64,000 bases of DNA, taken from contig NZ_JAHUWN010000012.1 in NCBI RefSeq assembly GCF_019219025.1, forward strand, positions 62,001 to 126,000. Reading direction: 5' to 3'. This stretch comes from Bacillus sp. sid0103. Its GTDB lineage: Bacteria > Bacillota > Bacilli > Bacillales_B > DSM-18226. The position numbers were made by a program, and so were the translations under genes. The notes under the pieces were generated by a model. It was not told the DNA's origin. It was given only the letters and a program-made list of their open reading frames with translations, and made no database searches. This document shows, one piece after another, positions 1 to 64,000 of the stretch; position 1 is the first letter of the stretch; every line of letters begins with the position of its first letter.

Positions 1-1
1 G

Positions 2-415
2 TACCACAGAATGCCTACCAAAGAACAAAAGGAACTGGCACACTTTCTCGCAAATGAAGGTGTCGACATCATTTTTGGCTCCCACCCTCATGTTCTCCAG
101 CCCATGGAATGGATAAAGACAGATGATGGTAGAAAAACCTTCGTTATCTATTCATTAGGAAATTTTATTTCGGCACAACATAATGATTATAAAGACATTG
201 GCGGTCTTGCTACCCTTGACATTACAAAACATGTTTCAGATAAAGGGAAATCGATTGAGATTTCGAACCCGAAATTTTATCCAACCTATGTTGCTAGTAA
301 ACACAATACTCGTTTCCGAGTCGTCCAATTGGAAAAAGCCGGACCCTTTGGTCTACGTAATGCTAAGGGAAAATATAAAGACATTCAGGATCATATGATG
401 CAATGGCTCCGTTAA
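2..415 (+). CDS. CapA-family protein, 3' end (partial)
   Basis: This is the C-terminal end of a CapA/PgsA-type protein (poly-gamma-glutamate capsule synthesis family, metallophosphatase fold). The reading frame is open to the left edge, so the true start lies outside the window. The visible motifs are GVDIIFGSHPHVLQP and YSLGNFISAQ, which are the His-containing GSHPH block and the SLGNF block typical of the family's C-terminal half. These proteins are usually membrane-anchored and act outside the cell. The rest of the operon is not visible, so a role in capsule export is only family knowledge. It ends at a TAA, and a MITE follows directly. Confidence 0.85.
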   Translation, partial: YHRMPTKEQKELAHFLANEGVDIIFGSHPHVLQPMEWIKTDDGRKTFVIYSLGNFISAQHNDYKDIGGLATLDITKHVSDKGKSIEISNPKFYPTYVASKHNTRFRVVQLEKAGPFGLRNAKGKYKDIQDHMMQWLR

Positions 416-433
416 TACGGGGCCTTTTTATCT

Positions 434-592
434 AAGGCTATTTTCGGATAGATTGTTGTTTTTCGTATAAGTTCATCAACCCGTATAACTAGATATTTTG
501 TTTTCGTAAGAACATTTGCGAAAATTGCCTAGAAACTTAGTAAATGATCCCTATAAAGCTCCCAAAACAACAAAGTTTACGAAAAGAGTCTT
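434..592. repeat. MITE-like inverted-repeat element, copy A
   Basis: About 160 bp of non-coding DNA nearly matches 59396-59563. Shared blocks include GATTGTTGTTTTTCGTATAA, ATCAACCCGT, GCGAAAATTGCCTAGAAACT and CAACAAAG-TT-ACGAAAAGAG. The ends are imperfect inverted repeats (AAGGCTATTTTCG against CGAAAAGAGTCTT). There is no open reading frame of note, so it would need to be moved in trans. It lies between the capA-like gene and the CPBP gene. Confidence 0.8.
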
Positions 593-631
593 ATCTCAAT
601 ATTAAAATGATGACAGAGAGGAGATTATGGG

Positions 632-1422
632 ATGGAACGGACAAATCAAAAAGGCATCTGGTTAGCTGGATATTTTATCATAATGATGTTTCTTTTTACG
701 AGAGGATTTTATACCCCTTTCTTTGTACTTCTTATTACGTTTTTATTAATTATTATTTTATTAAAAGAAGCGGAGCGTCTCTTTGCTTGGATGATTGTTT
801 CATTTTTTCTTGGAAATCTTTTGGTAGGTTATCTTGATAATTTTATAGAAAGTTTTCATCTATCTCCCTTTTCACTTATTATGTTGAGCCAATTATTATG
901 GTTGGTTCCTATATTAATGATGAGTTATGTAATCAAGCAATTTAAAAAAGAACTATCTCCTTATTTTCACCTTCCCCTTTTCACCGGCGAAATTCAACTT
1001 CCTTTTAGGATTGTTTTTTCGCTTAAGAGCTTTTCCCTTATTGTTGTACTTTTAGCTGTGATAGCAATGGCTGGGTCACTTTTACTACAAAAAGAAGGCA
1101 TACAGTGGCGTCCATTCCTATTGATTTTGTTATTCGCAACAGTCAATGCATTTTTGGAAGAAGTTTTGTGGCGTGGAATCCTGCTTTCAAAAATGATAAG
1201 CATCACAAGTCGACCAATAGGGCTTATCGTATCGTGCTTTGCATTCGGCATAAACACAACGATGTTTGGCTTTTCACTAGTTATCTGTATGATGTATGTC
1301 TTTTTAGGATTAATCTTGGGATTTGTAACGATAAGGACAAAAGTATTTTTCCTGCGATTTTTATTCATTGCATGATAACATACATCTTATTTATCAATGG
1401 AATAATGACCCTCCCTGTTTAA
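632..1422 (+). pseudogene. CPBP-family intramembrane protease, frameshifted near 1339-1342
   Basis: The product is a CPBP (CAAX protease/bacteriocin-processing) membrane protein with several hydrophobic segments and the catalytic EEVLWRG motif (EExxxR) near residue 175. The start at 632 has GAGGAG eight bases upstream. The first frame runs to 1375 but loses family-like sequence after RTK. From 1342 another frame continues with SIFPAIFIHCMITYILF, which matches the usual last helix with its conserved FxxH-type block. One missing A in the AAAA run at 1339-1342 would explain this. It is either a genuine inactivating frameshift or a sequencing error. A programmed shift is unlikely because no standard slippery heptamer is present. 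Confidence 0.8.
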
Positions 1423-1444
1423 TCGTAAGGCTCTTTTAACTGTG

Positions 1445-1564
1445 CCTGTTGATTTGCGCTCCAGGGGCGCGTGCGGTTCGCGGGCGGGGTCCCCGGCGCT
1501 CCTGCTGTCTCCCCTGATCCGTCCTCCTGCATGATTCTTCACGCCTTCCGCTCCAATCAACAGG
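1445..1564. repeat. GC-rich extragenic element with terminal inverted repeat
   Basis: A 120-bp island of much higher GC than its surroundings is bounded by CCTGTTGAT and ATCAACAGG, a perfect 9-bp inverted repeat. GCGCTCC and CGCTCC occur just inside the two ends. No coding frame is apparent. Similar GC-rich intergenic elements recur in Bacillaceae genomes; I recall this as general knowledge and have not checked it here. Confidence 0.65.
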
Positions 1565-1603
1565 GTGCCAAAATCAACAATAATCTTTTACATAGCCAAT
1601 CGT

Positions 1604-1644
1604 AAAAAAAGCACACTTAAAGGTGTTTACTCTTCAAGTGTGCT
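1604..1644 (-). terminator. Intrinsic terminator of yneP-yneQ
   Basis: On the minus strand AGCACACTT pairs with AAGTGTGCT and is followed by seven T residues. The stem overlaps the last codons of the yneQ-like gene. Confidence 0.8.
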
Positions 1645-1944
1645 GCGATTATTTATCCAAATATGTTCTAACAATCCTTCTTTATGTAAAATGTCAATTT
1701 GGCGCTGACCAAGTAAATCAAAATGTGAGTAGCCATCCTTCCGAACATGAATCCATTCTTTTTTTAATCCGTACTTTTGTCCCCAGGCTGCTAATTTTTC
1801 AAGATTTTTACAACTAACCTTTGTTACCGTATTGCAACCTGGAAAGCGGTCATCCAGCCAATAATGGGTTAAGAAAGCTAACTCGCCATTATCAATTTTT
1901 CTCTTCCACTCGATGATTTCCTGTCGTTTGATCCCGAAAGCCAC
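1627..1944 (-). CDS. yneQ: YneQ-like conserved protein
   Basis: This 105-residue soluble protein resembles B. subtilis YneQ, whose function is unknown. Recognisable blocks are LTHYWLDDRFPGC near the N-terminus and LEKLAAWGQKYGLKKEW in the middle. The start is GTG at 1944, with GAGGTGA just upstream. The yneP-like gene lies directly upstream on the same strand, as in B. subtilis. The terminator sits at its 3' end, so it is probably the last gene of a yneP-yneQ unit. No catalytic motif is visible and I assign no function. Confidence 0.8.
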   Translation of the reverse strand: MAFGIKRQEIIEWKRKIDNGELAFLTHYWLDDRFPGCNTVTKVSCKNLEKLAAWGQKYGLKKEWIHVRKDGYSHFDLLGQRQIDILHKEGLLEHIWINNRSTLEE

Positions 1945-1986
1945 CTAAGTCACCTCATTCCGACAGATTTTTCTCACAATATCCGA

Positions 1987-2415
1987 CTACTTTTTCTTGA
2001 TTTCTTCATATTTTAAAAACCATTCTGGAAAGGCTTTTTTGAAAGATGTCGGTCTAAAATTTTCCTTTTTAACAATAATGTGGGTTGTCTTACCTTCAAC
2101 ACATACCTCATCATCGCCATTTAAAACCTCATAAGCATATACCGTTTTAATACCATCATTTATTTCCACCCACGTTTTTACAAAACCTCTATCACCATAG
2201 CGTAAAGGTTTTTTATAGGTGGCTTGCACGTCATAAACTGGCGCAAAATAACCGGACTCTTCCATGGCAAGATAACTATAGCCAAGATCCTCAATAAACC
2301 CACTTCTGCCAAGTTCAAAAAACTTGAGATAATTAGCATGGTAAATAACACCCATCATATCTGTATCAGCATAATAGAGCTGAATTTCTCTAGTCGAAAT
2401 AAAAAAGTTTCCCAC
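1987..2415 (-). CDS. yneP: Acyl-CoA thioesterase, YneP-like (hotdog fold)
   Basis: This is a 4-hydroxybenzoyl-CoA thioesterase-type hotdog protein. The block YADTDMMGVIYHANYL near the N-terminus contains the catalytic Asp typical of the family, followed by LRYGD and the beta-sheet region. Such enzymes hydrolyse acyl-CoA thioesters; the physiological substrate is unknown. I chose the GTG at 2415 (AGAGGG nine bases upstream), giving about 142 residues. The frame stays open to an ATG at 2436, which would add seven residues. It follows the AAA+ ATPase gene closely and precedes yneQ. Confidence 0.82.
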   Translation of the reverse strand: MGNFFISTREIQLYYADTDMMGVIYHANYLKFFELGRSGFIEDLGYSYLAMEESGYFAPVYDVQATYKKPLRYGDRGFVKTWVEINDGIKTVYAYEVLNGDDEVCVEGKTTHIIVKKENFRPTSFKKAFPEWFLKYEEIKKK

Positions 2416-2442
2416 AGGCCCCAACCCTCTCAACATGATAAT

Positions 2443-4776
2443 TTACATTTTACTAATGGCTTTTACTACATCCTCTGCTTCTAGTAGCAGAGACATTTCA
2501 AACAGATCTTCCTCTTCTTCTATTTCCATTAACCTAGAGGCCTGTGCTTGAATCATTTCATCAATCATGTTTGTTGCAAAACGGCCATTTCCTTTAAAGG
2601 CTTCTTCATTTATTTTACTCAATAACAGATGTTTAGCTTCATTAGATAATTGATATTGATAGCATTCAGCATAGACTGCCATAATTTCAAGTAGTTCTGC
2701 GGAGGAATAATCAGGAAATAAGAAGAATTTTTTAAACCTGGAGCGAAGTCCTGGATTGCTTTCTAATAGCAAGTCCATTTCATGAGGGTATCCAGCCAGG
2801 ACGACCACTATATTCTCATTATGCTTCGTCATTTCATCGACAAGAGTATCGATTACTTCTTTTCCAAAATCACCTGAAGTCGCACTAAAAAGCGAATAGG
2901 CTTCATCAATAAATAAGACTCCTCCAAGAGCTTCTCTAATCTTTTTCTTTGTTTTTCCGGCTGTTTGACCAACATATCCAGCCACAAAATCAGCCCTGCT
3001 AGCTACAATCAGATGGCCTCTTTTTAAAATGCCACAGTCTTTCAAAAGCTCTGCATAAATCTTAGCTACGGTTGTTTTCCCTGTTCCAGGGTTACCCGTG
3101 AAAACAGCATGTAATTGAATCGGCACTGGTGACAATCCTTTTTTCATCCGGTATTGCTGCATTTTTACAAATGAGAAAAGTGACCTCATCTCCACTTTTA
3201 ATGCATCTAACCCAATTAGACGGTCTAATTTTTCATATGGGGACTCATCATTTTCTTCTTTGTCGATAAGAAAGTCTTCTTTATTCAGTAACATATATTC
3301 TAAGATGTTTTCTTCCGTGACTTCCTTATTAGAGCCCTTCTTGAAAATGGCATCGATAACGATATTGCGGACAGTTCTTGCATTACCAAATGTGTCATCT
3401 ACCCGTTCACGATCGAGACGATGATTGATTTGTATTTTAGCATCATCACTAAGAAAATAATCATTATCTGACGCAACCTGTTCAGCTATACTGATTAACT
3501 CGTCATTTGAATAATTAGGCAAATGAATGAGATTGGACTGCGGAAAGCGACTGCGTAAACCTGGATTTGCATCTAAAAAAGTACGCATTTCTTCGGGATA
3601 GCCTGCCAAGATCACCGCAAATTTTCCGCCATACTCATTTCCAGTCATTAGCGAAACTAACGTATCAATTGCCGCTTGACCATAATCATTTCCCGTTTGA
3701 CCCTCGCGCTTCAGACTGTATGCTTCATCAATAAAAAGCACACCGCCGATCGAACGTTCAACAATTTTGCGGACGTTTTCTTCTGTTTGGCCCACAAAAG
3801 AGCCGACAAGCTGGGAGCGGTCCGTTTCAATAACTTCTACTCTAGGAAGAACACCTAATTCATGATAAATTTTCGCTAACAACCGAGCAAGAGTTGTTTT
3901 CCCCGTCCCCGGATTTCCGGTTAAAATCATATTCAGGCTCAGATCGTCCTTAATTTGAAATCCTAGATCCTTCCGCTGTTTTTGATACTTAAGAAATCGG
4001 TAAAAGTCATTTACCCGTTTTTTGACAAACTCCATTCCAACCATATCATTTAGTTGATCTAGTGCATTGACTTGAGCGGTGTCAGATTGGACTTCTTCTT
4101 CATTAAATTGCCTTTGCCACGTTTCTTTGATTTCCTCTAAAATAGATAAATGCTTTTTTAAGTCATCATAATAGGTGGAGGTATGGAAAACACCTGTAAT
4201 CGATTGATCATACTCCTCCACTGCCTTTAATAGCCTACCTGTTTCGTCAATAGCTGTCGAAAACAACTCATATAGGTGATTGTATTTTTGAAAAACATCA
4301 GGATTACTCAATGTTGCGGAAAGGTCTTTTTTTGCTGCAAGATCTGTTTGAATTTCATCTGCATTATTTAAAAAGTTTTGACAAACTTCTATGTATTGTT
4401 CGGCTGTTTTCTTTTTCGCTGTTCGATTATCTGTCTCTCTCATAGAAGGAAAGGTAAGCGGTAATAGTAAGCCATTCATCTTTTTCCAATCAGATTGCAT
4501 CATATATTCTTTAGCTTCTTGATTATTTGGGAATAATGTAAGAGCTCTTTCCAACCATATGGCTGCCATTTTATCCTGATTATTTCGACCCAGTCGAGAG
4601 AGGGCGGCAACGGTTAAAAGTTTTGATAAGATGAGCGGATTGGATTCATCAGTCAATGCGGAAATTAATGAACTTTCATTTGAAATAGATCCATTTTGCT
4701 GTAATTCTTGTTCCCATTGCTTTAATTTCTCTTCATTTTTTGTTTGCTGGTTTACAAGTTGTCTCAAGATTATCAC
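2443..4776 (-). CDS. Double AAA+ ATPase, SpoVK/CbbX-like
   Basis: This is a 777-residue protein with two AAA+ modules of the CbbX/SpoVK/EccA type. The N-terminal third is helical and TPR-like. Module 1 has Walker A GNPGTGKTTLARLL and Walker B GGVLFIDEAYSL; module 2 has GNPGTGKTTVAKIY and a matching FIDEAYSL. Arginine-finger-like NPGLRSRF occurs in both. B. subtilis SpoVK has a single module (about 320 residues), so this is a larger relative. The two complete active sites suggest a hexameric remodelling ATPase, but the client is unknown. The start is a GTG at 4776 with a weak upstream site; a TTG three codons in is possible. It is only 27 bases upstream of yneP and may be cotranscribed with it. 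Confidence 0.85.
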   Translation of the reverse strand: MIILRQLVNQQTKNEEKLKQWEQELQQNGSISNESSLISALTDESNPLILSKLLTVAALSRLGRNNQDKMAAIWLERALTLFPNNQEAKEYMMQSDWKKMNGLLLPLTFPSMRETDNRTAKKKTAEQYIEVCQNFLNNADEIQTDLAAKKDLSATLSNPDVFQKYNHLYELFSTAIDETGRLLKAVEEYDQSITGVFHTSTYYDDLKKHLSILEEIKETWQRQFNEEEVQSDTAQVNALDQLNDMVGMEFVKKRVNDFYRFLKYQKQRKDLGFQIKDDLSLNMILTGNPGTGKTTLARLLAKIYHELGVLPRVEVIETDRSQLVGSFVGQTEENVRKIVERSIGGVLFIDEAYSLKREGQTGNDYGQAAIDTLVSLMTGNEYGGKFAVILAGYPEEMRTFLDANPGLRSRFPQSNLIHLPNYSNDELISIAEQVASDNDYFLSDDAKIQINHRLDRERVDDTFGNARTVRNIVIDAIFKKGSNKEVTEENILEYMLLNKEDFLIDKEENDESPYEKLDRLIGLDALKVEMRSLFSFVKMQQYRMKKGLSPVPIQLHAVFTGNPGTGKTTVAKIYAELLKDCGILKRGHLIVASRADFVAGYVGQTAGKTKKKIREALGGVLFIDEAYSLFSATSGDFGKEVIDTLVDEMTKHNENIVVVLAGYPHEMDLLLESNPGLRSRFKKFFLFPDYSSAELLEIMAVYAECYQYQLSNEAKHLLLSKINEEAFKGNGRFATNMIDEMIQAQASRLMEIEEEEDLFEMSLLLEAEDVVKAISKM

Positions 4777-4830
4777 TTCTTCTTCAAAATTTCCCTTCTA
4801 TCTTACCATAACAGGTGCCCCATACCTAAG

Positions 4831-4859
4831 CAAAAGACCTGTCCATAATGAACAGGTCT
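4831..4859 (-). terminator. Probable terminator after tlp
   Basis: AGACCTGT and ACAGGTCT form an 8-bp stem with a 9-base loop. The minus-strand T-tract is short (TTTG), so it is weaker than the others here. Confidence 0.6.
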
Positions 4860-4869
4860 ACATGAGTTT

Positions 4870-5100
4870 TTAGCTTTGTTGATTATGTGCTTCATCTTTT
4901 ATTTCTGACCGGAACGAATCAATGCTTTCCCGGCGGCGTTCATTCTTCTGCTCAATTTGCTGGCGTTGTGTCTCACTGTCAGTAAGGGCTAATGATTCCT
5001 CAGCGGCTTCAATATTATTTTCCGTATTTTGAATCATTGCTTGAAGCTTTTCAACATTATCACTACGATCATCTGGATTCGGTTTGTTATTATAGGCCAT
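4870..5100 (-). CDS. tlp: Small acid-soluble spore protein Tlp
   Basis: This 76-residue hydrophilic protein matches the Tlp family. Signature blocks are [12 protein letters not shown] at the N-terminus and [11 protein letters not shown] with IKDEA near the C-terminus. Tlp is a minor spore-core protein made in the forespore under SigG in B. subtilis. The ATG at 5100 is preceded by AGGAGG. It lies downstream of sspN on the same strand, as in B. subtilis where sspN-tlp are paired, though here a terminator separates them. Confidence 0.95.
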
Positions 5101-5202
5101 TGTATTTCCTCCTATGGTGTGATTGGTACAGATATAGTTTGTTACGGACTGAAAAAAATAAACAGAGAATTTTTCGGAAACAACAAAAACCGTGTGAATA
5201 AC

Positions 5203-5237
5203 AAAAAAGACTCACTGGTTTTCACCAGTTAAGTCTT
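5203..5237 (-). terminator. Terminator after sspN
   Basis: On the minus strand a long imperfect hairpin (AAGACT-AACTGGT against ACCAGT-AGTCTT) is followed by TTTTTT. Confidence 0.8.
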
Positions 5238-5248
5238 AAAATTCATTA

Positions 5249-5389
5249 TTATTCACCTTTTGTTTGTATTACTTGGGCATGATCGCCTGATTTATCATTC
5301 ATTTTTTTTCCCTTATTGCCACTAAATCCTCGTGGCTGTGTCCCTACGTGGTCTGGTTGAAAACGTTTTGTTTGATATTTTTTACCCAT
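5249..5389 (-). CDS. sspN: Small acid-soluble spore protein N
   Basis: A 46-residue basic protein of the SspN family, recognisable from HVGTQPRGFSGNKGKKM in the middle and QTKGE at the C-terminus. I chose the ATG at 5389 because AAGGAGG lies at proper spacing and the family begins MGxx. The frame is open further upstream (to about 5437), but that extension is not SspN-like. SspN is a minor spore-core protein made late in sporulation; its exact role is not known. It precedes tlp. Confidence 0.93.
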   Translation of the reverse strand: MGKKYQTKRFQPDHVGTQPRGFSGNKGKKMNDKSGDHAQVIQTKGE

Positions 5390-5455
5390 GTCATGATCCC
5401 TCCTTATTAACATTTTGTCCATAAAGGAGGAAAACATAAATGGAAAACTTTTGTG

Positions 5456-5587
5456 TTATTCCGCTTTACCGAGACGCTTTTCTTCTAAGCGTTGTTCAAT
5501 TTTTTCCATCGCAGCACGATCTTTTAAGAGTTGTGTTTTATTTTCAGATACTAGCTCAGCAAAAGAGCGTTTTCTAGGTTTTCTCAT
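5456..5587 (-). CDS. fbpB: FbpB-family small basic protein
   Basis: A 43-residue basic, helical protein. It begins MRKPRKRSFAELV and continues with KDRAAMEKIEQRLEEK, which is the pattern of FbpB-family small proteins. In B. subtilis FbpB is a Fur-controlled iron-sparing co-regulator acting with the FsrA small RNA. I saw no clear Fur box upstream here, so iron control is not shown. It lies between sspN and yneN and is too short for most gene-finding cutoffs. Confidence 0.8.
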   Translation of the reverse strand: MRKPRKRSFAELVSENKTQLLKDRAAMEKIEQRLEEKRLGKAE

Positions 5588-5700
5588 CGGTATCACCGTC
5601 CTTATATCCTATTCTAACAGTTATTATGCCCGGAAACGGTTGCAATTATTACAACTTTTTGAAAATTATAGCGTTTATAAATTTTTTATTAAAAATGAAT

Positions 5701-5740
5701 AAAAAAAACACTCGACACATTTCATATGTGCCGTGTGTTC
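5701..5740 (-). terminator. Terminator after yneN
   Basis: On the minus strand ACACGGCACAT pairs imperfectly with ATGTGTCGAGTGT, followed by TTTTTTTT. Confidence 0.8.
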
Positions 5741-5752
5741 TACGTTGTTAGT

Positions 5753-6289
5753 TTATTTTAGTTTGTTTGTAAAATCTTTCATGACATCCAGATCCATCGA
5801 ACCTGTATATTTATTCTGGATAATCCCTTTACTGTCAATAAAATACGTAGTAGGGATGGATAGTACTTGGTAAGTTTCATTTACTTGATCATCGGCATCC
5901 AACAGGATTGGAAAGGTAATTTTATTCTCATCCACAAACCCTTGGACATCTAATTGTGGATCAATGTTTACTGCTAGTATGACAATATCCTTTTGCTTCT
6001 GTTTTGAAAATTTCTCCATTGCCGGCATTTCAGCTTTACAAGGTGGACACCAGGTTGCCCAAAAGTTAAGCATCACTTTTTTTCCTTTTAAATTAGATAG
6101 TTTTATCTTCTCACCGGTAAGGGTTTTTAGCTCGAAATCAGGTGCTTTTGCTCCAACAGCGAGACCTTCTTTGCTTGTTGTGGTTTGACTTGTCGTTTCG
6201 GGAGTTTCTGACTTCTTATCCATGGCTTGAACAATCGCGACTGTAAGTAAGGAAATTAGTATTACGGAAGCCATTACTTTTTTTATCAT
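5753..6289 (-). CDS. yneN: ResA/YneN-like thiol-disulfide oxidoreductase
   Basis: A 178-residue membrane-anchored thioredoxin-like protein. Residues 1-22 form a hydrophobic signal anchor, then comes a Thr/Ser-rich linker and a TlpA/ResA-type domain. The active site is FWATWCPPCKAE (CxxC), and SIPTTYFID carries the cis-Pro region. Such proteins reduce or exchange disulfides outside the membrane. In B. subtilis yneN lies beside citB; here mtnA, an SDR gene and an ABC-F gene are inserted between them. Which ResA-like subgroup it belongs to is not certain. Confidence 0.88.
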   Translation of the reverse strand: MIKKVMASVILISLLTVAIVQAMDKKSETPETTSQTTTSKEGLAVGAKAPDFELKTLTGEKIKLSNLKGKKVMLNFWATWCPPCKAEMPAMEKFSKQKQKDIVILAVNIDPQLDVQGFVDENKITFPILLDADDQVNETYQVLSIPTTYFIDSKGIIQNKYTGSMDLDVMKDFTNKLK

Positions 6290-6419
6290 TCCCGAATCCT
6301 CCTTTACATCATAATCTGCTATATCGATTTTACACTATATTCTTAGGTGAAACCAAACTAGGATATGCCGAAACTGTGACAATTTGCAAAAACACAGGTT
6401 TTAATCATTTTTGCCATTC

Positions 6420-7469
6420 TTAGGCTTGAAAGAGTTTCACCAGTTCTTCATCATAATTCCCTTTTATTATACCCTTTTCCGTGATGATTGCGGTAATAAG
6501 CTCATGAGGTGTGACATCAAACGCAGGATTATACACTTTTACCCCTTCAGGAGCGGTTCTTTTTCCGAATCCCTCTGTAATTTCGGTTGCATCTCTTTCT
6601 TCAATTGGAATATCAGTCCCAGTCTTGGTATCCAAATCAATCGTGGAGATCGGTGCAGCAACGTAGAAAGGAATATTATGTGCTTTTGCTAATAATGCTA
6701 CTCCATATGTCCCAATTTTGTTGGCAACATCGCCATTTGCTGCGACACGGTCGCATCCGACAATGACTGCTTGTACCCAGCCTTTTTGCATGACCATGGC
6801 TGCCATATTGTCCGTAATGAGGGTAACATCTATTCCAGCTTGCATTAGCTCCCAAGCGGTTAATCGTGCTCCTTGCAGCAGCGGTCTAGTTTCATCAGCG
6901 AAAACCTTGATATCCCAGCCCTTTTCTTTTGCTAAATATAGGGGAGCCAGCGCAGTCCCGTATCTTGCCGTAGCAATCCCACCTGCATTGCAATGAGTTA
7001 GAATCCCCATCCCATCGGCTAATAGGTTCAAGGCATGCTCTCCAATGGTCCGGCAGACGTCTTCATCTTCATTGCGGATGGTATGTGCTTCATTTTCAAG
7101 TGCTTCTTTGATTTGTTTCACTGGTAAATCTTTGTCTTTAAGTGCTCGTTCATTCATTCGTTTCAAGGCCCAAAACAAGTTGACTGCGGTAGGACGTGAT
7201 GATGCCAAATAATCCGAGTGTTTTTTTAAGTGGGCATAAAAATCTTCAAACGAATTTTCTGGGGCATCTTTTATTCCAAGGACTAAGCCATAAGCTGCCG
7301 CAATTCCAATCGCAGGTGCTCCGCGTACCTTTAACTGCTTTATTGCATCCCAAGCATCTTCAATCTTTCTCGTTTCAAGAAATTCTGTTATGTTCGGGAT
7401 TTTGGTTTGATCAAGTATTTTTAGAACTCCGTTTTCATAGGAAACGGATTGTAAATTAGTTTTTTCCAT
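6420..7469 (-). CDS. mtnA: 5-methylthioribose-1-phosphate isomerase
   Basis: A 349-residue aldose-ketose isomerase of the methionine salvage pathway, converting methylthioribose-1-P to methylthioribulose-1-P. Key blocks are [13 protein letters not shown] near residue 50, [11 protein letters not shown] (catalytic Cys) and [11 protein letters not shown] (catalytic Asp), with the family-typical [13 protein letters not shown] near the end. The length is normal. It stands alone: no mtnK or other salvage gene is adjacent, and no S-box riboswitch was visible in the 180 bases upstream. Confidence 0.96.
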
Positions 7470-7653
7470 GTTTTAACATCCCTTCGACTATATGTAAATT
7501 CATTTAAGTTTTTAGTTTCTTTCTTGCAACTTCATCCATTGTAATTTTAACAATATCCATGACATATGCAATACTTTCATTTTTTTAAATTGTCACTCAC
7601 CAAATATTGCGAAATTTTGTTAAAATAGAAGTATGAATGGAGGGGGGATACGT

Positions 7654-8694
7654 TTGAAGATTCTTGTGTTAGGTGGAAGCCGCTTTTTAGGAAAAACGTT
7701 TGTCGAAGAGGCTTTAAAACGAAATCATGAAATGACGATTTTTAATCGTGGAATTCAAAGTCCTGGAATAAAGGATATCGAGGTTCTATATGGAAATCGA
7801 TTCGGTGATTTGAAAGCGCTTCAAAACCGTTACTGGGATGCTGTGTTAGATACAAGCGGGTTCATCCCTTATACAGTCCAGAACACAACGAACTTATTAA
7901 AGGACCGAGTCAAGCATTATACATTCATTTCAAGTATTTCTGTGTATCAAGACTGGATTCAGGAGAATTTGGATGAAAATTACCCCGTCTTAGAAATGTC
8001 ACTTGAGGAAGCAAATAAGCTTTCAATGGATGCAGACGGGCCTATCTATACTTATTACGGACATTTTAAAGCTCTTTGTGAACAAATTGCAGAGGAAAAT
8101 ATGCCTGGGCGTGTGTTAAATGTGCGTGCCGGTCAATTAATTGGTTCCAATGATTATACGGACCGTGTCCCTTATTGGGTCAATCGAATTGCAAAAGGTG
8201 GAAAAGTTTTAGTACCTGGAAATCCAAATCGCCGAGTTCAGCTAATTGACAATAAAGACTTGTCAAATTGGATTCTCGATATGGGAGAGAAGGATTCTAC
8301 GGGAACCTTTAATGCAACGGGACCTGATTATCCGTTAACGATAAAAGAGTTTGTTGATACATGTGTAAAAGTGACCAATTCAAATGCCGAAGTAGTTTGG
8401 GCCGAGGAAAAGTTCCTTCTAGATCAAAAGGTTGCTCCGTGGACGGAAATGCCGCTGTGGGTTCCTGAGAATTCTCCGTTATCACCTGAATCTAGTGAAC
8501 CTTGGAAAGGTGCATTTTCCATCAATGTTGAAAAAGCAATCCAGAGTGGACTGTCGTTTAGACCGCTTAAAGAAAGTATCGCTGATATATTTGAATGGGA
8601 GAAGACTCGCCAGCTAACGGAGGAAGAATGGAAAGCAGGGATGCGGGCGGACAAAGAGAAAGAACTGCTAAATTTATTGGCAAGCATTAGCTGA
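7654..8694 (+). CDS. NAD-dependent epimerase/SDR-family protein
   Basis: A 346-residue extended SDR protein. It begins with the nucleotide-binding motif LVLGGSRFLGK and has FISSISVYQDW in the catalytic region. A classical YxxxK is replaced by YTYYGHFKA, so the chemistry is uncertain, as in CSP41-like atypical epimerases. I chose the TTG at 7654 because GGAGGGGGG sits upstream; the ATG at 7633 lies before that site. It stands alone between divergent mtnA and the convergent ABC-F gene. The substrate is unknown. Confidence 0.85.
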   Translation: MKILVLGGSRFLGKTFVEEALKRNHEMTIFNRGIQSPGIKDIEVLYGNRFGDLKALQNRYWDAVLDTSGFIPYTVQNTTNLLKDRVKHYTFISSISVYQDWIQENLDENYPVLEMSLEEANKLSMDADGPIYTYYGHFKALCEQIAEENMPGRVLNVRAGQLIGSNDYTDRVPYWVNRIAKGGKVLVPGNPNRRVQLIDNKDLSNWILDMGEKDSTGTFNATGPDYPLTIKEFVDTCVKVTNSNAEVVWAEEKFLLDQKVAPWTEMPLWVPENSPLSPESSEPWKGAFSINVEKAIQSGLSFRPLKESIADIFEWEKTRQLTEEEWKAGMRADKEKELLNLLASIS

Positions 8695-8748
8695 TTTATG
8701 ATTCAGAAAAAAATGTCATCTCCTAGATGTTTTTCATTGTAAAAATCA

Positions 8749-8782
8749 AGGCCCTCAATAAAAACTATTGAGGACCTTTTTC
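8749..8782. terminator. Bidirectional terminator
   Basis: A hairpin AGGCCCTCAATA against TATTGAGGACCT is followed by TTTTT on the plus strand and lies between convergent genes. Confidence 0.8.
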
Positions 8783-8794
8783 ATTCCTAATTTA

Positions 8795-10531
8795 TTACCC
8801 CATGAGAGATCGTTTTTGCTTAAGAAGGCTATTAAATTCTTGATCCAACTTCTGATATCTAGGGTCCTTTTGATCCATGAACGATAACTCACCTAAAATG
8901 GATGCAATCTTGTTTTCGATAACTAATAATGCTTCTTTTAAGTCATCCGCTTGGTTCTTGTTTACATTCTGATTTAAATACTCTTCAGGTTTCATTTCAA
9001 TCCTTTTAATTTGCTGGTTTTCAAATATCAGCAGGCGGTCACAAAGTTTATTTAGAAAGTAATAGTCGTGGGAAACGATAATAATCGTACCAGTAAATTC
9101 TGCTAACGTATTTTCTAGCTGCTCTCTACTTGGCAAATCAAGATGGTTTGTTGGTTCGTCCAGAACGAGTACATCATATTCCTTCATTAACATATCAACG
9201 AGCTTTACTCTCGTTCGTTCCCCCAAACTCAACGTTTCAATCGGTTTTGTTAGAAATGCCTCCTTTAAGCCTAAATTTGCAAGTAAAGTTCTTGCTTTTA
9301 GGACACTTTCTCGATCTGTGAACCCCAGTGCCTCCATTGCGTTTTTTTCCGAAGGCAAATCATCAACATCTTGACTTAAATAGGCAATTTTTATCGAGTC
9401 ACTTCTCCACAAATCACCATTTGAAAAGCTTTCTTGATCTAACATCATTTTTATTAATGTCGTTTTGCCGCAGCCATTTTCACCGAGGAGACCAATTCGT
9501 TCTCCATGATTAATGTAGAAATTGGAATGTTGGAAAAGTGTTCTATCCTCGTAGGTTTTGGATAAATTCTTGGCCTCGACAATTCGTTTGCCCCTCTTCC
9601 CTTGTGCATCAAACTGAAACCTTACTTGAACCTCTTCTAATGGTTTTTCCAACTTATTTTTTTCTAACTCATTTTGTAGACGTTTCATTTTTGACTTCAC
9701 TTGATTGTCTGTTTTTTTAGCCTTTACGCGATGATATTCCTTAATCCCATTTTGTCTTTTACTTGGACCTTTCCCCTTTTTAGTCGAATCGCGATGAGCT
9801 TTTTCGGACCAAGTCTTTAATTGAGTAATTTGTGATTCTACTTCTTTTATTTTTTGCTGCTGGACACTGTATTGGTGCCTCATATTTTCTACTTTTTGTT
9901 GTTTCTCTTTGCGATAGTCACTGTAGTTTCCATTGTAAAAGTGAATCTTGCTATTTTCTAATTCAAAAACTCGTGTAACTGTTTGATCTAAGAAATGACG
10001 ATCATGCGAAATGATTAAGACTGGGCCCTGGAACTTTTCTAATTCTGATACCAGCCACTGGATCCCTATATAATCTAAATGATTCGTGGGTTCATCGAGA
10101 ATTAAAAAGTCTGGTTTTGAAGCCCAAACCATAGCTAATGCCAATTTTAACTTTTCTCCGCCACTTAAATGACGTAAACGTTCTTTTTCCCAGTTATAAA
10201 CCTTAGTGAGGCCTAATGTGCTGGCATGTTCGAGCAAATCATTCGTCGCACTTCCAATTAAAGACTGCTGGAAATCACTCACTTGGTAATCGATGGACTG
10301 AGAAAGATAACCGATTTTTAACTCATTCGATTTTTCAATGATGCCATTATCAGGTGTTATTTTTCCGAACAGGATATTCGCCAATGTAGTTTTTCCTGTT
10401 CCGTTATAGCCGACCAGACCAATCCGTTCTCCATTCTTTATATCGAAATGGATATTATCCAATACCTTTCTTAATTGAAAACTTTTTTCTAAACCGATAA
10501 CTTTTAAGACTGTCATTTGATTTGTAAGCAT
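8795..10531 (-). CDS. ABC-F ATPase, ribosome-protection type (Vga/VmlR-like)
   Basis: A 578-residue soluble protein with two ABC domains and no membrane segment. Domain 1 has Walker A GYNGTGKTT and signature HLSGGE; domain 2 has GENGCGKTT and signature LSLGER. Both carry Walker B LDEPTNHLD. The basic inter-domain linker (about residues 220-310, many K/R) is long, as in antibiotic-resistance ABC-F proteins that displace lincosamides, pleuromutilins or macrolides. I start at the ATG at 10531: its ribosome binding site GAAGGGAG lies inside the terminator stem. The upstream frame extension is leader sequence, not protein. The attenuated leader supports drug-inducible expression, but the drug class cannot be told. 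Confidence 0.87.
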   Translation of the reverse strand: MLTNQMTVLKVIGLEKSFQLRKVLDNIHFDIKNGERIGLVGYNGTGKTTLANILFGKITPDNGIIEKSNELKIGYLSQSIDYQVSDFQQSLIGSATNDLLEHASTLGLTKVYNWEKERLRHLSGGEKLKLALAMVWASKPDFLILDEPTNHLDYIGIQWLVSELEKFQGPVLIISHDRHFLDQTVTRVFELENSKIHFYNGNYSDYRKEKQQKVENMRHQYSVQQQKIKEVESQITQLKTWSEKAHRDSTKKGKGPSKRQNGIKEYHRVKAKKTDNQVKSKMKRLQNELEKNKLEKPLEEVQVRFQFDAQGKRGKRIVEAKNLSKTYEDRTLFQHSNFYINHGERIGLLGENGCGKTTLIKMMLDQESFSNGDLWRSDSIKIAYLSQDVDDLPSEKNAMEALGFTDRESVLKARTLLANLGLKEAFLTKPIETLSLGERTRVKLVDMLMKEYDVLVLDEPTNHLDLPSREQLENTLAEFTGTIIIVSHDYYFLNKLCDRLLIFENQQIKRIEMKPEEYLNQNVNKNQADDLKEALLVIENKIASILGELSFMDQKDPRYQKLDQEFNSLLKQKRSLMG

Positions 10532-10564
10532 AAAAAAACTCCCTTCACCTGAACCTGAAGAGAG
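10532..10564 (-). terminator. Attenuator terminator in the ABC-F leader
   Basis: On the minus strand CTCTCTTCA pairs with TGAAGGGAG (9 bp, one G-T), with loop GGTTCAGG, followed by TTTTTTT and immediately the ATG. The terminator holds the ribosome binding site, so termination and sequestration coincide. Confidence 0.85.
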
Positions 10565-10688
10565 ATTTATGTCGTAGATATATCGTATTAAAGACACAAC
10601 AAATAAACCTGTATAAAGGTTTTATTGTACTAGTAATTATACGATTAGGACATAAAAAAGGACAGACAAATCCTATTCTTCAGGTTCA
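10550..10688 (-). promoter_or_regulatory. Antiterminator pairing of the ABC-F leader
   Basis: TGAACCTGAAGA (minus strand, plus coordinates 10677-10688) is exactly complementary over 12 bases to TCTTCAGGTTCA (10550-10561), which is the left arm and loop of the terminator. Pairing of the two would prevent terminator formation. The upstream partner lies inside the last codons of the small upstream ORF, so translation of that ORF can decide which structure forms. Confidence 0.75.
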
Positions 10689-10711
10689 ACATTTTTCGTT
10701 ATTCGAATCAT
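10673..10711 (-). CDS. Candidate 12-codon leader peptide (uORF)
   Basis: The small frame reads MIRITKNVEPEE and stops with TAG. It lies in the leader between the promoter and the attenuator. Its last five codons contain the antiterminator strand. A ribosome moving to the stop would cover that strand and favour termination; a drug-stalled ribosome near the start would leave it free. No good Shine-Dalgarno sequence is visible upstream, so translation is an inference from position. Confidence 0.5.
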   Translation of the reverse strand: MIRITKNVEPEE

Positions 10712-10773
10712 GTCTGAAAAATAAGATTATAATTTCATTGGCCCTTAATCATTCCTTTTCGTTTGTTAGTTTT

Positions 10774-10803
10774 ATTTTATTAAAGGATTATATATTTTGT
10801 CAA
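10774..10803 (-). promoter_or_regulatory. SigA-type promoter of the ABC-F leader
   Basis: On the minus strand TTGACA (10798-10803) and TAAAAT (10774-10779) are 18 bases apart. This gives a leader of roughly 230 bases before the ABC-F start codon. Confidence 0.65.
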
Positions 10804-10843
10804 TCATTTCCTCATTAAGCAAAGAAAAATCCAAGTTTTACTT

Positions 10844-10874
10844 AAAAAAACACCATGCCAAATGGCATGGTGTT
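10844..10874 (-). terminator. Terminator of citB
   Basis: CACCATGCCA and TGGCATGGTG form a perfect 10-bp stem with a 2-base loop; the minus strand follows with TTTTTTT. Confidence 0.85.
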
Positions 10875-10882
10875 CTTCAATA

Positions 10883-13588
10883 TTAAGCTTGTAATTTTTC
10901 ACGTAGAACCATTGGAAGAATTCCGCCGTGACGGTAGTAATCAATTTCAACTTCTGAGTCAAAACGAACAAGAACTTCGAATTCTTTCTTGTTACCTGAT
11001 TCATCAGTTGCGGTTACTTTTAGAAGGTCACGAGGTTTTACATTTTCGTCGACTTGAACATCAATTGTTTCTTTTCCAGTTAATCCAAGTGTTTCAGCAC
11101 TTTCGCCCTCTTTAAATTGAAGTGGAAGTACACCCATTAACACAAGGTTTGAACGGTGAATACGTTCGAAGCTTTCAGCAAGAACTGTTTTAATACCTAG
11201 AAGGTTTGTACCTTTAGCAGCCCAGTCACGTGAAGAGCCCATTCCGTAATCTTTACCAGCAAGAACAATCAATCCAGTGCCGTTTTCTTTATACTTCATG
11301 CAAGCATCATAAATAGATGTTACTTCGCCAGTTGGCCAGTAGGTAGTTACTCCACCTTCAGTACCAGGTGCGATTTGGTTACGAATACGAATATTTGCGA
11401 ATGTTCCACGCATCATTACTTCGTGGTTACCACGACGAGAACCGTAAGAGTTAAAGTCACGAATGGCAACGCCTTTTTCAAGCAAATATTTTCCTGCTGG
11501 AGTATTTTTACCAATAGCTCCTGCTGGTGAAATATGGTCAGTTGTTACAGAATCACCGAACTTACCAACAACACGAAGTCCTGTTAATGGTTCAACCGTA
11601 CCTGGCTCTGGTGATAAGCCTTCGAAGAACGGTGGGTTTGCAATATAAGTAGAATCTTCATCCCAAGTATATAATGGTTCATTGCTTGTCTTGATTTCGT
11701 TCCAACGCTCGTTGTCACCGAACACGTTCGCATATTCGCTGCGGAATAGTTCAGGAGTAACAGTGCGTTTAACTACATCATTAACTTCAGCAGTTGATGG
11801 CCAAATATCCTTGAAGAAAACATCATTTCCATCTTTATCTTTACCAATTGCCTCAGAAGCAAAGTCGATGTTTACAGTACCAGCAAGCGCGTAAGCAACA
11901 ACTAATGGTGGTGAAGCAAGGTAGTTTGCTTTTACAAGCGGATGAATACGTCCTTCAAAGTTACGGTTACCGGAAAGTACAGAGGTAACTAAAAGATCGT
12001 TTTCAGCGATTGTTTTTTCGATTTCTTCTTTTAATGGACCGGAGTTACCGATACATGTTGTACAGCCGTAACCAACTAGGTTAAAGCCGATTTGCTCTAA
12101 ATATGGAAGTAATCCTGAATCACGAAGATATCCAGTTACAACCTTAGATCCTGGTGCTAAAGAAGTTTTCACGAATTTTGGAACTTCCATTCCTAATTCG
12201 ACAGCTTTCTTCGCAACTAATCCAGCACCTACTAGAACGTAAGGGTTGGAAGTGTTTGTACAGCTTGTGATGGATGCAATCGCAACTGCTCCAGTTTTAA
12301 TCGTTGTTTCGTCACCATTGTTAAATTTCACCGTAGCGGACTTATCAAGCTCATCCGCTTGTAAGCCAAAGCCTTGGTTTCCTTGTGGTGCTGAAACAGC
12401 TTTGATGAATTCTTCTTTCATTTTTGAAAGTGGAAGTAAATCCTGTGGACGTTTAGGACCAGAAAGATTTGCTTCAATCTCAGAAAGATCGATTTCTACT
12501 ACATTTGTGTAAACTGGCTCTAAAGCTGGATCAAAGAACAAGCCGTTTGCTTTGCAATATTGTTCAACAACATTAATTTGTTCTTCTTCACGTCCAGTTA
12601 AGCGCAAATATGCTAGTGATTCATCATCAATTGGGAAGAATCCGCATGTAGCACCGTATTCAGGAGCCATGTTGGCAATCGTTGCACGGTCTGCAAGTGG
12701 AAGTACTGATACACCAGGGCCAAAGAATTCAACGAATTTTCCAACTACACCTTTACTGCGGAGTACTTGAGTTACTTTTAATGCTAAGTCGGTTGCTGTT
12801 GCTCCATTTGGAAGTTCGCCCGTTAACTTAACACCAACAACTTCAGGAACTGGGAAGTAAGAAGGCTGTCCTAACATTCCAGCTTCAGCTTCAATACCGC
12901 CAACGCCCCAGCCAAGAACACCAAGACCATTGATCATAGTTGTATGTGAGTCAGTCCCAACTAATGTATCTGGGTATGCTTCTAATTCACCATCTACTTC
13001 AGCAACGTGAACAACGTCAGCCAAGTATTCAAGGTTTACTTGGTGAACGATACCTGTTGCAGGCGGAACTGCGCGATAGTTGTTGAATGATTTTTGTGCC
13101 CAGCTTAAGAACTGGTAGCGTTCTGCGTTACGTTCAAATTCTAAATCCATGTTAACTCTTAATGAATCATTGGAACCATAAGCATCAACTTGGACAGAGT
13201 GGTCGATAACAAGGTCGACTGTTTTCTCTGGATTAATTTTGTCTGGGTCCCCGCCAAGGTCAGCCATTGCTTTTCTTAGAGAAGCAAGGTCTACTACTGC
13301 TGGAACTCCGGTGAAGTCTTGAAGGATTACACGTGAAGGTTTGAATGGAACATCGACCTCTTTAAGTTCAGCTGTTCCCCATTTAGCTAAGTTTTCAACG
13401 TGGTCCTTTGCAATTACGCGGCCATCATATTGGCGAAGTACAGATTCAAGTAATACTTTTACTGAGTAAGGCAATTTCGAAACGTTTCCGATTCCTGCCT
13501 CTTCAAGTGCACTTAAACGGTAATAGTGGTAACGTTTACCGTTAGCTTCAAAAGAAGAACGTGCGTTAAATACATCATTTTTAACCAT
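10883..13588 (-). CDS. citB: Aconitate hydratase
   Basis: A 901-residue AcnA/IRP1-type aconitase that interconverts citrate and isocitrate in the TCA cycle. In B. subtilis it also binds RNA when its iron-sulfur cluster is lost. Cluster ligands are visible in [11 protein letters not shown] and [12 protein letters not shown]. The substrate-binding block [11 protein letters not shown] and swivel-domain block [10 protein letters not shown] are intact. Length is normal. AAAGGGG lies upstream of the ATG. Its neighbourhood (sspO upstream, yneN further downstream) follows B. subtilis. A CcpC-like dyad lies about 150 bases upstream. Confidence 0.98.
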
Positions 13589-13919
13589 GTGTTAAAAACC
13601 CCTTTCATTCGACATAATATACCAAAATTAATGAAAAGTCGAAAAGTTTGAATTTTCCCATCCATCTTAACTTTTCTCACAATTTTTATCTTAATACAAC
13701 CTAATTCATAAGTAAATAACAAGAAAGTTATTGTGATTGATAAGTTTTACTTATGTTTTTTTATGTATTTTGTTCTGAAAATTCAAAAACACTATCTGAT
13801 CTTATGCGGATTCAGGTCGGGAAAAAACCAAATTTTCACTATTATTATCTCAAAAAAACTTTAAAATGTCATTTTTTTTTATTATCAGGGAGATAGTAAT
13901 GATGTAGGAGGTGATTAGA
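13589..13919. other. citB-sspO divergent intergenic region
   Basis: These 330 AT-rich bases carry the citB promoter region (leftward) and the sspO promoter region (rightward). A CcpC-like dyad is annotated separately. I could not fix a -35/-10 pair for either gene with confidence. Confidence 0.5.
13740..13754. promoter_or_regulatory. Candidate CcpC-binding dyad
   Basis: The sequence ATAAGTTTTACTTAT has the form ATAA-N7-TTAT, which is the dyad bound by the citrate-responsive repressor CcpC upstream of citB in B. subtilis. The distance to the citB start is about 150 bases. The match is short, so context carries most of the weight. Confidence 0.5.
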
Positions 13920-14072
13920 ATGGTGAAACGAAAGTCTAATCATGTAATTCCAGGGATGAATGCCGCTAAAGGACAAGGAAAAGGTGCCGGCTTTAATGAG
14001 GAAATGGCCAGTGAACCTGAATTAACGGCTAAAGAAAGAATGAATAACAAAAAGCGGAAGAAAAATCAATAA
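13920..14072 (+). CDS. sspO: Small acid-soluble spore protein O
   Basis: A 50-residue protein of the SspO (CotK) family. It starts [20 protein letters not shown], contains KGAGFNEE and ends NNKKRKKNQ, as in B. subtilis SspO. AGGAGG lies upstream of the ATG. It is divergent from citB, the B. subtilis arrangement. SspO is a minor spore-core protein made in the forespore under SigG. Repeat DNA begins within a few bases of its stop. Confidence 0.95.
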
Positions 14073-14074
14073 TA

Positions 14075-14190
14075 AAAAGCGGAAGGGCCTTGCAGAGGGG
14101 CGACAGGCATAAGTCGAGCCGGCGAAAAGGTTGTTTTTTAACCTTCTTGACGGATTGTCTTATGACCCCTAGGCGCTGTAGCTGGATTCA
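14075..14190. repeat. Extragenic repeat family II, copy 1 (reverse orientation)
   Basis: The reverse complement of this stretch shares its ends and inner motif with 22982-23097: ATCC-GCT-CAGCGCCTA at one end, GGCTCGACTTATGC inside, and CTTCCGC at the other end. The middle is a different hairpin in each copy (here AAGGTT/AACCTT). No protein is encoded. It lies directly after sspO. Confidence 0.75.
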
Positions 14191-14192
14191 GA

Positions 14193-14224
14193 GAAAAAAG
14201 CAGGCGATCCACCGCCTGCTTTTC
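14193..14224 (-). terminator. Terminator of the 92-residue protein gene
   Basis: AGCAGGCG and CGCCTGCT form the stem, and the minus strand follows with TTTTTTC. Confidence 0.8.
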
Positions 14225-14503
14225 CTATTCTGCCTGATTGACTTCGGACACCATGCTTTGCAAATCTTGTTGGAAACGCTCTAACTGCTCCCGTTGATGT
14301 TCAGATGCCACTTCCATCGCATTTGCGATCTGCTGATACGCTTCATTTACTTCATCTTTTAGATGCTTCAGCTGATGGCCATAGCTCGCACTATCACTCA
14401 CAATGGTCTCGTATAGTCCTTGGGCATTCTCATACCCTTGCTGTGCTGCTTGATATGCTTGTTGTTTATCTTTGTTGTACGGAAATTTTTGCATTTGTTT
14501 CAT
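14225..14503 (-). CDS. Small helical protein of unknown function
   Basis: A 92-residue hydrophilic protein rich in Q, E and A. It has no membrane segment, and its heptad-like pattern suggests coiled coil over most of its length. It begins near FPYNKDKQQAYQAAQQGYEN. GAAGGAG lies close to the first ATG (14503); the ATG three codons in (MQKFPY) is also possible. It is flanked by sspO and sspP, so a spore role is possible but not shown. I do not recognise the family. Confidence 0.7.
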   Translation of the reverse strand: MKQMQKFPYNKDKQQAYQAAQQGYENAQGLYETIVSDSASYGHQLKHLKDEVNEAYQQIANAMEVASEHQREQLERFQQDLQSMVSEVNQAE

Positions 14504-14557
14504 TCACTCCTTCATTTTGTTTACCGTTAAATTGCACAGAACAACAAAAAATATACA

Positions 14558-14586
14558 GTATAAAAGGACATATTGACTGCATCCTA
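14558..14586 (+). promoter_or_regulatory. SigG-type promoter of sspP
   Basis: GTATA (14558-14562) and CATCCTA (14580-14586) are 17 bases apart. They fit the forespore SigG pattern (GHATR, then CATnnTA) and lie 20 bases upstream of the sspP start. Confidence 0.7.
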
Positions 14587-14606
14587 ACTAATAGGAGGGA
14601 TGGAAA

Positions 14607-14744
14607 ATGAACAAAAACGATGGCAAAGACATGAGAAAAAATGCACCAAAACAATCTGGTCAGCCTGAACCGCTAAGTGGTTCCAAAAAAGTAAAGAATC
14701 GCAACCATTCAAGAGCCAAACATAATACCCATCATGATATGTAG
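14607..14744 (+). CDS. sspP: Small acid-soluble spore protein P
   Basis: A 45-residue basic protein of the SspP (CotL) family. The family block [20 protein letters not shown] and the HHDM C-terminus are near-identical to B. subtilis SspP. GGAGGG precedes the ATG, and a SigG-type promoter lies just upstream. In B. subtilis sspO and sspP form an operon; here they are separated by a repeat and an opposite-strand gene. It is a minor spore-core protein of unknown detailed role. Confidence 0.95.
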
Positions 14745-14806
14745 AAATCCGGAAGCGCCCATGAAAGTGCGTTGTTCAAACGTCTTTGGGAGCTGAAGGT
14801 GAATAT

Positions 14807-14841
14807 AAAAAAGCCCCAGCACGAAGTAGTGCCGGGGCTTC
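14807..14841. terminator. Terminator between sspP and selA
   Basis: AAGCCCC-GCAC pairs with GTGC-GGGGCTT; the minus strand follows with TTTT, so it serves selA best. Confidence 0.8.
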
Positions 14842-14853
14842 CCTCTTTAAGTT

Positions 14854-16260
14854 TTAAACATTAATTAATGCATGTAGCAGGTGCACTTCTTCCTCTGAAG
14901 TGACTGTTCTTAAATCAATCATAAATTCATCTTTTTGTATTCTTCCGATAATTGCTGGTTTCACTTCTGTACGAAGTTTCCGTCCCAGTTGTTCAGCCGT
15001 CAATGAATCATGTTTTAAGGAAACGACAATCGTAGGGAGTTCTACATCAGGCATCGTTCCCCCACCCACTTGGCTGGTGGCCTCTGTAATTTTTGTAACA
15101 TATTTTCCAGTATTTTGTAATAAATTTGTAACAAAAGACTTTGTTCGAACGTCTAATTCTTGAAGTGTTACTAATAAGTCCCGAACCGTTGGAATATTTA
15201 CCAGTCCATTTTTACCACGGGCATAATCGATTAACGTTCCCTCTAATGCAGCCAACGTCATTTTATCAACCCGCAATACGCGTGCCAACTGGTGCTTTTT
15301 CAAGCGCTCAATGATCTCTTTTTTTCCAGCGATAATCCCTGCCTGCGGTCCGCCAAGGAGCTTGTCACCACTAAAAGAAACAACATCTGCCCCTAATTCA
15401 ATGACCTCTTTTACGACCGGTTCTTCTCCAATCCCGTGCTTTCTGAAGTCGTATAACGCTCCACTTCCGAGATCTTCATAAAATATTACATCATCCAATT
15501 GTTTGGTGAGATCAATAAGTTCCTTTGTTTCAACTGATTTGGTAAATCCAACCACTTTAAAGTTACTTGTATGTACTTTCATAACGATTGCGGTTTCTAT
15601 TGTGACTGCTTTATCATAATCATAAATGTGTGTTTTATTGGTGGTTCCAACTTCAACAAGCTTCGCACCACTCTCTTCCATGATCGAAGAAATACGAAAC
15701 GAGCCGCCAATTTCTACAAGTTGTCCCCTCGAAACAATCACTTCTTTTTGAGCAGCGAGGGCTCTTAGGATCAGAAAAACAGCAGAAGCATTATTATTTA
15801 CCACCATAGCCGCTTCTGCCCCAGTGATTTCTTTGATCAATGCTTCTACATGACTATGGCGTAAACCTCTTTCACCTTCAGATAACTTATACTCAAGATT
15901 GGAATAGTTCCTTGCGGTTTCAACCACATGTTTGATAGCGTTTTCGCTTAATCTAGCTCTTCCTAAATTCGTATGTAAAATGGTCCCTGTCGCATTTATG
16001 ACTTTTTCAATGGTATAGGCATACTGTTTGTTTATTTTAGATTCTAAGATTGAAAACAGCTCACCATTAAAATCGTTGGTCCCTGGCTTTGCACCAGGCC
16101 AATTATCATTAAGAATTGCTGTCCTAATGGTATCAATGACATCTTTAAGTTGTTTCGTCAAAATCATTTCATCCAACTGACTTTCTTCAATTAGACTCAA
16201 AAACATCTCATGATTTTGAAGTTCATGGATCGCTGGGATAGAGCGCAGCCATTCTTTCAA
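14854..16260 (-). CDS. selA: L-seryl-tRNA(Sec) selenium transferase
   Basis: A 468-residue PLP enzyme that converts Ser-tRNA(Sec) to Sec-tRNA(Sec) using selenophosphate. The PLP lysine lies in FSGDKLLGGPQAG near residue 300. Other family blocks are NATGTILHTNLGRA near residue 90 and VVNNNASAVFL near 155. I chose the TTG at 16260 because AAAGGAG lies eight bases upstream and the length then matches the family; an in-frame ATG further upstream would add 34 unrelated residues. selB, usually adjacent, is absent, but selD and a Sec-containing gene are within 3 kb. Confidence 0.95.
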   Translation of the reverse strand: MKEWLRSIPAIHELQNHEMFLSLIEESQLDEMILTKQLKDVIDTIRTAILNDNWPGAKPGTNDFNGELFSILESKINKQYAYTIEKVINATGTILHTNLGRARLSENAIKHVVETARNYSNLEYKLSEGERGLRHSHVEALIKEITGAEAAMVVNNNASAVFLILRALAAQKEVIVSRGQLVEIGGSFRISSIMEESGAKLVEVGTTNKTHIYDYDKAVTIETAIVMKVHTSNFKVVGFTKSVETKELIDLTKQLDDVIFYEDLGSGALYDFRKHGIGEEPVVKEVIELGADVVSFSGDKLLGGPQAGIIAGKKEIIERLKKHQLARVLRVDKMTLAALEGTLIDYARGKNGLVNIPTVRDLLVTLQELDVRTKSFVTNLLQNTGKYVTKITEATSQVGGGTMPDVELPTIVVSLKHDSLTAEQLGRKLRTEVKPAIIGRIQKDEFMIDLRTVTSEEEVHLLHALINV

Positions 16261-16429
16261 GATAAAAACTCCTTTAATAAAGTTTCTTTTTCTATGATAT
16301 TTACCTACTCTAAGGTCGGCCAATGTTGGTACTTTCAAAAGGGGCGCTTTCAGTACTCCCAATTATATCACATCATTTTCACATTTTTATCCCTAATGAA
16401 TAAAATGAAACGAGCAAGGGGGATTAAAT

Positions 16430-16828
16430 ATGTCAAAAAAGAAACAACTTAAAAATCAAAGCTTTGACTTTGAAGAAGTAGAAAAATGGCTGGAACGATA
16501 TTTTCTCGATCCGCTTACAGCCTATTATGATGAAACCCAATTTCAAATCGATCTTTATGAAACTGATAAGGAATGGATTGTCGAGGCCATCTTAAGTGAA
16601 TTTGAGGCTTCTGAGATAAAGGTATATATAGAAGGAAATAAATTAGTGATATCTGCATCCAAATACCCCCCTTCCATGAAACATCAAAATCGTGTCCGCT
16701 CCATAAACTTTCCCTTTCTAGTCGTTAATCAAACTATCTATGCAACCTTTACGAATGGAATTTTGGAAGTTGTGATTTCGAAAATAGATAGATGTGTCGG
16801 AAAAAATCGATTTATTACCCTGCCTTAA
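16430..16828 (+). CDS. Hsp20/alpha-crystallin-like protein
   Basis: A 132-residue protein with a small heat-shock fold. FQIDLYETDKEWIVEAIL followed by KVYIEGNKLVISAS is the beta-sandwich pattern of the alpha-crystallin domain (residues about 35-90). The usual C-terminal IxI motif is not evident. Spore coat and germination proteins such as CotP and GerT of B. subtilis belong to this group, so a spore role is possible but not shown. GGGG lies upstream of the ATG. It is divergent from selA. Confidence 0.75.
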   Translation: MSKKKQLKNQSFDFEEVEKWLERYFLDPLTAYYDETQFQIDLYETDKEWIVEAILSEFEASEIKVYIEGNKLVISASKYPPSMKHQNRVRSINFPFLVVNQTIYATFTNGILEVVISKIDRCVGKNRFITLP

Positions 16829-16884
16829 GTTACATTTTGTGGCTTTATTTTTTATGTCTCAGTTGACATAATATTATTATATGT

Positions 16885-16930
16885 AAAAAAGCAGCCCTCC
16901 TATCTATTTGGACAAGAGGGCTGCTTTTTA
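16885..16930. terminator. Bidirectional terminator
   Basis: AAAAAGCAGCCCTC and GAGGGCTGCTTTTT form a 14-bp stem between convergent genes; it overlaps the stop codon of the SelW-like gene. Confidence 0.85.
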
Positions 16931-17167
16931 TTTTGTGGAAATCATTTCAATCATTTCTTCCGTATCAGGGAAAATGCCTGTTTCGAGCTTAGAATAGATC
17001 TTCTCCCCATTCACAGTCACTTCAAATGCGCCGCCAGAACTTGGGATCAGTTCTAACTTTTGAATATCTCTAAAAAAATGATTAAACAATTCTTCCGCGA
17101 AACTCGCGGCTTTTGGTGCGTAATTTCATTGCATGCAAAATTCTACAATGATATGGTAATTCTTCAT
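16928..17167 (-). CDS. SelW-like (Rdx family) selenoprotein with in-frame UGA
   Basis: A 79-residue redox protein readable only if the UGA at 17126-17128 is Sec (residue 14). The N-terminus reads VEFCMQ-Sec-NYAPKAA, the CxxU motif of the SelW/SelT/SelH (Rdx) family, whose thioredoxin-like fold binds thiols. GGAFEV and the terminal ETGIFPD block follow. A perfect hairpin (CCGCGA-GTT-TCGCGG) begins 17 bases after the UGA, as expected for a bacterial SECIS. GGAGGG precedes the ATG. It lies beside selD, which fits. Homologs in other bacilli carry Cys at this place, by family knowledge. Confidence 0.88.
17095..17109 (-). promoter_or_regulatory. Bacterial SECIS hairpin of the SelW-like gene
   Basis: On the minus strand CCGCGA pairs perfectly with TCGCGG around loop GTT, starting 17 bases after the UGA. 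The selD hairpin has the same loop and the same closing A-T pair. Confidence 0.75.
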
Positions 17168-17311
17168 AAAAATACCCTCCAATAAAGTAAGTTTACTACA
17201 TCAGGATAGTGTTAATATTTTAACCTAATCCCGTTCCCGCCACAAATTTTTTGTCTATATTGTGCGGAATTCCTTGGAAAGAGTTATACTATAATATGGG
17301 AGGTGGAAACG

Positions 17312-18364
17312 ATGAGTGAACAAGAAAAAATTCGCCTAACCTCTTTGTCAACAAAAGCTGGTTGAGGCTGTAAAATTGGTCCTGAAGACCTGACGCAAGT
17401 TTTGCGTCAATTACCGAAACAAGAACCTGTTCCTGAATTATTAGTGGGACTTGATACATCAGATGATGCTGGAGTGTACCAAATAACAGACTCTATCGCG
17501 TTGATCCAGACAGTTGATTATTTTACGCCAATTGTGGACGATCCATATATGTTCGGTCAAATTACCGCAGCAAATGCATTAAGCGATGTTTATGCCATGG
17601 GTGGAGAGCCTAAAACCGTCTTGAATATCGTTGGTTTTCCGATTAAAAAGCTTGGTGCCCAAATGCTGGCTGATATCCTTCGTGGTGCTGCAGATAAAGT
17701 AAAAGAAGCTGGGGCTATTACGGTGGGCGGCCATTCCATTGATGACCAAGAACCAAAATTCGGACTTTCCGTTACGGGTATCGTCCATCCCGAAAAAGTT
17801 TGGAAAAATGTCGGGGCAATTCCAGGAGATGTTCTTGTGTTGACTAAGCCTATTGGTGTCGGTATCATCACAACTGGTATAAAAAGATCCGCGGTAACAG
17901 CGGAGCAGGAACAAATTGTAACTGAAACAATGGCTACCTTAAATAAAGTGGCGGCTGAAGTTTTAGCTGATTTTCACCCTCATGCTGTTACAGATGTTAC
18001 TGGATTTGGCTTATTGGGTCATGGCAGTGAAATGGCACGCGGCAGCCAGGTTAGTTTTGAATTATCGCTCGTACAAGTCCCTGTTTTGGAAGGTGCACTT
18101 GAATTAGCGAAAATAGGTGTAGTTCCCGGCGGTTCAAAGGCGAATCATAAATGGTTAGCGGATGACGTTGTCTATGAGGATATCCTTCCAGAGGAACAAC
18201 TGCTCCTTTGCGATGCGATTACATCCGGCGGTCTGTTTGTTGCCCTCAATGAGCAGGAAGCCATTGAATATGTTGACAAGCTCCAATCTAAAGGGTTAGC
18301 CTATGCATCGATTGTGGGAAGAGTGACCGAGAAGAAAGATAAATATATTTATGTGACAAGATGA
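17312..18364 (+). CDS. selD: Selenophosphate synthase, Sec-containing
   Basis: A 350-residue ATP-dependent enzyme that makes selenophosphate from selenide. The catalytic position is Sec: KAG-Sec-GCK, with UGA at 17363-17365 (residue 18), followed by the conserved Lys. The rest of the fold is intact, including LVGLDTSDDAGVY, MGGEPKTVLNIVGFP, VGGHSIDD and DVTGFGLLGHG. Without Sec decoding the gene would appear to start at about 17402 and lose its active site. GGGAGGTGG precedes the ATG. It is divergent from the SelW-like gene. Downstream a hairpin near 18364-18389 may end the transcript. Confidence 0.95.
17391..17409 (+). promoter_or_regulatory. Bacterial SECIS hairpin of selD
   Basis: TGACGCAA pairs perfectly with TTGCGTCA around loop GTT, starting 26 bases after the UGA. 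It lies inside the coding sequence and would be read by SelB. Confidence 0.75.
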
Positions 18365-18389
18365 CAGCGAAGCCCTTATGGTTCGCTGT
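18364..18389 (+). terminator. Possible selD terminator
   Basis: ACAGCGAA pairs with TTCGCTGT; the downstream T-rich tract is interrupted (TTCTC, later TTTTTTT). Confidence 0.5.
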
Positions 18390-18437
18390 TTCTCTTATGT
18401 TTTTTTCACCTAAAATAGGGTTAAAAAGCCATAATAT

Positions 18438-18481
18438 CAAAAAATCCGCCATTACCGTTAAAAAATCCGCCATTATCGGCC
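18438..18481. repeat. Short direct repeat
   Basis: AAAAAATCCGCCATTA occurs twice, about 24 bases apart, between the selD terminator and the tdh terminator. No function is apparent. Confidence 0.6.
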
Positions 18482-18496
18482 AATTATTTGTCGATT

Positions 18497-18532
18497 AAAA
18501 AAATCCTGAACCATATTGGCCCAGGATTTTTT
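18497..18532 (-). terminator. Terminator of tdh
   Basis: AAAAATCCTG and CAGGATTTTT form the stem; the minus strand ends in a T-rich tract. Confidence 0.75.
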
Positions 18533-18535
18533 CAT

Positions 18536-19480
18536 TTATAACTTCTGACGCAGCTTTTCCACCATATCCTTCGTCATTTTATCCAAATCAAACGCGTATT
18601 TAAAGCCCCATTCCTCTTTTGCCGCTGTAGCATCAATAGAATTCGGCCAGCTTTCCGCAATTTTTTGACGCTCAGGGTCCACCTCATACGAAATTTCAAA
18701 TCCTGGAACAAACTTAGCAATAGACGCTGCAATTCCTTCTGGATCAAAGCTCATTGCCGTAATGTTAAAAGCATTGCGGTGGATAAGTTTAGATGAATCT
18801 GCCTCCATTAAATCAACAATCGCATTCAAGGCATCTGGCATATACATCATGTCCATGTAGGTACCTTTATCAATGTAAGAAGTATATTTACCATTTTTGA
18901 TCGCTTCATAGTAAATTTCAACGGCGTAATCCGTGGTTCCGCCACCTGGAAGCGCAACATAAGAAATTAACCCTGGAAAGCGTAAGCCGCGTGTATCCAC
19001 ACCGAACTTATGGAAATAGTAGTCAGACAATAATTCCCCGGCCACTTTATTAACCCCGTACATCGTAGTTGGACGCATTATAGTATCTTGCGGGGTGTTA
19101 TCCTTTGGAGTTGAAGGGCCAAAAGCACCAATCGAACTTGGGGTGAAAAATTGCGCCTTTAACTCTCTTGCTGTTTCAAGACTATTCATCAACCCGCCCA
19201 TATTTAAATTCCAGGCAAATACGGGCTTTGCTTCTGCAGTAGCTGATAGTAATGCTGCTAGGTGCATAACCGTATCTACGTTGTATTTCTTAGCAACTTC
19301 TACCATTTTGTTTGCATCTGTTACGTCAACAGTCTCAAATGGACCACTTTGGGCTGCTTCACTGTCATTCTTTTTAATATCTGTTGCAATGACATTATCC
19401 GCACCATAAATATCGCGTAGCTTTAACGTTAATTCTGATCCAATCTGCCCTAATGCACCTGTGATTAAAATTCGCTTCAT
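18536..19480 (-). CDS. L-threonine 3-dehydrogenase, SDR type
   Basis: A 314-residue extended SDR. The NAD-binding motif is [12 protein letters not shown] at the N-terminus and the catalytic YxxxK is in YGVNKVAGE near residue 140. TxxPTTMYG, [10 protein letters not shown] and [10 protein letters not shown] blocks match the SDR-type threonine dehydrogenase group rather than generic GalE. It oxidises L-threonine to 2-amino-3-ketobutyrate. The 2-amino-3-ketobutyrate CoA ligase gene is directly upstream (54 bases), which completes the threonine-to-glycine route and supports the call. B. subtilis uses an unrelated medium-chain Tdh for this step. Confidence 0.88.
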
Positions 19481-19533
19481 CTTCGTTTCTCCGTCCTCTT
19501 CACTTAGGCTAAAAAATAGTTATTCCCTTATGT

Positions 19534-20724
19534 TTAGATAACGCCCATTTCCTTGCCGACTTTTTCATAGATTGCAATCGCTTGATCGAGCATTTCTTTT
19601 GAATGTGCTGCTGTTGGCATATTCCGAACTCGTCCAGTTCCTTTTGGTACAGTTGGGAAAACAATAGCCTTAGCATAAACCCCTTCTTCGTTCAAACGTT
19701 TACTGAATTGTTGGGTAAGTGCTTCATCTCCAATAATACAAGGAGTAATCGGCGTTTCACTGTTACCAATATTAAAACCTAACTCTTTCAAGCCTTTTTT
19801 AAGATAATCTCCATTTTCCCAAAGCTTCTTGTTAAGTTCCGTACTTTCCATCAGAATTTCAATCGACTTCTTGCTAGCTGCAACATCGGCTGGTGTAAGC
19901 GAAGTTGAAAATAAGAATGGGCGACTGCGGACTTTTAACCAATCAATAAGATTCTTCTTACCAGCTACATATCCGCCAACTACGCCAATCGCCTTGGATA
20001 ATGTGCCAATTTGAAAATCAATTTTATCAGAAAGACCAAAATGCTTGACAGTACCTGCCCCATCACCAAGAACACCTGAACCATGTGCATCGTCTACATA
20101 GGTGATTAAGTCAAATTCTTCCGCTATCTTAACGATTTCTGGCAGTAAGGCGATATCGCCGTCCATGGAGAAGACGCCGTCTGTAATCACCATAATCTTA
20201 TTGTAAAGACCAGATTCTTTAGCTTCTTTAGCTTTTGCTCGTAAATCTTCCATATCGGAGTGATTAACACGGATTATTTTTGCTTTCGAAAGTCGACAGC
20301 CGTCAATTATTGACGCATGATTTAACTCATCTGAAAGAATCGCATCATTTTTATCCATGACTGCCGAAATAGCGGCCATGTTGCAATTAAATCCAGATTG
20401 GTAGGCAATTGCTGCTTCTGTATGTTTAAATTCAGCCAATTTCTCTTCGAGCTCAACATGAAGCTTAAGCGTTCCATTAATCGTCCGGACGGCACCTGCC
20501 CCGACACCGTATTTTTCAATCGCATCGGCGGCAGCTTTTTTCAAGCGTTCATCCGTTGCTAAACCTAAATAGTTATTAGAAGAAAGATTGACTAATTCTC
20601 TCCCGTTAATAGTGATAACAGGTCCATTCGGGCTCTCAAGTGGATCAATGAAATTATATAGGCCTTTTCCCTTTAAATCCTCAAGATTTTCATTTAAAAA
20701 TTGCTCTAAAATATGACTAGACAT
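19534..20724 (-). CDS. kbl: Glycine C-acetyltransferase (2-amino-3-ketobutyrate CoA ligase)
   Basis: A 396-residue PLP enzyme of the alpha-oxoamine synthase family. It splits 2-amino-3-ketobutyrate with CoA to glycine and acetyl-CoA. Key blocks are [15 protein letters not shown] near residue 47, [16 protein letters not shown] near 205 and the PLP lysine in [14 protein letters not shown] near 243. BioF is a relative, but the partner SDR dehydrogenase just downstream argues for threonine catabolism. AGAGGGGG lies upstream of the ATG. A strong terminator hairpin sits in its leader. Confidence 0.93.
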
Positions 20725-20766
20725 ATTTCATCCCCCTCTAATCTTTAATCCTGGATTGTTGTTTAT

Positions 20767-20798
20767 GAAAAAACGATTGTCCGTTTCAGACGGACAAT
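20767..20798 (-). terminator. Terminator hairpin in the kbl leader
   Basis: On the minus strand ATTGTCCGT pairs perfectly with ACGGACAAT and is followed by CGTTTTTT. It ends 43 bases before the kbl start. No gene precedes it on that strand, so it may be a leader attenuator. A weaker hairpin (CCTTTA/TAAAGG) lies just upstream. I saw no T-box or known riboswitch. Confidence 0.65.
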
Positions 20799-21033
20799 GA
20801 AATTTCCTTTAAATAGTGGTACTAAAGGATTCCTAATGTATACTTTATCATATTTTTTTAAAGTTGTTCATATCTAGCGGACAAAAAAGTAAAATATTTT
20901 TATTCTAATAACATACCCAATTCTAATTTAGGTTATTTCTAAAGAAACAAAGGGCATATTTCAACATTATTTTATAATCATACACTTTACGTTATAATGG
21001 TTTTTTAATCCCCTCCATCGTAAGAAAGAAAGG

Positions 21034-21330
21034 ATGTCCATTTTGTCATTATTGTATTCTGCACTTTATTCACTTTTTGTTGGCGCAATCTTTATTTTAC
21101 TAATCATTGTCGCTTACGATTTCCTGTACGGAGAAAAAAAAGAAAAGCAAACAAAGAAAATACATAAATATTTTCAAAAAGAGACAATTAAAAAAATCGA
21201 CGTTCTCGAACATCAACCTCGTAAATTTACCATGTACCAAGTTACAACTAATAATGGAGTACAAAAGATTAAGATGAAGCCTGGTTATAAAGTTATTAAG
21301 ATGGTATCAAAGGAAAAACGTAAGAAGTAA
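21034..21330 (+). CDS. Small membrane protein of unknown function
   Basis: A protein of up to 98 residues with one strong N-terminal membrane segment (about residues 5-30) ending at YDFLYGEKKEK, then a basic soluble tail rich in K and containing YQVTTNNGVQKIKMKPGYKV. The ATG at 21034 sits directly on the AAAGG site, so the TTG at 21043 may be the true start. It stands alone. I do not recognise the family. Confidence 0.65.
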   Translation: MSILSLLYSALYSLFVGAIFILLIIVAYDFLYGEKKEKQTKKIHKYFQKETIKKIDVLEHQPRKFTMYQVTTNNGVQKIKMKPGYKVIKMVSKEKRKK

Positions 21331-21393
21331 CTCTCGTTTCCCATTATGCGGCATCTTGGTCCTTACTCTTTGACACATTTCGGTAATCTCATT

Positions 21394-21435
21394 AAAAAAC
21401 GCTCGGAGTCTTATTATTACTCAGAGCGTTTTTGT
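21394..21435. terminator. Bidirectional terminator
   Basis: ACGCTC-GAGT pairs with ACTC-GAGCGT and is followed by TTTTT on the plus strand and TTTTT on the minus strand. Confidence 0.8.
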
Positions 21436-21475
21436 TTTCTCTTCTTTTCTTTTTATCATTTTGGCAACAAATGTC

Positions 21476-21487
21476 CTGACCGGTCAG
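21476..21487. promoter_or_regulatory. TetR-type palindrome
   Basis: CTGACCGGTCAG is a perfect 12-base palindrome of the form many TetR-family operators take. It lies between two gene 3' ends, so no obvious target promoter is present. Confidence 0.35.
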
Positions 21488-21504
21488 TATTTATTTCGAT
21501 AGAA

Positions 21505-21535
21505 AGAAAGGACCCAACTGTGAGAGTCCTTTTTC
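21505..21535. terminator. Terminator near the nitronate monooxygenase 3' end
   Basis: AGGAC pairs with GTCCT across a 12-base loop and is followed by TTTT on the plus strand and TTTCTTTC on the minus strand. Confidence 0.55.
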
Positions 21536-21551
21536 ATACAATGTAATTAAA

Positions 21552-22550
21552 TTAGTTTACTGACACCGAACTCAATTTCCCTGCATTTCGATTGATGTTT
21601 TGTACTGCTTCTTTGTATTCTATTTCTAAAGAATTAATTATTTCAGCTACTGATTCAATTTTATTGATCGCTCCAACACCGTGACCAGCCGACCAAATGT
21701 CTCGCCATGCTTTCGCATTTGTTTCCCTTTGCATACTATCAAAGTTTACCTGATCTTTTTTAACGAGTTTCTCCGGGTCTAATCCCGCCTTTTTAATACT
21801 AGGTACCAGCATATTGCACATGACGCCGGAGAAAGCATCAGTTAAAATGATATCCTCTTGGGTGGCTTCAACGAGCATTTCGCGGTATTCATCATTAGCC
21901 ATACTTTCGGTCGCTACGATAAACCTTGTTCCCATATAGGCAAGATCCGCACCCGCCGCTTGGGCAGCTAAAATCCCTTTGCCCGTAGAAATAGAACCCG
22001 CAAGGATAATAATTCCATCCCAGAAGGTGCGAACCATATCCACGAAGGCAAAGCTGTTAATTTGTCCTGCATGACCGCCTGCCCCGCTTGACACTAAAAT
22101 TAAACCATCAACACCAGCTTCTGCGGCTTTTTTAGCAAATTTCAAATCACTAACATCTGAGAATACGAGTCCACCATATTCATGCACAATATCTACGACT
22201 ACTTTCGGACTTCCTAAGGAGGTAATCACCAATTGAGGCTGATGCTTTTTAATTAATTCAAGTTCTTCCTGCAGACGGCTGTAAGAGCTATGTACAACCA
22301 TATTCATTGCCCACGGTGCAATTTTCCGGTCTGGCTCGAGGGCACGTGCCTCTTCCAACTCTGCATTTAATTGTCCCATCCACTGATCTAGTACTTCAAT
22401 GGGTCTTGCGTTTGGAGCAGGAAAGGAACCAATTACGCCATTTAAGCAACAATTTTTTACGAGTTCAGTGCCTGACACCAAAAACATCGGAGCCGAAATA
22501 ACAGGCAACTTCAAATGAGTCCACCATGATTCTGGAATTGATTTTTCCAT
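21552..22550 (-). CDS. Nitronate monooxygenase
   Basis: A 332-residue FMN enzyme of the 2-nitropropane dioxygenase (NMO) family, with a TIM-barrel fold. It oxidises alkyl nitronates such as propionate 3-nitronate. Typical blocks are PVISAPMFLVSG near the start, GLILVSSGAGGHAGQ near residue 155 (FMN phosphate and catalytic His region), and GTRFIVATESMA. I chose the ATG at 22550 with AGGG eight bases upstream; a GTG three codons earlier is possible. It stands alone upstream of the divergent guanine riboswitch. Confidence 0.9.
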   Translation of the reverse strand: MEKSIPESWWTHLKLPVISAPMFLVSGTELVKNCCLNGVIGSFPAPNARPIEVLDQWMGQLNAELEEARALEPDRKIAPWAMNMVVHSSYSRLQEELELIKKHQPQLVITSLGSPKVVVDIVHEYGGLVFSDVSDLKFAKKAAEAGVDGLILVSSGAGGHAGQINSFAFVDMVRTFWDGIIILAGSISTGKGILAAQAAGADLAYMGTRFIVATESMANDEYREMLVEATQEDIILTDAFSGVMCNMLVPSIKKAGLDPEKLVKKDQVNFDSMQRETNAKAWRDIWSAGHGVGAINKIESVAEIINSLEIEYKEAVQNINRNAGKLSSVSVN

Positions 22551-22775
22551 TTTCTTCACCCTTTTATATTAGAATTTTCTGAATAAACTGTACACACTAA
22601 TAGTACCTGAAAATGAATGGTTATTCAATCTTTGAGTTAGTCTTTTATTATCGGTGAATAAACCGTTTCTAGTACACGAACGATGCGTGAGAAAAAATTT
22701 AAAATGTTCGTTTTTCTGAAAAAACTTATTGATTTACTTTTTATCTGCTCGTATAATGTGAATAAATTCATATCG

Positions 22776-22850
22776 TTTCACTCATATAATCGCGGGAATA
22801 TGGCCCGCAAGTTTCTACCGGATTGCCGTTAACAATCTGACTATGAGTGG
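22776..22850 (+). promoter_or_regulatory. Guanine-type purine riboswitch
   Basis: The sequence has all conserved parts of the purine riboswitch: CACTCATATAATCGCGGG, ATATGG, GTTTCTACCGG and a closing GACTATGAGTG. The base before TATG in GACTATG is C, which corresponds to the guanine/xanthine-sensing C74 rather than adenine-sensing U74. It lies upstream of xpt-pbuX, its classical target, with an intrinsic terminator between. Confidence 0.95.
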
Positions 22851-22907
22851 GTAATGCGAATGGCGCCTCTTTTTTAGATGTGCACCTATTCCTAATCTTT
22901 TGGACAC

Positions 22908-23713
<806 letters not shown>

Positions 23714-23714
<1 letters not shown>

Positions 23715-25027
23715 TGAAACAGCATCCATTGAAAATTACTTCATTAGGAATTCAACATGTATTAGCCATGTATGCAGGTGCAGTCATCGTCCCACTCATC
23801 GTCGGCGGAGCTCTTAAATTTTCCGGAGAACAATTAACCTACTTGGTTTCCATCGATATTTTAATGTGTGGAATTGCGACAATTTTACAGGTTTGGCAGA
23901 ATCGCTTTTTCGGAATTGGTTTACCAATTGTTCTTGGCTGTACCTTTACCGCAGTTGGACCAATGATTGCGATTGGCGGACAGTTTGGTATTTCAGCTAT
24001 TTATGGATCGATACTAATTTCTGGACTTATCGTCATTGTTATTTCTCAATTCTTTGGCAAGTTAATTAAGTTCTTCCCACCAGTTGTCACTGGTTCAGTT
24101 GTAACCATTATTGGGATTACACTGATTCCTGTTGCAATGAATAACATCGCTGGTGGTCAAGGCAGCCCCGATTTTGGCAGCCTTTCAAATATCGGCTTAG
24201 CATTCGGAACTTTGCTTTTTATTATCTTACTCTATCGATTTACGAAAGGTTTTATTCGCTCCATTGCTATTCTACTAGGTTTAATGGGTGGAACCCTAGC
24301 TGCTTCTTTTATGGGGAAAGTAAATTTCTCTGCGGTATCTGATGCATCATGGTTCCACATGGTAAAACCATTTTATTTTGGTACACCTACCTTTGAATGG
24401 ACTCCGATCATTACGATGACTTTAGTTGCCATTGTAAGCATGGTAGAATCAACTGGTGTTTATTTCGCCCTCAGTGATATTACAGGGAAAAAAATAACAG
24501 AAAAAGATTTATCCAGAGGTTATCGTGCGGAAGGTCTCGCGAGCATCATCGGAGCTGTGTTTAATGCGTTTCCATACACAACCTATTCACAAAATGTGGG
24601 ACTTGTCCAACTCTCAGGAGTAAAAAGTAATAACGTCATTTATACGATGGGCGGTATGTTAGTGTTTCTAGGGTTTATTCCGAAAATCGCTGCATTTACA
24701 ACCGTTATTCCAACACCTGTACTTGGTGGCGCAATGGTGGCGATGTTTGGAATGGTTATTGCCTATGGAATTAAAATGCTCGGCAAAGTTGATTTTGCTT
24801 CACAAGAAAATCTTCTAATTATTGCATGCTCTGTTGGTATGGGAATGGGCGTTACAGCTGTACCAGAAATGTTTTCCCACCTGCCTGAAGGTGTGAAAAT
24901 CCTTACTAGCAGCGGTATAGTAACAGGAAGCCTAACGGCAATTTTTCTTAACATTGTTTTCAACCTAACAAAGTCAACAAAGCAAATAAAGCAAAGGAAG
25001 CAAGTAAATAATCAAATTGCTTCTTAA
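23714..25027 (+). CDS. pbuX: Xanthine permease
   Basis: A 437-residue NAT/NCS2-family proton-coupled permease with about 12-14 membrane segments. QHVLAMYAGAVIVPLIVG near the N-terminus and NAFPYTTYSQNVGLVQLSG near residue 280 are the family motifs, and VESTGVYFALSDITGKK holds the substrate-site Glu. It takes up xanthine for Xpt. Its start overlaps the xpt stop, and a strong terminator follows. Confidence 0.95.
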
Positions 25028-25045
25028 TATACGAACGATTACAGC

Positions 25046-25078
25046 AAAAGACGATACTTATCCACGGTATCGTCTTTA
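25046..25078 (+). terminator. Terminator of xpt-pbuX
   Basis: AAAGACGATAC pairs with GTATCGTCTTT around a 9-base loop and is followed by AATTATTTTT. Confidence 0.8.
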
Positions 25079-25285
25079 ATTATTTTTATCCATCCCCTTA
25101 ATCAACTCAAAGATATTCGTAATCGTTCTTTGTGTGTTCGAACTTAATCTAGGAGTTGAATTATCACTTCCAGACCCTGAGGTTGTCGATGTTATTGTTA
25201 TCGGAGCTATCCAAATGGCTCCGCCAAAGTTTACAATACCGCCAGAAATGGTACCGATCGAAATTCCCTCTCGATTGATTGTCAA
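25076..25285 (-). CDS. Small protein, possibly GerPA/GerPF-like
   Basis: A protein of about 69 residues with a Gly/Ser/Thr-rich core, GGIVNFGGAIWIAPIT followed by SGSGS. Spore germination proteins GerPA and GerPF have a similar pattern (xFGDxxxxSP then GSG), so it may belong to this group. The resemblance is by eye and weak. I chose the TTG at 25285 with GGGGGTGG upstream; a GTG three codons earlier is possible. It stands alone and converges on pbuX. Confidence 0.5.
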   Translation of the reverse strand: MTINREGISIGTISGGIVNFGGAIWIAPITITSTTSGSGSDNSTPRLSSNTQRTITNIFELIKGMDKNN

Positions 25286-25421
25286 CCTATCCACCCCCTT
25301 CCTGTTTATTATTAGTATATGGACAAGTTGAGAAAATGGTTTAAGCTTTTCCATTAATAAAAGGAATAACTTTGTCAGTCATCAAAAAGAGCCGCATCTG
25401 CAGCCCTTTCCTTCCTTTAAA

Positions 25422-25901
25422 TTACCTTTTTTGAAGCTTGCATGCTTTTTTTTCCAGTTTGCAGATCCACTTATAGTACCTTAACAGGATAAGTAAAAGA
25501 ACCGGATTAGTCATCGCTGCATGCCACAATTTCCACCATCCATAGTGAAAGTACCCCCAAGGCGCAGGAAGTAAAGTAATGGCTTCATAGAGCAAAATAA
25601 CAATGACAAAAAGAATAAAAAATAAGATTTTCTTAAATACTTTTGATTTATGAGGGAAAAAATTCAAAAAAATCATATTTACAGGAGGAACTAAGAAAAT
25701 ATGTGGTAGAAGTCCTGCCCAATCAATTTCTTTGTCAAAATACCAGTATCCTTGGTATTTGAATTCTACAAACAAATCGAAAATGACTTGAAAGGCAATG
25801 GTAAAGGTCCAAATATGTACAATTTGGTTTTCTGTCAAATGTTTATTTTTTTTAAAAGCGAAATAATTAAATAAGATAATGGCGATAAGTAATCCAATCA
25901 T
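25422..25901 (-). CDS. CBO0543-family membrane protein
   Basis: A 159-residue integral membrane protein with about four or five hydrophobic segments. Recognisable blocks are YWYFDKEIDWAGLLPHIFL and PPVNMIFLNFFP, which I associate with the CBO0543 family found in bacilli and clostridia. The function is unknown. The C-terminus is basic. It stands alone, divergent from the ABC-F gene at 26115. Confidence 0.7.
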   Translation of the reverse strand: MIGLLIAIILFNYFAFKKNKHLTENQIVHIWTFTIAFQVIFDLFVEFKYQGYWYFDKEIDWAGLLPHIFLVPPVNMIFLNFFPHKSKVFKKILFFILFVIVILLYEAITLLPAPWGYFHYGWWKLWHAAMTNPVLLLILLRYYKWICKLEKKACKLQKR

Positions 25902-26114
25902 ATTTTATCCTTTTTTAATTAAAGTGCCCAACTACCCAGATAATTAATACATCAATCATATTTCGATAAAAAATAAATGGTTCCTTTTTTAGACAAATTT
26001 CATTTTCCAATAAAACTTACAGTAATTTTCATCGTAAAAATATAGTCGAATCCTCAAAAATCTAGTATGATGTACTAATGTATTAATTCTTGAACAAAGC
26101 GAGGATTACAAAAA

Positions 26115-27668
26115 ATGAGCTTACTAAACGTTGAAAATTTAAGTCATACATTCGGGGACCGTACTTTATTTAAAGACGTTTCCTTTCGATTATTAGCTGA
26201 AGATCATGTTGGCCTAGTTGGTGCTAACGGTGTTGGGAAATCCACTTTAATGAATATCATTACTGGACAATTGATTCATGACAGCGGTCGTGTCGAATGG
26301 ACACCTGGAGTTCACTACGGGTATTTGGATCAGCATACCGTGCTGACTAAAGGAAGAACCATGCGCGATGTCCTGCGCGACGCGTTCCTCCCTCTTTTTG
26401 AAAAAGAAAAAGAATTAAATGAAGTAATTGCCAAAATGGGTGACGCCTCTCCTGAAGAGCTGGAGGTTCTTTTAGAGAAAATGGGTGAAGTCCAAGACGT
26501 TTTAGATGCTGGCGGCTTCTATTCATTGGATATTAAAATTGAAGAGGCAGCGCGAGGCTTAGGTCTCGATGCAATTGGATTAGACCGCGACGTTGCAGCA
26601 CTTAGCGGTGGACAGCGTACAAAAGTTCTGCTAGCTAAGCTTCTTTTGGAACAACCCAAAGTCCTTTTGCTAGATGAGCCAACCAACTATCTTGATGTAG
26701 AACATATCCGTTGGTTACAAAACTACCTAAAAGACTACCCTTATGCGTTTATCTTAATCTCCCATGATACGGAATTTATGAATCAGGTATCCAATGTTAT
26801 TTTTCAATTGGAATTTTCGAAGCTAACACGTTACACGGCAAGTTATGAAAAGTTCCTTGAACTTGCGGAGATCAATAAAAATCAGCACATTAATGCCTAT
26901 GAGAAGCAAATGGAATTTATCAAAAAACAAGAAGATTTTATTGCGAAAAATAAGGCGCGCTATTCGACAACTGGCCGAGCAAAAAGCCGTCAAAAACAGC
27001 TGGATCGGATCGAACGAATTGATCGTCCGGAAACTGCCTTGAAGCCAACCTTTGGATTTAAAGAGTCGCGCAGCAGCAGCCGTTATGTTTTTGAAGCGAA
27101 AGATTTAGAAATTGGTTACTCTGAGCCACTTCTCCCAAAAATGAATATGACGATTGAACGTGGTGAAAAAGTAGCCATCATTGGTTGTAACGGTGTCGGT
27201 AAGTCGACCCTTCTTAAAACGATGCTTGGAAAAATTGATCCAATTAATGGTAAAGTTGAACGCGGCGATTTCCTCTTCCCTTCTTATTTTGAACAAGAAG
27301 TTAAAGCTGGTGGAATTACACCAATTGAAGATGTTTGGAATGCCTTCCCATCAATGGATCAAAATCAAGTTCGCGCAGCACTTGCCCGCTGTGGATTGAA
27401 AAATGATCACATCTCTCGTCCTATGAATCAATTGAGCGGCGGAGAACAAGCTAAAGTTCGACTATGTAAGCTGATGATGACGGAAAGTAACTGGATCCTA
27501 TTCGATGAACCAACAAACCACCTTGATATTGATGCGAAAGCCGAACTCAAACGAGCGCTCAAAGAATACAAAGGAACAGTTGTACTAGTCTGCCACGAAC
27601 CCGACTTTTATGAGGATTGGGTAACAAAAACGTGGAATGTCGAAGAATGGTCACAATTAACGGTTTAA
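26115..27668 (+). CDS. yfmM: ABC-F ATPase, YfmM-like
   Basis: A 517-residue soluble protein with two ABC domains. Domain 1 carries GANGVGKST, ALSGGQ and LLDEPTNYLD; domain 2 carries GCNGVGKST, QLSGGEQ and FDEPTNHLD. Overall sequence, especially the C-terminal ELKRALKEYKG, follows B. subtilis YfmM. ABC-F proteins act on ribosomes; YfmM is linked to translation of difficult sequences rather than to known drug resistance. It differs from the ABC-F protein at 8795 in its short linker and lack of an attenuator. A terminator (27680-27710) follows. Confidence 0.88.
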   Translation: MSLLNVENLSHTFGDRTLFKDVSFRLLAEDHVGLVGANGVGKSTLMNIITGQLIHDSGRVEWTPGVHYGYLDQHTVLTKGRTMRDVLRDAFLPLFEKEKELNEVIAKMGDASPEELEVLLEKMGEVQDVLDAGGFYSLDIKIEEAARGLGLDAIGLDRDVAALSGGQRTKVLLAKLLLEQPKVLLLDEPTNYLDVEHIRWLQNYLKDYPYAFILISHDTEFMNQVSNVIFQLEFSKLTRYTASYEKFLELAEINKNQHINAYEKQMEFIKKQEDFIAKNKARYSTTGRAKSRQKQLDRIERIDRPETALKPTFGFKESRSSSRYVFEAKDLEIGYSEPLLPKMNMTIERGEKVAIIGCNGVGKSTLLKTMLGKIDPINGKVERGDFLFPSYFEQEVKAGGITPIEDVWNAFPSMDQNQVRAALARCGLKNDHISRPMNQLSGGEQAKVRLCKLMMTESNWILFDEPTNHLDIDAKAELKRALKEYKGTVVLVCHEPDFYEDWVTKTWNVEEWSQLTV

Positions 27669-27679
27669 GAGCCTTTACA

Positions 27680-27710
27680 GAAACCCTTGCTTCCTGGCAA
27701 GGGTTTTTCT
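27680..27710 (+). terminator. Terminator of yfmM
   Basis: AAACCCTTGC pairs with GCAAGGGTTT and is followed by TTCTT. Confidence 0.85.
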
Positions 27711-27882
27711 TGATGTCATTGGTAGTATAGTGTTTTTCCGTATGTTATCCTTATCGAATAAAACGATATTTATTGATAGAATAAATCGATGTAATGAATT
27801 TATTAATAAAAACTATTTCAGTATAATTCAAAAAGTACAGAGATATTACAGTATATAAAAATACAACTAAGGTGGAATAATT

Positions 27883-28782
27883 ATGAAAAAATGGGTATCT
27901 GCTCTTATGCTTGTTATACTTGTGTTTTCTTTAGCTGCATGCGGGCAAACTGAAAAAAATACTGGTGAAGGTAAGAAAGAAACGACAACAAAAGAAGTCT
28001 TTAAAATTGGTGCCATTCCTGATCAGAATGCTGCAGATTTAGAAAAAGGAATGACAGCGGTAGCTAAATATCTTAGCGAAAAGACTGGGATGAAAGTGGA
28101 ATTTGTACCGTCAGTTGATTACGCAGCACTAGTGACTGCTTTCCAACGTGGTGAAATCCATATGGCCTGGTTTGGCGGATTAACAAGTGTACAAGCTAGA
28201 AACCTTGTCCCTGATGCAGAGTCGATCGTTCAACGACCACGTGATGCTGAATTCCATTCTGTATTTATTACTCAATCATCAGAAAATATCAGCAAGCTGG
28301 AAGAACTAAAAGGAAAGTCCTTTACTTTTGGCAGTGAAAGTTCAACATCCGGCCATTTAATGCCACGTTACTTTTTAACAGAAGCCGGAATTGATGCAAA
28401 TAAAGACTTCGATGGCAAACCTAATTTCTCTGGGTCACATGATACAACCTACAAGTTAGTTGAATCGGGTGCCTTTAAAGCAGGTGCATTAAATGAAGCT
28501 GTTTGGGAAGCTGCAGTAAAAGAAGGAAAAGTCGATACGAATAAAGTGAAAGTTTTCTACACAACTCCTGCTTACTATGACTATAACTGGACAATCAATA
28601 GTAATGTCGAGGATGTCTTTGGCAAAGGAACAAAGCAAAAAGTAAAAGACGCCCTTCTATCCATTACTGGCGATCAAAAGGATATTGCAGATTTATTCCA
28701 AACTGACAGCTTTGTTGAAACAAATAACGATAATTACAAAAAGATTGAAAAGGTAGCGAAAGAGTTACAGATTATTAAATAG
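27883..28782 (+). CDS. phnD: Phosphonate/phosphite ABC transporter substrate-binding lipoprotein
   Basis: A 299-residue lipoprotein with lipobox LAACG near residue 20. The mature part is PhnD-like: IGAIPDQNAADLEKGM, then FVPSVDYAALVTAFQRGEI and MAWFGGLTSVQA, which form the ligand pocket in this family. It delivers phosphonate, phosphite or a related compound; the exact ligand cannot be read from sequence. Good GGTGG site upstream. It heads an operon with phnC and phnE. Confidence 0.92.
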   Translation: MKKWVSALMLVILVFSLAACGQTEKNTGEGKKETTTKEVFKIGAIPDQNAADLEKGMTAVAKYLSEKTGMKVEFVPSVDYAALVTAFQRGEIHMAWFGGLTSVQARNLVPDAESIVQRPRDAEFHSVFITQSSENISKLEELKGKSFTFGSESSTSGHLMPRYFLTEAGIDANKDFDGKPNFSGSHDTTYKLVESGAFKAGALNEAVWEAAVKEGKVDTNKVKVFYTTPAYYDYNWTINSNVEDVFGKGTKQKVKDALLSITGDQKDIADLFQTDSFVETNNDNYKKIEKVAKELQIIK

Positions 28783-28795
28783 TAGGTGGCTTAAA

Positions 28796-29548
28796 ATGTC
28801 TTCAAAAACTATGATTGAAGCAATAAATATATCGAAACAATTTGAGCGGAAGATAGCCTTATCTTCCCTTTCTTTTTCTATTAAGCAAGGCGATATGGTT
28901 GCGTTAATTGGACCAAGCGGTGCCGGAAAAACAACATTATTAAATTCCATAGCAGGACTTGTGCCTATCCAAAGTGGGGAGCTTTTAATTGACAGCGACC
29001 CGATAGCAACCTACAAAAAAGGCAAAAAATTTGCTAAAAAGGTAGGAGTGATTCGCCAACAATTTGATTTGATTGGGTCCATTGCAGTAATCCACAATGT
29101 TCTCGCTGGTCGATTAGCTGACTGGGGCGTTTTCAAATCCCTCTTCTCTTTGCTAATCCCACAAGAAAAAGAAGTTGCATTGAATGCACTTGAAAAAGTT
29201 GGTCTGGCAGATAAAATGTACGACATCACATCCACTTTATCTGGAGGCGAACAGCAGCGGGTTGCCATGGCAAGATTAATGGTTCAAAATCCGGAAGTAA
29301 TTTTAGCTGACGAACCAGTAGCCTCACTTGACCCGGCACGGGCCGAAGATGTTTTAGCCATGCTGATCAAAATCGTTTCTGAGCAAAAACAAACGTTAAT
29401 GGCCAGTTTACATTCAGTCGAATATGCTCGAAAATATTTTACTAGAATCATAGCCCTTAAAAATGGGGAAATCCTTTTTGATTTGCCAACTGAAAACGTA
29501 ACAGATGATTTGTTAACTGACCTTTATCGAATAAAGGAGCAAGAGTAA
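28796..29548 (+). CDS. phnC: Phosphonate-type ABC transporter ATPase
   Basis: A 250-residue ABC ATPase with Walker A GPSGAGKTTLL, signature LSGGEQQRVAMARLM and Walker B ILADEPVASLDP. The order and similarity place it in the PhnC group. It energises uptake with the neighbouring PhnD and fused PhnE. The gap to phnD is 13 bases and to phnE one base, so the three genes are cotranscribed. Confidence 0.93.
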   Translation: MSSKTMIEAINISKQFERKIALSSLSFSIKQGDMVALIGPSGAGKTTLLNSIAGLVPIQSGELLIDSDPIATYKKGKKFAKKVGVIRQQFDLIGSIAVIHNVLAGRLADWGVFKSLFSLLIPQEKEVALNALEKVGLADKMYDITSTLSGGEQQRVAMARLMVQNPEVILADEPVASLDPARAEDVLAMLIKIVSEQKQTLMASLHSVEYARKYFTRIIALKNGEILFDLPTENVTDDLLTDLYRIKEQE

Positions 29549-29549
29549 G

Positions 29550-31187
29550 ATGTGGCGACAAACATCAGTATTAGGCCGGTATAATCGCGTCATTCTTACG
29601 TTGCTATTGATAGCCGTTTTCGTTTGGAGTTTGTTTTCAATACAGTGGAGTGCCGACCTTTTTCATGCCGGTGGAATACCAACCATGCTGCAAATATTTG
29701 AAGGACTGATTCAACCTAATTTGTCAGTAGAGGTATTAACAAAAGGGCTTGAATCTGCCTGGATAACACTGGCATATGCTGTTGCCGGAATGTCTCTTGC
29801 TCTTATTTATGCATTCATTGTAGGGGTTCTTGCATCTGGAGTGTTAACATCAAGCAAGGTGGCTCGATTAACATCAAAAATATGCTTTAGGGGAATTTTA
29901 GGATTTACTCGTTCGATTCATGAATTAATATGGGCATGGCTTTTCGTTGCGGCTGTTGGCCTCTCCCCTTATGCTGCTATATTTGCCCTAGCTATTCCAT
30001 ACGGGGGAATCCTTGGGCGTATTTTTGCAGATATGTTAAATGATGTACCTGCACCGCCAATCACCGCTTTAAGTTCATCAGGAGCATCAAAACTTCAAAT
30101 CCTAATTTATGGCTATTTTCCATTGGTTTGGTCAGACATGATCAGCTATACATTGTACCGATTTGAATGTGCAATTCGCTCATCGGCCATTATGAGTTTT
30201 GTCGGCCTCGGAGGTCTAGGTTACCAAATTCAATTATCACTCGCAGATTTAAAATATGATCAAGTTTGGACCTATGTGTATTTTCTAATTGGGTTGGTCC
30301 TATTGGTAGATTTATGGAGTAATTACGTCAGAAAAGGATATACGGAGAGAAAAAGACGTAAGGGTTTCAGTCATGGCTGGCTTTATGTCCTTTTCGCCCT
30401 GCTGTTAATTATTTGTTCTTGGGGGTTTATCACGGTAGCAGAGAATGCTCAATTATTTGAATTAATGTCTAATAAGAATATTGAATATGCGAAAAAGTTC
30501 TTTGGTGGTTTAATTGGATTAAACGATAAGCATCCTGCCTTCTTTAATGCTGGCAACTGGAGTGCTGCACAGAAACTCACACTTGAAACGCTGGAAATGA
30601 GTATCATGGCTATTGGATTTGCAACCATTGCTGCTTTCTTAACGGTGATTCCAGCGGCTAGAAATATCGCAAATGGGAGATTAACCTCATCAAAGAAATG
30701 GTATAGCTGGATCCTTTATGGGCTTGTCCGCATCCTCTATATCTTTTCCCGATCTGTTCCTGAGTTACTTTGGGCAATGATGATTATTTTTATTTTTAAA
30801 CCTGGCTTATTGCCTGGCGCAATCGCCCTTGCACTCCATAACTTTGGAATACTGGGTAAGCTCTGGGCAGAAGTGATTGAGGATATGGATCCGCGTCCAA
30901 TACGGAACTTAGCATCTGCGGGTGCATCGAAAATCCAAATCTTCTTCTACGGGATCCTGCCAACGGTCTTACCTAGATTTCTCACTTATATCCTTTATCG
31001 CTGGGAAGTTATCATGAGAACCACCATTGTGGTTGGTTTTGTCGGAGCTGGCGGACTTGGGATGGAGTTTAAGCTATCAATGAGCTATTTCCAATATACA
31101 CAGATTACCTTGTTGCTGCTTTGTTATATGATCTTAGTCATAATCGCTGATTTTGCATCAGAAAGTACGAGAAAAGCCGTAAAATAA
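29550..31187 (+). CDS. phnE: Fused double PhnE-type permease
   Basis: A 545-residue membrane protein made of two PhnE-like permease domains. Each half has an EAA-type loop: ALSSSGASKLQILIYGYFP near residue 170 and NLASAGASKIQIFFYGILP near residue 445. Each half is followed by a VGLGGLG or VGAGGLG block. In many bacteria these are two separate genes (phnE1, phnE2) or one homodimer-forming gene; here one chain likely forms the whole pore. It is coupled to phnC by one base. The stop is followed within bases by a tandem repeat array. Confidence 0.9.
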   Translation: MWRQTSVLGRYNRVILTLLLIAVFVWSLFSIQWSADLFHAGGIPTMLQIFEGLIQPNLSVEVLTKGLESAWITLAYAVAGMSLALIYAFIVGVLASGVLTSSKVARLTSKICFRGILGFTRSIHELIWAWLFVAAVGLSPYAAIFALAIPYGGILGRIFADMLNDVPAPPITALSSSGASKLQILIYGYFPLVWSDMISYTLYRFECAIRSSAIMSFVGLGGLGYQIQLSLADLKYDQVWTYVYFLIGLVLLVDLWSNYVRKGYTERKRRKGFSHGWLYVLFALLLIICSWGFITVAENAQLFELMSNKNIEYAKKFFGGLIGLNDKHPAFFNAGNWSAAQKLTLETLEMSIMAIGFATIAAFLTVIPAARNIANGRLTSSKKWYSWILYGLVRILYIFSRSVPELLWAMMIIFIFKPGLLPGAIALALHNFGILGKLWAEVIEDMDPRPIRNLASAGASKIQIFFYGILPTVLPRFLTYILYRWEVIMRTTIVVGFVGAGGLGMEFKLSMSYFQYTQITLLLLCYMILVIIADFASESTRKAVK

Positions 31188-31660
31188 GGAATGTCATCAT
31201 GGAAGCCGATGAAGGATAAAACTGGTTAGAATGAAGATGAAATGTCTTTCATTGAACCGATGAAGGAAAAGACTGGTTGGAGTAAAGATGAAATGTCTTT
31301 CATTGAGCTGATGAAGGACAAGACTGGTTGGAGTAAAGATGAAATGTCTTTCATTGAGCCGATGAATTACAAGACTGGTTGGAATGAAGATGAAATGTCT
31401 TTCATTGAACCGATGAAGGACAAAACTGGTTGGAATGAAGATGAAATGTCTTTCATTGAGCCGATGAAGGACAAAACTGGTTGGAATAAAGATGAAATGT
31501 CTTTCATTGAGCCGATGAAGGACAAAACTGGTTGGAGTAAAGATGAAATGTCTTTCATTGAGCCGATGAAGGACAAAACTGGTTGGAGTAAAGATGAAAT
31601 GTCTTTCATTGAGCCGATGAAGGACAAAACTGGTTGGAGTAAAGATGAAATGTCTTTCAT
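31188..31660. repeat. 51-bp tandem repeat array
   Basis: About nine units of 51 bp, starting GATGAAATGTCTTTCATTGA, follow the phnE stop. Eight are near-identical and the first is degenerate (it carries an in-frame TAG). The unit length is a multiple of three, so one plus frame (unit DEMSFIEPMKDKTGWSK) and two minus frames are open throughout. No ribosome binding site is apparent. Each unit can form a small hairpin (TTCAT/ATGAA). Differences between units are scattered and mostly non-synonymous, which gives little evidence of coding. Confidence 0.9.
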
Positions 31661-31698
31661 AAAGGGATGTGACACTTAGATCGCTCTATGATTATATT

Positions 31699-31729
31699 TG
31701 TCCGCAATAGACCTTATTGCGGACATTTT
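31699..31729 (+). terminator. Terminator after the repeat array
   Basis: TGTCCGCAATA pairs perfectly with TATTGCGGACA and is followed by TTTTG. It may terminate the phn transcript. Confidence 0.75.
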
Positions 31730-31825
31730 GATTAGTTTCGGCACTAGGAATGTCGCACACTAGCAAACAGATAGCATTTGCTAGCTTAATGCTATCTCCT
31801 TAATAACCTTCTTATAACACTCTAG

Positions 31826-32119
31826 TTAGCTTGGATTTTTATTAAAGTCATTCGGTTGTTGCGCTTTCCTGACTAACTTACCTCCATCAAAATGCCGTCC
31901 ATAGGTTGTTACAATTTCAGCTGATTCTTCATAAGTTGGGATATAGCCATTTGCCTTCCATGTCAAAAAATACGATTGTACCTTTCCACTATTGAATTGT
32001 TCCCCCCTTGTAACCGATACCACTGCAGGCGGCGGAATCTCTACATTTCGATCCCCTAAAATAAATGCCCCTCCATATTTCTTATTAGGATCAATTTGCT
32101 TCTCCCATTTCTTTTTCAT
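31826..32119 (-). CDS. Hypothetical small protein
   Basis: A 97-residue soluble, basic protein of unknown family. It contains GGAFILGDRNVEIPPPA and a later TYGRHFDGGKLVRKAQQ. No membrane segment or known motif was seen. The ATG at 32119 lacks a clear ribosome binding site. It stands alone between the repeat region and the divergent MFS gene. Confidence 0.5.
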   Translation of the reverse strand: MKKKWEKQIDPNKKYGGAFILGDRNVEIPPPAVVSVTRGEQFNSGKVQSYFLTWKANGYIPTYEESAEIVTTYGRHFDGGKLVRKAQQPNDFNKNPS

Positions 32120-32289
32120 CTAGTAATAGGTTAAATACATTCATTGTTCAGGCAAAGAACGTTGCATACTATTCCCATCCAAGGAAATAATTGATGAAAG
32201 AGACTTGTATTTCTACGAACTTTTCCATTATCCTAATAATAGGAACCAAGTAACATCAAGACATCAAAGTATCTAGGAGTGAAAATTCT

Positions 32290-33462
32290 TTGCAATCAAA
32301 GTCCGCTTTACCGATTTTATTTGTAGTTATGTTTTTGGTGATGGTGGGATTTGGAATTATCATTCCAGTTTTACCTTTCTATGCCGAAGAAATTGGGGCG
32401 AACCCCACAGAATTAGGATTATTAATGGCCGTATATTCGCTTATGCAACTCATTTTCGCGCCAATGTGGGGGCAAGTTTCGGACCGAATTGGGCGTAAAC
32501 CAGTGATGATGATTGGAATTGCTGGACTTGGTTTATCCTTCCTCATTCAAGCCTTATCAACGGAACTTTGGATGTTATTTGCGGCTAGAATCATCGGCGG
32601 CATTCTTTCCTCTGCAAATATGCCAACAGCCATGGCCTATGTGGCAGATATCACCACGGAAGAAAACCGCGGTAAAGGAATGGGAATAGTCGGTGCAGCT
32701 ACAGGCTTAGGCTTTGTTTTTGGTCCTGCAATCGGTGGGATTTTCTCCAAATTCAGTTTGAACATGCCTTTTTATCTTGCAGCTGGATCCTCGTTTATTA
32801 CCTTAATCCTTGTTTTTCTCTTACTAAAAGAATCAAAACAGAAAAAAGAACCACATAGCAAAGAAAAGCCTTCGTTTTGGAAGGCGTTTAGTGGTGCAGT
32901 TACCGTCCTATATTTAGTGCAATTATTAATTTCCTTATCCCTATCTGGTTTGGAAGCAACATTTGCTTACTTTGCCGCTAAAAAAGCTGATTTAGGTGCC
33001 ATTCAACTTGGATATATTTTTATGATTATGGGGTTTGGAAGTGCAATCGTCCAGGGCGGTTTAGTTGGTAGATTGACTAAGAAATATGGTGAAAGGATGG
33101 TAATCCAGGCGGGAATCATTATTTCGGCCCTTGGATTTGGGTTGATTTTATTGGTGAATAGCTTTGCAACTGCTGCGCTTTTTTTAACGATTTTCGGTTT
33201 AGGTAACGGTGTAATTCGTCCAAGTGTCTCTTCTCTAATAACGAAGACCTCAAGTGCTGGCTATGGAAGTTCAACAGGCCTTTTATCTTCCTTTGACTCT
33301 CTTGGCCGAATTATTGGTCCGCCCCTTGGTGGATGGCTGTTTTCGATGGCAATTGGGCTCCCTTATATTTCTGGTGCGATCATTTCAATTGCAGCATTTA
33401 TTCTTTTTTTACTTTTTCGCCCGCAGAGGGCTGCAGTAAAAACAACAGATATTCCAAACTAG
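32290..33462 (+). CDS. MFS drug-efflux type transporter
   Basis: A 390-residue DHA1-type MFS transporter with 12 membrane segments. Motif A is GQVSDRIGRKPVMM after helix 2, and the drug-antiporter motif C appears as GAATGLGFVFGPAIGG in helix 5. The start is a TTG at 32290 with GGAG ten bases upstream. Substrates may include drugs or dyes; none can be named from sequence. It stands alone. Confidence 0.85.
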   Translation: MQSKSALPILFVVMFLVMVGFGIIIPVLPFYAEEIGANPTELGLLMAVYSLMQLIFAPMWGQVSDRIGRKPVMMIGIAGLGLSFLIQALSTELWMLFAARIIGGILSSANMPTAMAYVADITTEENRGKGMGIVGAATGLGFVFGPAIGGIFSKFSLNMPFYLAAGSSFITLILVFLLLKESKQKKEPHSKEKPSFWKAFSGAVTVLYLVQLLISLSLSGLEATFAYFAAKKADLGAIQLGYIFMIMGFGSAIVQGGLVGRLTKKYGERMVIQAGIIISALGFGLILLVNSFATAALFLTIFGLGNGVIRPSVSSLITKTSSAGYGSSTGLLSSFDSLGRIIGPPLGGWLFSMAIGLPYISGAIISIAAFILFLLFRPQRAAVKTTDIPN

Positions 33463-33530
33463 TTAGCATATGTTTTTAGGACATGCATAAAATGGGTTAC
33501 GAGCATGTAAGTCAAAAAGGAGCCCAGTTT

Positions 33531-33854
33531 ATGAAATTAAAAACCTTTATAAGTATTTGTTCCCTATTGGTCACCTTAGGTTTTGCAGCCTATCTCGATT
33601 CACCCTACTCATTTATAAATAAAGACTATGCCTATTCAGCCGATCAACCCGTGATGGCACAGCCTGTGGATGTGGAGCCTTCAAGTGATGTTCCAGTTTT
33701 GGAGGAGAAACTAGAGAAAATTGAAAAAATCGATGGCTATTTAGTAGAAACGTATCAGGAGTATGAAGTTTATAAAGACAAAGATGGAAATGTCATTAAA
33801 AGTGAGCCTACTGGAAAAATAGATACACTACAATATTGGGATTCTGAACAATAA
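33531..33854 (+). CDS. Exported small protein of unknown function
   Basis: A 107-residue protein with an N-terminal hydrophobic segment (KLKTFISICSLLVTLGFAA) that is a signal peptide or anchor. The rest is acidic, with VEPSSDVPVLEEKLEKIEKI and a C-terminal VYKDKDGNVIKSEPTGKI. I chose the ATG at 33531 with AAAGGAG upstream rather than an earlier in-frame ATG. A terminator follows at once. Confidence 0.7.
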   Translation: MKLKTFISICSLLVTLGFAAYLDSPYSFINKDYAYSADQPVMAQPVDVEPSSDVPVLEEKLEKIEKIDGYLVETYQEYEVYKDKDGNVIKSEPTGKIDTLQYWDSEQ

Positions 33855-33881
33855 AAACCGCTAATTAGCGGTTTTTTTGTT
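33853..33881 (+). terminator. Terminator
   Basis: AAAACCGCTAA pairs with TTAGCGGTTTT and is followed by TTTG. Confidence 0.8.
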
Positions 33882-33986
33882 TATAGGATTTATGGCTGAT
33901 ATTAACTATACAAAAAAAGACAGTCGATAATCCAATTTTTTCAGATTTTTAGACGTATTAAAAATACTTCCTTAAATTTCTTTCCA

Positions 33987-35060
33987 TTATTCACAACTAC
34001 TCGTATTATTCAACAAATTCAGCATATCGGCAAAGTCGAACGGAGCTTCTTTCCTAACACGTTCTGCAAACTGAGATACTAGCTTTAATGTTTCAATACT
34101 CTCTACTGGATAGTGCCCTGCAGCGCTTTCAGCAGATAACATGACAGCATTCGTTCCATCCATTACGCTCTGGAATACATCCATGACTTCCGCCCTTGTT
34201 GGTAAAGGGTTAACCACCATTGATTGCAGCATCTGTGTAGCTGTAATCACAAAGCTATCCAAACGATTACATTCTCTAATCATCGCTTTTTGCAAAAGTG
34301 GAATCCATTGGTAAGGTAGCTCCACACCCAGGTCACCTCGAGCAATCATCACTGCATCTGTCTCCTTACAGATTTCTTGGAAATTTTGGATTGCCTCGAT
34401 TGTTTCAATTTTAGCTACCAACTTAGGAGCAAATCCTTGTGCACTTTCAATAAAACTCCGTATTTCTTTGATATGCGATGCCTTGCGGACAAATGAGCAA
34501 GCAATGAAATCGACTTCTTCCCTTAATAGGAATTGAATATCCAGTTTATCTTTTTCAGTAATAGCAGGTAGGCTCGTTACAACACCTGGAAGATTTACTC
34601 CTTTACGGGAAGATATTTCTCCACCTGTCTTTACATTCGTGACCACTTTAGTTTGATCTACATCCGTAATAATCAATTCAACTGCTCCATCATTAATCAA
34701 AATTCGATTTTCCGGTTGCACATCCTTAACTAAATTTTCATAATCAACGCTTACCTGTTTCTCGTTTCCTAATACTTGATCAATATGAAGGGTAAAGGTC
34801 TGTCCCGTTTTGAGAGTAACTTTTTCACCTTCAACCTTACCCAAACGTATTTTTGGACCCTGAAGGTCACCTAACAATTTGATTTGATGTCCCGTTTCGT
34901 TGCTGAGTGATTTTATCAAACGAATAACGTTACTGTGGCTCTCATGGGTCCCATGGGAAAAATTCAATCTGGCAATCGTCATTCCATGATTAATTAGTTC
35001 AGTGAGAACTTTTTTATCATTACTTGATGGTCCAATGGTACAAACACAATCAATGGACAT
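33987..35060 (-). CDS. Short pyruvate kinase lacking the C-terminal domain
   Basis: A 357-residue pyruvate kinase with only the catalytic A/B domains. Active-site blocks are CTIGPSSNDK, ARLNFSHGTHE, GPKIRLG, FIACSFVRKA, AKIETIEAIQNF and MIARGDLGVELP. It ends after YPVESIETLKLVSQFAE, so the regulatory C domain (about 110 residues) and the Bacillus-specific extra PEP-utiliser-like domain are missing. It is probably a paralog of the main PykA, not its replacement. The stop is in frame with no sign of a truncation scar. It follows the kdp operon after a terminator. Confidence 0.88.
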   Translation of the reverse strand: MSIDCVCTIGPSSNDKKVLTELINHGMTIARLNFSHGTHESHSNVIRLIKSLSNETGHQIKLLGDLQGPKIRLGKVEGEKVTLKTGQTFTLHIDQVLGNEKQVSVDYENLVKDVQPENRILINDGAVELIITDVDQTKVVTNVKTGGEISSRKGVNLPGVVTSLPAITEKDKLDIQFLLREEVDFIACSFVRKASHIKEIRSFIESAQGFAPKLVAKIETIEAIQNFQEICKETDAVMIARGDLGVELPYQWIPLLQKAMIRECNRLDSFVITATQMLQSMVVNPLPTRAEVMDVFQSVMDGTNAVMLSAESAAGHYPVESIETLKLVSQFAERVRKEAPFDFADMLNLLNNTSSCE

Positions 35061-35163
35061 AGTTTCACCTCAATTTTATGGTTAAAAATTATTGTGCCCT
35101 AAGCTTTGATTTTAAAAGGAAGAATTGCAATTTAGTGGTGATAGGAAGACGACGGGAGCAATG

Positions 35164-35191
35164 AAAAAAAGAGCTGCCAAGATGGCAGCTC
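35164..35191 (-). terminator. Terminator of the kdp operon
   Basis: GAGCTGCCA pairs perfectly with TGGCAGCTC, and the minus strand follows with TTTTTTT. Confidence 0.9.
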
Positions 35192-35223
35192 CTGTTAACA
35201 TTGTATGAAAAGAAATCTCAATA

Positions 35224-37566
35224 TTATTGTTTCTGTTGGTCAGCTACCACCAATACATCCATATGACGTACCTCTCTTAACAATCGTTGAGTAACAGATC
35301 CTTTTACTATCTCTTCCCATCGGGAACGGGCAGATTGACCAATAATGACTTGTGTTGTATTCTTTTCGTTCATCTGATTCACCAACTTCCTAAAGACTTG
35401 ACGTCTTTCTGTTGTCTCATACAATTCAAATACTCCGCCAAGCCGATTCGTTAGTTGTTGAATTTTTGTTAATGTTTGCTCCTCATCTTCCGTCAAGGGA
35501 TGATGATCTTTCACATGAGCCACATACCAGAGGGCTTTTAAACGATAAGCAATACGAAAACCACGACGAATTAGCCTTTCACTGTCAGGTCTCAAATTCG
35601 TACAAACAAAAATAACTTCTTGCTGTCTCCAAGGTCCCCTTAATGTTCGTTTTCTCTCCCATGATTCAAGTCGCTCATCTACATCATCTGCAACCTCTCG
35701 TAGGGCTAACTCCCGAAGGGCTATTAAATTACCGGTCTTAAAGAAGTTATTCAGTGCTTGCTCAACTTTTTCGTGTGCATATATACGTCCCTCCTTCATC
35801 CGATCGCGCAATGCCTTTGGCGAGATATCAATCAATTCAATTTCATCTGCTCTTCGTAAAATATGATCAGGCACTGTTTCACGTACTCTCACACCGGTTA
35901 TTTGCTCTACGCTGTCATTTAAGCTTTCTAAATGTTGAATATTCATTGTAGAAATGACAGAGATGCCCGAGTCTAAAATCTCTTTTACATCATCATATCG
36001 TTTGTAATTCTTGCAACCAGGCACATTTGTATGTGCTAATTCATCGACTAACACTACTTCAGGATTACGCTTAATAATGGCTTCTGTATCCATATCTTCT
36101 AATGTCGTTCCTTTATAGGAAATGTTTCTTCGAGGAATGATTTCCAATCCGCCGATTTGTTCAAATGTCTCCTCTCGTCCATAAGTTTCTAATAAACCAA
36201 TGACGATATCGATTCCCTTTTTCTTAAGTTCATTCCCTTCTCGCAACATCGTGTAGGTTTTTCCGACTCCAGGTGCTGCACCTATATAGACTTTTAACGT
36301 ACCATTGCGAATTTTATTCATTTCGTTTTCAAGTTCTTGAAGTGTGAGACGCCGATAGGGGTTTATTACTTCATCTTTCTTACTTTGTTTGGTTGGGAGG
36401 ACACGTTCTCCATCTTTTTCGGCGCGATCGGCAACAATAAAAACATCAATATTTTTCGTTTTGCTTAAGATTTTATTGATAATTGAACCATAGGCAATTT
36501 CCTCCCAGCGCGTTCGTTTTGTTTGACCTAGTACAATCCGAGTTACATTATGTTCCGTTGCATATTGAATAATTTGCTTTGCAGCAGTATCTTTCTCTAG
36601 CGGTAACTCTTCAAATTCACCCCCAACTTTTTCCACCAATTTTATAATTGACCGTTTGAAGGTCAGTTCATTTTTAGATACTTTTTTATTAGGTGATTGA
36701 AAACAAACTACCAGTAAATCTCCGCCTAATCTTTTAGCAATTTGCTGACCTCTTCGTACGAGAATCGACCCATTCCAATGGTATTGCACAGTTACTAAAA
36801 TTTTTTCTGACGCTCCTGACGGACCAATCATCCCATGCATTTCTCTATATTCATCTAGTGCGTCATTAACTTCCCCTGCTAAAAAGCGAAGAGCAAGTTC
36901 ACGGAGAACAGCAAGGTTGCTCCGATGGAAGAGGTGATATCTCCCACGTTTTTCTTCATGAATTTGCTCGATATCACCTTCTTGAATCCTGGTAAGGATC
37001 GCTTCTGGCGTCACATCCAATAGCTTTACTTCATCGGCTAGTGCTAGGGTATCTTCAGGGACACTACAATGGACTTTAACCTTACCACCCGTTAATTTGT
37101 CAGCAATCCCCCTTACACCTTCTAACTCATATATGTTAAGGGTAGTAATTACACTTATTTTCTTATTTAACAGATAGTTAATATCATCGAGTCGAGTAGG
37201 ACGTGGAGCATCGGGTCGATTACGATGTGCTAAGGCATCGACTAAAACCACTTCAGGATTACGGATAATAACGGCATCTACATCAAGATCGTACTTCACT
37301 TCCCCATTGTTCATCCAATCTATCGAAGGAATACTTTCTAAATCATCAATCTGTTCCATGGTCTTCGGACGGTTTAAGGTACTGATTATGCCAATGACAA
37401 CGTCAATCCCTCGTTTTTTTAAATGATTTCCTTCTTGTAGCATGTGATAAGTTTTACCGGAGCCGGTTACCGCACCTAGAATAATTTTCAAATGACCTTT
37501 GCGTATTTTTTGAATCGATAAGAGGATTTCCTCTGGTGTTTTTCTTCGGAATTCCTCTTCACTCAT
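35224..37566 (-). CDS. Tandemly duplicated KdpD sensor region without histidine kinase
   Basis: A 780-residue protein made of two KdpD N-terminal units. Each unit has a KdpD ATP-binding domain followed by a USP-like domain. Unit 2 (about 402-780) is canonical: Walker A GAAPGVGKTYTM, VLVDELAHTNVPG, and GQSARSRWEEI in the USP part. Unit 1 (about 8-390) has GAVTGSGKTYHM but VLVDALAHRNRPDAP, with Ala in place of the conserved acidic residue, so it may bind but not hydrolyse ATP. No membrane helices, HAMP, GAF or kinase domain follow. It is the last gene of the kdp operon, after kdpC. No kdpE is present. The c-di-AMP motif known in S. aureus KdpD (FTAxY) was not seen. Confidence 0.9.
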   Translation of the reverse strand: MSEEEFRRKTPEEILLSIQKIRKGHLKIILGAVTGSGKTYHMLQEGNHLKKRGIDVVIGIISTLNRPKTMEQIDDLESIPSIDWMNNGEVKYDLDVDAVIIRNPEVVLVDALAHRNRPDAPRPTRLDDINYLLNKKISVITTLNIYELEGVRGIADKLTGGKVKVHCSVPEDTLALADEVKLLDVTPEAILTRIQEGDIEQIHEEKRGRYHLFHRSNLAVLRELALRFLAGEVNDALDEYREMHGMIGPSGASEKILVTVQYHWNGSILVRRGQQIAKRLGGDLLVVCFQSPNKKVSKNELTFKRSIIKLVEKVGGEFEELPLEKDTAAKQIIQYATEHNVTRIVLGQTKRTRWEEIAYGSIINKILSKTKNIDVFIVADRAEKDGERVLPTKQSKKDEVINPYRRLTLQELENEMNKIRNGTLKVYIGAAPGVGKTYTMLREGNELKKKGIDIVIGLLETYGREETFEQIGGLEIIPRRNISYKGTTLEDMDTEAIIKRNPEVVLVDELAHTNVPGCKNYKRYDDVKEILDSGISVISTMNIQHLESLNDSVEQITGVRVRETVPDHILRRADEIELIDISPKALRDRMKEGRIYAHEKVEQALNNFFKTGNLIALRELALREVADDVDERLESWERKRTLRGPWRQQEVIFVCTNLRPDSERLIRRGFRIAYRLKALWYVAHVKDHHPLTEDEEQTLTKIQQLTNRLGGVFELYETTERRQVFRKLVNQMNEKNTTQVIIGQSARSRWEEIVKGSVTQRLLREVRHMDVLVVADQQKQ

Positions 37567-37622
37567 GTCCGCCCCTCCTTTCTTTGATCCGATAAAGAAT
37601 AAGGAGATAGGATCCTCCCCTA

Positions 37623-38183
37623 TTATTTTATGTTTTGTAAAGCCATGTTTAGCTCCAATACATTGACCCGTGGCTCACCAAAAATGCCTAATGAGCGTCC
37701 CTTTGTATGTTTATTTATTAAAGCTAATAAACGTACTTGCGTAATACCATTGGCTTGAGCAATTCTTGGCACTTGGGCATTTGCTGCTTCCGGAGACAAA
37801 TCCGGGTCAAAACCGGAACCTGAAGTAGTAACTAAATCGGCAGGAATCTTATTACTAACACTATTATTCTCACTTTTTAGATGATCAACATTATCCTTTA
37901 CTGTTTTAATGTATTCTTTCGATGAAACAGCCGCATTCGTCGCAGCAGAAGCTGTTGGATCATATTTTGCTGCGGACGCTCTTGGATGGAACCACTGAGA
38001 ACCATGAAACCCTTGAGCTAAAAGCTCTGAACCTTGAACTTTACCATTCTGAATAACAAGACTTCCTTCTGCTTGTTTATGAAATAAAACCTGGGCAACT
38101 CCTGTTGTGGCTAACGGATAGGCTAAACCACATAAAATCATTAATAACACAGAAGCTCGAATCGCGACCATAAGTGACCTCAT
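37623..38183 (-). CDS. kdpC: K+-transporting ATPase subunit C
   Basis: A 186-residue protein with one N-terminal membrane segment (LLMILCGLAYPLATTGVAQ) and an extracytoplasmic domain. Family blocks are GSELLAQGFHGSQWFHPRAS, SGFDPDLSPEAA and QVRLLALINKHT. KdpC stabilises the KdpFABC complex and helps ATP binding by KdpB. It lies 26 bases after kdpB. Confidence 0.96.
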   Translation of the reverse strand: MRSLMVAIRASVLLMILCGLAYPLATTGVAQVLFHKQAEGSLVIQNGKVQGSELLAQGFHGSQWFHPRASAAKYDPTASAATNAAVSSKEYIKTVKDNVDHLKSENNSVSNKIPADLVTTSGSGFDPDLSPEAANAQVPRIAQANGITQVRLLALINKHTKGRSLGIFGEPRVNVLELNMALQNIK

Positions 38184-38209
38184 AAATAATCTCCTCCATT
38201 TCGCAGCTA

Positions 38210-40249
38210 TTAAACTAGATGTAAAGCCGCTACAATCATGTCTATTATTTTTATACCAATGAATGGAACCACCACTCCACCGAAGCCATAGATGAGGAGG
38301 TTACGACTAAGAAGTTTATTCGCATCCATCGCCTTATATTTTGCTCCTTTCATCGCAATCGGGATGAGAAGAGGAATGATGATGGCGTTAAAAATTAAGG
38401 CAGAAAGAATTGCCGATTTTGGTGATGCCAATCCCATCACATTCAGAGATTGTAATTGCGGTATTACTGTAATAAAGAGTGCCGGAATAATCGCAAAGTA
38501 TTTCGCGATATCATTGGAAATCGAGAAAGTCGTTAATGCACCTCTTGTTATTAATAATTGCTTTCCAATGGCGATAACAGATAAAAGTTTGGTTGGATCA
38601 GAATCTAAATCAATCATGTTGGCTGCTTCTTTTGCTGCCATTGTACCGGAATTCATCGCTAATCCAACATCTGCCTGCGCGAGCGCAGGAGCATCATTAG
38701 TACCGTCACCAGTCATTGCTACAAGTTTACCCTCTGCTTGTTCTCCCTTGATGGCTGCGATCTTGTCTTCTGGCTTCGCTTCTGCAATAAATTCGTCTAC
38801 TCCAGCTTCTTTCGCAATGGTAGCTGCTGTCAATGGATTATCACCAGTACACATAATTGTTTTGATCCCCATTTCACGAAGTTCAGCAAATCGTTCCTTC
38901 AGTCCCGGCTTCACTGTATCTTTCAAATAGATGACTCCAAATACATTATTATTAATAGCGACTGCTAGAGGAGTCCCTCCTGCCTTTGCTATTTTTGTAG
39001 CTATCTCATCCAAGTCGGCAGGAATCTTACCTCCTTTTGAAATAACATATTTTTTTATAGCGTCTACTGCACCTTTTCTTATTTCTGTTCCATCTATTAA
39101 TGTTAGACCTGACATACGCGTTTCTGCTGTAAATTCAATAATCTCTGTACCATCATATTCTGTATGATCCCACTTAACTCCCAGCTTATGGGCTAACTCC
39201 ACAACAGACCGTCCTTCTGGAGTTTCATCTTTTACCGATGCCTTTAAAGCGGATAATGTTACTTCCTGTTCTGACACATTAGATATCGGTAAAAACTCAC
39301 TTGCCATTCTGTTCCCAAATGTAATGGTACCCGTTTTATCAAGGATCATGGTATCAATGTCACCAGCTGCTTCTACAGCTTTTCCTGACATCGCCAAAAC
39401 ATTAAATTGGGTTACTCGGTTCATCCCAGCAATCCCAATCGCTGAAAGCAATCCTCCAATTGTGGTTGGGATTAAACATACGAGAAGTGCAATTAAAGTA
39501 GCCACGTCAAGGTTTATATTTAAATAATCAGCAATAGGTACTAACGTCATAATGACAATTAAGAAAATGAGTGTTAATACAGCTAATAGCGTTGTTAAGG
39601 CAATTTCATTCGGTGTTTTTTGACGAGACGCGCCTTCGACCAATGAAATCATCCGATCAAGGAACGATTCACCTGGATCTGATAAGATTTTAACGATGAT
39701 ATAATCCGATACAACTCTTGTTCCTCCTGTAACAGATGAGAAATCTCCGCCCGCTTCTTTAATGACTGGTGCAGATTCCCCTGTAATCGCTGACTCATCA
39801 ATTGATGCCAGCCCTTCAATAATTTCCCCATCCGAAGGAATAATTTCACCTGTATATACTCGAACAATATCTCCTTTTCTTAATGAAGTAGAGGGAAGCT
39901 CTTTGTATGAACCATCTTTTTGTCTAACCTTTGCCATCGTTTCCGATTTTGTTTTACGTAATGTATCAGCTTGTGCCTTACCTCTACCCTCGGCAAGCGC
40001 TTCAGCAAAGTTTGCAAAAAGGACAGTAAACAGGAGGATAAGGAAAACAGCAATGTTATAACCACGTCCTACTGTATTAACCCCGAAAATGTCTGGTTGA
40101 ATTGATAAAATCAATGTGATCAATGTCCCGACTTCTACAACAAACATAACAGGATTCTTAATCATAACCAGCGGATTTAACTTTTTAAACGAATCTATTA
40201 TTGCTTGAAAGATAATATCTTTTGATAGTGCTTTATTTTGAATTGCCAT
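38210..40249 (-). CDS. kdpB: K+-transporting ATPase subunit B
   Basis: A 679-residue P-type ATPase subunit with seven or so membrane helices. The phosphorylated Asp lies in [12 protein letters not shown], the hinge in [15 protein letters not shown] and the actuator-domain loop in [15 protein letters not shown]. Length and motifs are complete. It drives K+ uptake through KdpA in the high-affinity KdpFABC complex. It is preceded by kdpA with a 31-base gap. Confidence 0.98.
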
Positions 40250-40280
40250 AAGACATCCTCCTTATTTATTCCATTAAGTA

Positions 40281-41960
40281 CTAGTGAAACATCCCCAGAT
40301 GTTCAGCAATTGGACCTAAAGCAAGAGTTGGGAAGAACGTTAATGCACCAATTACTGCAATAATTACAACTAAGATCCCAGTGAATAGTGGTGTATCTGT
40401 ACGAAAAGTTCCAGATGTTGCTGCTACCACTTTCTTTGTTGCAAAAGATCCGGCTATCGCTAACATGGCTATGATCGAAATATATCGTCCCAACAACATG
40501 ACTATTCCAAGAGCGATGTTATAGAAGTTGGTATTAGCTGTAAGACCACCGAAGGCTGAACCATTATTCGCTGCCGCCGATGTAACAGCATACAAGATCT
40601 CTGATAAACCATGATTACCAGGATTTAAAATAGACGAAACTGCGCCCGGTGTGAACATGGCAATAGCTGTCGGAACAAGAATAATAACCGGATGAATGAG
40701 TAAGGCAATTGAAGCCAACTTCACTTCTTTTGATTCAATTTTTTTTCCTAAAAATTCTGGTGTTCGACCTACCATCAAGCCACAAATAAATACTGTTAAT
40801 ATCACATATAACAATCCGTTTAATAAACCGACACCTTTACCGCCAAATACGTTATTTAGCATCATTTCGGCTAAAGGAACAAGACCACCTATTGGAGTTA
40901 AAGAATCATGCATGTTATTAACAGACCCAGTAGTAGCTGCTGTAGTTACTGCGGTAAATAAAGCTGATTCAGAGATACCGAACCGAACCTCTTTACCCTC
41001 CATATTACCGTGAATACCTAGTGAATTTAGTGCAGGCGTACCGTTATACTCAGCAATAAACACTACTGACAGAAACACCAAAAGCATTATCCCCATTGCA
41101 GCAAATACAGACCAGCCTTGACGTTTGTTTTTAATCATTATCCCAAAGGCATAGACCAATGCTGTTGGCAAAAGCAGCATACTGAGAATATGAATTAGGT
41201 TAGTTAATGGTGTTGGATTTTCAAATGGATGTGCTGCATTGGTTCCAAAATATCCTCCACCATTTGTTCCAAGATGCTTAATTGATTCTAACGATGCAAC
41301 AGGTCCTCGTGTGATCGTTTGTTTAACTCCTTCTAGTGTTGTAGCATCCGCTGCACCATGAAACGTTTGCGGTATTCCTTGAAATACCAAGAATAATGCA
41401 ACAATAAATGATAATGGTAATAAAATTCGTGTTATCGATCGAACCAAATCAACATAAAAGTTTCCAAGATTATTCTGCCGAGCAATTAAACCGCGTATGA
41501 AGGCAATCGCTACCGCAAATCCAGTAGCTGCTGATGTAAACAACGGGAATGTAATACCAATCATCTGAGATAAGTATGAAAGTGAATTTTCACCGCTATA
41601 AGCCTGCCAGTTTGTATTGGTAATAAATGAAATTGCTGTATTGAATGCTAATGCAGGGGGCATATTATCTATTCCATCTGGATTCCATGGCAGATATTTT
41701 TGCAACCTAAAAATGGCATATATTAGAATCAACATAACAAAGTTACTAATTAATACGGCAAACAGATACTTCTTCCAACCCATCGACTCTTTTTCCAGAA
41801 CTCCAATAAAACGGTAGATAAATCGTTCTACTGGTCCATATACACGATCCAATCCTGTAGTTCCATAATCGAAAACTTTCACTATGTAGGCACCAACTGG
41901 CTTTATTAATATGCCAGCAATAAGTAAGGTAACTACTACCTGAATTATCCCCATGATCAT
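40281..41960 (-). CDS. kdpA: K+-transporting ATPase subunit A
   Basis: A 559-residue channel-like subunit with ten or more membrane helices. The four selectivity-filter repeats are visible as TNTNWQAYSGE, TNGGGYFGTNAAHP, TTGSVNNMHD and SAAANNGSAFGGL. It forms the K+ path of KdpFABC. GGGAGG precedes the ATG. kdpF is directly upstream and kdpB downstream. Confidence 0.98.
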   Translation of the reverse strand: MIMGIIQVVVTLLIAGILIKPVGAYIVKVFDYGTTGLDRVYGPVERFIYRFIGVLEKESMGWKKYLFAVLISNFVMLILIYAIFRLQKYLPWNPDGIDNMPPALAFNTAISFITNTNWQAYSGENSLSYLSQMIGITFPLFTSAATGFAVAIAFIRGLIARQNNLGNFYVDLVRSITRILLPLSFIVALFLVFQGIPQTFHGAADATTLEGVKQTITRGPVASLESIKHLGTNGGGYFGTNAAHPFENPTPLTNLIHILSMLLLPTALVYAFGIMIKNKRQGWSVFAAMGIMLLVFLSVVFIAEYNGTPALNSLGIHGNMEGKEVRFGISESALFTAVTTAATTGSVNNMHDSLTPIGGLVPLAEMMLNNVFGGKGVGLLNGLLYVILTVFICGLMVGRTPEFLGKKIESKEVKLASIALLIHPVIILVPTAIAMFTPGAVSSILNPGNHGLSEILYAVTSAAANNGSAFGGLTANTNFYNIALGIVMLLGRYISIIAMLAIAGSFATKKVVAATSGTFRTDTPLFTGILVVIIAVIGALTFFPTLALGPIAEHLGMFH

Positions 41961-42001
41961 TTCTATGTTCCTCCCATTTGTTATTCATTGTTAAAATCCC
42001 A

Positions 42002-42079
42002 CTAAAACTTTTCAGGTTTAATTAAGACGTATGACAGATAAATAATCATAACTACTCCAATAATTCCTGGTACGAGCAT
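42002..42079 (-). CDS. kdpF: K+-transporting ATPase subunit F (small peptide)
   Basis: A 25-residue single-helix peptide reading MLVPGIIGVVMIIYLSYVLI then KPEKF. This is the usual size and sequence type of KdpF, which stabilises the complex in the membrane. AAAGGAGG lies upstream at good spacing. It is 41 bases before kdpA. Confidence 0.92.
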   Translation of the reverse strand: MLVPGIIGVVMIIYLSYVLIKPEKF

Positions 42080-42404
42080 ACACAATATCCTCCTTTTGCT
42101 AGTTTACTAATTAGAGTAAATCCCCAAAAAAGGCAAAGGCTAAAAAAAATAGACCAATGCATACTCGTTCTCCAGTTGAATCAAGTGCAACAATATCCAA
42201 AATAGAACTACCTCAAAGAGATAATCTATAAAGGAATTTTGTTGAACTAATTGATATCAACATATTGGAGAAAAAGTAACATTGGTCTACTTAACGCCCA
42301 GTTAGCATTACTGCTCTCTTTGCATTCTGTCTTCCATATTCCTTTTTCTTAAAATAGGCATAATAAAAAGACCTACTTATTCCTCAAGCTGCCCTTTTGC
42401 TAAT
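42080..42404. other. kdp leader between riboswitch and kdpF
   Basis: About 325 AT-rich bases between the riboswitch terminator and kdpF. Apart from the kdpF ribosome binding site I see no gene or clear structure in it. Confidence 0.5.
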
Positions 42405-42450
42405 AAACAAAAAAGCCCCCCTGAATTAGGCGGTCTTTAGACCTCCCTCG
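42405..42450 (-). terminator. Terminator of the kdp riboswitch
   Basis: On the minus strand a hairpin around GGTCTAAAGACC and CCGCCT/AGGGGGG is followed by GCTTTTTTG. One mismatch interrupts the last stem. Confidence 0.6.
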
Positions 42451-42578
42451 CTTTAGCCGACGAAGTTAGCTGACGGGTAGGATGGCGAAAGAGTTTCTCA
42501 TCCCTTCTGGTTCCCCAGAATTAACCCCAAAATATTGGTTCCTCCGTTCCTGAGTTCCCTCAGGATTAAGCCGGTTTA
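42442..42578 (-). promoter_or_regulatory. c-di-AMP (ydaO/yuaA) riboswitch
   Basis: The minus strand carries the ydaO-type core: CTTAATCCTGAGGGAA, GGGGTTAATTCTGGGGAACC, and the highly conserved CCCGTCAGCTAACTTCGTCG, ending AAGCGAGGGAGG. This class binds c-di-AMP and turns transcription off through a downstream terminator, which is present. It lies in the leader of kdpFABC, a known target in other bacilli. Confidence 0.93.
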
Positions 42579-42600
42579 TTAATTTGTAGATTACGATGTT

Positions 42601-42630
42601 ATTGTATGCCTCTGAAACTATTCATGTAAA
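42601..42630 (-). promoter_or_regulatory. Promoter of the kdp operon
   Basis: On the minus strand TTTACA (42625-42630) and TACAAT (42601-42606) are 18 bases apart, directly upstream of the riboswitch. Confidence 0.65.
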
Positions 42631-42739
42631 TTTCTATATTAGACTAAATATAGCCATTTTCTTCGATATTGTTAAGAAAATATTAGAATTCCTTTATTTT
42701 TCTCACCATTACTCATTATTTTATTATCAATTTTTCTTA

Positions 42740-42769
42740 TTGACAGCACTTTAATACCGAAAGTAATAT
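42740..42769 (+). promoter_or_regulatory. SigA-type promoter of the DUF2294 gene
   Basis: TTGACA (42740-42745) and TAATAT (42764-42769) are 18 bases apart, ending 48 bases before the start codon. Confidence 0.65.
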
Positions 42770-42817
42770 TATGTTCATAATGTTAAAGAAAACGTTTAAT
42801 CATCCGGGGGTTTAAAA

Positions 42818-43186
42818 ATGCCTATATCAAAAAAGAAGCTAGAAGCTGAGATTAGCTCAGCATTTATAAAATTTCAAAGGGAATTGCTTGGGCGTGGTCC
42901 ACAAGAGGCCAAAACATACATAGTTCAAGATATGGTTATCACTCGCTTCAAAGGAGTATTGACCACAGAAGAAAAGCATCTTGTAAACCATGATACAGGA
43001 AGAAGACTGGTAAAAAAAATGAGACAAGTCCTCCGCGAAATGTACAGCAATGAGTTTGAGAAGATAGTAGAAAACCTTACTAATTGTAAAGTTCTATCCA
43101 GTCACAGTGATATTAGCACAAAGATGGGAGAGAGAATTGAAGTGTTTATTGTTGATAAAGATTTAGAGAAAATATTAGGTGAATGA
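42818..43186 (+). CDS. DUF2294-family protein
   Basis: A 122-residue soluble protein of the DUF2294 group. GRGPQEAKTYIVQDMVI, FKGVLTTEEKHLV and FEKIVENLTNCKVLS.HSDI are typical blocks. No biochemical role is established that I can name. It has its own promoter and is divergent from the kdp operon, so any link with potassium is only positional. Confidence 0.8.
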   Translation: MPISKKKLEAEISSAFIKFQRELLGRGPQEAKTYIVQDMVITRFKGVLTTEEKHLVNHDTGRRLVKKMRQVLREMYSNEFEKIVENLTNCKVLSSHSDISTKMGERIEVFIVDKDLEKILGE

Positions 43187-43289
43187 TTTAAATTTATCCT
43201 ACACAAATGGGGGATAAGTTTTTAGAAGTGAATTTGATTTGTTATTTGATATTGAAGTTATTTTTGCTATCTACCCTTCTCTCATCTTT

Positions 43290-43664
43290 TTATTTCATTT
43301 TTCCATATATTTTTTCTGCATAACTACCAAATCGGACATTGGTATTTTTTCTTCTTTGTTCCATTACTTTTTCAAATTGCAGCTGTTTGCGCGTTAATTT
43401 TTCTTGCAACCTTTCGATCTCTTTGTCATCGGTTGCAACAGAAATTAGATCATTTAAAGTGATCATTTCTTTTCGTAAATCGACTTCATCTGAAATGAAC
43501 CCTGCATTCTTAAGCATTCGGTAACCCATTTTCATGTCAGCGCTCATCCCTGGCAGATCATCTTTCAAATCCAATGGTTTTCCCATTCCAGGTAAATTAT
43601 CAAACTCCCCATTTTTTATCGCTTCTTTAATTTTATCTTCTACTATTCTTGAAAATAAGTCCAT
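43290..43664 (-). CDS. DUF1992 (DnaJ-homologue C28 region) protein
   Basis: A 124-residue protein. The family block is IKEAIKNGEFDNLPGMGKPL at the N-terminus, followed by a helical region with KLTRKQLQFEKVMEQRRKNT. This domain is called the DnaJ homologue subfamily C member 28 conserved domain, though no J domain is present. The function is unknown. AGGAGG lies upstream of the ATG. It stands alone. Confidence 0.82.
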   Translation of the reverse strand: MDLFSRIVEDKIKEAIKNGEFDNLPGMGKPLDLKDDLPGMSADMKMGYRMLKNAGFISDEVDLRKEMITLNDLISVATDDKEIERLQEKLTRKQLQFEKVMEQRRKNTNVRFGSYAEKIYGKMK

Positions 43665-43963
43665 GACAATCCTCCTTTTTGTTTCTATTTTAACCTATTT
43701 TGATGTTATACGGTATGACCAAACAAAGTCAGAACAAATAGTTCACAATTCATTTTTGTCTGATTTAAATTGAACAAGAAGTTTGTTCCTTTTATTAAAA
43801 TGCTCTACATATGTGTTGGATACCGGAATAGAAATATCATAGTTTTTATTTGATTAAAAACATTCTCAACTTCCCTCTAAACAGAACAAATGTTTTGTAG
43901 TATATTAAATACGTTATGGTGTTTTTTAAAGGACCATAAATAAATTATAGAGGTGAAATATAA

Positions 43964-44596
43964 GTGAACGGAACGGCACATGCAGCAATAGGAGCAGCAA
44001 CAGGTTTTATAGTTGCGAACACTTTCCATACCTCCCCATCAACGACACTCTTTCTAGTTGGATTAGGTGGGATTTCGGGCTTGGTCCCCGATCTCGACAT
44101 AGAAGGGAAACTTCGCGGCAAAATCACCTTATCCCATAAGTTGATTCGGATAGCTGCACAATTGATAGGAATACTGATGGTCTTCTATAGTATTTATGAG
44201 GGAGGATCTAATGAGAAATGGATTGGAATAGGAATAGGAATTGGAACGGGGATGATGATTACATCATTATTAATCAAGCAAAAGCACATGTTAACAATCA
44301 CAGGAATCGGTGTAGTAGCAGGCGGATTCTCCTTAGCAGAAATTTGGTTAATACTACTTGGGATTTATATTTTAATCGCATCTCTCGTTTCACATCGAAG
44401 TTATACCCATTCCATTTTGGGTGTTATTTTCTTCGGAATTATTGCTTCTAAATTAGAAATCTCTCTAGGAATTGATGGCGTTTTTTACACCTGCCTTGCT
44501 GGATACATAAGTCATTTAATTGGAGATATTAAAATCTTACCGTTCAATAAACGTGGGATTAAACTTTTTCTACCTGTTTCATCGAAAGAAATTTAA
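43964..44596 (+). CDS. YdjM-like membrane-bound metal-dependent hydrolase
   Basis: A 210-residue membrane protein with about five hydrophobic segments. The N-terminal block MNGTAHAAIGAATGF, the later ISGLVPDLDIEGKLRGK and the downstream SHRSYTHSILG carry the His/Asp residues typical of the YdjM family of putative metal-dependent hydrolases. E. coli YdjM is SOS-induced, but no LexA box was noted here. The start is a GTG at 43964 with AGAGGTG upstream. It lies at the left edge of a metal-related block. Confidence 0.8.
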   Translation: MNGTAHAAIGAATGFIVANTFHTSPSTTLFLVGLGGISGLVPDLDIEGKLRGKITLSHKLIRIAAQLIGILMVFYSIYEGGSNEKWIGIGIGIGTGMMITSLLIKQKHMLTITGIGVVAGGFSLAEIWLILLGIYILIASLVSHRSYTHSILGVIFFGIIASKLEISLGIDGVFYTCLAGYISHLIGDIKILPFNKRGIKLFLPVSSKEI

Positions 44597-44763
44597 AAAG
44601 CAGCAATCACTTATTAACACGACTACCAGTATTTATAAATGTAGTAATAAATGATGTCTTTTTTTATCCAAAAAAATTTAATTTATTCCAGATTTTTCGT
44701 TGGACGAACTAATAGGATGAGAGTATAGTAGTTTCCATGAGTCTTGAATATAGGAGGACTACT

Positions 44764-45651
44764 ATGTTTGGTATATCCTTACCGCAATCTTTTTTACAGA
44801 TGAATACCATTTTCATTTCGATTTTAATTGAAGCTCTGCCATTCGTGACATTAGGTGTACTTATTTCAGGGATCATTCAAATATTTGTAACTGAAGAAAT
44901 GATTGCAAAAATCATGCCTAAAAATAAAGTACTAGCCGTAATCTTTGCAAGTTTCTTAGGTATCTTATTTCCTTCATGTGAGTGTGGGATTGTACCTATT
45001 GTTAGCAGGCTTGTTTCAAAAGGAGTGCCGATATCTGCGGGTATTGCGTTTATGCTGACAGCTCCGATCATCAATCCAGTGGTCTTATTTGCAACGTTTA
45101 TAGCATTCGGCAGTGACTGGAAAATGCCATTATACCGAGCAATTGGAGCAATCATTGTAGCTATTTTCGTTGGAATTTTGATTGCTTATAGATATAAAGG
45201 GAGCCCTTTTAAAGAACATTTCCATCTTCACCATTCTGATGGAAAATCTACCCCGTTTTTTAAAAAAATCTGGCAGACCTTGGAACATGCTGTGGAAGAA
45301 TTTTTCTCAATGGGTAAATATTTAATTATCGGTTCATTAATTGCAGCAGCCGTTCAAACATATATTAAGACATCGACTCTTGTTTCGATTGGTCAAGGAC
45401 AAGCATCATCATCCATCGTGATGATGGCTCTCTCTTTTATTCTTTCTCTTTGCTCCGAAGCAGATGCATTTATTGCTTCATCTTTTAGAACGACATTTTC
45501 AACCGGTTCATTATTAGCGTTTCTTGTATTTGGGCCAATGGTGGATATTAAAAATTTAATGATGATGCTTGCAACATTTAAAAAGCGGCTAGTTTTTATG
45601 ATAGTTTCTGCCGTTTTTGCTGTTGTATTTGTGTACTCTTTGTTGTTTTAA
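44764..45651 (+). CDS. ycgR: UPF0718/YcgR-type permease, first copy
   Basis: A 295-residue membrane protein with eight or so helices. FPSCECGIVPIV near residue 75, LTAPIINPVVLFATF and SLCSEADAFIASSF near the C-terminus are the conserved Cys/acid motifs of the YcgR/YraQ permease family. The family is linked to metal or small-molecule transport but has no settled substrate. I chose the ATG at 44764 with AGGAGG upstream. It is 12 bases before ycgQ, and a second pair lies 3 kb away. Confidence 0.85.
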   Translation: MFGISLPQSFLQMNTIFISILIEALPFVTLGVLISGIIQIFVTEEMIAKIMPKNKVLAVIFASFLGILFPSCECGIVPIVSRLVSKGVPISAGIAFMLTAPIINPVVLFATFIAFGSDWKMPLYRAIGAIIVAIFVGILIAYRYKGSPFKEHFHLHHSDGKSTPFFKKIWQTLEHAVEEFFSMGKYLIIGSLIAAAVQTYIKTSTLVSIGQGQASSSIVMMALSFILSLCSEADAFIASSFRTTFSTGSLLAFLVFGPMVDIKNLMMMLATFKKRLVFMIVSAVFAVVFVYSLLF

Positions 45652-45663
45652 GGAGTTGGAACT

Positions 45664-46512
45664 ATGATAAGAAGCTTAATATTAATTGGTTTTACTTATT
45701 TAATCTTTCAAATGCATCTGACAGGAGATATTAATAAATATATCAACATGAAATATTCTTATCTTTCTGCCACCGCTGGTTATGCGTTACTTGTATTAAC
45801 GATTGTCCAAATCTTTATGCTTAGCAAAGGCGAGTCAAAAGAAGCTGGCTGTGACCATGATCATTGTGGACATAATCATGCCAAAGAGGATAAATGGTAT
45901 AAAAAGGTGTTAATTTATCCAATTTTCGCTTTTCCAATCATTTCAGGATTATTTTTTCCAATTGCAACCCTTGATTCAAATATTGTAAAAGCAAAAGGTT
46001 TTCATTTTCCTATTTACGATGAAGGAAAAGGTGACTCCTTTATGCAGCAGCAATTTTTACGGCCAGATACGAGTGTGTATTATGGGAAAGATGATTATGA
46101 TGTATTAATGAAGAAGGAAAAGAAAAAGTACGTAAACAAAGAAACGATCATTTTAAATGATAAGAATTATTTAAAAGGGATGGAAACAATCTACAACTTC
46201 CCAGGTGATTTTCTTGGAAAAGAAATCGAGTTTAAAGGGTTTGTTTTCAATGATTCTGAAACAATCAATAAAAACCAACTCTTTGTCTTCCGATTTGGTG
46301 TGATTCATTGCATCGCTGATTCAGGTGTTTTCGGAATGCTTGTTGAAATGCCGGATGGCACGAAATTGAAAAACGATGAATGGGTCACCGTAAAAGGAAA
46401 AATATCAACAATCTATTACCAGCCTTTTAAAACAAATATACCTTATTTAAAAGTAGAAAATTGGTCAACTACTGCTGCTCCTAAAGAAGAGTATGTTTTT
46501 AGAGGATATTAA
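45664..46512 (+). CDS. ycgQ: UPF0703/YcgQ-type protein, first copy
   Basis: A 282-residue protein of the TIGR03943 (YcgQ) family, partner of YcgR. Two or three helices occupy the first 100 residues and a C-terminal extracytoplasmic domain follows. Between helices 2 and 3 lies a Cys/His cluster, CDHDHCGHNH, that could bind zinc. VFRFGVIHCIADSGVFGM near residue 215 holds another conserved Cys. It follows ycgR by 12 bases and ends in a terminator. Confidence 0.85.
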   Translation: MIRSLILIGFTYLIFQMHLTGDINKYINMKYSYLSATAGYALLVLTIVQIFMLSKGESKEAGCDHDHCGHNHAKEDKWYKKVLIYPIFAFPIISGLFFPIATLDSNIVKAKGFHFPIYDEGKGDSFMQQQFLRPDTSVYYGKDDYDVLMKKEKKKYVNKETIILNDKNYLKGMETIYNFPGDFLGKEIEFKGFVFNDSETINKNQLFVFRFGVIHCIADSGVFGMLVEMPDGTKLKNDEWVTVKGKISTIYYQPFKTNIPYLKVENWSTTAAPKEEYVFRGY

Positions 46513-46542
46513 AAAGCCACCGATTTATCGGTGGCTTTTTTT
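46511..46542 (+). terminator. Terminator of ycgRQ copy 1
   Basis: AAAAAGCCACCGAT pairs with ATCGGTGGCTTTTT, a strong stem with T-tract. Confidence 0.9.
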
Positions 46543-46581
46543 GAACAAACCAGAATTCAACACTTGAATTCTGGTTTGTTC
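46543..46581. repeat. Perfect 18-bp inverted repeat with 3-base loop
   Basis: The arms GAACAAACCAGAATTCAA and TTGAATTCTGGTTTGTTC flank CAC. It lies between convergent ycgQ and znuA directly after a strong terminator. On the minus strand it could terminate znuA, though T-richness after it is modest. Confidence 0.85.
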
Positions 46582-46600
46582 TTTCATGATTGAACCTCGG

Positions 46601-47539
46601 TTAATCTTGAAAAGAAAGTTTTAAAGCCTCAAGATTTTTTTTCATTACATCTAAAAAGTCTAGACCTTTTTCCTGCTCTTCTTTAGTCAATCCTTCTAAT
46701 GGATTTAAAACCTCAGTTTTAGCACCTATTTCATTAGCTAACGTCTGCGCCACTTTAGATGAAGTAAGTCCCTCAAAATAAATTACCTTTACCTGTTTCT
46801 TCTTCGTTACTTCTGTTAATTCTTTCAATTTACCTAGGGTTGGTTCAACATCGGGGGATAATCCTGCTATCGGAATTTGAGTTAACCCGTATTGTTTTGC
46901 TAAATATCCAAACGCAGCATGTTGTGTCACAAATTCTTTTTTCTTCGCCTTATCAATTGTCGCCTTGTATAAGTGATCTAAATCAGCAAGTTGGGATTTA
47001 AAATTCTCTGCATTTTTTTCATACTGATCTTTATTGTTTGGATCTAGCTTTTCTATAGACTTAGCAATTGTGTCGACCTCCTGCTGAGCTAGCACGGGTG
47101 AAAGCCAGACATGTGGGTCTTTTGAAGATGCATGATCAGCATGGTGTTCCTCTTCTGATTCTAATGCATCCATCAAATTAATCCCCTTTGAAGCTTCCAC
47201 AACCGTTAAATTTGCATCATTTATACTCTTTAATACTTTTTCGGTCCAGCTCTCAAAGTATCGACTATTGTAGATAAACATATCTGCATCTTGAATTTTT
47301 GCCATATCTTTTGCCGTTGGCTCCCAATCATGTGGTTCTGCACCATTCGGTATTAATAACTCAACATTTGCAGAACTGCCAGCCACTTTTTGGGTAAAAT
47401 AATACATTGGATAAAACGTAGTGACAATTTGTAATTTCTTTGTTCCTTCTTTAACTTTTTCACCCTTTGTCTGCTCAGCATTTGAACAACCACTTAATAT
47501 CAAAAGAAAAATAATTATCGGGCATAATAGTCTTTTCAT
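46601..47539 (-). CDS. znuA: Zinc ABC transporter substrate-binding lipoprotein
   Basis: A 312-residue ZnuA/AdcA-like lipoprotein. The lipobox is LILSGCS near residue 18. Zinc-binding residues lie in NGAEPHDWEP, in DPHVWLSPVLAQQ and in FVTQHAAFGYLA. The flexible His-rich loop is short (EEHHADHASSKDPH). The genes for the permease and ATPase (znuB, znuC) are not adjacent. It is divergent from the second ycgRQ pair, and the shared region has two Zur-box-like sites. Confidence 0.92.
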   Translation of the reverse strand: MKRLLCPIIIFLLILSGCSNAEQTKGEKVKEGTKKLQIVTTFYPMYYFTQKVAGSSANVELLIPNGAEPHDWEPTAKDMAKIQDADMFIYNSRYFESWTEKVLKSINDANLTVVEASKGINLMDALESEEEHHADHASSKDPHVWLSPVLAQQEVDTIAKSIEKLDPNNKDQYEKNAENFKSQLADLDHLYKATIDKAKKKEFVTQHAAFGYLAKQYGLTQIPIAGLSPDVEPTLGKLKELTEVTKKKQVKVIYFEGLTSSKVAQTLANEIGAKTEVLNPLEGLTKEEQEKGLDFLDVMKKNLEALKLSFQD

Positions 47540-47571
47540 GATCTACATTCCTCTCCTTAATTGTCTCTAAT

Positions 47572-47586
47572 TAGGAATTATTACGA
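47572..47586. promoter_or_regulatory. Zur-box-like site, znuA side
   Basis: TAGGAATTATTACGA matches the TCGTAATnATTACGA consensus at 12 of 14 defined positions. It lies 33 bases upstream of the znuA start. Confidence 0.6.
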
Positions 47587-47637
47587 TTTAAAACGAATAA
47601 GTATTCCATATAATATTAGTTTATTAGGTTCAATAAA

Positions 47638-47652
47638 TCGTAATCGTTACGA
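47638..47652. promoter_or_regulatory. Zur box in the znuA-ycgR divergent region
   Basis: TCGTAATCGTTACGA is a near-perfect palindrome matching TCGTAATnATTACGA at all but one position. A TATAAT (47657-47662) for the rightward ycgR gene begins five bases after it, so binding would block that promoter. Confidence 0.8.
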
Positions 47653-47765
47653 ATTGTATAATATAACTATTTATTATTTATGTCAATATCAAATTTAATG
47701 AAATTAAATCACTAGACCTGCATATCAATATGATAGAGATGATAGAGTTGAGGAGGAATTTTGTT

Positions 47766-48773
47766 ATGACCTATTTAATTAAGCTGCTAAAAGATCTCTT
47801 ATGTCTACTATTATTTGGCTTTTTCATGGTTCTCTTTCTTTTTGCAGAGGAAATTAAAGACGTCTCTTTTTTTAATAGAGTTCCTAGTACTTTTTTTAAT
47901 ATCAATACGATTTTCCTGAGTATTATTTTAGAAGCTATTCCTTTTATTTTGTTAGGAGTATTTGTATCAGCCATTATACAAGCATTTGTATCTGAAAATG
48001 CAATTCGAAAGATGTTGCCTCGTAATGCCTATCTAGCAGCCATACCGGCTGCATTGTTAGGGATCATCTTTCCCATATGCGAATGTGCTATCATTCCGGT
48101 GGTTCGCCGGTTAATAAAGAAAGGCATGCCCTCGCATGTAGGTGTTGTATTTATGCTAAGTGCTCCTATCTTAAACCCTGTCGTCTATGCGTCCACCTTT
48201 TTTGCTTTTAAGAGTACACCCTATATTGCCAATGCCAGGATGGTTGTTGGATTTATTAGTTCCATTATCATTGGTCTCATCATTTACAGACGATTTAAAG
48301 GGGAAAATATTCTTAAAACAGGTAATGATGGTCAGCACGTTCACCACCATCATCAACACCATAAAGGAAATAAACTCTTAGAAACCTTATATCATGCTAG
48401 TGATGAATTATTTGATACAGGAAAATATTTATTCATTGGAGCTTTCCTCGCAAGTATATTTCAGGCTTTTTTAGACCGCAATATTCTCTTATCCATTGGG
48501 ACAAGCACTAGCTTTGCTCCAGTGGTTATGATGGGGTTCGCCTATGTCCTTTCTGTTTGTTCTTCTGCAGATGCCTTTGTAGCTTCTTCATTCGGTTCTA
48601 CCTTTACGGAAGGATCAATCCTTGCATTTCTAGTCTTTGGACCCATGATTGATATAAAAAACACCTTAATGTTATTTGGTTATTTTAAGAAACGGTTTGT
48701 CCTATTCTTACTTATGGTAACTCCTGTCGTCGTGTATTTGTCAGTCTATATCTTTCAATTATTTTTTATATAG
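47766..48773 (+). CDS. UPF0718/YcgR-type permease, second copy
   Basis: A 335-residue membrane protein related to the ORF at 44764. It shares FPICECAIIPVVRRL, LSAPILNPVVYASTFF and SVCSSADAFVASSF. The second copy has a His-rich loop, HVHHHHQHHKGN, near residue 200 that the first copy (HLHHSDG) only partly has. I chose the ATG at 47766 with GAGGAGG upstream. It has a Zur-box-controlled promoter and is 7 bases before its YcgQ partner. Confidence 0.85.
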   Translation: MTYLIKLLKDLLCLLLFGFFMVLFLFAEEIKDVSFFNRVPSTFFNINTIFLSIILEAIPFILLGVFVSAIIQAFVSENAIRKMLPRNAYLAAIPAALLGIIFPICECAIIPVVRRLIKKGMPSHVGVVFMLSAPILNPVVYASTFFAFKSTPYIANARMVVGFISSIIIGLIIYRRFKGENILKTGNDGQHVHHHHQHHKGNKLLETLYHASDELFDTGKYLFIGAFLASIFQAFLDRNILLSIGTSTSFAPVVMMGFAYVLSVCSSADAFVASSFGSTFTEGSILAFLVFGPMIDIKNTLMLFGYFKKRFVLFLLMVTPVVVYLSVYIFQLFFI

Positions 48774-48780
48774 GAGATGC

Positions 48781-49680
48781 ATGATGAAGAAATCAGATGA
48801 AATGAATACCTTCCACCACCTTATCAGAGGAATCATCTTAATTGGCTTTATGTTGCTTTTGTTTAAATTACTGCTAACCAATAATATTACTCTTCTGATC
48901 GCACCGAAAATGATTCGCTTTATATACTTTACTTTATTTGTATTATTTACTTTAGGTGTCCTATTAATCATAAGAGGAACATCCGTTCAGAAACAACCTT
49001 ATCATTGTGATTGTGATGGTCACCATTCCTATCCAACTTCAATTGGGAAAAGTTTATTTCTATATTTATTATTTATTATTCCGATAACCACGGGCTTTCT
49101 TTTCGCAAATAATATTTTGGATAGCTCGGTGGCGATAAACAGAACCATTAAACTTGGAGCGAGTTCCCAAGACACAAAACCAAGCAAGGCTGTTAAAGAG
49201 CCCAATAAAACAAATGAAACAGCTAAAAGCAATGATATTCTCACTAATCAACCTGAGCCTTTATCTGAAACGGAATACACTAAGTTAAAAAAAGACATGT
49301 TACAGACAAAAAATATAAATATTAAGGAGAAGACCTATGTTCCAATGATGACAATTATTCAAGATAATCTACAAACTATGATTGGAAAAACGATCACGAT
49401 AAAAGGGTTTGTATATAGGGAAAAGAATTTCATGCAAAATCAAATCATAGTAGCACGATTTGGAATTTCTTGTTGTGTTGCTGATGCCTCCGTCTATGGA
49501 ATTATGGCAAAAGGGAATGTAGCAGCCATACCAAAAGATAAATGGGTGCAAGTAACAGGTACAATTGAGCAAACTCAATATGATGGCGGTACCATCCCTT
49601 CTATCAAAATAAAGCAGATTTCAAAAATTGCAACACCGAAGCAGCCTTATGTTTTTGATGCCGGTATACAGATTGAGTGA
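48781..49680 (+). CDS. UPF0703/YcgQ-type protein, second copy
   Basis: A 299-residue relative of the ycgQ product at 45664. It has three N-terminal helices with a CDCDGHH metal-ligand cluster between them, a linker rich in K, N and T, and a C-terminal domain with VARFGISCCVADASVYGI. The double ATG at 48781/48784 leaves the exact start open. It forms an operon with the second YcgR-type gene and ends in a terminator (49690-49722). Confidence 0.85.
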   Translation: MMKKSDEMNTFHHLIRGIILIGFMLLLFKLLLTNNITLLIAPKMIRFIYFTLFVLFTLGVLLIIRGTSVQKQPYHCDCDGHHSYPTSIGKSLFLYLLFIIPITTGFLFANNILDSSVAINRTIKLGASSQDTKPSKAVKEPNKTNETAKSNDILTNQPEPLSETEYTKLKKDMLQTKNINIKEKTYVPMMTIIQDNLQTMIGKTITIKGFVYREKNFMQNQIIVARFGISCCVADASVYGIMAKGNVAAIPKDKWVQVTGTIEQTQYDGGTIPSIKIKQISKIATPKQPYVFDAGIQIE

Positions 49681-49689
49681 TGATACAAA

Positions 49690-49722
49690 AAAATAAGAGA
49701 CTAGTAGTTAGTCTCTTATTTT
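49690..49722. terminator. Bidirectional terminator
   Basis: AAATAAGAGACTA pairs with TAGTCTCTTATTT between convergent genes. Confidence 0.85.
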
Positions 49723-49744
49723 CTATAATCATTCCCCATGTTCT

Positions 49745-50083
49745 CTATTTATTACCAGGTGCTGGTTGGTCGACACCTTTTACTCGGTGCCGATGTCCGT
49801 CGTTTTCAGTTGTATAAAAATCATAATAATGGACATGCATACCATTCCCCACTGGAATAGCTGGACCCGAATAGGCCTGATAATGATGGGTATGCCCATT
49901 CTCAAAAACAACATATCCCTCTGTATAATGAATATGATTTTGATCCTGTGTCTGGATCGGAGGCGAAGTAACATCTAAGCACTGATGAACATGCCCGCCC
50001 TCTACAGAAGTATAATCAACAGAACCATGATTATGGTTTGGCACAAAACCTTGAATAAAATCTTCTTTGCCTACCTTAGCCAC
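49745..50083 (-). CDS. ymaF: YmaF-family histidine-rich protein
   Basis: A 112-residue protein of the YmaF family. It is rich in regularly spaced His motifs: NHGSVDYTSVEGGHVHQ, NHIHYTEGYVVFENGHTHHY, MHVHYYDFYTTENDGHRH. The repeated xHxH pairs suggest metal binding, though the family function is not known. It lies next to the zinc genes. The 58-residue gene at 50097 is upstream on the same strand. Confidence 0.85.
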   Translation of the reverse strand: MAKVGKEDFIQGFVPNHNHGSVDYTSVEGGHVHQCLDVTSPPIQTQDQNHIHYTEGYVVFENGHTHHYQAYSGPAIPVGNGMHVHYYDFYTTENDGHRHRVKGVDQPAPGNK

Positions 50084-50096
50084 TACCCCACCTCAT

Positions 50097-50273
50097 TTAC
50101 TTTTTTGATATATAAATACCTTTTAACCAAAATCTGTTTTCTGTAAGTGTGCGATCTACAAATAACGGTTCAGTTAGCGATTCAGGTCTTGCTGCAAACG
50201 TTTCAGGAGCGACTAACATCTGATTGAACTGGTCGAAATTTACATGACCAGGGAGTTGAGGCTGTTTTTGCAC
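50097..50273 (-). CDS. Small protein of unknown function upstream of ymaF
   Basis: A 58-residue protein. I chose the GTG at 50273, because AGGAGG lies six bases before it, over an earlier in-frame ATG at 50306. It contains LPGHVNFDQFNQMLVAP and ends RFWLKGIYISKK. It is 13 bases before ymaF and probably cotranscribed. I do not recognise it. Confidence 0.65.
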   Translation of the reverse strand: MQKQPQLPGHVNFDQFNQMLVAPETFAARPESLTEPLFVDRTLTENRFWLKGIYISKK

Positions 50274-50521
50274 TTGAAACCTCCTATAATTTGCCTTATT
50301 AATCATGATATTAGTTGATTAACTAGAATATGTTTTGGACAAGAAATCAATTTTTTAATGAATTGAGGTCGGATAAAAACCAAATATTACATCTCTGTTC
50401 CTACATTTGTTTCCTTAAGAAAACTTTTTTTCACTTCTTTTACATAGTTAGAAGGATGACAAAAGGTTTCTCTAGACCCACTTGATATTTTTGTTCCATA
50501 ATAACTATAGAGATAAAGTGG

Positions 50522-51400
50522 GTGAAAATTTTGGAGGAACAAGCTTATTTGGATTTAAAAAGAGGAGAACGAGGAGCAATAATCAGTATTATTGCTTATA
50601 TTTGCTTGTCAGCATTAAAATTAATAGTTGGTTATATGGCGAATTCTGAAGCCTTAAAGGCAGATGGATTAAACAATGCAACAGATATAATTGCCTCAAT
50701 AGCCGTACTGGTTGGTCTGAAATTATCCCAGCGGCCCGCTGATGATGATCATCCTTATGGGCACTGGAAAGCTGAGACAGTGGCCTCAATGGTGGCTTCT
50801 TTTATCATGTTGGCTGTTGGACTCCAAGTGACGTTCGAAGCGATTACCAGTATTTTTAATAAAAAAAATGAATCTCCTGATTTAGTCTCAGCATGGACTG
50901 GCCTATTTTGTGCGTTAGTTATGTATGGTATTTATCGCTATAATAAAAAATTAGCAAATGATACAAAAAGCCAATCTGTTATGGCGGCCGCAAAGGATAA
51001 TCTGTCAGATGCATGGGTCAGCATCGGGACTTTTATTGGTATTATTGGTGCACAGTTCGGCCTACCTTGGTTAGATCCTTTAACTGCTATAATTGTGGGT
51101 TTGCTGATCTGTAAAACAGGGTGGGAGATTTTTAGGGATGCTTCTCATTATTTGACTGATGGATTCGATGAAAAACAAATAGAGTTATATAAAGAAACAA
51201 TCCATAATTGTTTCGGAGTTAAGGCTGTAAAGGATATTAAAGCGAGGAATTATGGAAACAATGTGGTTGTAGACATTGTCATTCTAGTCAATTCCAGTTT
51301 AGATGTTCGGGGCGCTCATGATATCGCCACAGGAGTTGAGAATATTTTAATAAAAGAACATAATGTGTATGATGTCCATGTCCATGTAGAACCAAATTAA
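50522..51400 (+). CDS. Cation diffusion facilitator, MneS/YeaB-like
   Basis: A 292-residue CDF exporter with six membrane helices and a C-terminal cytoplasmic domain. Site residues are in DGLNNATDIIAS (helix 2), DDDHPYGHWKAET and KDNLSDAWVS (helix 5). The C-terminal HVHVEP is typical. The sequence follows B. subtilis YeaB (MneS), a Mn2+ exporter, more than zinc exporters, but the metal is an inference. The start is GTG at 50522, or TTG in frame shortly after GGAGG. A terminator follows at 51445-51478. Confidence 0.88.
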   Translation: MKILEEQAYLDLKRGERGAIISIIAYICLSALKLIVGYMANSEALKADGLNNATDIIASIAVLVGLKLSQRPADDDHPYGHWKAETVASMVASFIMLAVGLQVTFEAITSIFNKKNESPDLVSAWTGLFCALVMYGIYRYNKKLANDTKSQSVMAAAKDNLSDAWVSIGTFIGIIGAQFGLPWLDPLTAIIVGLLICKTGWEIFRDASHYLTDGFDEKQIELYKETIHNCFGVKAVKDIKARNYGNNVVVDIVILVNSSLDVRGAHDIATGVENILIKEHNVYDVHVHVEPN

Positions 51401-51444
51401 AATAACATTCTAGGATAAAACATGACACGATAATCTTCACTCAA

Positions 51445-51478
51445 AAAAAGAGACTTTCAGATGAAAGTCTCTTTTTTA
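51445..51478. terminator. Terminator of the CDF gene
   Basis: AAAAGAGACTTTC pairs with GAAAGTCTCTTTT, with T-tracts on both strands. Confidence 0.85.
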
Positions 51479-51479
51479 C

Positions 51480-51835
51480 GGCCAGCTCCAAGTTTATTTA
51501 ATATTATTATCTAATTCTTTCAAGGCATCTGAAAGTTGATCGTTTAATGTATCTAATGCTTCTTTATCCAGTTCAGTGCTTCCGAACCCGCAATGGTTGA
51601 GTCTAGCTTTATCTCTAACCTAAAAACATGGATGTACATGATAGTCTTTGGCGGAATTCTGGAAAAACAGGTACAAACCTAGAGCCTGTCTTAGTTGTGA
51701 GACATATACATACAGTACAAAAACACAACAGAGATAGATGGAAGGGGGAGACAAGTGCGGATGCAAAAAGAGGAGGAAACGTCGTCTCATGATTCTTCAT
51801 GAATTACAAGCTTCTGAAAGGAGAAACATTATTCA
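51480..51835. other. Gene-poor stretch with ORF remnant and possible leader peptide
   Basis: On the minus strand 51495-51621 is open and reads like a gene 3' end (STELDKEALDTLNDQ, ending KELDNNIK), but it has an upstream stop and no start, so it may be a remnant. On the plus strand GGAAGGGGGAG precedes a GTG-initiated 15-codon frame near 51753 that could be a leader for the ArsB-like gene. Neither is firm. Confidence 0.35.
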
Positions 51836-53188
51836 ATGGTTTGGTTAACAATAGTATCTTTTTTGCTTACCCTAGGATTTATTCTTTGGAGACCCAGGGG
51901 GATTAATGAAGCGATCCCAGCTACGATTGGTGCCGTTTTTGTTTTACTAAGCGGAAGTGTTACATTTTCAGACTTGGGTATAATTGCAGAAACAATCAGC
52001 GGTGCAGCGATTACCATTATCGCAACGATTGTCATGGCTATCGTCTTAGAAAGTTTTGGGTTCTTTAACTGGGTAGCTGAAAAGCTCGCCGAAAAAGCTA
52101 AAGGATCAGGCATCCGATTATTTTGGTATGTCAATCTTTTATGTTTTCTCATGACCCTCTTTTTCAATAACGACGGTAGTATATTAATCACCACTCCGAT
52201 ATTAGTCATGTTATTAAATAATATGGGCTTAAAAAACTATCAAAAAATCCCCTATTTGCTGTCTGGTGCTTTAATTGCTACTGCGTCAAGTGCTCCGATT
52301 GGAGTAAGTAACATTGTCAATCTTATTGCATTAAAAATCGTCCATATGAGTTTGTATTTGCATACGGCGATGATGTTTGTTCCGGCTACGCTTGGTTTAA
52401 TACTGCTGACATGGCTCTTGTTTCTTCGCTTCAAAAAAGTACTTCCGAAAAATGTTCCTACTAAGGTATCGGGTTTGTCGCTCCCTTCCTATCACCCGCT
52501 CAAGCCAAGTCCTATAAACCATTCTTCCGAGAAAGAACGGACAAGGTTTATGCGAAATGTCCTCCTATTCGTATTTGCCGTCCGTGTCAGTCTATTTGTT
52601 GCTTCGTTTTTGTCCATTCCTGTCTCACTTATGGCAGTTATTGGCTCACTTGTCCTATTAGGATGGAGATGGGCATATTTAAAGATACCCCCAACCGATA
52701 TGCTGAAAAAAACACCATGGTATATCATCGTTTTCGCTTTTAGTATGTATGTGATTATTTACGGTCTTAACAACATCGGCCTAACTGAATGGCTGATTCA
52801 ATTTATGCGCCCGATGGTTTCCGGAAGCCTGCTCAATGCAAGTGTGTTGATGGGTGTATTGTTATCCGTACTCTCAAATATTTTTAATAATCACCCTGCT
52901 TTAATGGTTGGAACACTCACGTTAACAAATATGAATCTAGATTTGCTTTCATTGAAAATCTCGTATCTCGCTAATGTCATTGGCAGTGACATGGGTTCAT
53001 TACTACTTCCAATGGGAACATTGGCAACGTTAATGTGGATGCATATTGTAAAGAAAGGGAAAGTCATAATCAGTTGGTGGCAATATATCAAAATCACCAT
53101 AGTGGTTATCCCGCCAGCTACCCTGTTTACCTTAGTTATTCTATATTATTGGGTTTCCTGGCTTTTTGGTGGAACACTTCAAGGATAA
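51836..53188 (+). CDS. ArsB-family permease
   Basis: A 450-residue integral membrane protein with about 12 helices, of the ArsB/NhaD ion-transporter superfamily. RPRGINEAIPATIGA near the N-terminus and FFNNDGSILITTPILVML near residue 110 are ArsB-family signatures; the latter holds the usual N-D pair. It may export arsenite or antimonite, but no arsR, arsC or arsA is near, so the substrate is open. GAAAGGAG lies upstream of the ATG. It is followed within 25 bases by a DUF2642-like gene. Confidence 0.82.
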   Translation: MVWLTIVSFLLTLGFILWRPRGINEAIPATIGAVFVLLSGSVTFSDLGIIAETISGAAITIIATIVMAIVLESFGFFNWVAEKLAEKAKGSGIRLFWYVNLLCFLMTLFFNNDGSILITTPILVMLLNNMGLKNYQKIPYLLSGALIATASSAPIGVSNIVNLIALKIVHMSLYLHTAMMFVPATLGLILLTWLLFLRFKKVLPKNVPTKVSGLSLPSYHPLKPSPINHSSEKERTRFMRNVLLFVFAVRVSLFVASFLSIPVSLMAVIGSLVLLGWRWAYLKIPPTDMLKKTPWYIIVFAFSMYVIIYGLNNIGLTEWLIQFMRPMVSGSLLNASVLMGVLLSVLSNIFNNHPALMVGTLTLTNMNLDLLSLKISYLANVIGSDMGSLLLPMGTLATLMWMHIVKKGKVIISWWQYIKITIVVIPPATLFTLVILYYWVSWLFGGTLQG

Positions 53189-53212
53189 CGCTAATGATAA
53201 AGGAGAAATAAA

Positions 53213-53536
53213 ATGAATATTGATCTAATTGATTTAAGAGATAAATATATTGAAGTTGAAATTTCAGGGGGAAATTTTCACAAGGGGATTCTGGTTGATT
53301 TTGGATTGGATATCGTTGTGATATTTGATTGCAGGAATAACACGTTCCTTTACATCCCATTTGTGCATATTCAGCAGTTGAGAGAAGTAATCAAAGAGGA
53401 AGAAACGTTTTACACCCCTCCATTAGAAAAACCAAATACTTCCGATTCAATTTCCTATCGAAAAAAGAAAACTAAACAAAAAAGAATAATCCACCCTGTT
53501 GGCCGACGAGGTTGGATTACTCAGTTTTTACTATAG
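53213..53536 (+). CDS. DUF2642-like small protein
   Basis: A 107-residue protein. The first 55 residues, LRDKYIEVEISGGNFHKGIL and VDFGLDIVVIF, look like a DUF2642/coat-associated domain. The basic C-terminus (YRKKKTKQKR) then runs into a hairpin-forming sequence (TAATCCACC against GGTTGGATTA), so the last residues may reflect DNA structure. AAAGGAG precedes the ATG. DUF2642 proteins occur in spore coats, but the link is not shown here. Confidence 0.65.
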   Translation: MNIDLIDLRDKYIEVEISGGNFHKGILVDFGLDIVVIFDCRNNTFLYIPFVHIQQLREVIKEEETFYTPPLEKPNTSDSISYRKKKTKQKRIIHPVGRRGWITQFLL

Positions 53537-53542
53537 TGTTTT

Positions 53543-53575
53543 TTGACCGCGTCATTGGGACACGGTCTTCTTTTT
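53543..53575 (+). terminator. Terminator
   Basis: GACCGCGTC pairs with GACACGGTC and is followed by TTCTTTTTTTT. Confidence 0.7.
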
Positions 53576-53652
53576 TTTGAGTCTTACTACATATTATTAA
53601 CATATGGATTTTGGCTTACTTTTGTTCTATCTAAAAAGAATATCATTACTTT

Positions 53653-54657
53653 TTATACATTTCTATTCCGTAATGCTTCTCTGTCCACATTCTGAGGTGG
53701 TTGTTCCAGCCACCTGTTTTCAATCATCAGCTTAGCACCATCATTTCCATATTGGAGAATTTCAGATACTAATCTGGTGTAATGTCCATCAAGATCCTTT
53801 CTAAGGGTAGCACTTATGGCAGCCCCATAACCAGCAACACTAATAGCAGTTAGACTGCTAACTTGAAACATCATTAACTTATCTGAAAAAGGTGGATCAA
53901 TTGATTGTGAAATAGTTGAATCCCATGAACTTGGAAGCGGCACGCCATCTTTTATTAAAATATCTCTAAAAACCGTTTCATGCTTCGCAGCTATTTCCGT
54001 TCCTCTCTCCATATACTTTCTAACTTCCGGTGAATTAGCTGTTTGGGAAAATCCAGCAACAAATGTTCTGCCAATCGAATTAGTTTCTGTATTCTTTGAA
54101 ATATGAGCCAGTTCAATCACAGTTAATGGCCGATGTCTGCCCATTAAACCGGAAAAAAACGATTCATCCTGAAGGTATTCGGCTTTTACCATTGGAGGAA
54201 TAGTCGGAGACCGAATAAATGCCCCCTTCTTTAAAAGTAAGTCGCAGGAATTATTATATAATTGCATAAACCGTTGAGAAGTTTTTGAAAATAACTGTCT
54301 GACATCTTGCCTAGCCAAAACTTCGAGTAAGGCTGCCGCTGCAGCCGTTCCTGCTGCTGCCATGTATTTAATATATCTAAGACTAAACAGATCTGAATAA
54401 ATTCGACCTGCTTTTAAATTCACATCTTCTTGTGTGAAACCGATTGGAATGGCATGGTTTTCTTTTTCAAAGATTTGTTTGACTTCGTTTACAACAAATT
54501 GACAATCATGTAAAGCAGTTTGGATAATATCCATTTGATCCGGGTCTTCATTAACTTTTGAAAAATGTTGAACAATGCAATAGGCCATCGTATTTTGCAT
54601 ATAGGCACCCCACAATGCAGCAACCTCTGAAGAGACAAGTTTTGGGCTATGTTCCAT
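53653..54657 (-). CDS. DUF3231-family protein
   Basis: A protein of about 334 residues of the DUF3231 family, built of two related helical halves. Typical blocks are SSEVAALWGAYMQNTM at the start and the second-half TFVAGFSQTANSPEVRKYM. Alanine-rich TAAAAALLEVLARQDV lies between. Family proteins occur in bacilli and are of unknown function. I chose the ATG at 54657, 12 bases after AAGGAG; an ATG ten codons earlier is also in frame. Confidence 0.78.
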   Translation of the reverse strand: MEHSPKLVSSEVAALWGAYMQNTMAYCIVQHFSKVNEDPDQMDIIQTALHDCQFVVNEVKQIFEKENHAIPIGFTQEDVNLKAGRIYSDLFSLRYIKYMAAAGTAAAAALLEVLARQDVRQLFSKTSQRFMQLYNNSCDLLLKKGAFIRSPTIPPMVKAEYLQDESFFSGLMGRHRPLTVIELAHISKNTETNSIGRTFVAGFSQTANSPEVRKYMERGTEIAAKHETVFRDILIKDGVPLPSSWDSTISQSIDPPFSDKLMMFQVSSLTAISVAGYGAAISATLRKDLDGHYTRLVSEILQYGNDGAKLMIENRWLEQPPQNVDREALRNRNV

Positions 54658-54991
54658 ATTTACACAGGACTCCTTCATTTTTTTCATAGTATTTACAAGC
54701 TGAAAAAAAATATTAGTTTACGGACTTCGGTCATTTTTTAGCCAAGACTAAAATTCTCAATAATATCTAATCTTTTTATTAATCAGGTATTATTTATAAA
54801 ATAGTTAAAAATAAATTTAATAATAATTAAATCACAGGTAGTCTAATATCTTTAAAATATAGCTTCAATATCTTTACAAAAGGTTAACACCGAATCAACT
54901 ATTTCTTAGTATTAACTGGATAAAATGTAACTATAGCAATCCTATTTACTGGTTTTTATATTAGTAAATTATCTGATAGGGAGGTAGTTGC
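54658..54991. other. AT-rich intergenic region
   Basis: About 330 bases of AT-rich DNA upstream of the DUF3231 gene and of the small ORF at 54992. I see no structured RNA, repeat or reliable promoter in it. Confidence 0.4.
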
Positions 54992-55093
54992 ATGAATAAT
55001 TTTCTTAATTTTCTGTTCATACTTTATATTTCTGTTGCCTTTATTAGAATTTTTTATTACTCATTTTTCAAATCAAGATCCAATAAACATTGA
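54992..55093 (+). CDS. 33-residue membrane peptide (candidate)
   Basis: A small ORF reading MNNFLNFLFILYISVAFI and then RIFYYSFFKSRSNKH. It is one hydrophobic helix with a basic C-terminus. GGGAGG lies seven bases upstream of the ATG, a good site. It lies in a 600-base gap between the DUF3231 gene and the tua operon. No family is recognised; the ribosome site is the main evidence. Confidence 0.5.
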   Translation: MNNFLNFLFILYISVAFIRIFYYSFFKSRSNKH

Positions 55094-55218
55094 GTGAATT
55101 GTACATTCAATTTCCATCTTTTTAACCACAAATTTTAACCAATCATTTCATTTCCTTCACCTTCAATTCCACATCTGTGCCATTTACAAAATCTGCACTT
55201 CCAACTGACTTATTTATA

Positions 55219-55247
55219 TAAAAAAAAAGAAACCCCTTTGGGGTCTC
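55219..55247 (-). terminator. Terminator of the tua operon
   Basis: On the minus strand GACCCC-AAA-GGGGTTTC is followed by TTTTTTTTT. Confidence 0.9.
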
Positions 55248-55278
55248 CAACAATGGATCAAGCTTGGGTTTTTCAAAT

Positions 55279-56436
55279 CTAAACTAATAGAAACATATCC
55301 TCAAATACTTCGTTCCAATTTTTGGTTTTAGCAAGTGTCTTGCGCCTGCGGATATAGTTGGGATGAGTTTTGATGCCTTCTAATTGTTCGCATACCCGGA
55401 TAAATTCATTTGTATCATTGTTATCTAAATGTGCGTATATAGATTCCTCTGCATATTTTTTAGTTGATGGTAAATGCATGCCAACTACCGACTTCCCCGC
55501 TGCCAAAAATTCAAACAACTTTAAGGGAAATACAGCTTGATTATATTGAGATGATTTGTAAGGCATGATTCCAATATCGATTAAGTTCATATATTTTGGC
55601 ACTTCTGTAGGTACGACACTTCCAGTCCATAAGACATTACTCTCTGACAATAAGTCTTTAAATTTTGGATGATCATTTGTTCCATCTGGACCTACAAATA
55701 GAAAAAGCCACTCTCGTTTTTTTTGTGCTGCTTCCTGGATTAAATCAAAATCCAGCTTGGGTTTAATTCCGCCGATAAATCCTAAAACGGTTCCGTCAAA
55801 ATGATCAGGAAGAATATTCGCGATTTGTGTTGGATTTTTTGCAAACAAATCAAATTCCACCCCATTTTCGAAGGTAAACACCTTTTCTTCTGATCCTAAT
55901 TTTTCTACTATTCTCGTACGAAGAAATTCAGATGTACAAAAAATGACATCTGAATTTTGAATGATCCGATTTTCTGCGCTTGATACGATGTTCTTTCTAA
56001 AGTTGGCTACAATAGAGTTTTTCCCATTGATAGGAGAAGTCCATAAATCACTGCAATCATAAACGATTTTATTCCAAGAAAAGATGTCGATAAGTAATGG
56101 AAATCCAGGGAAGGTATACCATAAATTAACGATATACTTTTCCTGTGCTTCTTTTAAATATAGTAATAAAGGCTGCAGCTTAGTTCGATGAAATTCATCA
56201 ATATAGCGCCCAAACCGAAACACTTTATGTGAAAATAAATCTTTGATCGTCCATTGTTTTATTCCATTTGACATTATAGAGTAGGACTTTTCTTTTTGTT
56301 CTGGTGTCGGGCAAAGCCAAATAACCTCTTTTGTTTCAGGATGATTTTGTAGGAATTCAGCAAGCCGATGTCTTCGGTACCGTAACTGGTCCTGTGCCCA
56401 CTCCCCTGTTGCCACAATGACATGTATACTCTTCAT
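55279..56436 (-). CDS. tuaH: Teichuronic acid glycosyltransferase TuaH
   Basis: A 385-residue glycosyltransferase closely following B. subtilis TuaH. Blocks IVATGEWAQDQLRYRRHRL at the N-terminus, VYDCSDLWTSPI near residue 135 and DIGIMPYKSSQYNQAVFPL near 290 are characteristic. It adds a sugar during teichuronic acid synthesis. I prefer the ATG at 56436; an ATG at 56445 lies directly on the AAGGG site. It is the last tua gene before the terminator. Confidence 0.93.
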   Translation of the reverse strand: MKSIHVIVATGEWAQDQLRYRRHRLAEFLQNHPETKEVIWLCPTPEQKEKSYSIMSNGIKQWTIKDLFSHKVFRFGRYIDEFHRTKLQPLLLYLKEAQEKYIVNLWYTFPGFPLLIDIFSWNKIVYDCSDLWTSPINGKNSIVANFRKNIVSSAENRIIQNSDVIFCTSEFLRTRIVEKLGSEEKVFTFENGVEFDLFAKNPTQIANILPDHFDGTVLGFIGGIKPKLDFDLIQEAAQKKREWLFLFVGPDGTNDHPKFKDLLSESNVLWTGSVVPTEVPKYMNLIDIGIMPYKSSQYNQAVFPLKLFEFLAAGKSVVGMHLPSTKKYAEESIYAHLDNNDTNEFIRVCEQLEGIKTHPNYIRRRKTLAKTKNWNEVFEDMFLLV

Positions 56437-56451
56437 TTGTTTCATCCCTTT

Positions 56452-57210
56452 TTATATTCTTTTTAATACAGCATGAAAGGCATAATGTGAAAAACACCAA
56501 CAAGCCTTTAAGATGTTCAGTTTTTCTAACTTGCGATACACAAACCAATTCATTTTTGCAGCTTTCCATTTGTTACTTGAAATAGAGGGATTCCCAATCC
56601 GGTATTCGGCCAAATTTTCATTTAATCCGTATGCATGGATCCCCTTTTTTAAAATGGCCAGCCAAGTGGCTAAATCCTGCCGCGTTCGTATGTCAGGCAT
56701 CTGAAAATGACCTACGATCTGTCGATCAATCATGACTGTTAAGCATCCAATAATCGTATTCTTTAACATATCATGGTACGAAATTTGCGCGGGGGCAAAT
56801 ATCTGCTTATTCAAACGCTCTCCCTCATGTGTTATCATCTCATATCCTGTAAATGTAAAAGCGTAGTTGTTAGTTTGCATGAAAGAAAGCTGTTTTTGTA
56901 ATTTTTCTGGTTTCCAGCAATCATCACTATCAAGAAATGCCACATATCTGCCCTTTGCATGCTGCAATGCTATATTCCGGGCAACTGCAGCCCCACCATT
57001 CTGATTTAAATAGATCACATGTATTCTTTCGTCTTCTTTTTCATAACGCTTTAATATAGCAGGTGTATTGTCAGACGAACAATCATCGACAATAATCATC
57101 TCCCAGTTCTGAATGGTTTGCTTAAGAACAGAAGCGATTGTATCCTCGATAAACAAACTGGCATTATATGAAGGCGTTATAATTGAGATCAATGGCTGCT
57201 GTAGACTCAT
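56452..57210 (-). CDS. tuaG: Teichuronic acid glycosyltransferase TuaG
   Basis: A 252-residue GT2-family enzyme, the same length as B. subtilis TuaG. ISIITPSYNASLFIEDTI at the N-terminus is the nucleotide-binding start and VAFLDSDDCWKPEKL holds the DxD-like catalytic acids. AGGAGGG precedes the ATG at 57210; an upstream in-frame extension overlaps tuaF and is unlikely. It transfers sugar from a nucleotide donor to the growing lipid-linked polymer. Confidence 0.94.
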   Translation of the reverse strand: MSLQQPLISIITPSYNASLFIEDTIASVLKQTIQNWEMIIVDDCSSDNTPAILKRYEKEDERIHVIYLNQNGGAAVARNIALQHAKGRYVAFLDSDDCWKPEKLQKQLSFMQTNNYAFTFTGYEMITHEGERLNKQIFAPAQISYHDMLKNTIIGCLTVMIDRQIVGHFQMPDIRTRQDLATWLAILKKGIHAYGLNENLAEYRIGNPSISSNKWKAAKMNWFVYRKLEKLNILKACWCFSHYAFHAVLKRI

Positions 57211-57233
57211 GAAAAACCCTCCTATTAAAATGA

Positions 57234-57917
57234 CTATTCTCGGATAATGACTGGGAACACAATCCATAAAAAGCTTAATGTTACCCCCAATAAAATCCCT
57301 AGTACTGCTCTTTCCTTTGAATTGAAGGCTCTGTTTTCAGTATCGAAGGTGTTTATGTCAGCAGGTTTTAATAATGTGGCTGGTTTTATATCATTTAGAG
57401 CTGTATTAAGTTCAAATAAGAAGCGCAACTGCTCAACTTTGGCCTCGGATGCTACTTTTTCACCCTTTGTTGCTTCAATAGATTTTTGAATGAATTTTTG
57501 TTTTTCTTGGAATTTTTTTTTGTCGATGTCCAGAAAAGCAGTTGTTATCTCGTTTAGCACTTTAGCCGTACTTTCCTCTGAATGATCTGAATACGAAAGT
57601 GTTATCAAGTTGTCAGGTCCTGCAGTTACATGTAAATTCGTATAAATTTCCTCAAACCTTTCTTCCCATAAATCCTTCAAATGCTCTTGGTAAATCAGGG
57701 TGTTCGGGTTCGTGAGCATATTAATGACACGTTTAGGATCATTTAGCTCTGGATAATCATAGTTTCCTAAGGTAAGGACTGCATCTAAGGTATAATTTGA
57801 TTTTGCTTTTCCAACTGGAAGAACCCATCCAATTACACCCAGCAATATCGTTGTTGCTAATAATAGTAGGAAGTATTTGTTCAATCTTTCTTTTAAAATT
57901 TGAATCTTATGTCCCAT
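57234..57917 (-). CDS. tuaF: Chain-length/Wzz-like protein TuaF
   Basis: A 227-residue protein with two terminal membrane helices (LLLLATTILLGVIGWVLP near residue 20 and LGILLGVTLSFLWIVFP near the end) and a long helical extracytoplasmic part between. This is the Wzz/YveK chain-length regulator architecture and the position of TuaF. It probably affects polymer length. It sits between tuaE and tuaG. Confidence 0.88.
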   Translation of the reverse strand: MGHKIQILKERLNKYFLLLLATTILLGVIGWVLPVGKAKSNYTLDAVLTLGNYDYPELNDPKRVINMLTNPNTLIYQEHLKDLWEERFEEIYTNLHVTAGPDNLITLSYSDHSEESTAKVLNEITTAFLDIDKKKFQEKQKFIQKSIEATKGEKVASEAKVEQLRFLFELNTALNDIKPATLLKPADINTFDTENRAFNSKERAVLGILLGVTLSFLWIVFPVIIRE

Positions 57918-57931
57918 TTAAACCTTGCTCC

Positions 57932-59374
57932 TTAGTAGGAATTTTCTTCATGTTGTTGATATTGTTTGTTCGAAAACACAGAAACCGTACAAATAACAAA
58001 TCCTAGAAATACCCAATGAAAAAATAGATTACTGACAGAACTCGGACTGATACTAGAAACAATGAATCCGATCAACCCCATCATACACGCTTCAAGTAAC
58101 CCTTTTTGGTTCCTGTTTCGTTGGACTTTATAAAATCTGTAGAGACTTATGAACAGATAGACATACATGGTGACGTAACCGAGCATTATGAAGACTCCAA
58201 AATTGCCCATTATTTCAGCGAGCCAATTATGGACTTCAACCACATGGTTTGTTGCATAGACTGACTCGTTTTTTAAATAGTAAGGTACATTGCCTGCCCC
58301 CACCCCAAATCCAAATGTTTCGATCAAGAAGTGAACGGTATTCTTCAGTAGATTTAATCTTGCTACATTAGATGGAAGAATTTCATACCCAGAATAAACA
58401 GTAGAAGCGTTAACCAATTGGATTAATTTTGGGATAATGGCAATCGTACCCACTAGAAAAACCAATGACCCGATTATAGCTGCCATTCTCTTTAAATAAG
58501 CCGGTAGAAGGATATACAGATAAACGGCTAAACCGATCATGACTCCAAGCAAACTTGCCCGTGAATCCGTCAAATAAATGAGATACACACAAATAATCGC
58601 AAGAAAAAAGCTAGTTGTTTTTAAAAATAGTTGATTACTATTTTTGGTTAAAGATAGATAAAAAAAGAATGATATAGTAAGAAACGTCGCAAAATCATTT
58701 TGATTAAAGAAAACAGATGTTGGAAATGACAGCTTATAAAGTGGAGCCCCATACAAAGTTGATGTCGGCAGCTGAATCTGAGCAAAATGATTTACTAATC
58801 CAATCACCATTAACAAGACTGTCATAACCAGCCAAATACCATAAAACAGGAACAAATGATTCATCTTTCTAAAGATAAAGACGGCTAAAAAGACAAACAA
58901 TAATCCCATGCCCAATAGAATTAACGACTTAATTCCCTCGAAAACCGATTTTGCCCATAGCAGTGATACCGCCCCATAGGCAAACCAAAACAGTAGAAAC
59001 AAGAGAACACCTTTTACATTTACTTGATTCCAATAATAAGGAAGATTCTTTTCTTTCATTACATGAGAGAAAAAGAACATAGCTGCAACGATCAATAACA
59101 AGCGATACAAAAATATACTAAAAAAGCCAACATGAATGCTTAAAACAGATTGATTCAGAAATGTTGTCATGACTAATAAATACATCACGCTAGATAATTG
59201 GGGTTTATTGATAACGTTTATTTTTATAAGTAAGATTAAAATGATAATTGCCCATACCCCAAGAAAAATCATCATTTCAAACTGCATTTCAACAAGTGAA
59301 TAAACAACGGCCAATCCTACTAAGAGAAAAGCTGACACACCTGTTGCTTGCTTTACCAGTGGATTACTTTGCAT
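57932..59374 (-). CDS. tuaE: Teichuronic acid polymerase TuaE
   Basis: A 480-residue Wzy/O-antigen-ligase-type membrane protein with about 12 helices. A large loop contains YLTDSRASLLGV, typical of Wzy/WaaL proteins. I chose the ATG at 59374, with GGAGAAGG upstream. The open frame continues to 59485, but that part is MITE DNA. By family and position it polymerises teichuronic acid units. Confidence 0.88.
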   Translation of the reverse strand: MQSNPLVKQATGVSAFLLVGLAVVYSLVEMQFEMMIFLGVWAIIILILLIKINVINKPQLSSVMYLLVMTTFLNQSVLSIHVGFFSIFLYRLLLIVAAMFFFSHVMKEKNLPYYWNQVNVKGVLLFLLFWFAYGAVSLLWAKSVFEGIKSLILLGMGLLFVFLAVFIFRKMNHLFLFYGIWLVMTVLLMVIGLVNHFAQIQLPTSTLYGAPLYKLSFPTSVFFNQNDFATFLTISFFFYLSLTKNSNQLFLKTTSFFLAIICVYLIYLTDSRASLLGVMIGLAVYLYILLPAYLKRMAAIIGSLVFLVGTIAIIPKLIQLVNASTVYSGYEILPSNVARLNLLKNTVHFLIETFGFGVGAGNVPYYLKNESVYATNHVVEVHNWLAEIMGNFGVFIMLGYVTMYVYLFISLYRFYKVQRNRNQKGLLEACMMGLIGFIVSSISPSSVSNLFFHWVFLGFVICTVSVFSNKQYQQHEENSY

Positions 59375-59395
59375 CAAACTTCCTTCTCCTTTATC

Positions 59396-59563
59396 AAAGG
59401 CTATTTTCGTATTGATTGTTGTTTTTCGTATAAGTGTATCAACCCGTTTAACTACATGCTTCGTGGCATCTTTTCGTAAGAACATTGCGAAAATTGCCTA
59501 GAAACTTAGCAAAGGACCCTTATTAATAGCCAAAAGCAACAAAGTTAACGAAAAGAGCCTTTT
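59396..59563. repeat. MITE-like inverted-repeat element, copy B
   Basis: This 168-bp element nearly matches 434-592. It starts AAAGGCTATTTTCGT and ends CGAAAAGAGCCTTTT, forming imperfect terminal inverted repeats of about 25 bases. It lies in the tua operon between the epimerase gene and tuaE, only 22 bases before the tuaE start and 4 bases after the epimerase stop. Confidence 0.85.
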
Positions 59564-59567
59564 CAAA

Positions 59568-60509
59568 CTAACCATTTAGTGAGAGCAACTGCTTTTTCAT
59601 TGCGAACTGGAGAGTCTCCTGCAACCCTTCGAATAGGTTGGTAGAGGGCTCCCAACTTAGTAATGTTTTTGTTTCTTCATTGGCGAGAATACTATGCCGA
59701 ATATCGCCTGGACGATCTTGTTTATAAATTGGACTCAAATCTGAACCAGCTGCTTTTTTCATCGTTTCGAACAGCTCATTAATGGAAATAAATGATCCCG
59801 ATGACACATGGACACTTATATTTTCATTTGCATGAAGAGCCTTAACATTAGCAGCCGCTACATCTTTTACATAAATAAAATCTCTTGTTTGCTCACCATC
59901 GCCATATATAACAGGGGTGCTATTTTCAGTCAGTTGACTCGAGAAAATAGCTACGACTCCCCCTTCACCCTTTGCATCCTGCCTTGGTCCATATACATTG
60001 CTGTAGCGCAGAATACTATAGGGTAGTTGGTATAGTTTACTTGACATCTTTAAATAATTTTCAACCGATAACTTTGTCAGTCCGTAGGGAGATTCCGGAT
60101 TTGTTAGGTGTTCGATAGTCACAGGCAATGTGACAGGATTCCCGTAAACAGCTGCAGATGAAGCAAATACAAATCGTTTCACCTTTGCTTTAATGGCCGC
60201 ATTTATCATGTGTAGAGATCCCCTAATATTTATTTTTTCATCCATTAGGAAGTCCTTTACAGACTCAGCCACACTTACTTGTGCTGCCTGGTGAATAATA
60301 TAATCTGGGCAAAGCGAAACAATTAAGTCAATTACACTTGGATCGGTAATGTCGTGATTATAGATTTCAATAGGCAAGTGTTCGATGTTCTCTTGTCGAC
60401 CAGTTGAAAAATTATCAATAACCGTGACATTGAAATCACGTAGAAGCAATTCCTCAACTATATGGGAGCCAATAAATCCTGCTCCTCCTGTAACGATTAC
60501 TTTATTCAT
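59568..60509 (-). CDS. UDP-sugar 4-epimerase within the tua operon
   Basis: A 313-residue extended SDR. The NAD-binding start is VTGGAGFIGSHIVEELL, the catalytic Ser-Tyr region is FASSAAVYGNP and SPYGLTKLSVENY (YxxxK), and GDGEQTRDFIYVKDVA follows. It resembles GalE/WbpP-type epimerases. In B. subtilis tua there is no such gene, since galE (gneA) supplies UDP-GalNAc from elsewhere. Here it may do that job within the operon or make another 4-epimer, for example UDP-GalA. It lies 12 bases after tuaD. Confidence 0.88.
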   Translation of the reverse strand: MNKVIVTGGAGFIGSHIVEELLLRDFNVTVIDNFSTGRQENIEHLPIEIYNHDITDPSVIDLIVSLCPDYIIHQAAQVSVAESVKDFLMDEKINIRGSLHMINAAIKAKVKRFVFASSAAVYGNPVTLPVTIEHLTNPESPYGLTKLSVENYLKMSSKLYQLPYSILRYSNVYGPRQDAKGEGGVVAIFSSQLTENSTPVIYGDGEQTRDFIYVKDVAAANVKALHANENISVHVSSGSFISINELFETMKKAAGSDLSPIYKQDRPGDIRHSILANEETKTLLSWEPSTNLFEGLQETLQFAMKKQLLSLNG

Positions 60510-60521
60510 CCGAATAACCTC

Positions 60522-61856
60522 CTATATTGTCTTTGAGACGACTGATTCTGCATGTATGGCGGGCCTTCCAACCGAAAGATACGTAAATCCAAGTTCTTTC
60601 ATCACCTCTAAGTCAAAGAGATTCCGTCCATCAACCATCAGAGGCTGTTTCATTAATTTCTTCACTAATGATAAATCTAATGTTTTTACGTCCTGCCAGT
60701 CTGTTAAGATCATACAGGCATCTGAATTATGAATAGTCTCATAGATATCCTCTGAATAGGTGCACTCATAACCGATTTGTTTTTTTGCTTCGACAATCGC
60801 GATAGGATCATATGCCTTAACGATTGCACCATGCTTTGTTAAATATGGAATAATATCTAATGCTGGTGAAGACCGAATATCATCGGTATCTGGTTTAAAT
60901 GCTAAGCCTAGAACGCTAATCGTCTTCCCTTTTAAAGAACCTAATGCATGGGACAATTTTTTCACCAGCTGCACCCTTTGTCCTTCGTTTGTTTCAATGA
61001 CTGCCTTAATTAATTTAAAATCGTATTGACAATCTTCGGCAATGTGCAGGAGAGCAGCGGTATCCTTTGGAAAACAAGATCCACCGAATCCTACACCCGC
61101 TTGTAAAAATTTATTGCCAATCCGGCTATCTAATCCAATCCCTGCAGACACTTTTGTAACGTCGGCACCAACGCGTTCACATATGTTGGCAATATCATTA
61201 ATAAATGAAATCTTTGTTGCTAAAAATGCATTGGCAGCATATTTAATGATTTCCGCTGTTTCCAAAGAGGCTTTCACAATATTTGCGGTAAAAGGCTGAT
61301 GAATATCCGCAATTATTTGAAAAGCTTTTTCACTTGTGGCGCCAATGACTGCGCGCTCCATGTTCATCGTATCTTTGATAGCCGTTCCTTCTCTTAAAAA
61401 TTCAGGATTTGAGACAACATCAAAAGGATGTTTTCCATTGGTATACTCTCTAATTTCAGATGCTATTAACCTTCCAGTGCCGACGGGAACCGTACTTTTT
61501 GTGACAATGACTTTATACCCATTTAAATTTTCACCAATTGATTTAGCCACCTGTTTTACATAGGTTAAGTCAGCTTTTCCTGATGATGTCATCGGTGTCC
61601 CAACTGCAATAAAAATCACCTCAGCATCCTGGATCTCTTGACTAATATTAGCGCTAAATTTCAGAGTTCCTTTCCGAACATTTTTTTCGACTAATTCTTC
61701 TAATCCCGGCTCGTAAATTGGAATAATCCCCTGAATGAGTTCATTTATTTTCAATTGATTAATATCACAGCAAGTCACCTGGTTTCCTGAATCAGCAAAA
61801 CATGTACCTGTAACAAGACCAACATACCCAGTTCCTAAAACAGCAATTTTTTTCAT
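60522..61856 (-). CDS. tuaD: UDP-glucose 6-dehydrogenase TuaD
   Basis: A 444-residue enzyme oxidising UDP-glucose to UDP-glucuronate, the acidic building block of teichuronic acid. NAD-binding IAVLGTGYVGLVTGTCFA, the catalytic Cys in GFGGSCFPKDTAALL near residue 257, and LGLAFKPDTDDIRSSPA are complete. I chose the ATG at 61856 with GGAAGGA upstream; a TTG three codons earlier is less likely. It is followed by the epimerase gene. Confidence 0.96.
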   Translation of the reverse strand: MKKIAVLGTGYVGLVTGTCFADSGNQVTCCDINQLKINELIQGIIPIYEPGLEELVEKNVRKGTLKFSANISQEIQDAEVIFIAVGTPMTSSGKADLTYVKQVAKSIGENLNGYKVIVTKSTVPVGTGRLIASEIREYTNGKHPFDVVSNPEFLREGTAIKDTMNMERAVIGATSEKAFQIIADIHQPFTANIVKASLETAEIIKYAANAFLATKISFINDIANICERVGADVTKVSAGIGLDSRIGNKFLQAGVGFGGSCFPKDTAALLHIAEDCQYDFKLIKAVIETNEGQRVQLVKKLSHALGSLKGKTISVLGLAFKPDTDDIRSSPALDIIPYLTKHGAIVKAYDPIAIVEAKKQIGYECTYSEDIYETIHNSDACMILTDWQDVKTLDLSLVKKLMKQPLMVDGRNLFDLEVMKELGFTYLSVGRPAIHAESVVSKTI

Positions 61857-61897
61857 CCTTATCAATCCTTCCAGTTCTTTATTACTTGCAGTAACGA

Positions 61898-63091
61898 CTA
61901 AATCGTTGTATAAATGGATTCAATCGTCCGTTGATAGACAGCTTTTAACAAAACAGCATTGTGATCAGCATGATAGTTTTTTTGAATATTTTTATACAGT
62001 TCATGCTGAACCTGTGAGGTAAAAAGATTTCGATTTAAAATATCGTTTATTCGATTTACCAGGCTTGATACCGACTTACTTTCGATTAGAAGTGGATGAT
62101 GCTCGCCAAATAACTCCGGCACGCTTCCCACTGCCGTACAAATCACAGGCACCTTCAGGGCAAGTGCTTCGATGACAACGGTTGGCATCCCTTCGGTATA
62201 AGACGGTAGAGCAAACACATCACTAGCAAGCAAATAATCTTTTACTCTTTCATTTTCTACTTGCCCCGTTAAAAACAGTCTTCGATTGTAATCGGAATGC
62301 TGCCTTAATTTTTCTTTTGCTGGTCCATCTCCAACAAACACCATCGCTACATCATTTGAAAGCCATTTAAGTGAATGAGCGAGTTCAAATACTCCTTTCG
62401 CTTTTGTAAGCCTTCCTATAAACACAACAATTTTCTTTTCCTTAGGAAGTTGAAGGCGTCTTCTAATTTGCCATTTGGATTCATCAGCAGGTTGAAATTG
62501 TGATAGGTCAACGCCTATGGGGAGGACAATACTCTGTCTGCCTGTTAACTCTTTTGCCCTCACCTTAAGGCTCTCACCCACGGCCAATACCTGATTTGCT
62601 GCCTTTACAGTCTGTTCGAAAGCTTTTTTTGCACCTGAGCTATAATGGGGATAAATATTTACATCACTGCCATGTAACGTTAAAATCCACGGCAGTTTTT
62701 TTTGTTCTGCCACAATTCTCGCTGCCCCTCCAGATGGCATAGCAAAATGCGCGTGAATTAAATCGGGCTCTATCTCGTATTCCAGCATTGTTTTTAATAT
62801 GGAAGCAGCAATCCGTTTATCCGGCTGGGCCCATCTTAGTTGGCCTGGTAGGGCTAAATAGGGCGGTCGGTAGACCGTCACTCCATTACGGAAATACTTA
62901 AATGGAACCCCATTATTAGTACGGTATTGCCTTTTTACATACCTGATCAAAGTGGGATTGCGCGGCACAGGACAAATCACGGTAACCTCTACGCCTAACT
63001 TGATTAATGCTTGAACTTGAGTCTCATGAAAAACACCAAGACCAGGTTTTTCCTCACTAGGATATACACTTGTAATCCATAAAATCTTCAT
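61898..63091 (-). CDS. tuaC: Teichuronic acid glycosyltransferase TuaC
   Basis: A 397-residue GT4-family retaining glycosyltransferase. HAHFAMPSGGAA in the N-terminal domain, FIGRLTKAKGVFEL at the hinge and PSYTEGMPTVVIEALAL (E-x7-E) in the C-terminal donor domain are present. The order after tuaB and before tuaD matches B. subtilis TuaC. Its start overlaps the tuaB stop by four bases (ATGA), so translation is likely coupled. Confidence 0.93.
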   Translation of the reverse strand: MKILWITSVYPSEEKPGLGVFHETQVQALIKLGVEVTVICPVPRNPTLIRYVKRQYRTNNGVPFKYFRNGVTVYRPPYLALPGQLRWAQPDKRIAASILKTMLEYEIEPDLIHAHFAMPSGGAARIVAEQKKLPWILTLHGSDVNIYPHYSSGAKKAFEQTVKAANQVLAVGESLKVRAKELTGRQSIVLPIGVDLSQFQPADESKWQIRRRLQLPKEKKIVVFIGRLTKAKGVFELAHSLKWLSNDVAMVFVGDGPAKEKLRQHSDYNRRLFLTGQVENERVKDYLLASDVFALPSYTEGMPTVVIEALALKVPVICTAVGSVPELFGEHHPLLIESKSVSSLVNRINDILNRNLFTSQVQHELYKNIQKNYHADHNAVLLKAVYQRTIESIYTTI

Positions 63092-63999
63092 TGTGTTTGC
63101 CCTCTTATTTGTTTTTTTACGACTCTCAAGAAAAAATTGGGATAAATCTTATACAAAAGCAAAATATAGACAACACCACTTATACCGACTGAAAAAATAA
63201 GCGGCCAAATGCTCGATTGTGGAAAATAAAAAACAGATACCTTTTTCAGACAAAAAGCGATGGCTGTTATCAATAAAGATAATAGGAATGGAACAGAAAT
63301 AGATTTCAGATATTGCCGAAAACGCAACTGAATTAACCAGTTTAATAACCATCTCCCAACCAGGAAATTCACAAGGCTTACGCCTGCATATGTCCAGGCT
63401 ACAACTTCCAATTTATTCGTCATAACAGCCAGCCATAAAGAGGCACCATAGACAACGAGAACGGCGGCATCCCAATAAAAAGCAATATTCGCTTTTCCTT
63501 TTGCTAAAATAACTGAGCCATTTGGGTTCATTAAAACCCTAAGAATGCCAACTAAGGCCATGATTTGCAAAACAGGAACAGCGTCCAGCCATTTCTGTCC
63601 AAAAATAGTTATGATAAAAACATTTGATACTGCCGTAAGACCCATCAAGATGGGGAAAGACACTAAACTTAATAGCTTTGTCATGTGCAAGAATCCGTCT
63701 GTTAATAAAACATGATTTTGGTGACTTTTCGAAAAAACTGGAAAAGCAACTCTTGTAATAATTGGATTGATCTTTAAGACCGGAATGGTCACGATTTGAT
63801 AGGCAAGATTATAAATACCAAGTGCCTCAGCACCCATAAATCGCCCGATTAAGATCACATCAAGGTTGGAACCAATTCGATTGACTAATCGTGAGGCCAG
63901 TTGGAATGCCCCAAACGCCATGTATTCCTTACATTCCGACAAATCGAATACGAATGAAGGACGCCATTTCTTTTGATAACAGATCAAATAAAGAAGCCC
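63088..63999 (-). CDS. tuaB: Teichuronic acid flippase TuaB (partial)
   Basis: The C-terminal 300 or so residues of a MOP/Wzx-type flippase, running off the right edge; the frame stays open past the last in-window start-like codon. It has about eight membrane helices and the family block FGAFQLASRLVNRIGSNLD with LIGRFMGAEALGIYNLAYQ. It moves lipid-linked teichuronic acid units across the membrane. By B. subtilis order tuaA would lie further right. Confidence 0.9.
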   Translation of the reverse strand, partial: GLLYLICYQKKWRPSFVFDLSECKEYMAFGAFQLASRLVNRIGSNLDVILIGRFMGAEALGIYNLAYQIVTIPVLKINPIITRVAFPVFSKSHQNHVLLTDGFLHMTKLLSLVSFPILMGLTAVSNVFIITIFGQKWLDAVPVLQIMALVGILRVLMNPNGSVILAKGKANIAFYWDAAVLVVYGASLWLAVMTNKLEVVAWTYAGVSLVNFLVGRWLLNWLIQLRFRQYLKSISVPFLLSLLITAIAFCLKKVSVFYFPQSSIWPLIFSVGISGVVYILLLYKIYPNFFLRVVKKQIRGQTQ

Positions 64000-64000
64000 T

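Follow-up and report, generated by a model that had tools for sequence, protein, structure and literature searches.

A tandem KdpD protein in a soil Bacillus relative whose first unit is probably a sensor and regulator of the second

The last gene of a riboswitch-kdpFABC operon in a soil Bacillus relative encodes two KdpD-USP units in a single chain. The first unit has lost the catalytic residue of the KdpD serine kinase while keeping the nucleotide-binding parts, and therefore probably acts, within the same chain, as sensor and regulator of the second unit, the working one. The reading that we favour, and hold to be likely including its mechanism, is that of a pseudokinase or sensor half tied to a half that phosphorylates KdpB on serine, the whole forming a membrane-free regulator of KdpFABC.

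In 2024 the KdpD domain was described as an atypical serine kinase: it phosphorylates Ser162 of KdpB and thereby shuts off the pump, the Walker B glutamate E110 being essential for this activity (PMC11018627). The same paper reports stimulation of one short KdpD by c-di-AMP and leaves open how the signal is sensed and transferred within the chain. Short KdpDs lack all of the known K+-sensing parts. In the tandem protein, nature would have separated a sensing copy from a catalytic one within a single soluble chain, which carries two natural 'mutations': a first unit devoid of the catalytic Glu and a rewritten USP ligand loop.

The tandem gene and its operon

Within the window, that is, the whole 64-kb stretch of DNA analysed here, the tandem gene occupies positions 35224..37566 of the minus strand, as do all features below. 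Its ORF starts with ATG and is intact, encoding 780 aa with the layout KdpD1-USP1-linker-KdpD2-USP2, supported by Pfam, NCBIfam and relatives; the plus strand across the same interval holds many stops. Two stretches match PF02702 (KdpD; 540 bits in total), two match PF00582 (Usp), and two match NF038185 (KdpD_non_kinase), a model of length 373, with 835.7 bits in total on the whole protein for a cut-off of 550. Taken singly, the units of relatives stay below this cut-off, unit 2 reaching about 385-505 bits and unit 1 about 280-365. A KdpD domain (PF02702) followed by a USP and devoid of the histidine kinase part is what characterizes short KdpDs, and the protein is a doubled variant of these, its two units sharing 38% identity over 380 residues.

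Histidine kinase, GAF and DUF4118 are absent among the eight Pfam families listed for the protein. Neither the kinase half of E. coli KdpD nor KdpE, used as tblastn queries against the 64 kb of the window, gave a match (E 1e-3), so the features of a KdpDE sensor kinase (DUF4118 transmembrane part, GAF, DHp-CA and, within the window, a partner KdpE) are lacking. These searches bear out the original prediction, which had described, without giving a strand, two KdpD plus USP-like units with no transmembrane, GAF or kinase part and no kdpE nearby. It had also stated that truncated single KdpDs are known in some Gram-positives, in agreement with PMC6488665 and PMC11302148, and supposed that a tandem form had not been described. 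We likewise found no description of a tandem KdpD in open-access full-text literature, and the main text of PMC11018627 makes no mention of duplicated, fused or two KdpD domains. The names that tandem proteins bear in their sources ('histidine kinase', 'sensor histidine kinase KdpD', 'universal stress protein') are uninformative or misleading.

Upstream of the tandem gene lie kdpC (37623..38183) and kdpA (40281..41960), both ORFs recognised by eye, on either side of the kdpB ORF (38210..40249), then kdpF (42002..42079; 25 aa, recognised by eye). The kdpC of the window used as tblastn query found a match in 79 of 80 relatives' loci. KdpB is the expected substrate and carries the conserved TGES motif with the target serine at 39773-39784. 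The operon leader contains a ydaO-type c-di-AMP riboswitch (42440..42582; Rfam RF00379, 77.3 bits, cut-off 38). Just 3' of the tandem gene, a terminator-like hairpin of 11 pairs with a T run (35169..35193) is proposed from its match to the consensus. A riboswitch terminator suspected by eye near 42405-42437 was discarded: its fold is no better than that of shuffled sequences (z 0.23) and it is missing from the terminator scan.

The tandem protein might act on transcription and not on the pump; if it sequestered c-di-AMP, for instance, it would tune the riboswitch. This we consider very unlikely, even if overexpression of the short KdpD in a c-di-AMP-accumulating B. anthracis strain is reported to lower c-di-AMP and to raise kdp and ktr transcripts (PMC11302148). 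In B. thuringiensis, kdp transcription is described as unchanged upon deletion of the short kdpD (PMC6488665). Moreover, in seven loci (L003, L051, L055, L064, L065, L076 and L078) that possess kdpA and the tandem gene, no riboswitch was found in the 2.5 kb preceding kdpA, and the contig does not end there. Among the four domains of the protein, conservation is highest in the KdpD domain of unit 2.

Loss of the catalytic glutamate in the first unit

In unit 1, the KdpD domain (around residues 22-232; 36871..37503) contains the Walker A motif GAVTGSGKT (residues 31-39; 37450..37476) and the Walker B motif VLVDALAH (residues 107-114; 37225..37248), in which Ala111 (codon GCC) takes the place of E. 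coli E110. In unit 2 (around residues 421-634; 35665..36306), Walker A reads GAAPGVGKT (36256-36282) and Walker B VLVDELAH (36031-36054), with Glu509 encoded by GAA. The substitution pointed out in the original prediction is thus really present, and unit 1, presumed to be a pseudokinase, lacks the Walker B Glu that marks the KdpD atypical serine kinase.

This pattern is family-wide. The tandem layout recurs in 80/80 fetched loci and in 119/120 proteins among those listed, the remaining one (P0053, 738 aa) not being split into units by our script and left out of the counts. In the resulting set of 199 proteins, in which loci and listed proteins may overlap, the Walker B Glu is found in all second units and in 16 of the first units, 183 having lost it. 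Family searches yielded 60 genes, 49 of them not identical to the 80 fetched loci over the compared unit-1 stretch; in these 49 further genomes Glu is present in 49/49 second units versus 1/49 first units. As both recur across relatives, the layout and the Glu loss cannot be ascribed to chance or sequencing error. G, A, S, D, V, N, L and H are seen at the E110 position of unit 1, as well as I in one more set.

The rest of the unit 1 site is preserved: Walker A and the equivalent of the adenine-binding Arg190 are invariant save one T38S, and the Walker B Asp is kept. Second units retain the serine-kinase residues (Walker A G-X5-GKT, Walker B Asp-Glu and the Arg190 equivalent) in 199/199 cases. 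The position of Trp39, one of the adenine-coordinating pair, is aromatic but not Trp, being Tyr or Phe in 199/199 second units and 59/59 single short forms; P. syringae KdpD (2r8r) also has Tyr there. These singles, picked by identifier and length (59 of the 120 listed), all have Glu at the E110 position. The split proposed in the original prediction, with one binding copy and one catalytic copy, is well supported as a family-wide sequence pattern, the activities themselves being predicted.

Unit 1 has fixed residues of its own, Y145, E146 and Q272. Glu occupies the E. coli H146 position in 198/199 first units, in none of the 199 second units and in none of the 59 singles, and is close to the invariant N143 and to Walker A. 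Such a residue could restore some chemistry. It might even be that unit 1 is still an enzyme whose catalytic acid has moved to E146, with another substrate or a role as ATPase or timer, which seems unlikely to us: in 15/199 first units Glu stands at the E110 position as well as at 146, so E146 is not a simple replacement of E110.

It is a little harder still to believe that both units are simple doses, the tandem being a duplicated gene in which only unit 2 is of importance and unit 1 is redundant or in slow decay. Single short KdpDs suffice in 17 of 150 genomes of other Bacillales and, according to PMC11018627, in D. geothermalis; single units thus do the job elsewhere. The E110 position of unit 1 varies freely, and conservation of the KdpD domain is lower in unit 1 than in unit 2. 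Of 40 nearest-genus genomes, one has a broken tandem gene and another retains mere remnants of it. Set against this are the near-invariant Walker A and Arg190 equivalent of unit 1 and the fixation of Y145, E146 and Q272 to new residues. Each unit also forms one clade under purifying selection, with low dN/dS in diverged pairs and a unit 1 tree no longer than that of unit 2, although in the two closest pairs dN/dS is higher for unit 1 (0.217 and 0.464) than for unit 2 (0.078 and 0.149). Besides, in 99 genomes of the Paenibacillus order, the tandem is the commonest KdpD form among the matches listed (59 genomes, versus 12 with a full-length KdpD), and these matches include no single short form. 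The genes fetched from this search do not include those of G261, whose tandem is truncated by the end of its contig, and of the centre genome G014. Unit 1 groups with the singles at a support of just 84 (quick search, SH-aLRT only), and the tandem may go back either to an internal duplication or to two KdpDs that became fused.

Finally, the homology of the tandem to the N-terminal half of KdpD, together with KdpE in 23/80 loci (at least 40% identity and 150 bits; some match in 26/80 at E 1e-5), could evoke a kinase-dead remnant of a KdpDE two-component sensor. We reject this idea as barely credible. Of 20 relatives' genomes, 15 yielded no KdpD-type sensor kinase (DUF4118), and the tandem frames there are open. 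Kinases encoded in the locus are mostly separate proteins of 497-696 aa (22/23), and the tandem is still intact; the clades are old and dN/dS is low. The original prediction had named a separate kdpD-kdpE pair or frameshifts in relatives as signs against it; it survives this examination, but with the two degraded nearest-genus genes as a partial exception.

USP domains and a proposed mechanism

The USP domain of unit 1 (around residues 250-380; 36427..36819) is followed by a low-confidence linker in the predicted structure (residues 384-402; 36361..36417), and that of unit 2 (around residues 650-777; 35236..35619) is the last domain of the protein. At the place of the S. aureus KdpD c-di-AMP contact loop, the USP1 beta1-alpha1 loop reads QYHWNGSI (residues 261-268; 36763..36786); QYHWNGS is near-invariant in first units and not present in unit 2. 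Since the 80 loci were fetched partly by unit-1 patterns including QYHWNGSI, their 80/80 loop invariance was set aside and conservation was taken from the 60 family-search genes; trees, identities and dN/dS derived from these loci may also favour unit 1. USP1 is clearly more conserved than USP2 in Paenibacillus/Cohnella loci (67.1 vs 53.6%), slightly so in Brevibacillus (65.7 vs 64.2%) and in the group of Bacillaceae and others (70.9 vs 68.2%), and marginally in listed proteins (73.3 vs 72.1%).

The S. aureus-type c-di-AMP site (SXS-X20-FTAXY, with contacts S244 and N249, as given in PMC4686210 and PMC8214093) is missing in both USPs. The contacts S244, S246, Y248 and N249 were sought in USP1 and USP2 and are absent from both, the S244/N249 positions being Q/G in unit 1 and N/S in unit 2. 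D. radiodurans KdpD also lacks these residues. Because of this absence c-di-AMP is uncertain as a ligand, even if its sensing by the tandem protein is plausible and binding could occur through another loop. The suggestion of direct K+ sensing was abandoned, as the known K+-sensing transmembrane and GAF parts are absent, whereas that of Kdp control without phosphorelay fits the serine-kinase role described for the KdpD domain (PMC11018627), which the original prediction had not mentioned.

According to the pseudokinase-kinase model that we favour, c-di-AMP would rise at high internal K+ and the riboswitch would then stop kdp from being newly transcribed; the pumps already in the membrane would be switched off by the tandem protein. 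By analogy with E. coli and D. geothermalis KdpD, unit 2 would bind ATP and phosphorylate KdpB at the TGES serine; unit 1 would presumably bind ATP without transferring phosphate. Unit 1 could fold back on unit 2 via a USP-USP pseudo-dimer: the predicted USP1-USP2 pair superposes on the tandem USPs UspE and A. fulgidus 3loq, in models where the unit arrangement is weakly determined (pTM 0.45 and 0.56). It may then gate unit 2 through the USP ligand loop and the ATP site, as in pseudokinase-kinase tandems, the direction of control and the nature of the ligand being our supposition. More tentatively, with chances somewhat short of even, we propose that the ATP-binding, kinase-dead unit 1 is a nucleotide sensor that uses the QYHWNGS loop and allosterically licenses unit 2 to shut off KdpFABC, in response possibly to a ligand other than c-di-AMP or to the ATP/c-di-AMP ratio.

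Comparison with known systems

Among known systems, the tandem protein comes closest to the short KdpDs (NF038185, 'KdpD-like non-kinase potassium sensor'), such as those of D. geothermalis, B. thuringiensis and B. anthracis, which share its domains, the kdp operon and the lack of transmembrane, GAF and histidine kinase parts. B. thuringiensis also resembles the window in having a c-di-AMP riboswitch and no KdpE. The window protein differs in that a single chain holds two units, which have diverged from each other, and in that the catalytic Glu is missing from the first. With E. coli KdpD it shares the N-terminal KdpD-USP part, 31% identical to unit 1, and the Walker A/B serine-kinase site of this part, but not the transmembrane, GAF and DHp-CA parts; 'tandem', when used for E. 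coli KdpD, refers to serine plus histidine kinase and not to two KdpD domains. Split KdpD systems, in which a KdpD-USP chain accompanies a separate TM-GAF-kinase chain (PMC11018627), are similar to the 22/80 loci that combine the tandem with KdpE and a separate histidine kinase devoid of Walker A, except that here the serine-kinase chain is doubled.

Tandem USPs such as UspE and A. fulgidus 3loq have a comparable USP pair, whereas here a KdpD P-loop domain precedes each USP. In JAK-type pseudokinase-kinase tandems, a catalytically dead, nucleotide-binding copy stands next to an active one. The resemblance to them would be one of working only, as the present protein is bacterial, has an unrelated fold (P-loop atypical serine kinase) and a pump as substrate. 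If our reading is true, it provides a bacterial example, on a P-loop fold, in which a kinase is controlled by a dead copy of itself.

The kdp operon and its two-unit KdpD

In the window, open reading frames and Rfam matches outline an operon transcribed leftwards, in the order riboswitch, kdpF, kdpA, kdpB, kdpC, tandem KdpD gene and hairpin (the names kdp and pyruvate kinase are assigned by eye from translations). A c-di-AMP riboswitch at its head (42582-42440, minus strand; RF00379, 77.3 bits for a cut-off of 38) is separated from kdpA by kdpF (42079-42002, minus strand). The final gene, encoding the tandem KdpD (37566 to 35224, minus strand), codes for 780 aa with no internal stop and is directly followed by a terminator-like hairpin (35193-35169, minus strand). 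As anticipated, neither kdpE nor a histidine kinase part lies nearby: tblastn with KdpE and with the kinase half of E. coli KdpD gave no match within the 64 kb. Among the 120 protein matches listed, Neobacillus drentensis supplies the closest named one (92%), and two without a name reach 93%; the closest locus is that of Bacillus sp. MM2020_1 (92%), which makes a Neobacillus-like member of the Bacillaceae the probable source of the window. No DUF4118 kinase was found in the genome of the nearest locus, G001.

Beyond the hairpin, the tandem gene adjoins a short pyruvate-kinase-like gene (33987-35060, 357 aa, read by eye), matched near kdp in just two of 80 relatives' loci fetched by DNA patterns. 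The window also carries a purine riboswitch (22762-22863, 91.5 bits, Rfam) and a 51-bp repeat in nine nearly perfect copies (31204-31660, TRF score 788), inside or beside an ORF (31242-31679) whose translation gives the 17-aa repeat MSFIEPMKDKTGWSKDE.

Unequal KdpD and USP domains in the two units

According to the accessible text of Silberberg et al. (PMC11018627), E. coli KdpD acts as an atypical serine kinase, which inhibits the pump at high K+ by direct phosphorylation of S162 in KdpB. This activity requires the Walker A motif, W39/R190, D109 and E110, is abolished by D109A or E110A, each alone, and residues 1-230 are enough for it. The original prediction dealt with Kdp control and lacked this link to KdpB serine phosphorylation.

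We compared units 1 and 2, the first and second KdpD-USP halves, in 199 tandem proteins (the 80 loci and 119 of the 120 listed proteins, source overlap kept in; P0053, which was not split, is left out), using E. coli K-12 KdpD numbering, in which motifs land at the positions given in the accessible text of PMC11018627. Both units keep G30, G34, G36, K37, D109 and R190 without exception, whereas T38 gives way to Ser in one unit 1. Glu110 is present in all 199 second units and in 59/59 singles (short KdpDs with one unit), and in only 16 first units; the loss of this Glu, first noted in the window's protein, thus extends to 183/199 first units (Gly 78, Ala 45, Ser 26, Asp 12, Val 11, Asn 8, Leu 2, His 1) and to none of the second. 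Unit 1 has also lost the NxQHxES motif (Q145 to Tyr in 96%, H146 to Glu in 198/199), K123 (Thr in 94%), Y85, E164, D168, Y197 and F209, all kept by unit 2 and singles. Because the 16 Glu110-bearing first units share the remaining unit-1 residues (T/S123, Y/H145, E/D146, Q272), they resemble ordinary first units that happen to tolerate Glu.

Since the loci had been fetched with DNA patterns, counts were repeated on 60 genes from family searches (57 from the order of Paenibacillus foliorum, two from that of the nearest genome, one from the nearest genus), retaining the 49 not identical to a pattern-fetched locus. Here E110 is found in 1/49 first and 49/49 second units, K37, T38, D109 and R190 in 49/49 of both. 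The asymmetry is real and old. The suggested division of roles, one unit binding and one catalytic, holds as a sequence pattern: E110 is regular only in unit 2; K37, D109 and R190 occur in both.

A tree built from 30 singles, two full-length KdpDs and 27 representatives of each unit (quick search, SH-aLRT only) places each unit in one starred clade (100*), with a stem of 1.31 changes per column for unit 1 versus 0.35 for unit 2; within both clades, Paenibacillus and Cohnella separate from Bacillaceae and Brevibacillus. The simplest reading would be a single origin of the tandem, before these lineages split or were seeded by transfer, and a rapid early change of unit 1, which later settled. Later tree length is 23.6 for unit 1 versus 30.4 for unit 2, and dN/dS is 0.026-0.170 for unit 1 in 10/12 pairs (those with unit-1 dS > 0.2) and 0.029-0.120 for unit 2 in nine of these ten, one giving no value; several of the dS values are above 1 and hence rough, and three of the six fetch patterns sit in unit 1, which may bias both measures in its favour. 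For the two pairs that had diverged least, dN/dS was 0.217 and 0.464 in unit 1 versus 0.078 and 0.149 in unit 2.

On the presumed sensor side, 43 of the 49 retained genes have QYHWNGSI or QYHWNGSL as the unit-1 USP beta1-alpha1 loop (entropy 0.19 bits; QYHWNGSI in 106/119 listed first units), the same position of unit 2 showing 32 different sequences (1.64 bits). In these 49, mean pairwise identity favours unit 2 for the KdpD domain (77.1% versus 67.3%) and unit 1 for the USP domain (60.4% versus 49.0%), as would be expected if the protein were divided into sensing and catalytic halves. Paenibacillus and Cohnella show this crossing strongly, Bacillaceae and Brevibacillus loci slightly, and in the listed proteins it is marginal (USP 73.3% versus 72.1%); we therefore take it as support, not proof.

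Distribution and transcriptional control

The expected linkage to the pump is borne out in relatives, with matches to kdpA, kdpB and kdpC in 77, 78 and 79 of the 80 loci, some being fragments at contig ends; the genomes of L025 and L046, loci without kdpB nearby, have one kdpB elsewhere. The tandem is intact in 20/20 genomes holding a pattern-fetched locus, four having two copies; no single was seen in these 20, one has a full-length KdpD in addition, and all encode diadenylate cyclases. That the protein might be a mere remnant beside a kdpD-kdpE pair agrees poorly with this, a KdpD-type DUF4118 kinase being above cut-off in only 5/20 genomes (completeness unstated). Frameshifts, also envisaged, are absent from these 20, but among 40 genomes of the nearest genus one tandem is broken and one is left as remnants, beside six intact (centre included), one single and one full-length KdpD. 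In the order of the nearest genome, a family search of 150 genomes gave three tandems (centre included) and 17 singles; in that of Paenibacillus foliorum, presumably Paenibacillales, 99 genomes gave 59 tandems (counting the centre and one truncated at a contig end) and, among the matches listed, no single and 12 full-length KdpDs.

Of the 77 loci with kdpA, 68 carry a c-di-AMP riboswitch no more than 2.5 kb upstream of that gene; two of the nine exceptions, L005 and L034, are truncated at contig ends. KdpE was found in 23/80 (cut-off 40% identity, 150 bits), 22 with a separate kinase devoid of Walker A and one with full-length KdpD. As the tandem accompanies the pump under both modes of transcriptional control, a post-translational role fits, with the caveat that the 80 loci were chosen for the tandem.

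Riboswitch upstream of kdpA (our own model), KdpE and a separate KdpD-type kinase occur together in 15/80 loci, among them L036, L043, L050, L058, L059 and L073 (Rfam confirmed 6/6 tested). These loci contradict the mutual exclusion of riboswitch and KdpDE stated in the accessible part of PMC6488665. In 31 loci, kdpA is preceded by a series of two or more riboswitches, and L007 has extra ones a few kb from the operon (3500-3644 and 4378-4516, minus; 12954-13087, plus). In L046, two riboswitches (8872-9342) directly precede a small ORF and the tandem gene; because this locus has no kdpABC match, kdpB being elsewhere, the regulator may be served by riboswitches of its own. An unnamed but conserved ORF, roughly 130 aa long (e.g. 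L046:9566-9973), occurs in 43/80 loci, including L025-L031, L044-L050 and L053, mostly in Paenibacillus and Cohnella but also in L049 and L054. Where inspected, it sits by coordinates between riboswitch and kdp genes; Pfam matches were all sub-threshold, among them one to TrkA_N, seen in one of the two copies tested. The ORF may encode an additional protein of the Kdp operon.

A candidate KdpB kinase with a proposed sensor half

We consider it the most likely reading, and a fairly probable one, that unit 2 would phosphorylate KdpB and that unit 1 would act as pseudokinase and sensor controlling unit 2. The KdpB target motif is present in the window, and SA[IV]TGES in 77/78 loci with a kdpB match, the remaining one being cut at a contig end. 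Because the operon carries a c-di-AMP riboswitch, c-di-AMP may be the ligand, although the USP loop differs from the known c-di-AMP loop: the S. aureus contacts S244, S246, Y248 and N249 in the beta1-alpha1 loop (accessible parts of PMC8214093 and PMC4686210) are absent from both units in our alignment, and D. radiodurans KdpD, which is related to the Deinococcus protein studied earlier, lacks them as well. That earlier protein, the short D. geothermalis KdpD (KdpD-USP only), is stimulated by c-di-AMP, not K+, in the accessible text of PMC11018627. The short KdpD of B. anthracis binds c-di-AMP, and in E. coli it strengthens c-di-AMP inhibition of the B. anthracis pump (PMC11302148, accessible part). 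B. thuringiensis has no KdpE, but a 365-aa KdpD together with a c-di-AMP riboswitch (PMC6488665, accessible part).

In keeping with the original claim of novelty, a two-unit KdpD with a dead first half was not found in full-text searches of the open-access literature, judged from result listings and the openings of abstracts, or in the accessible text of the papers cited here. Short KdpD, the KdpD serine kinase and the c-di-AMP riboswitch are already known; the doubled form, with its apparently dead first half, is what seems to be new here.
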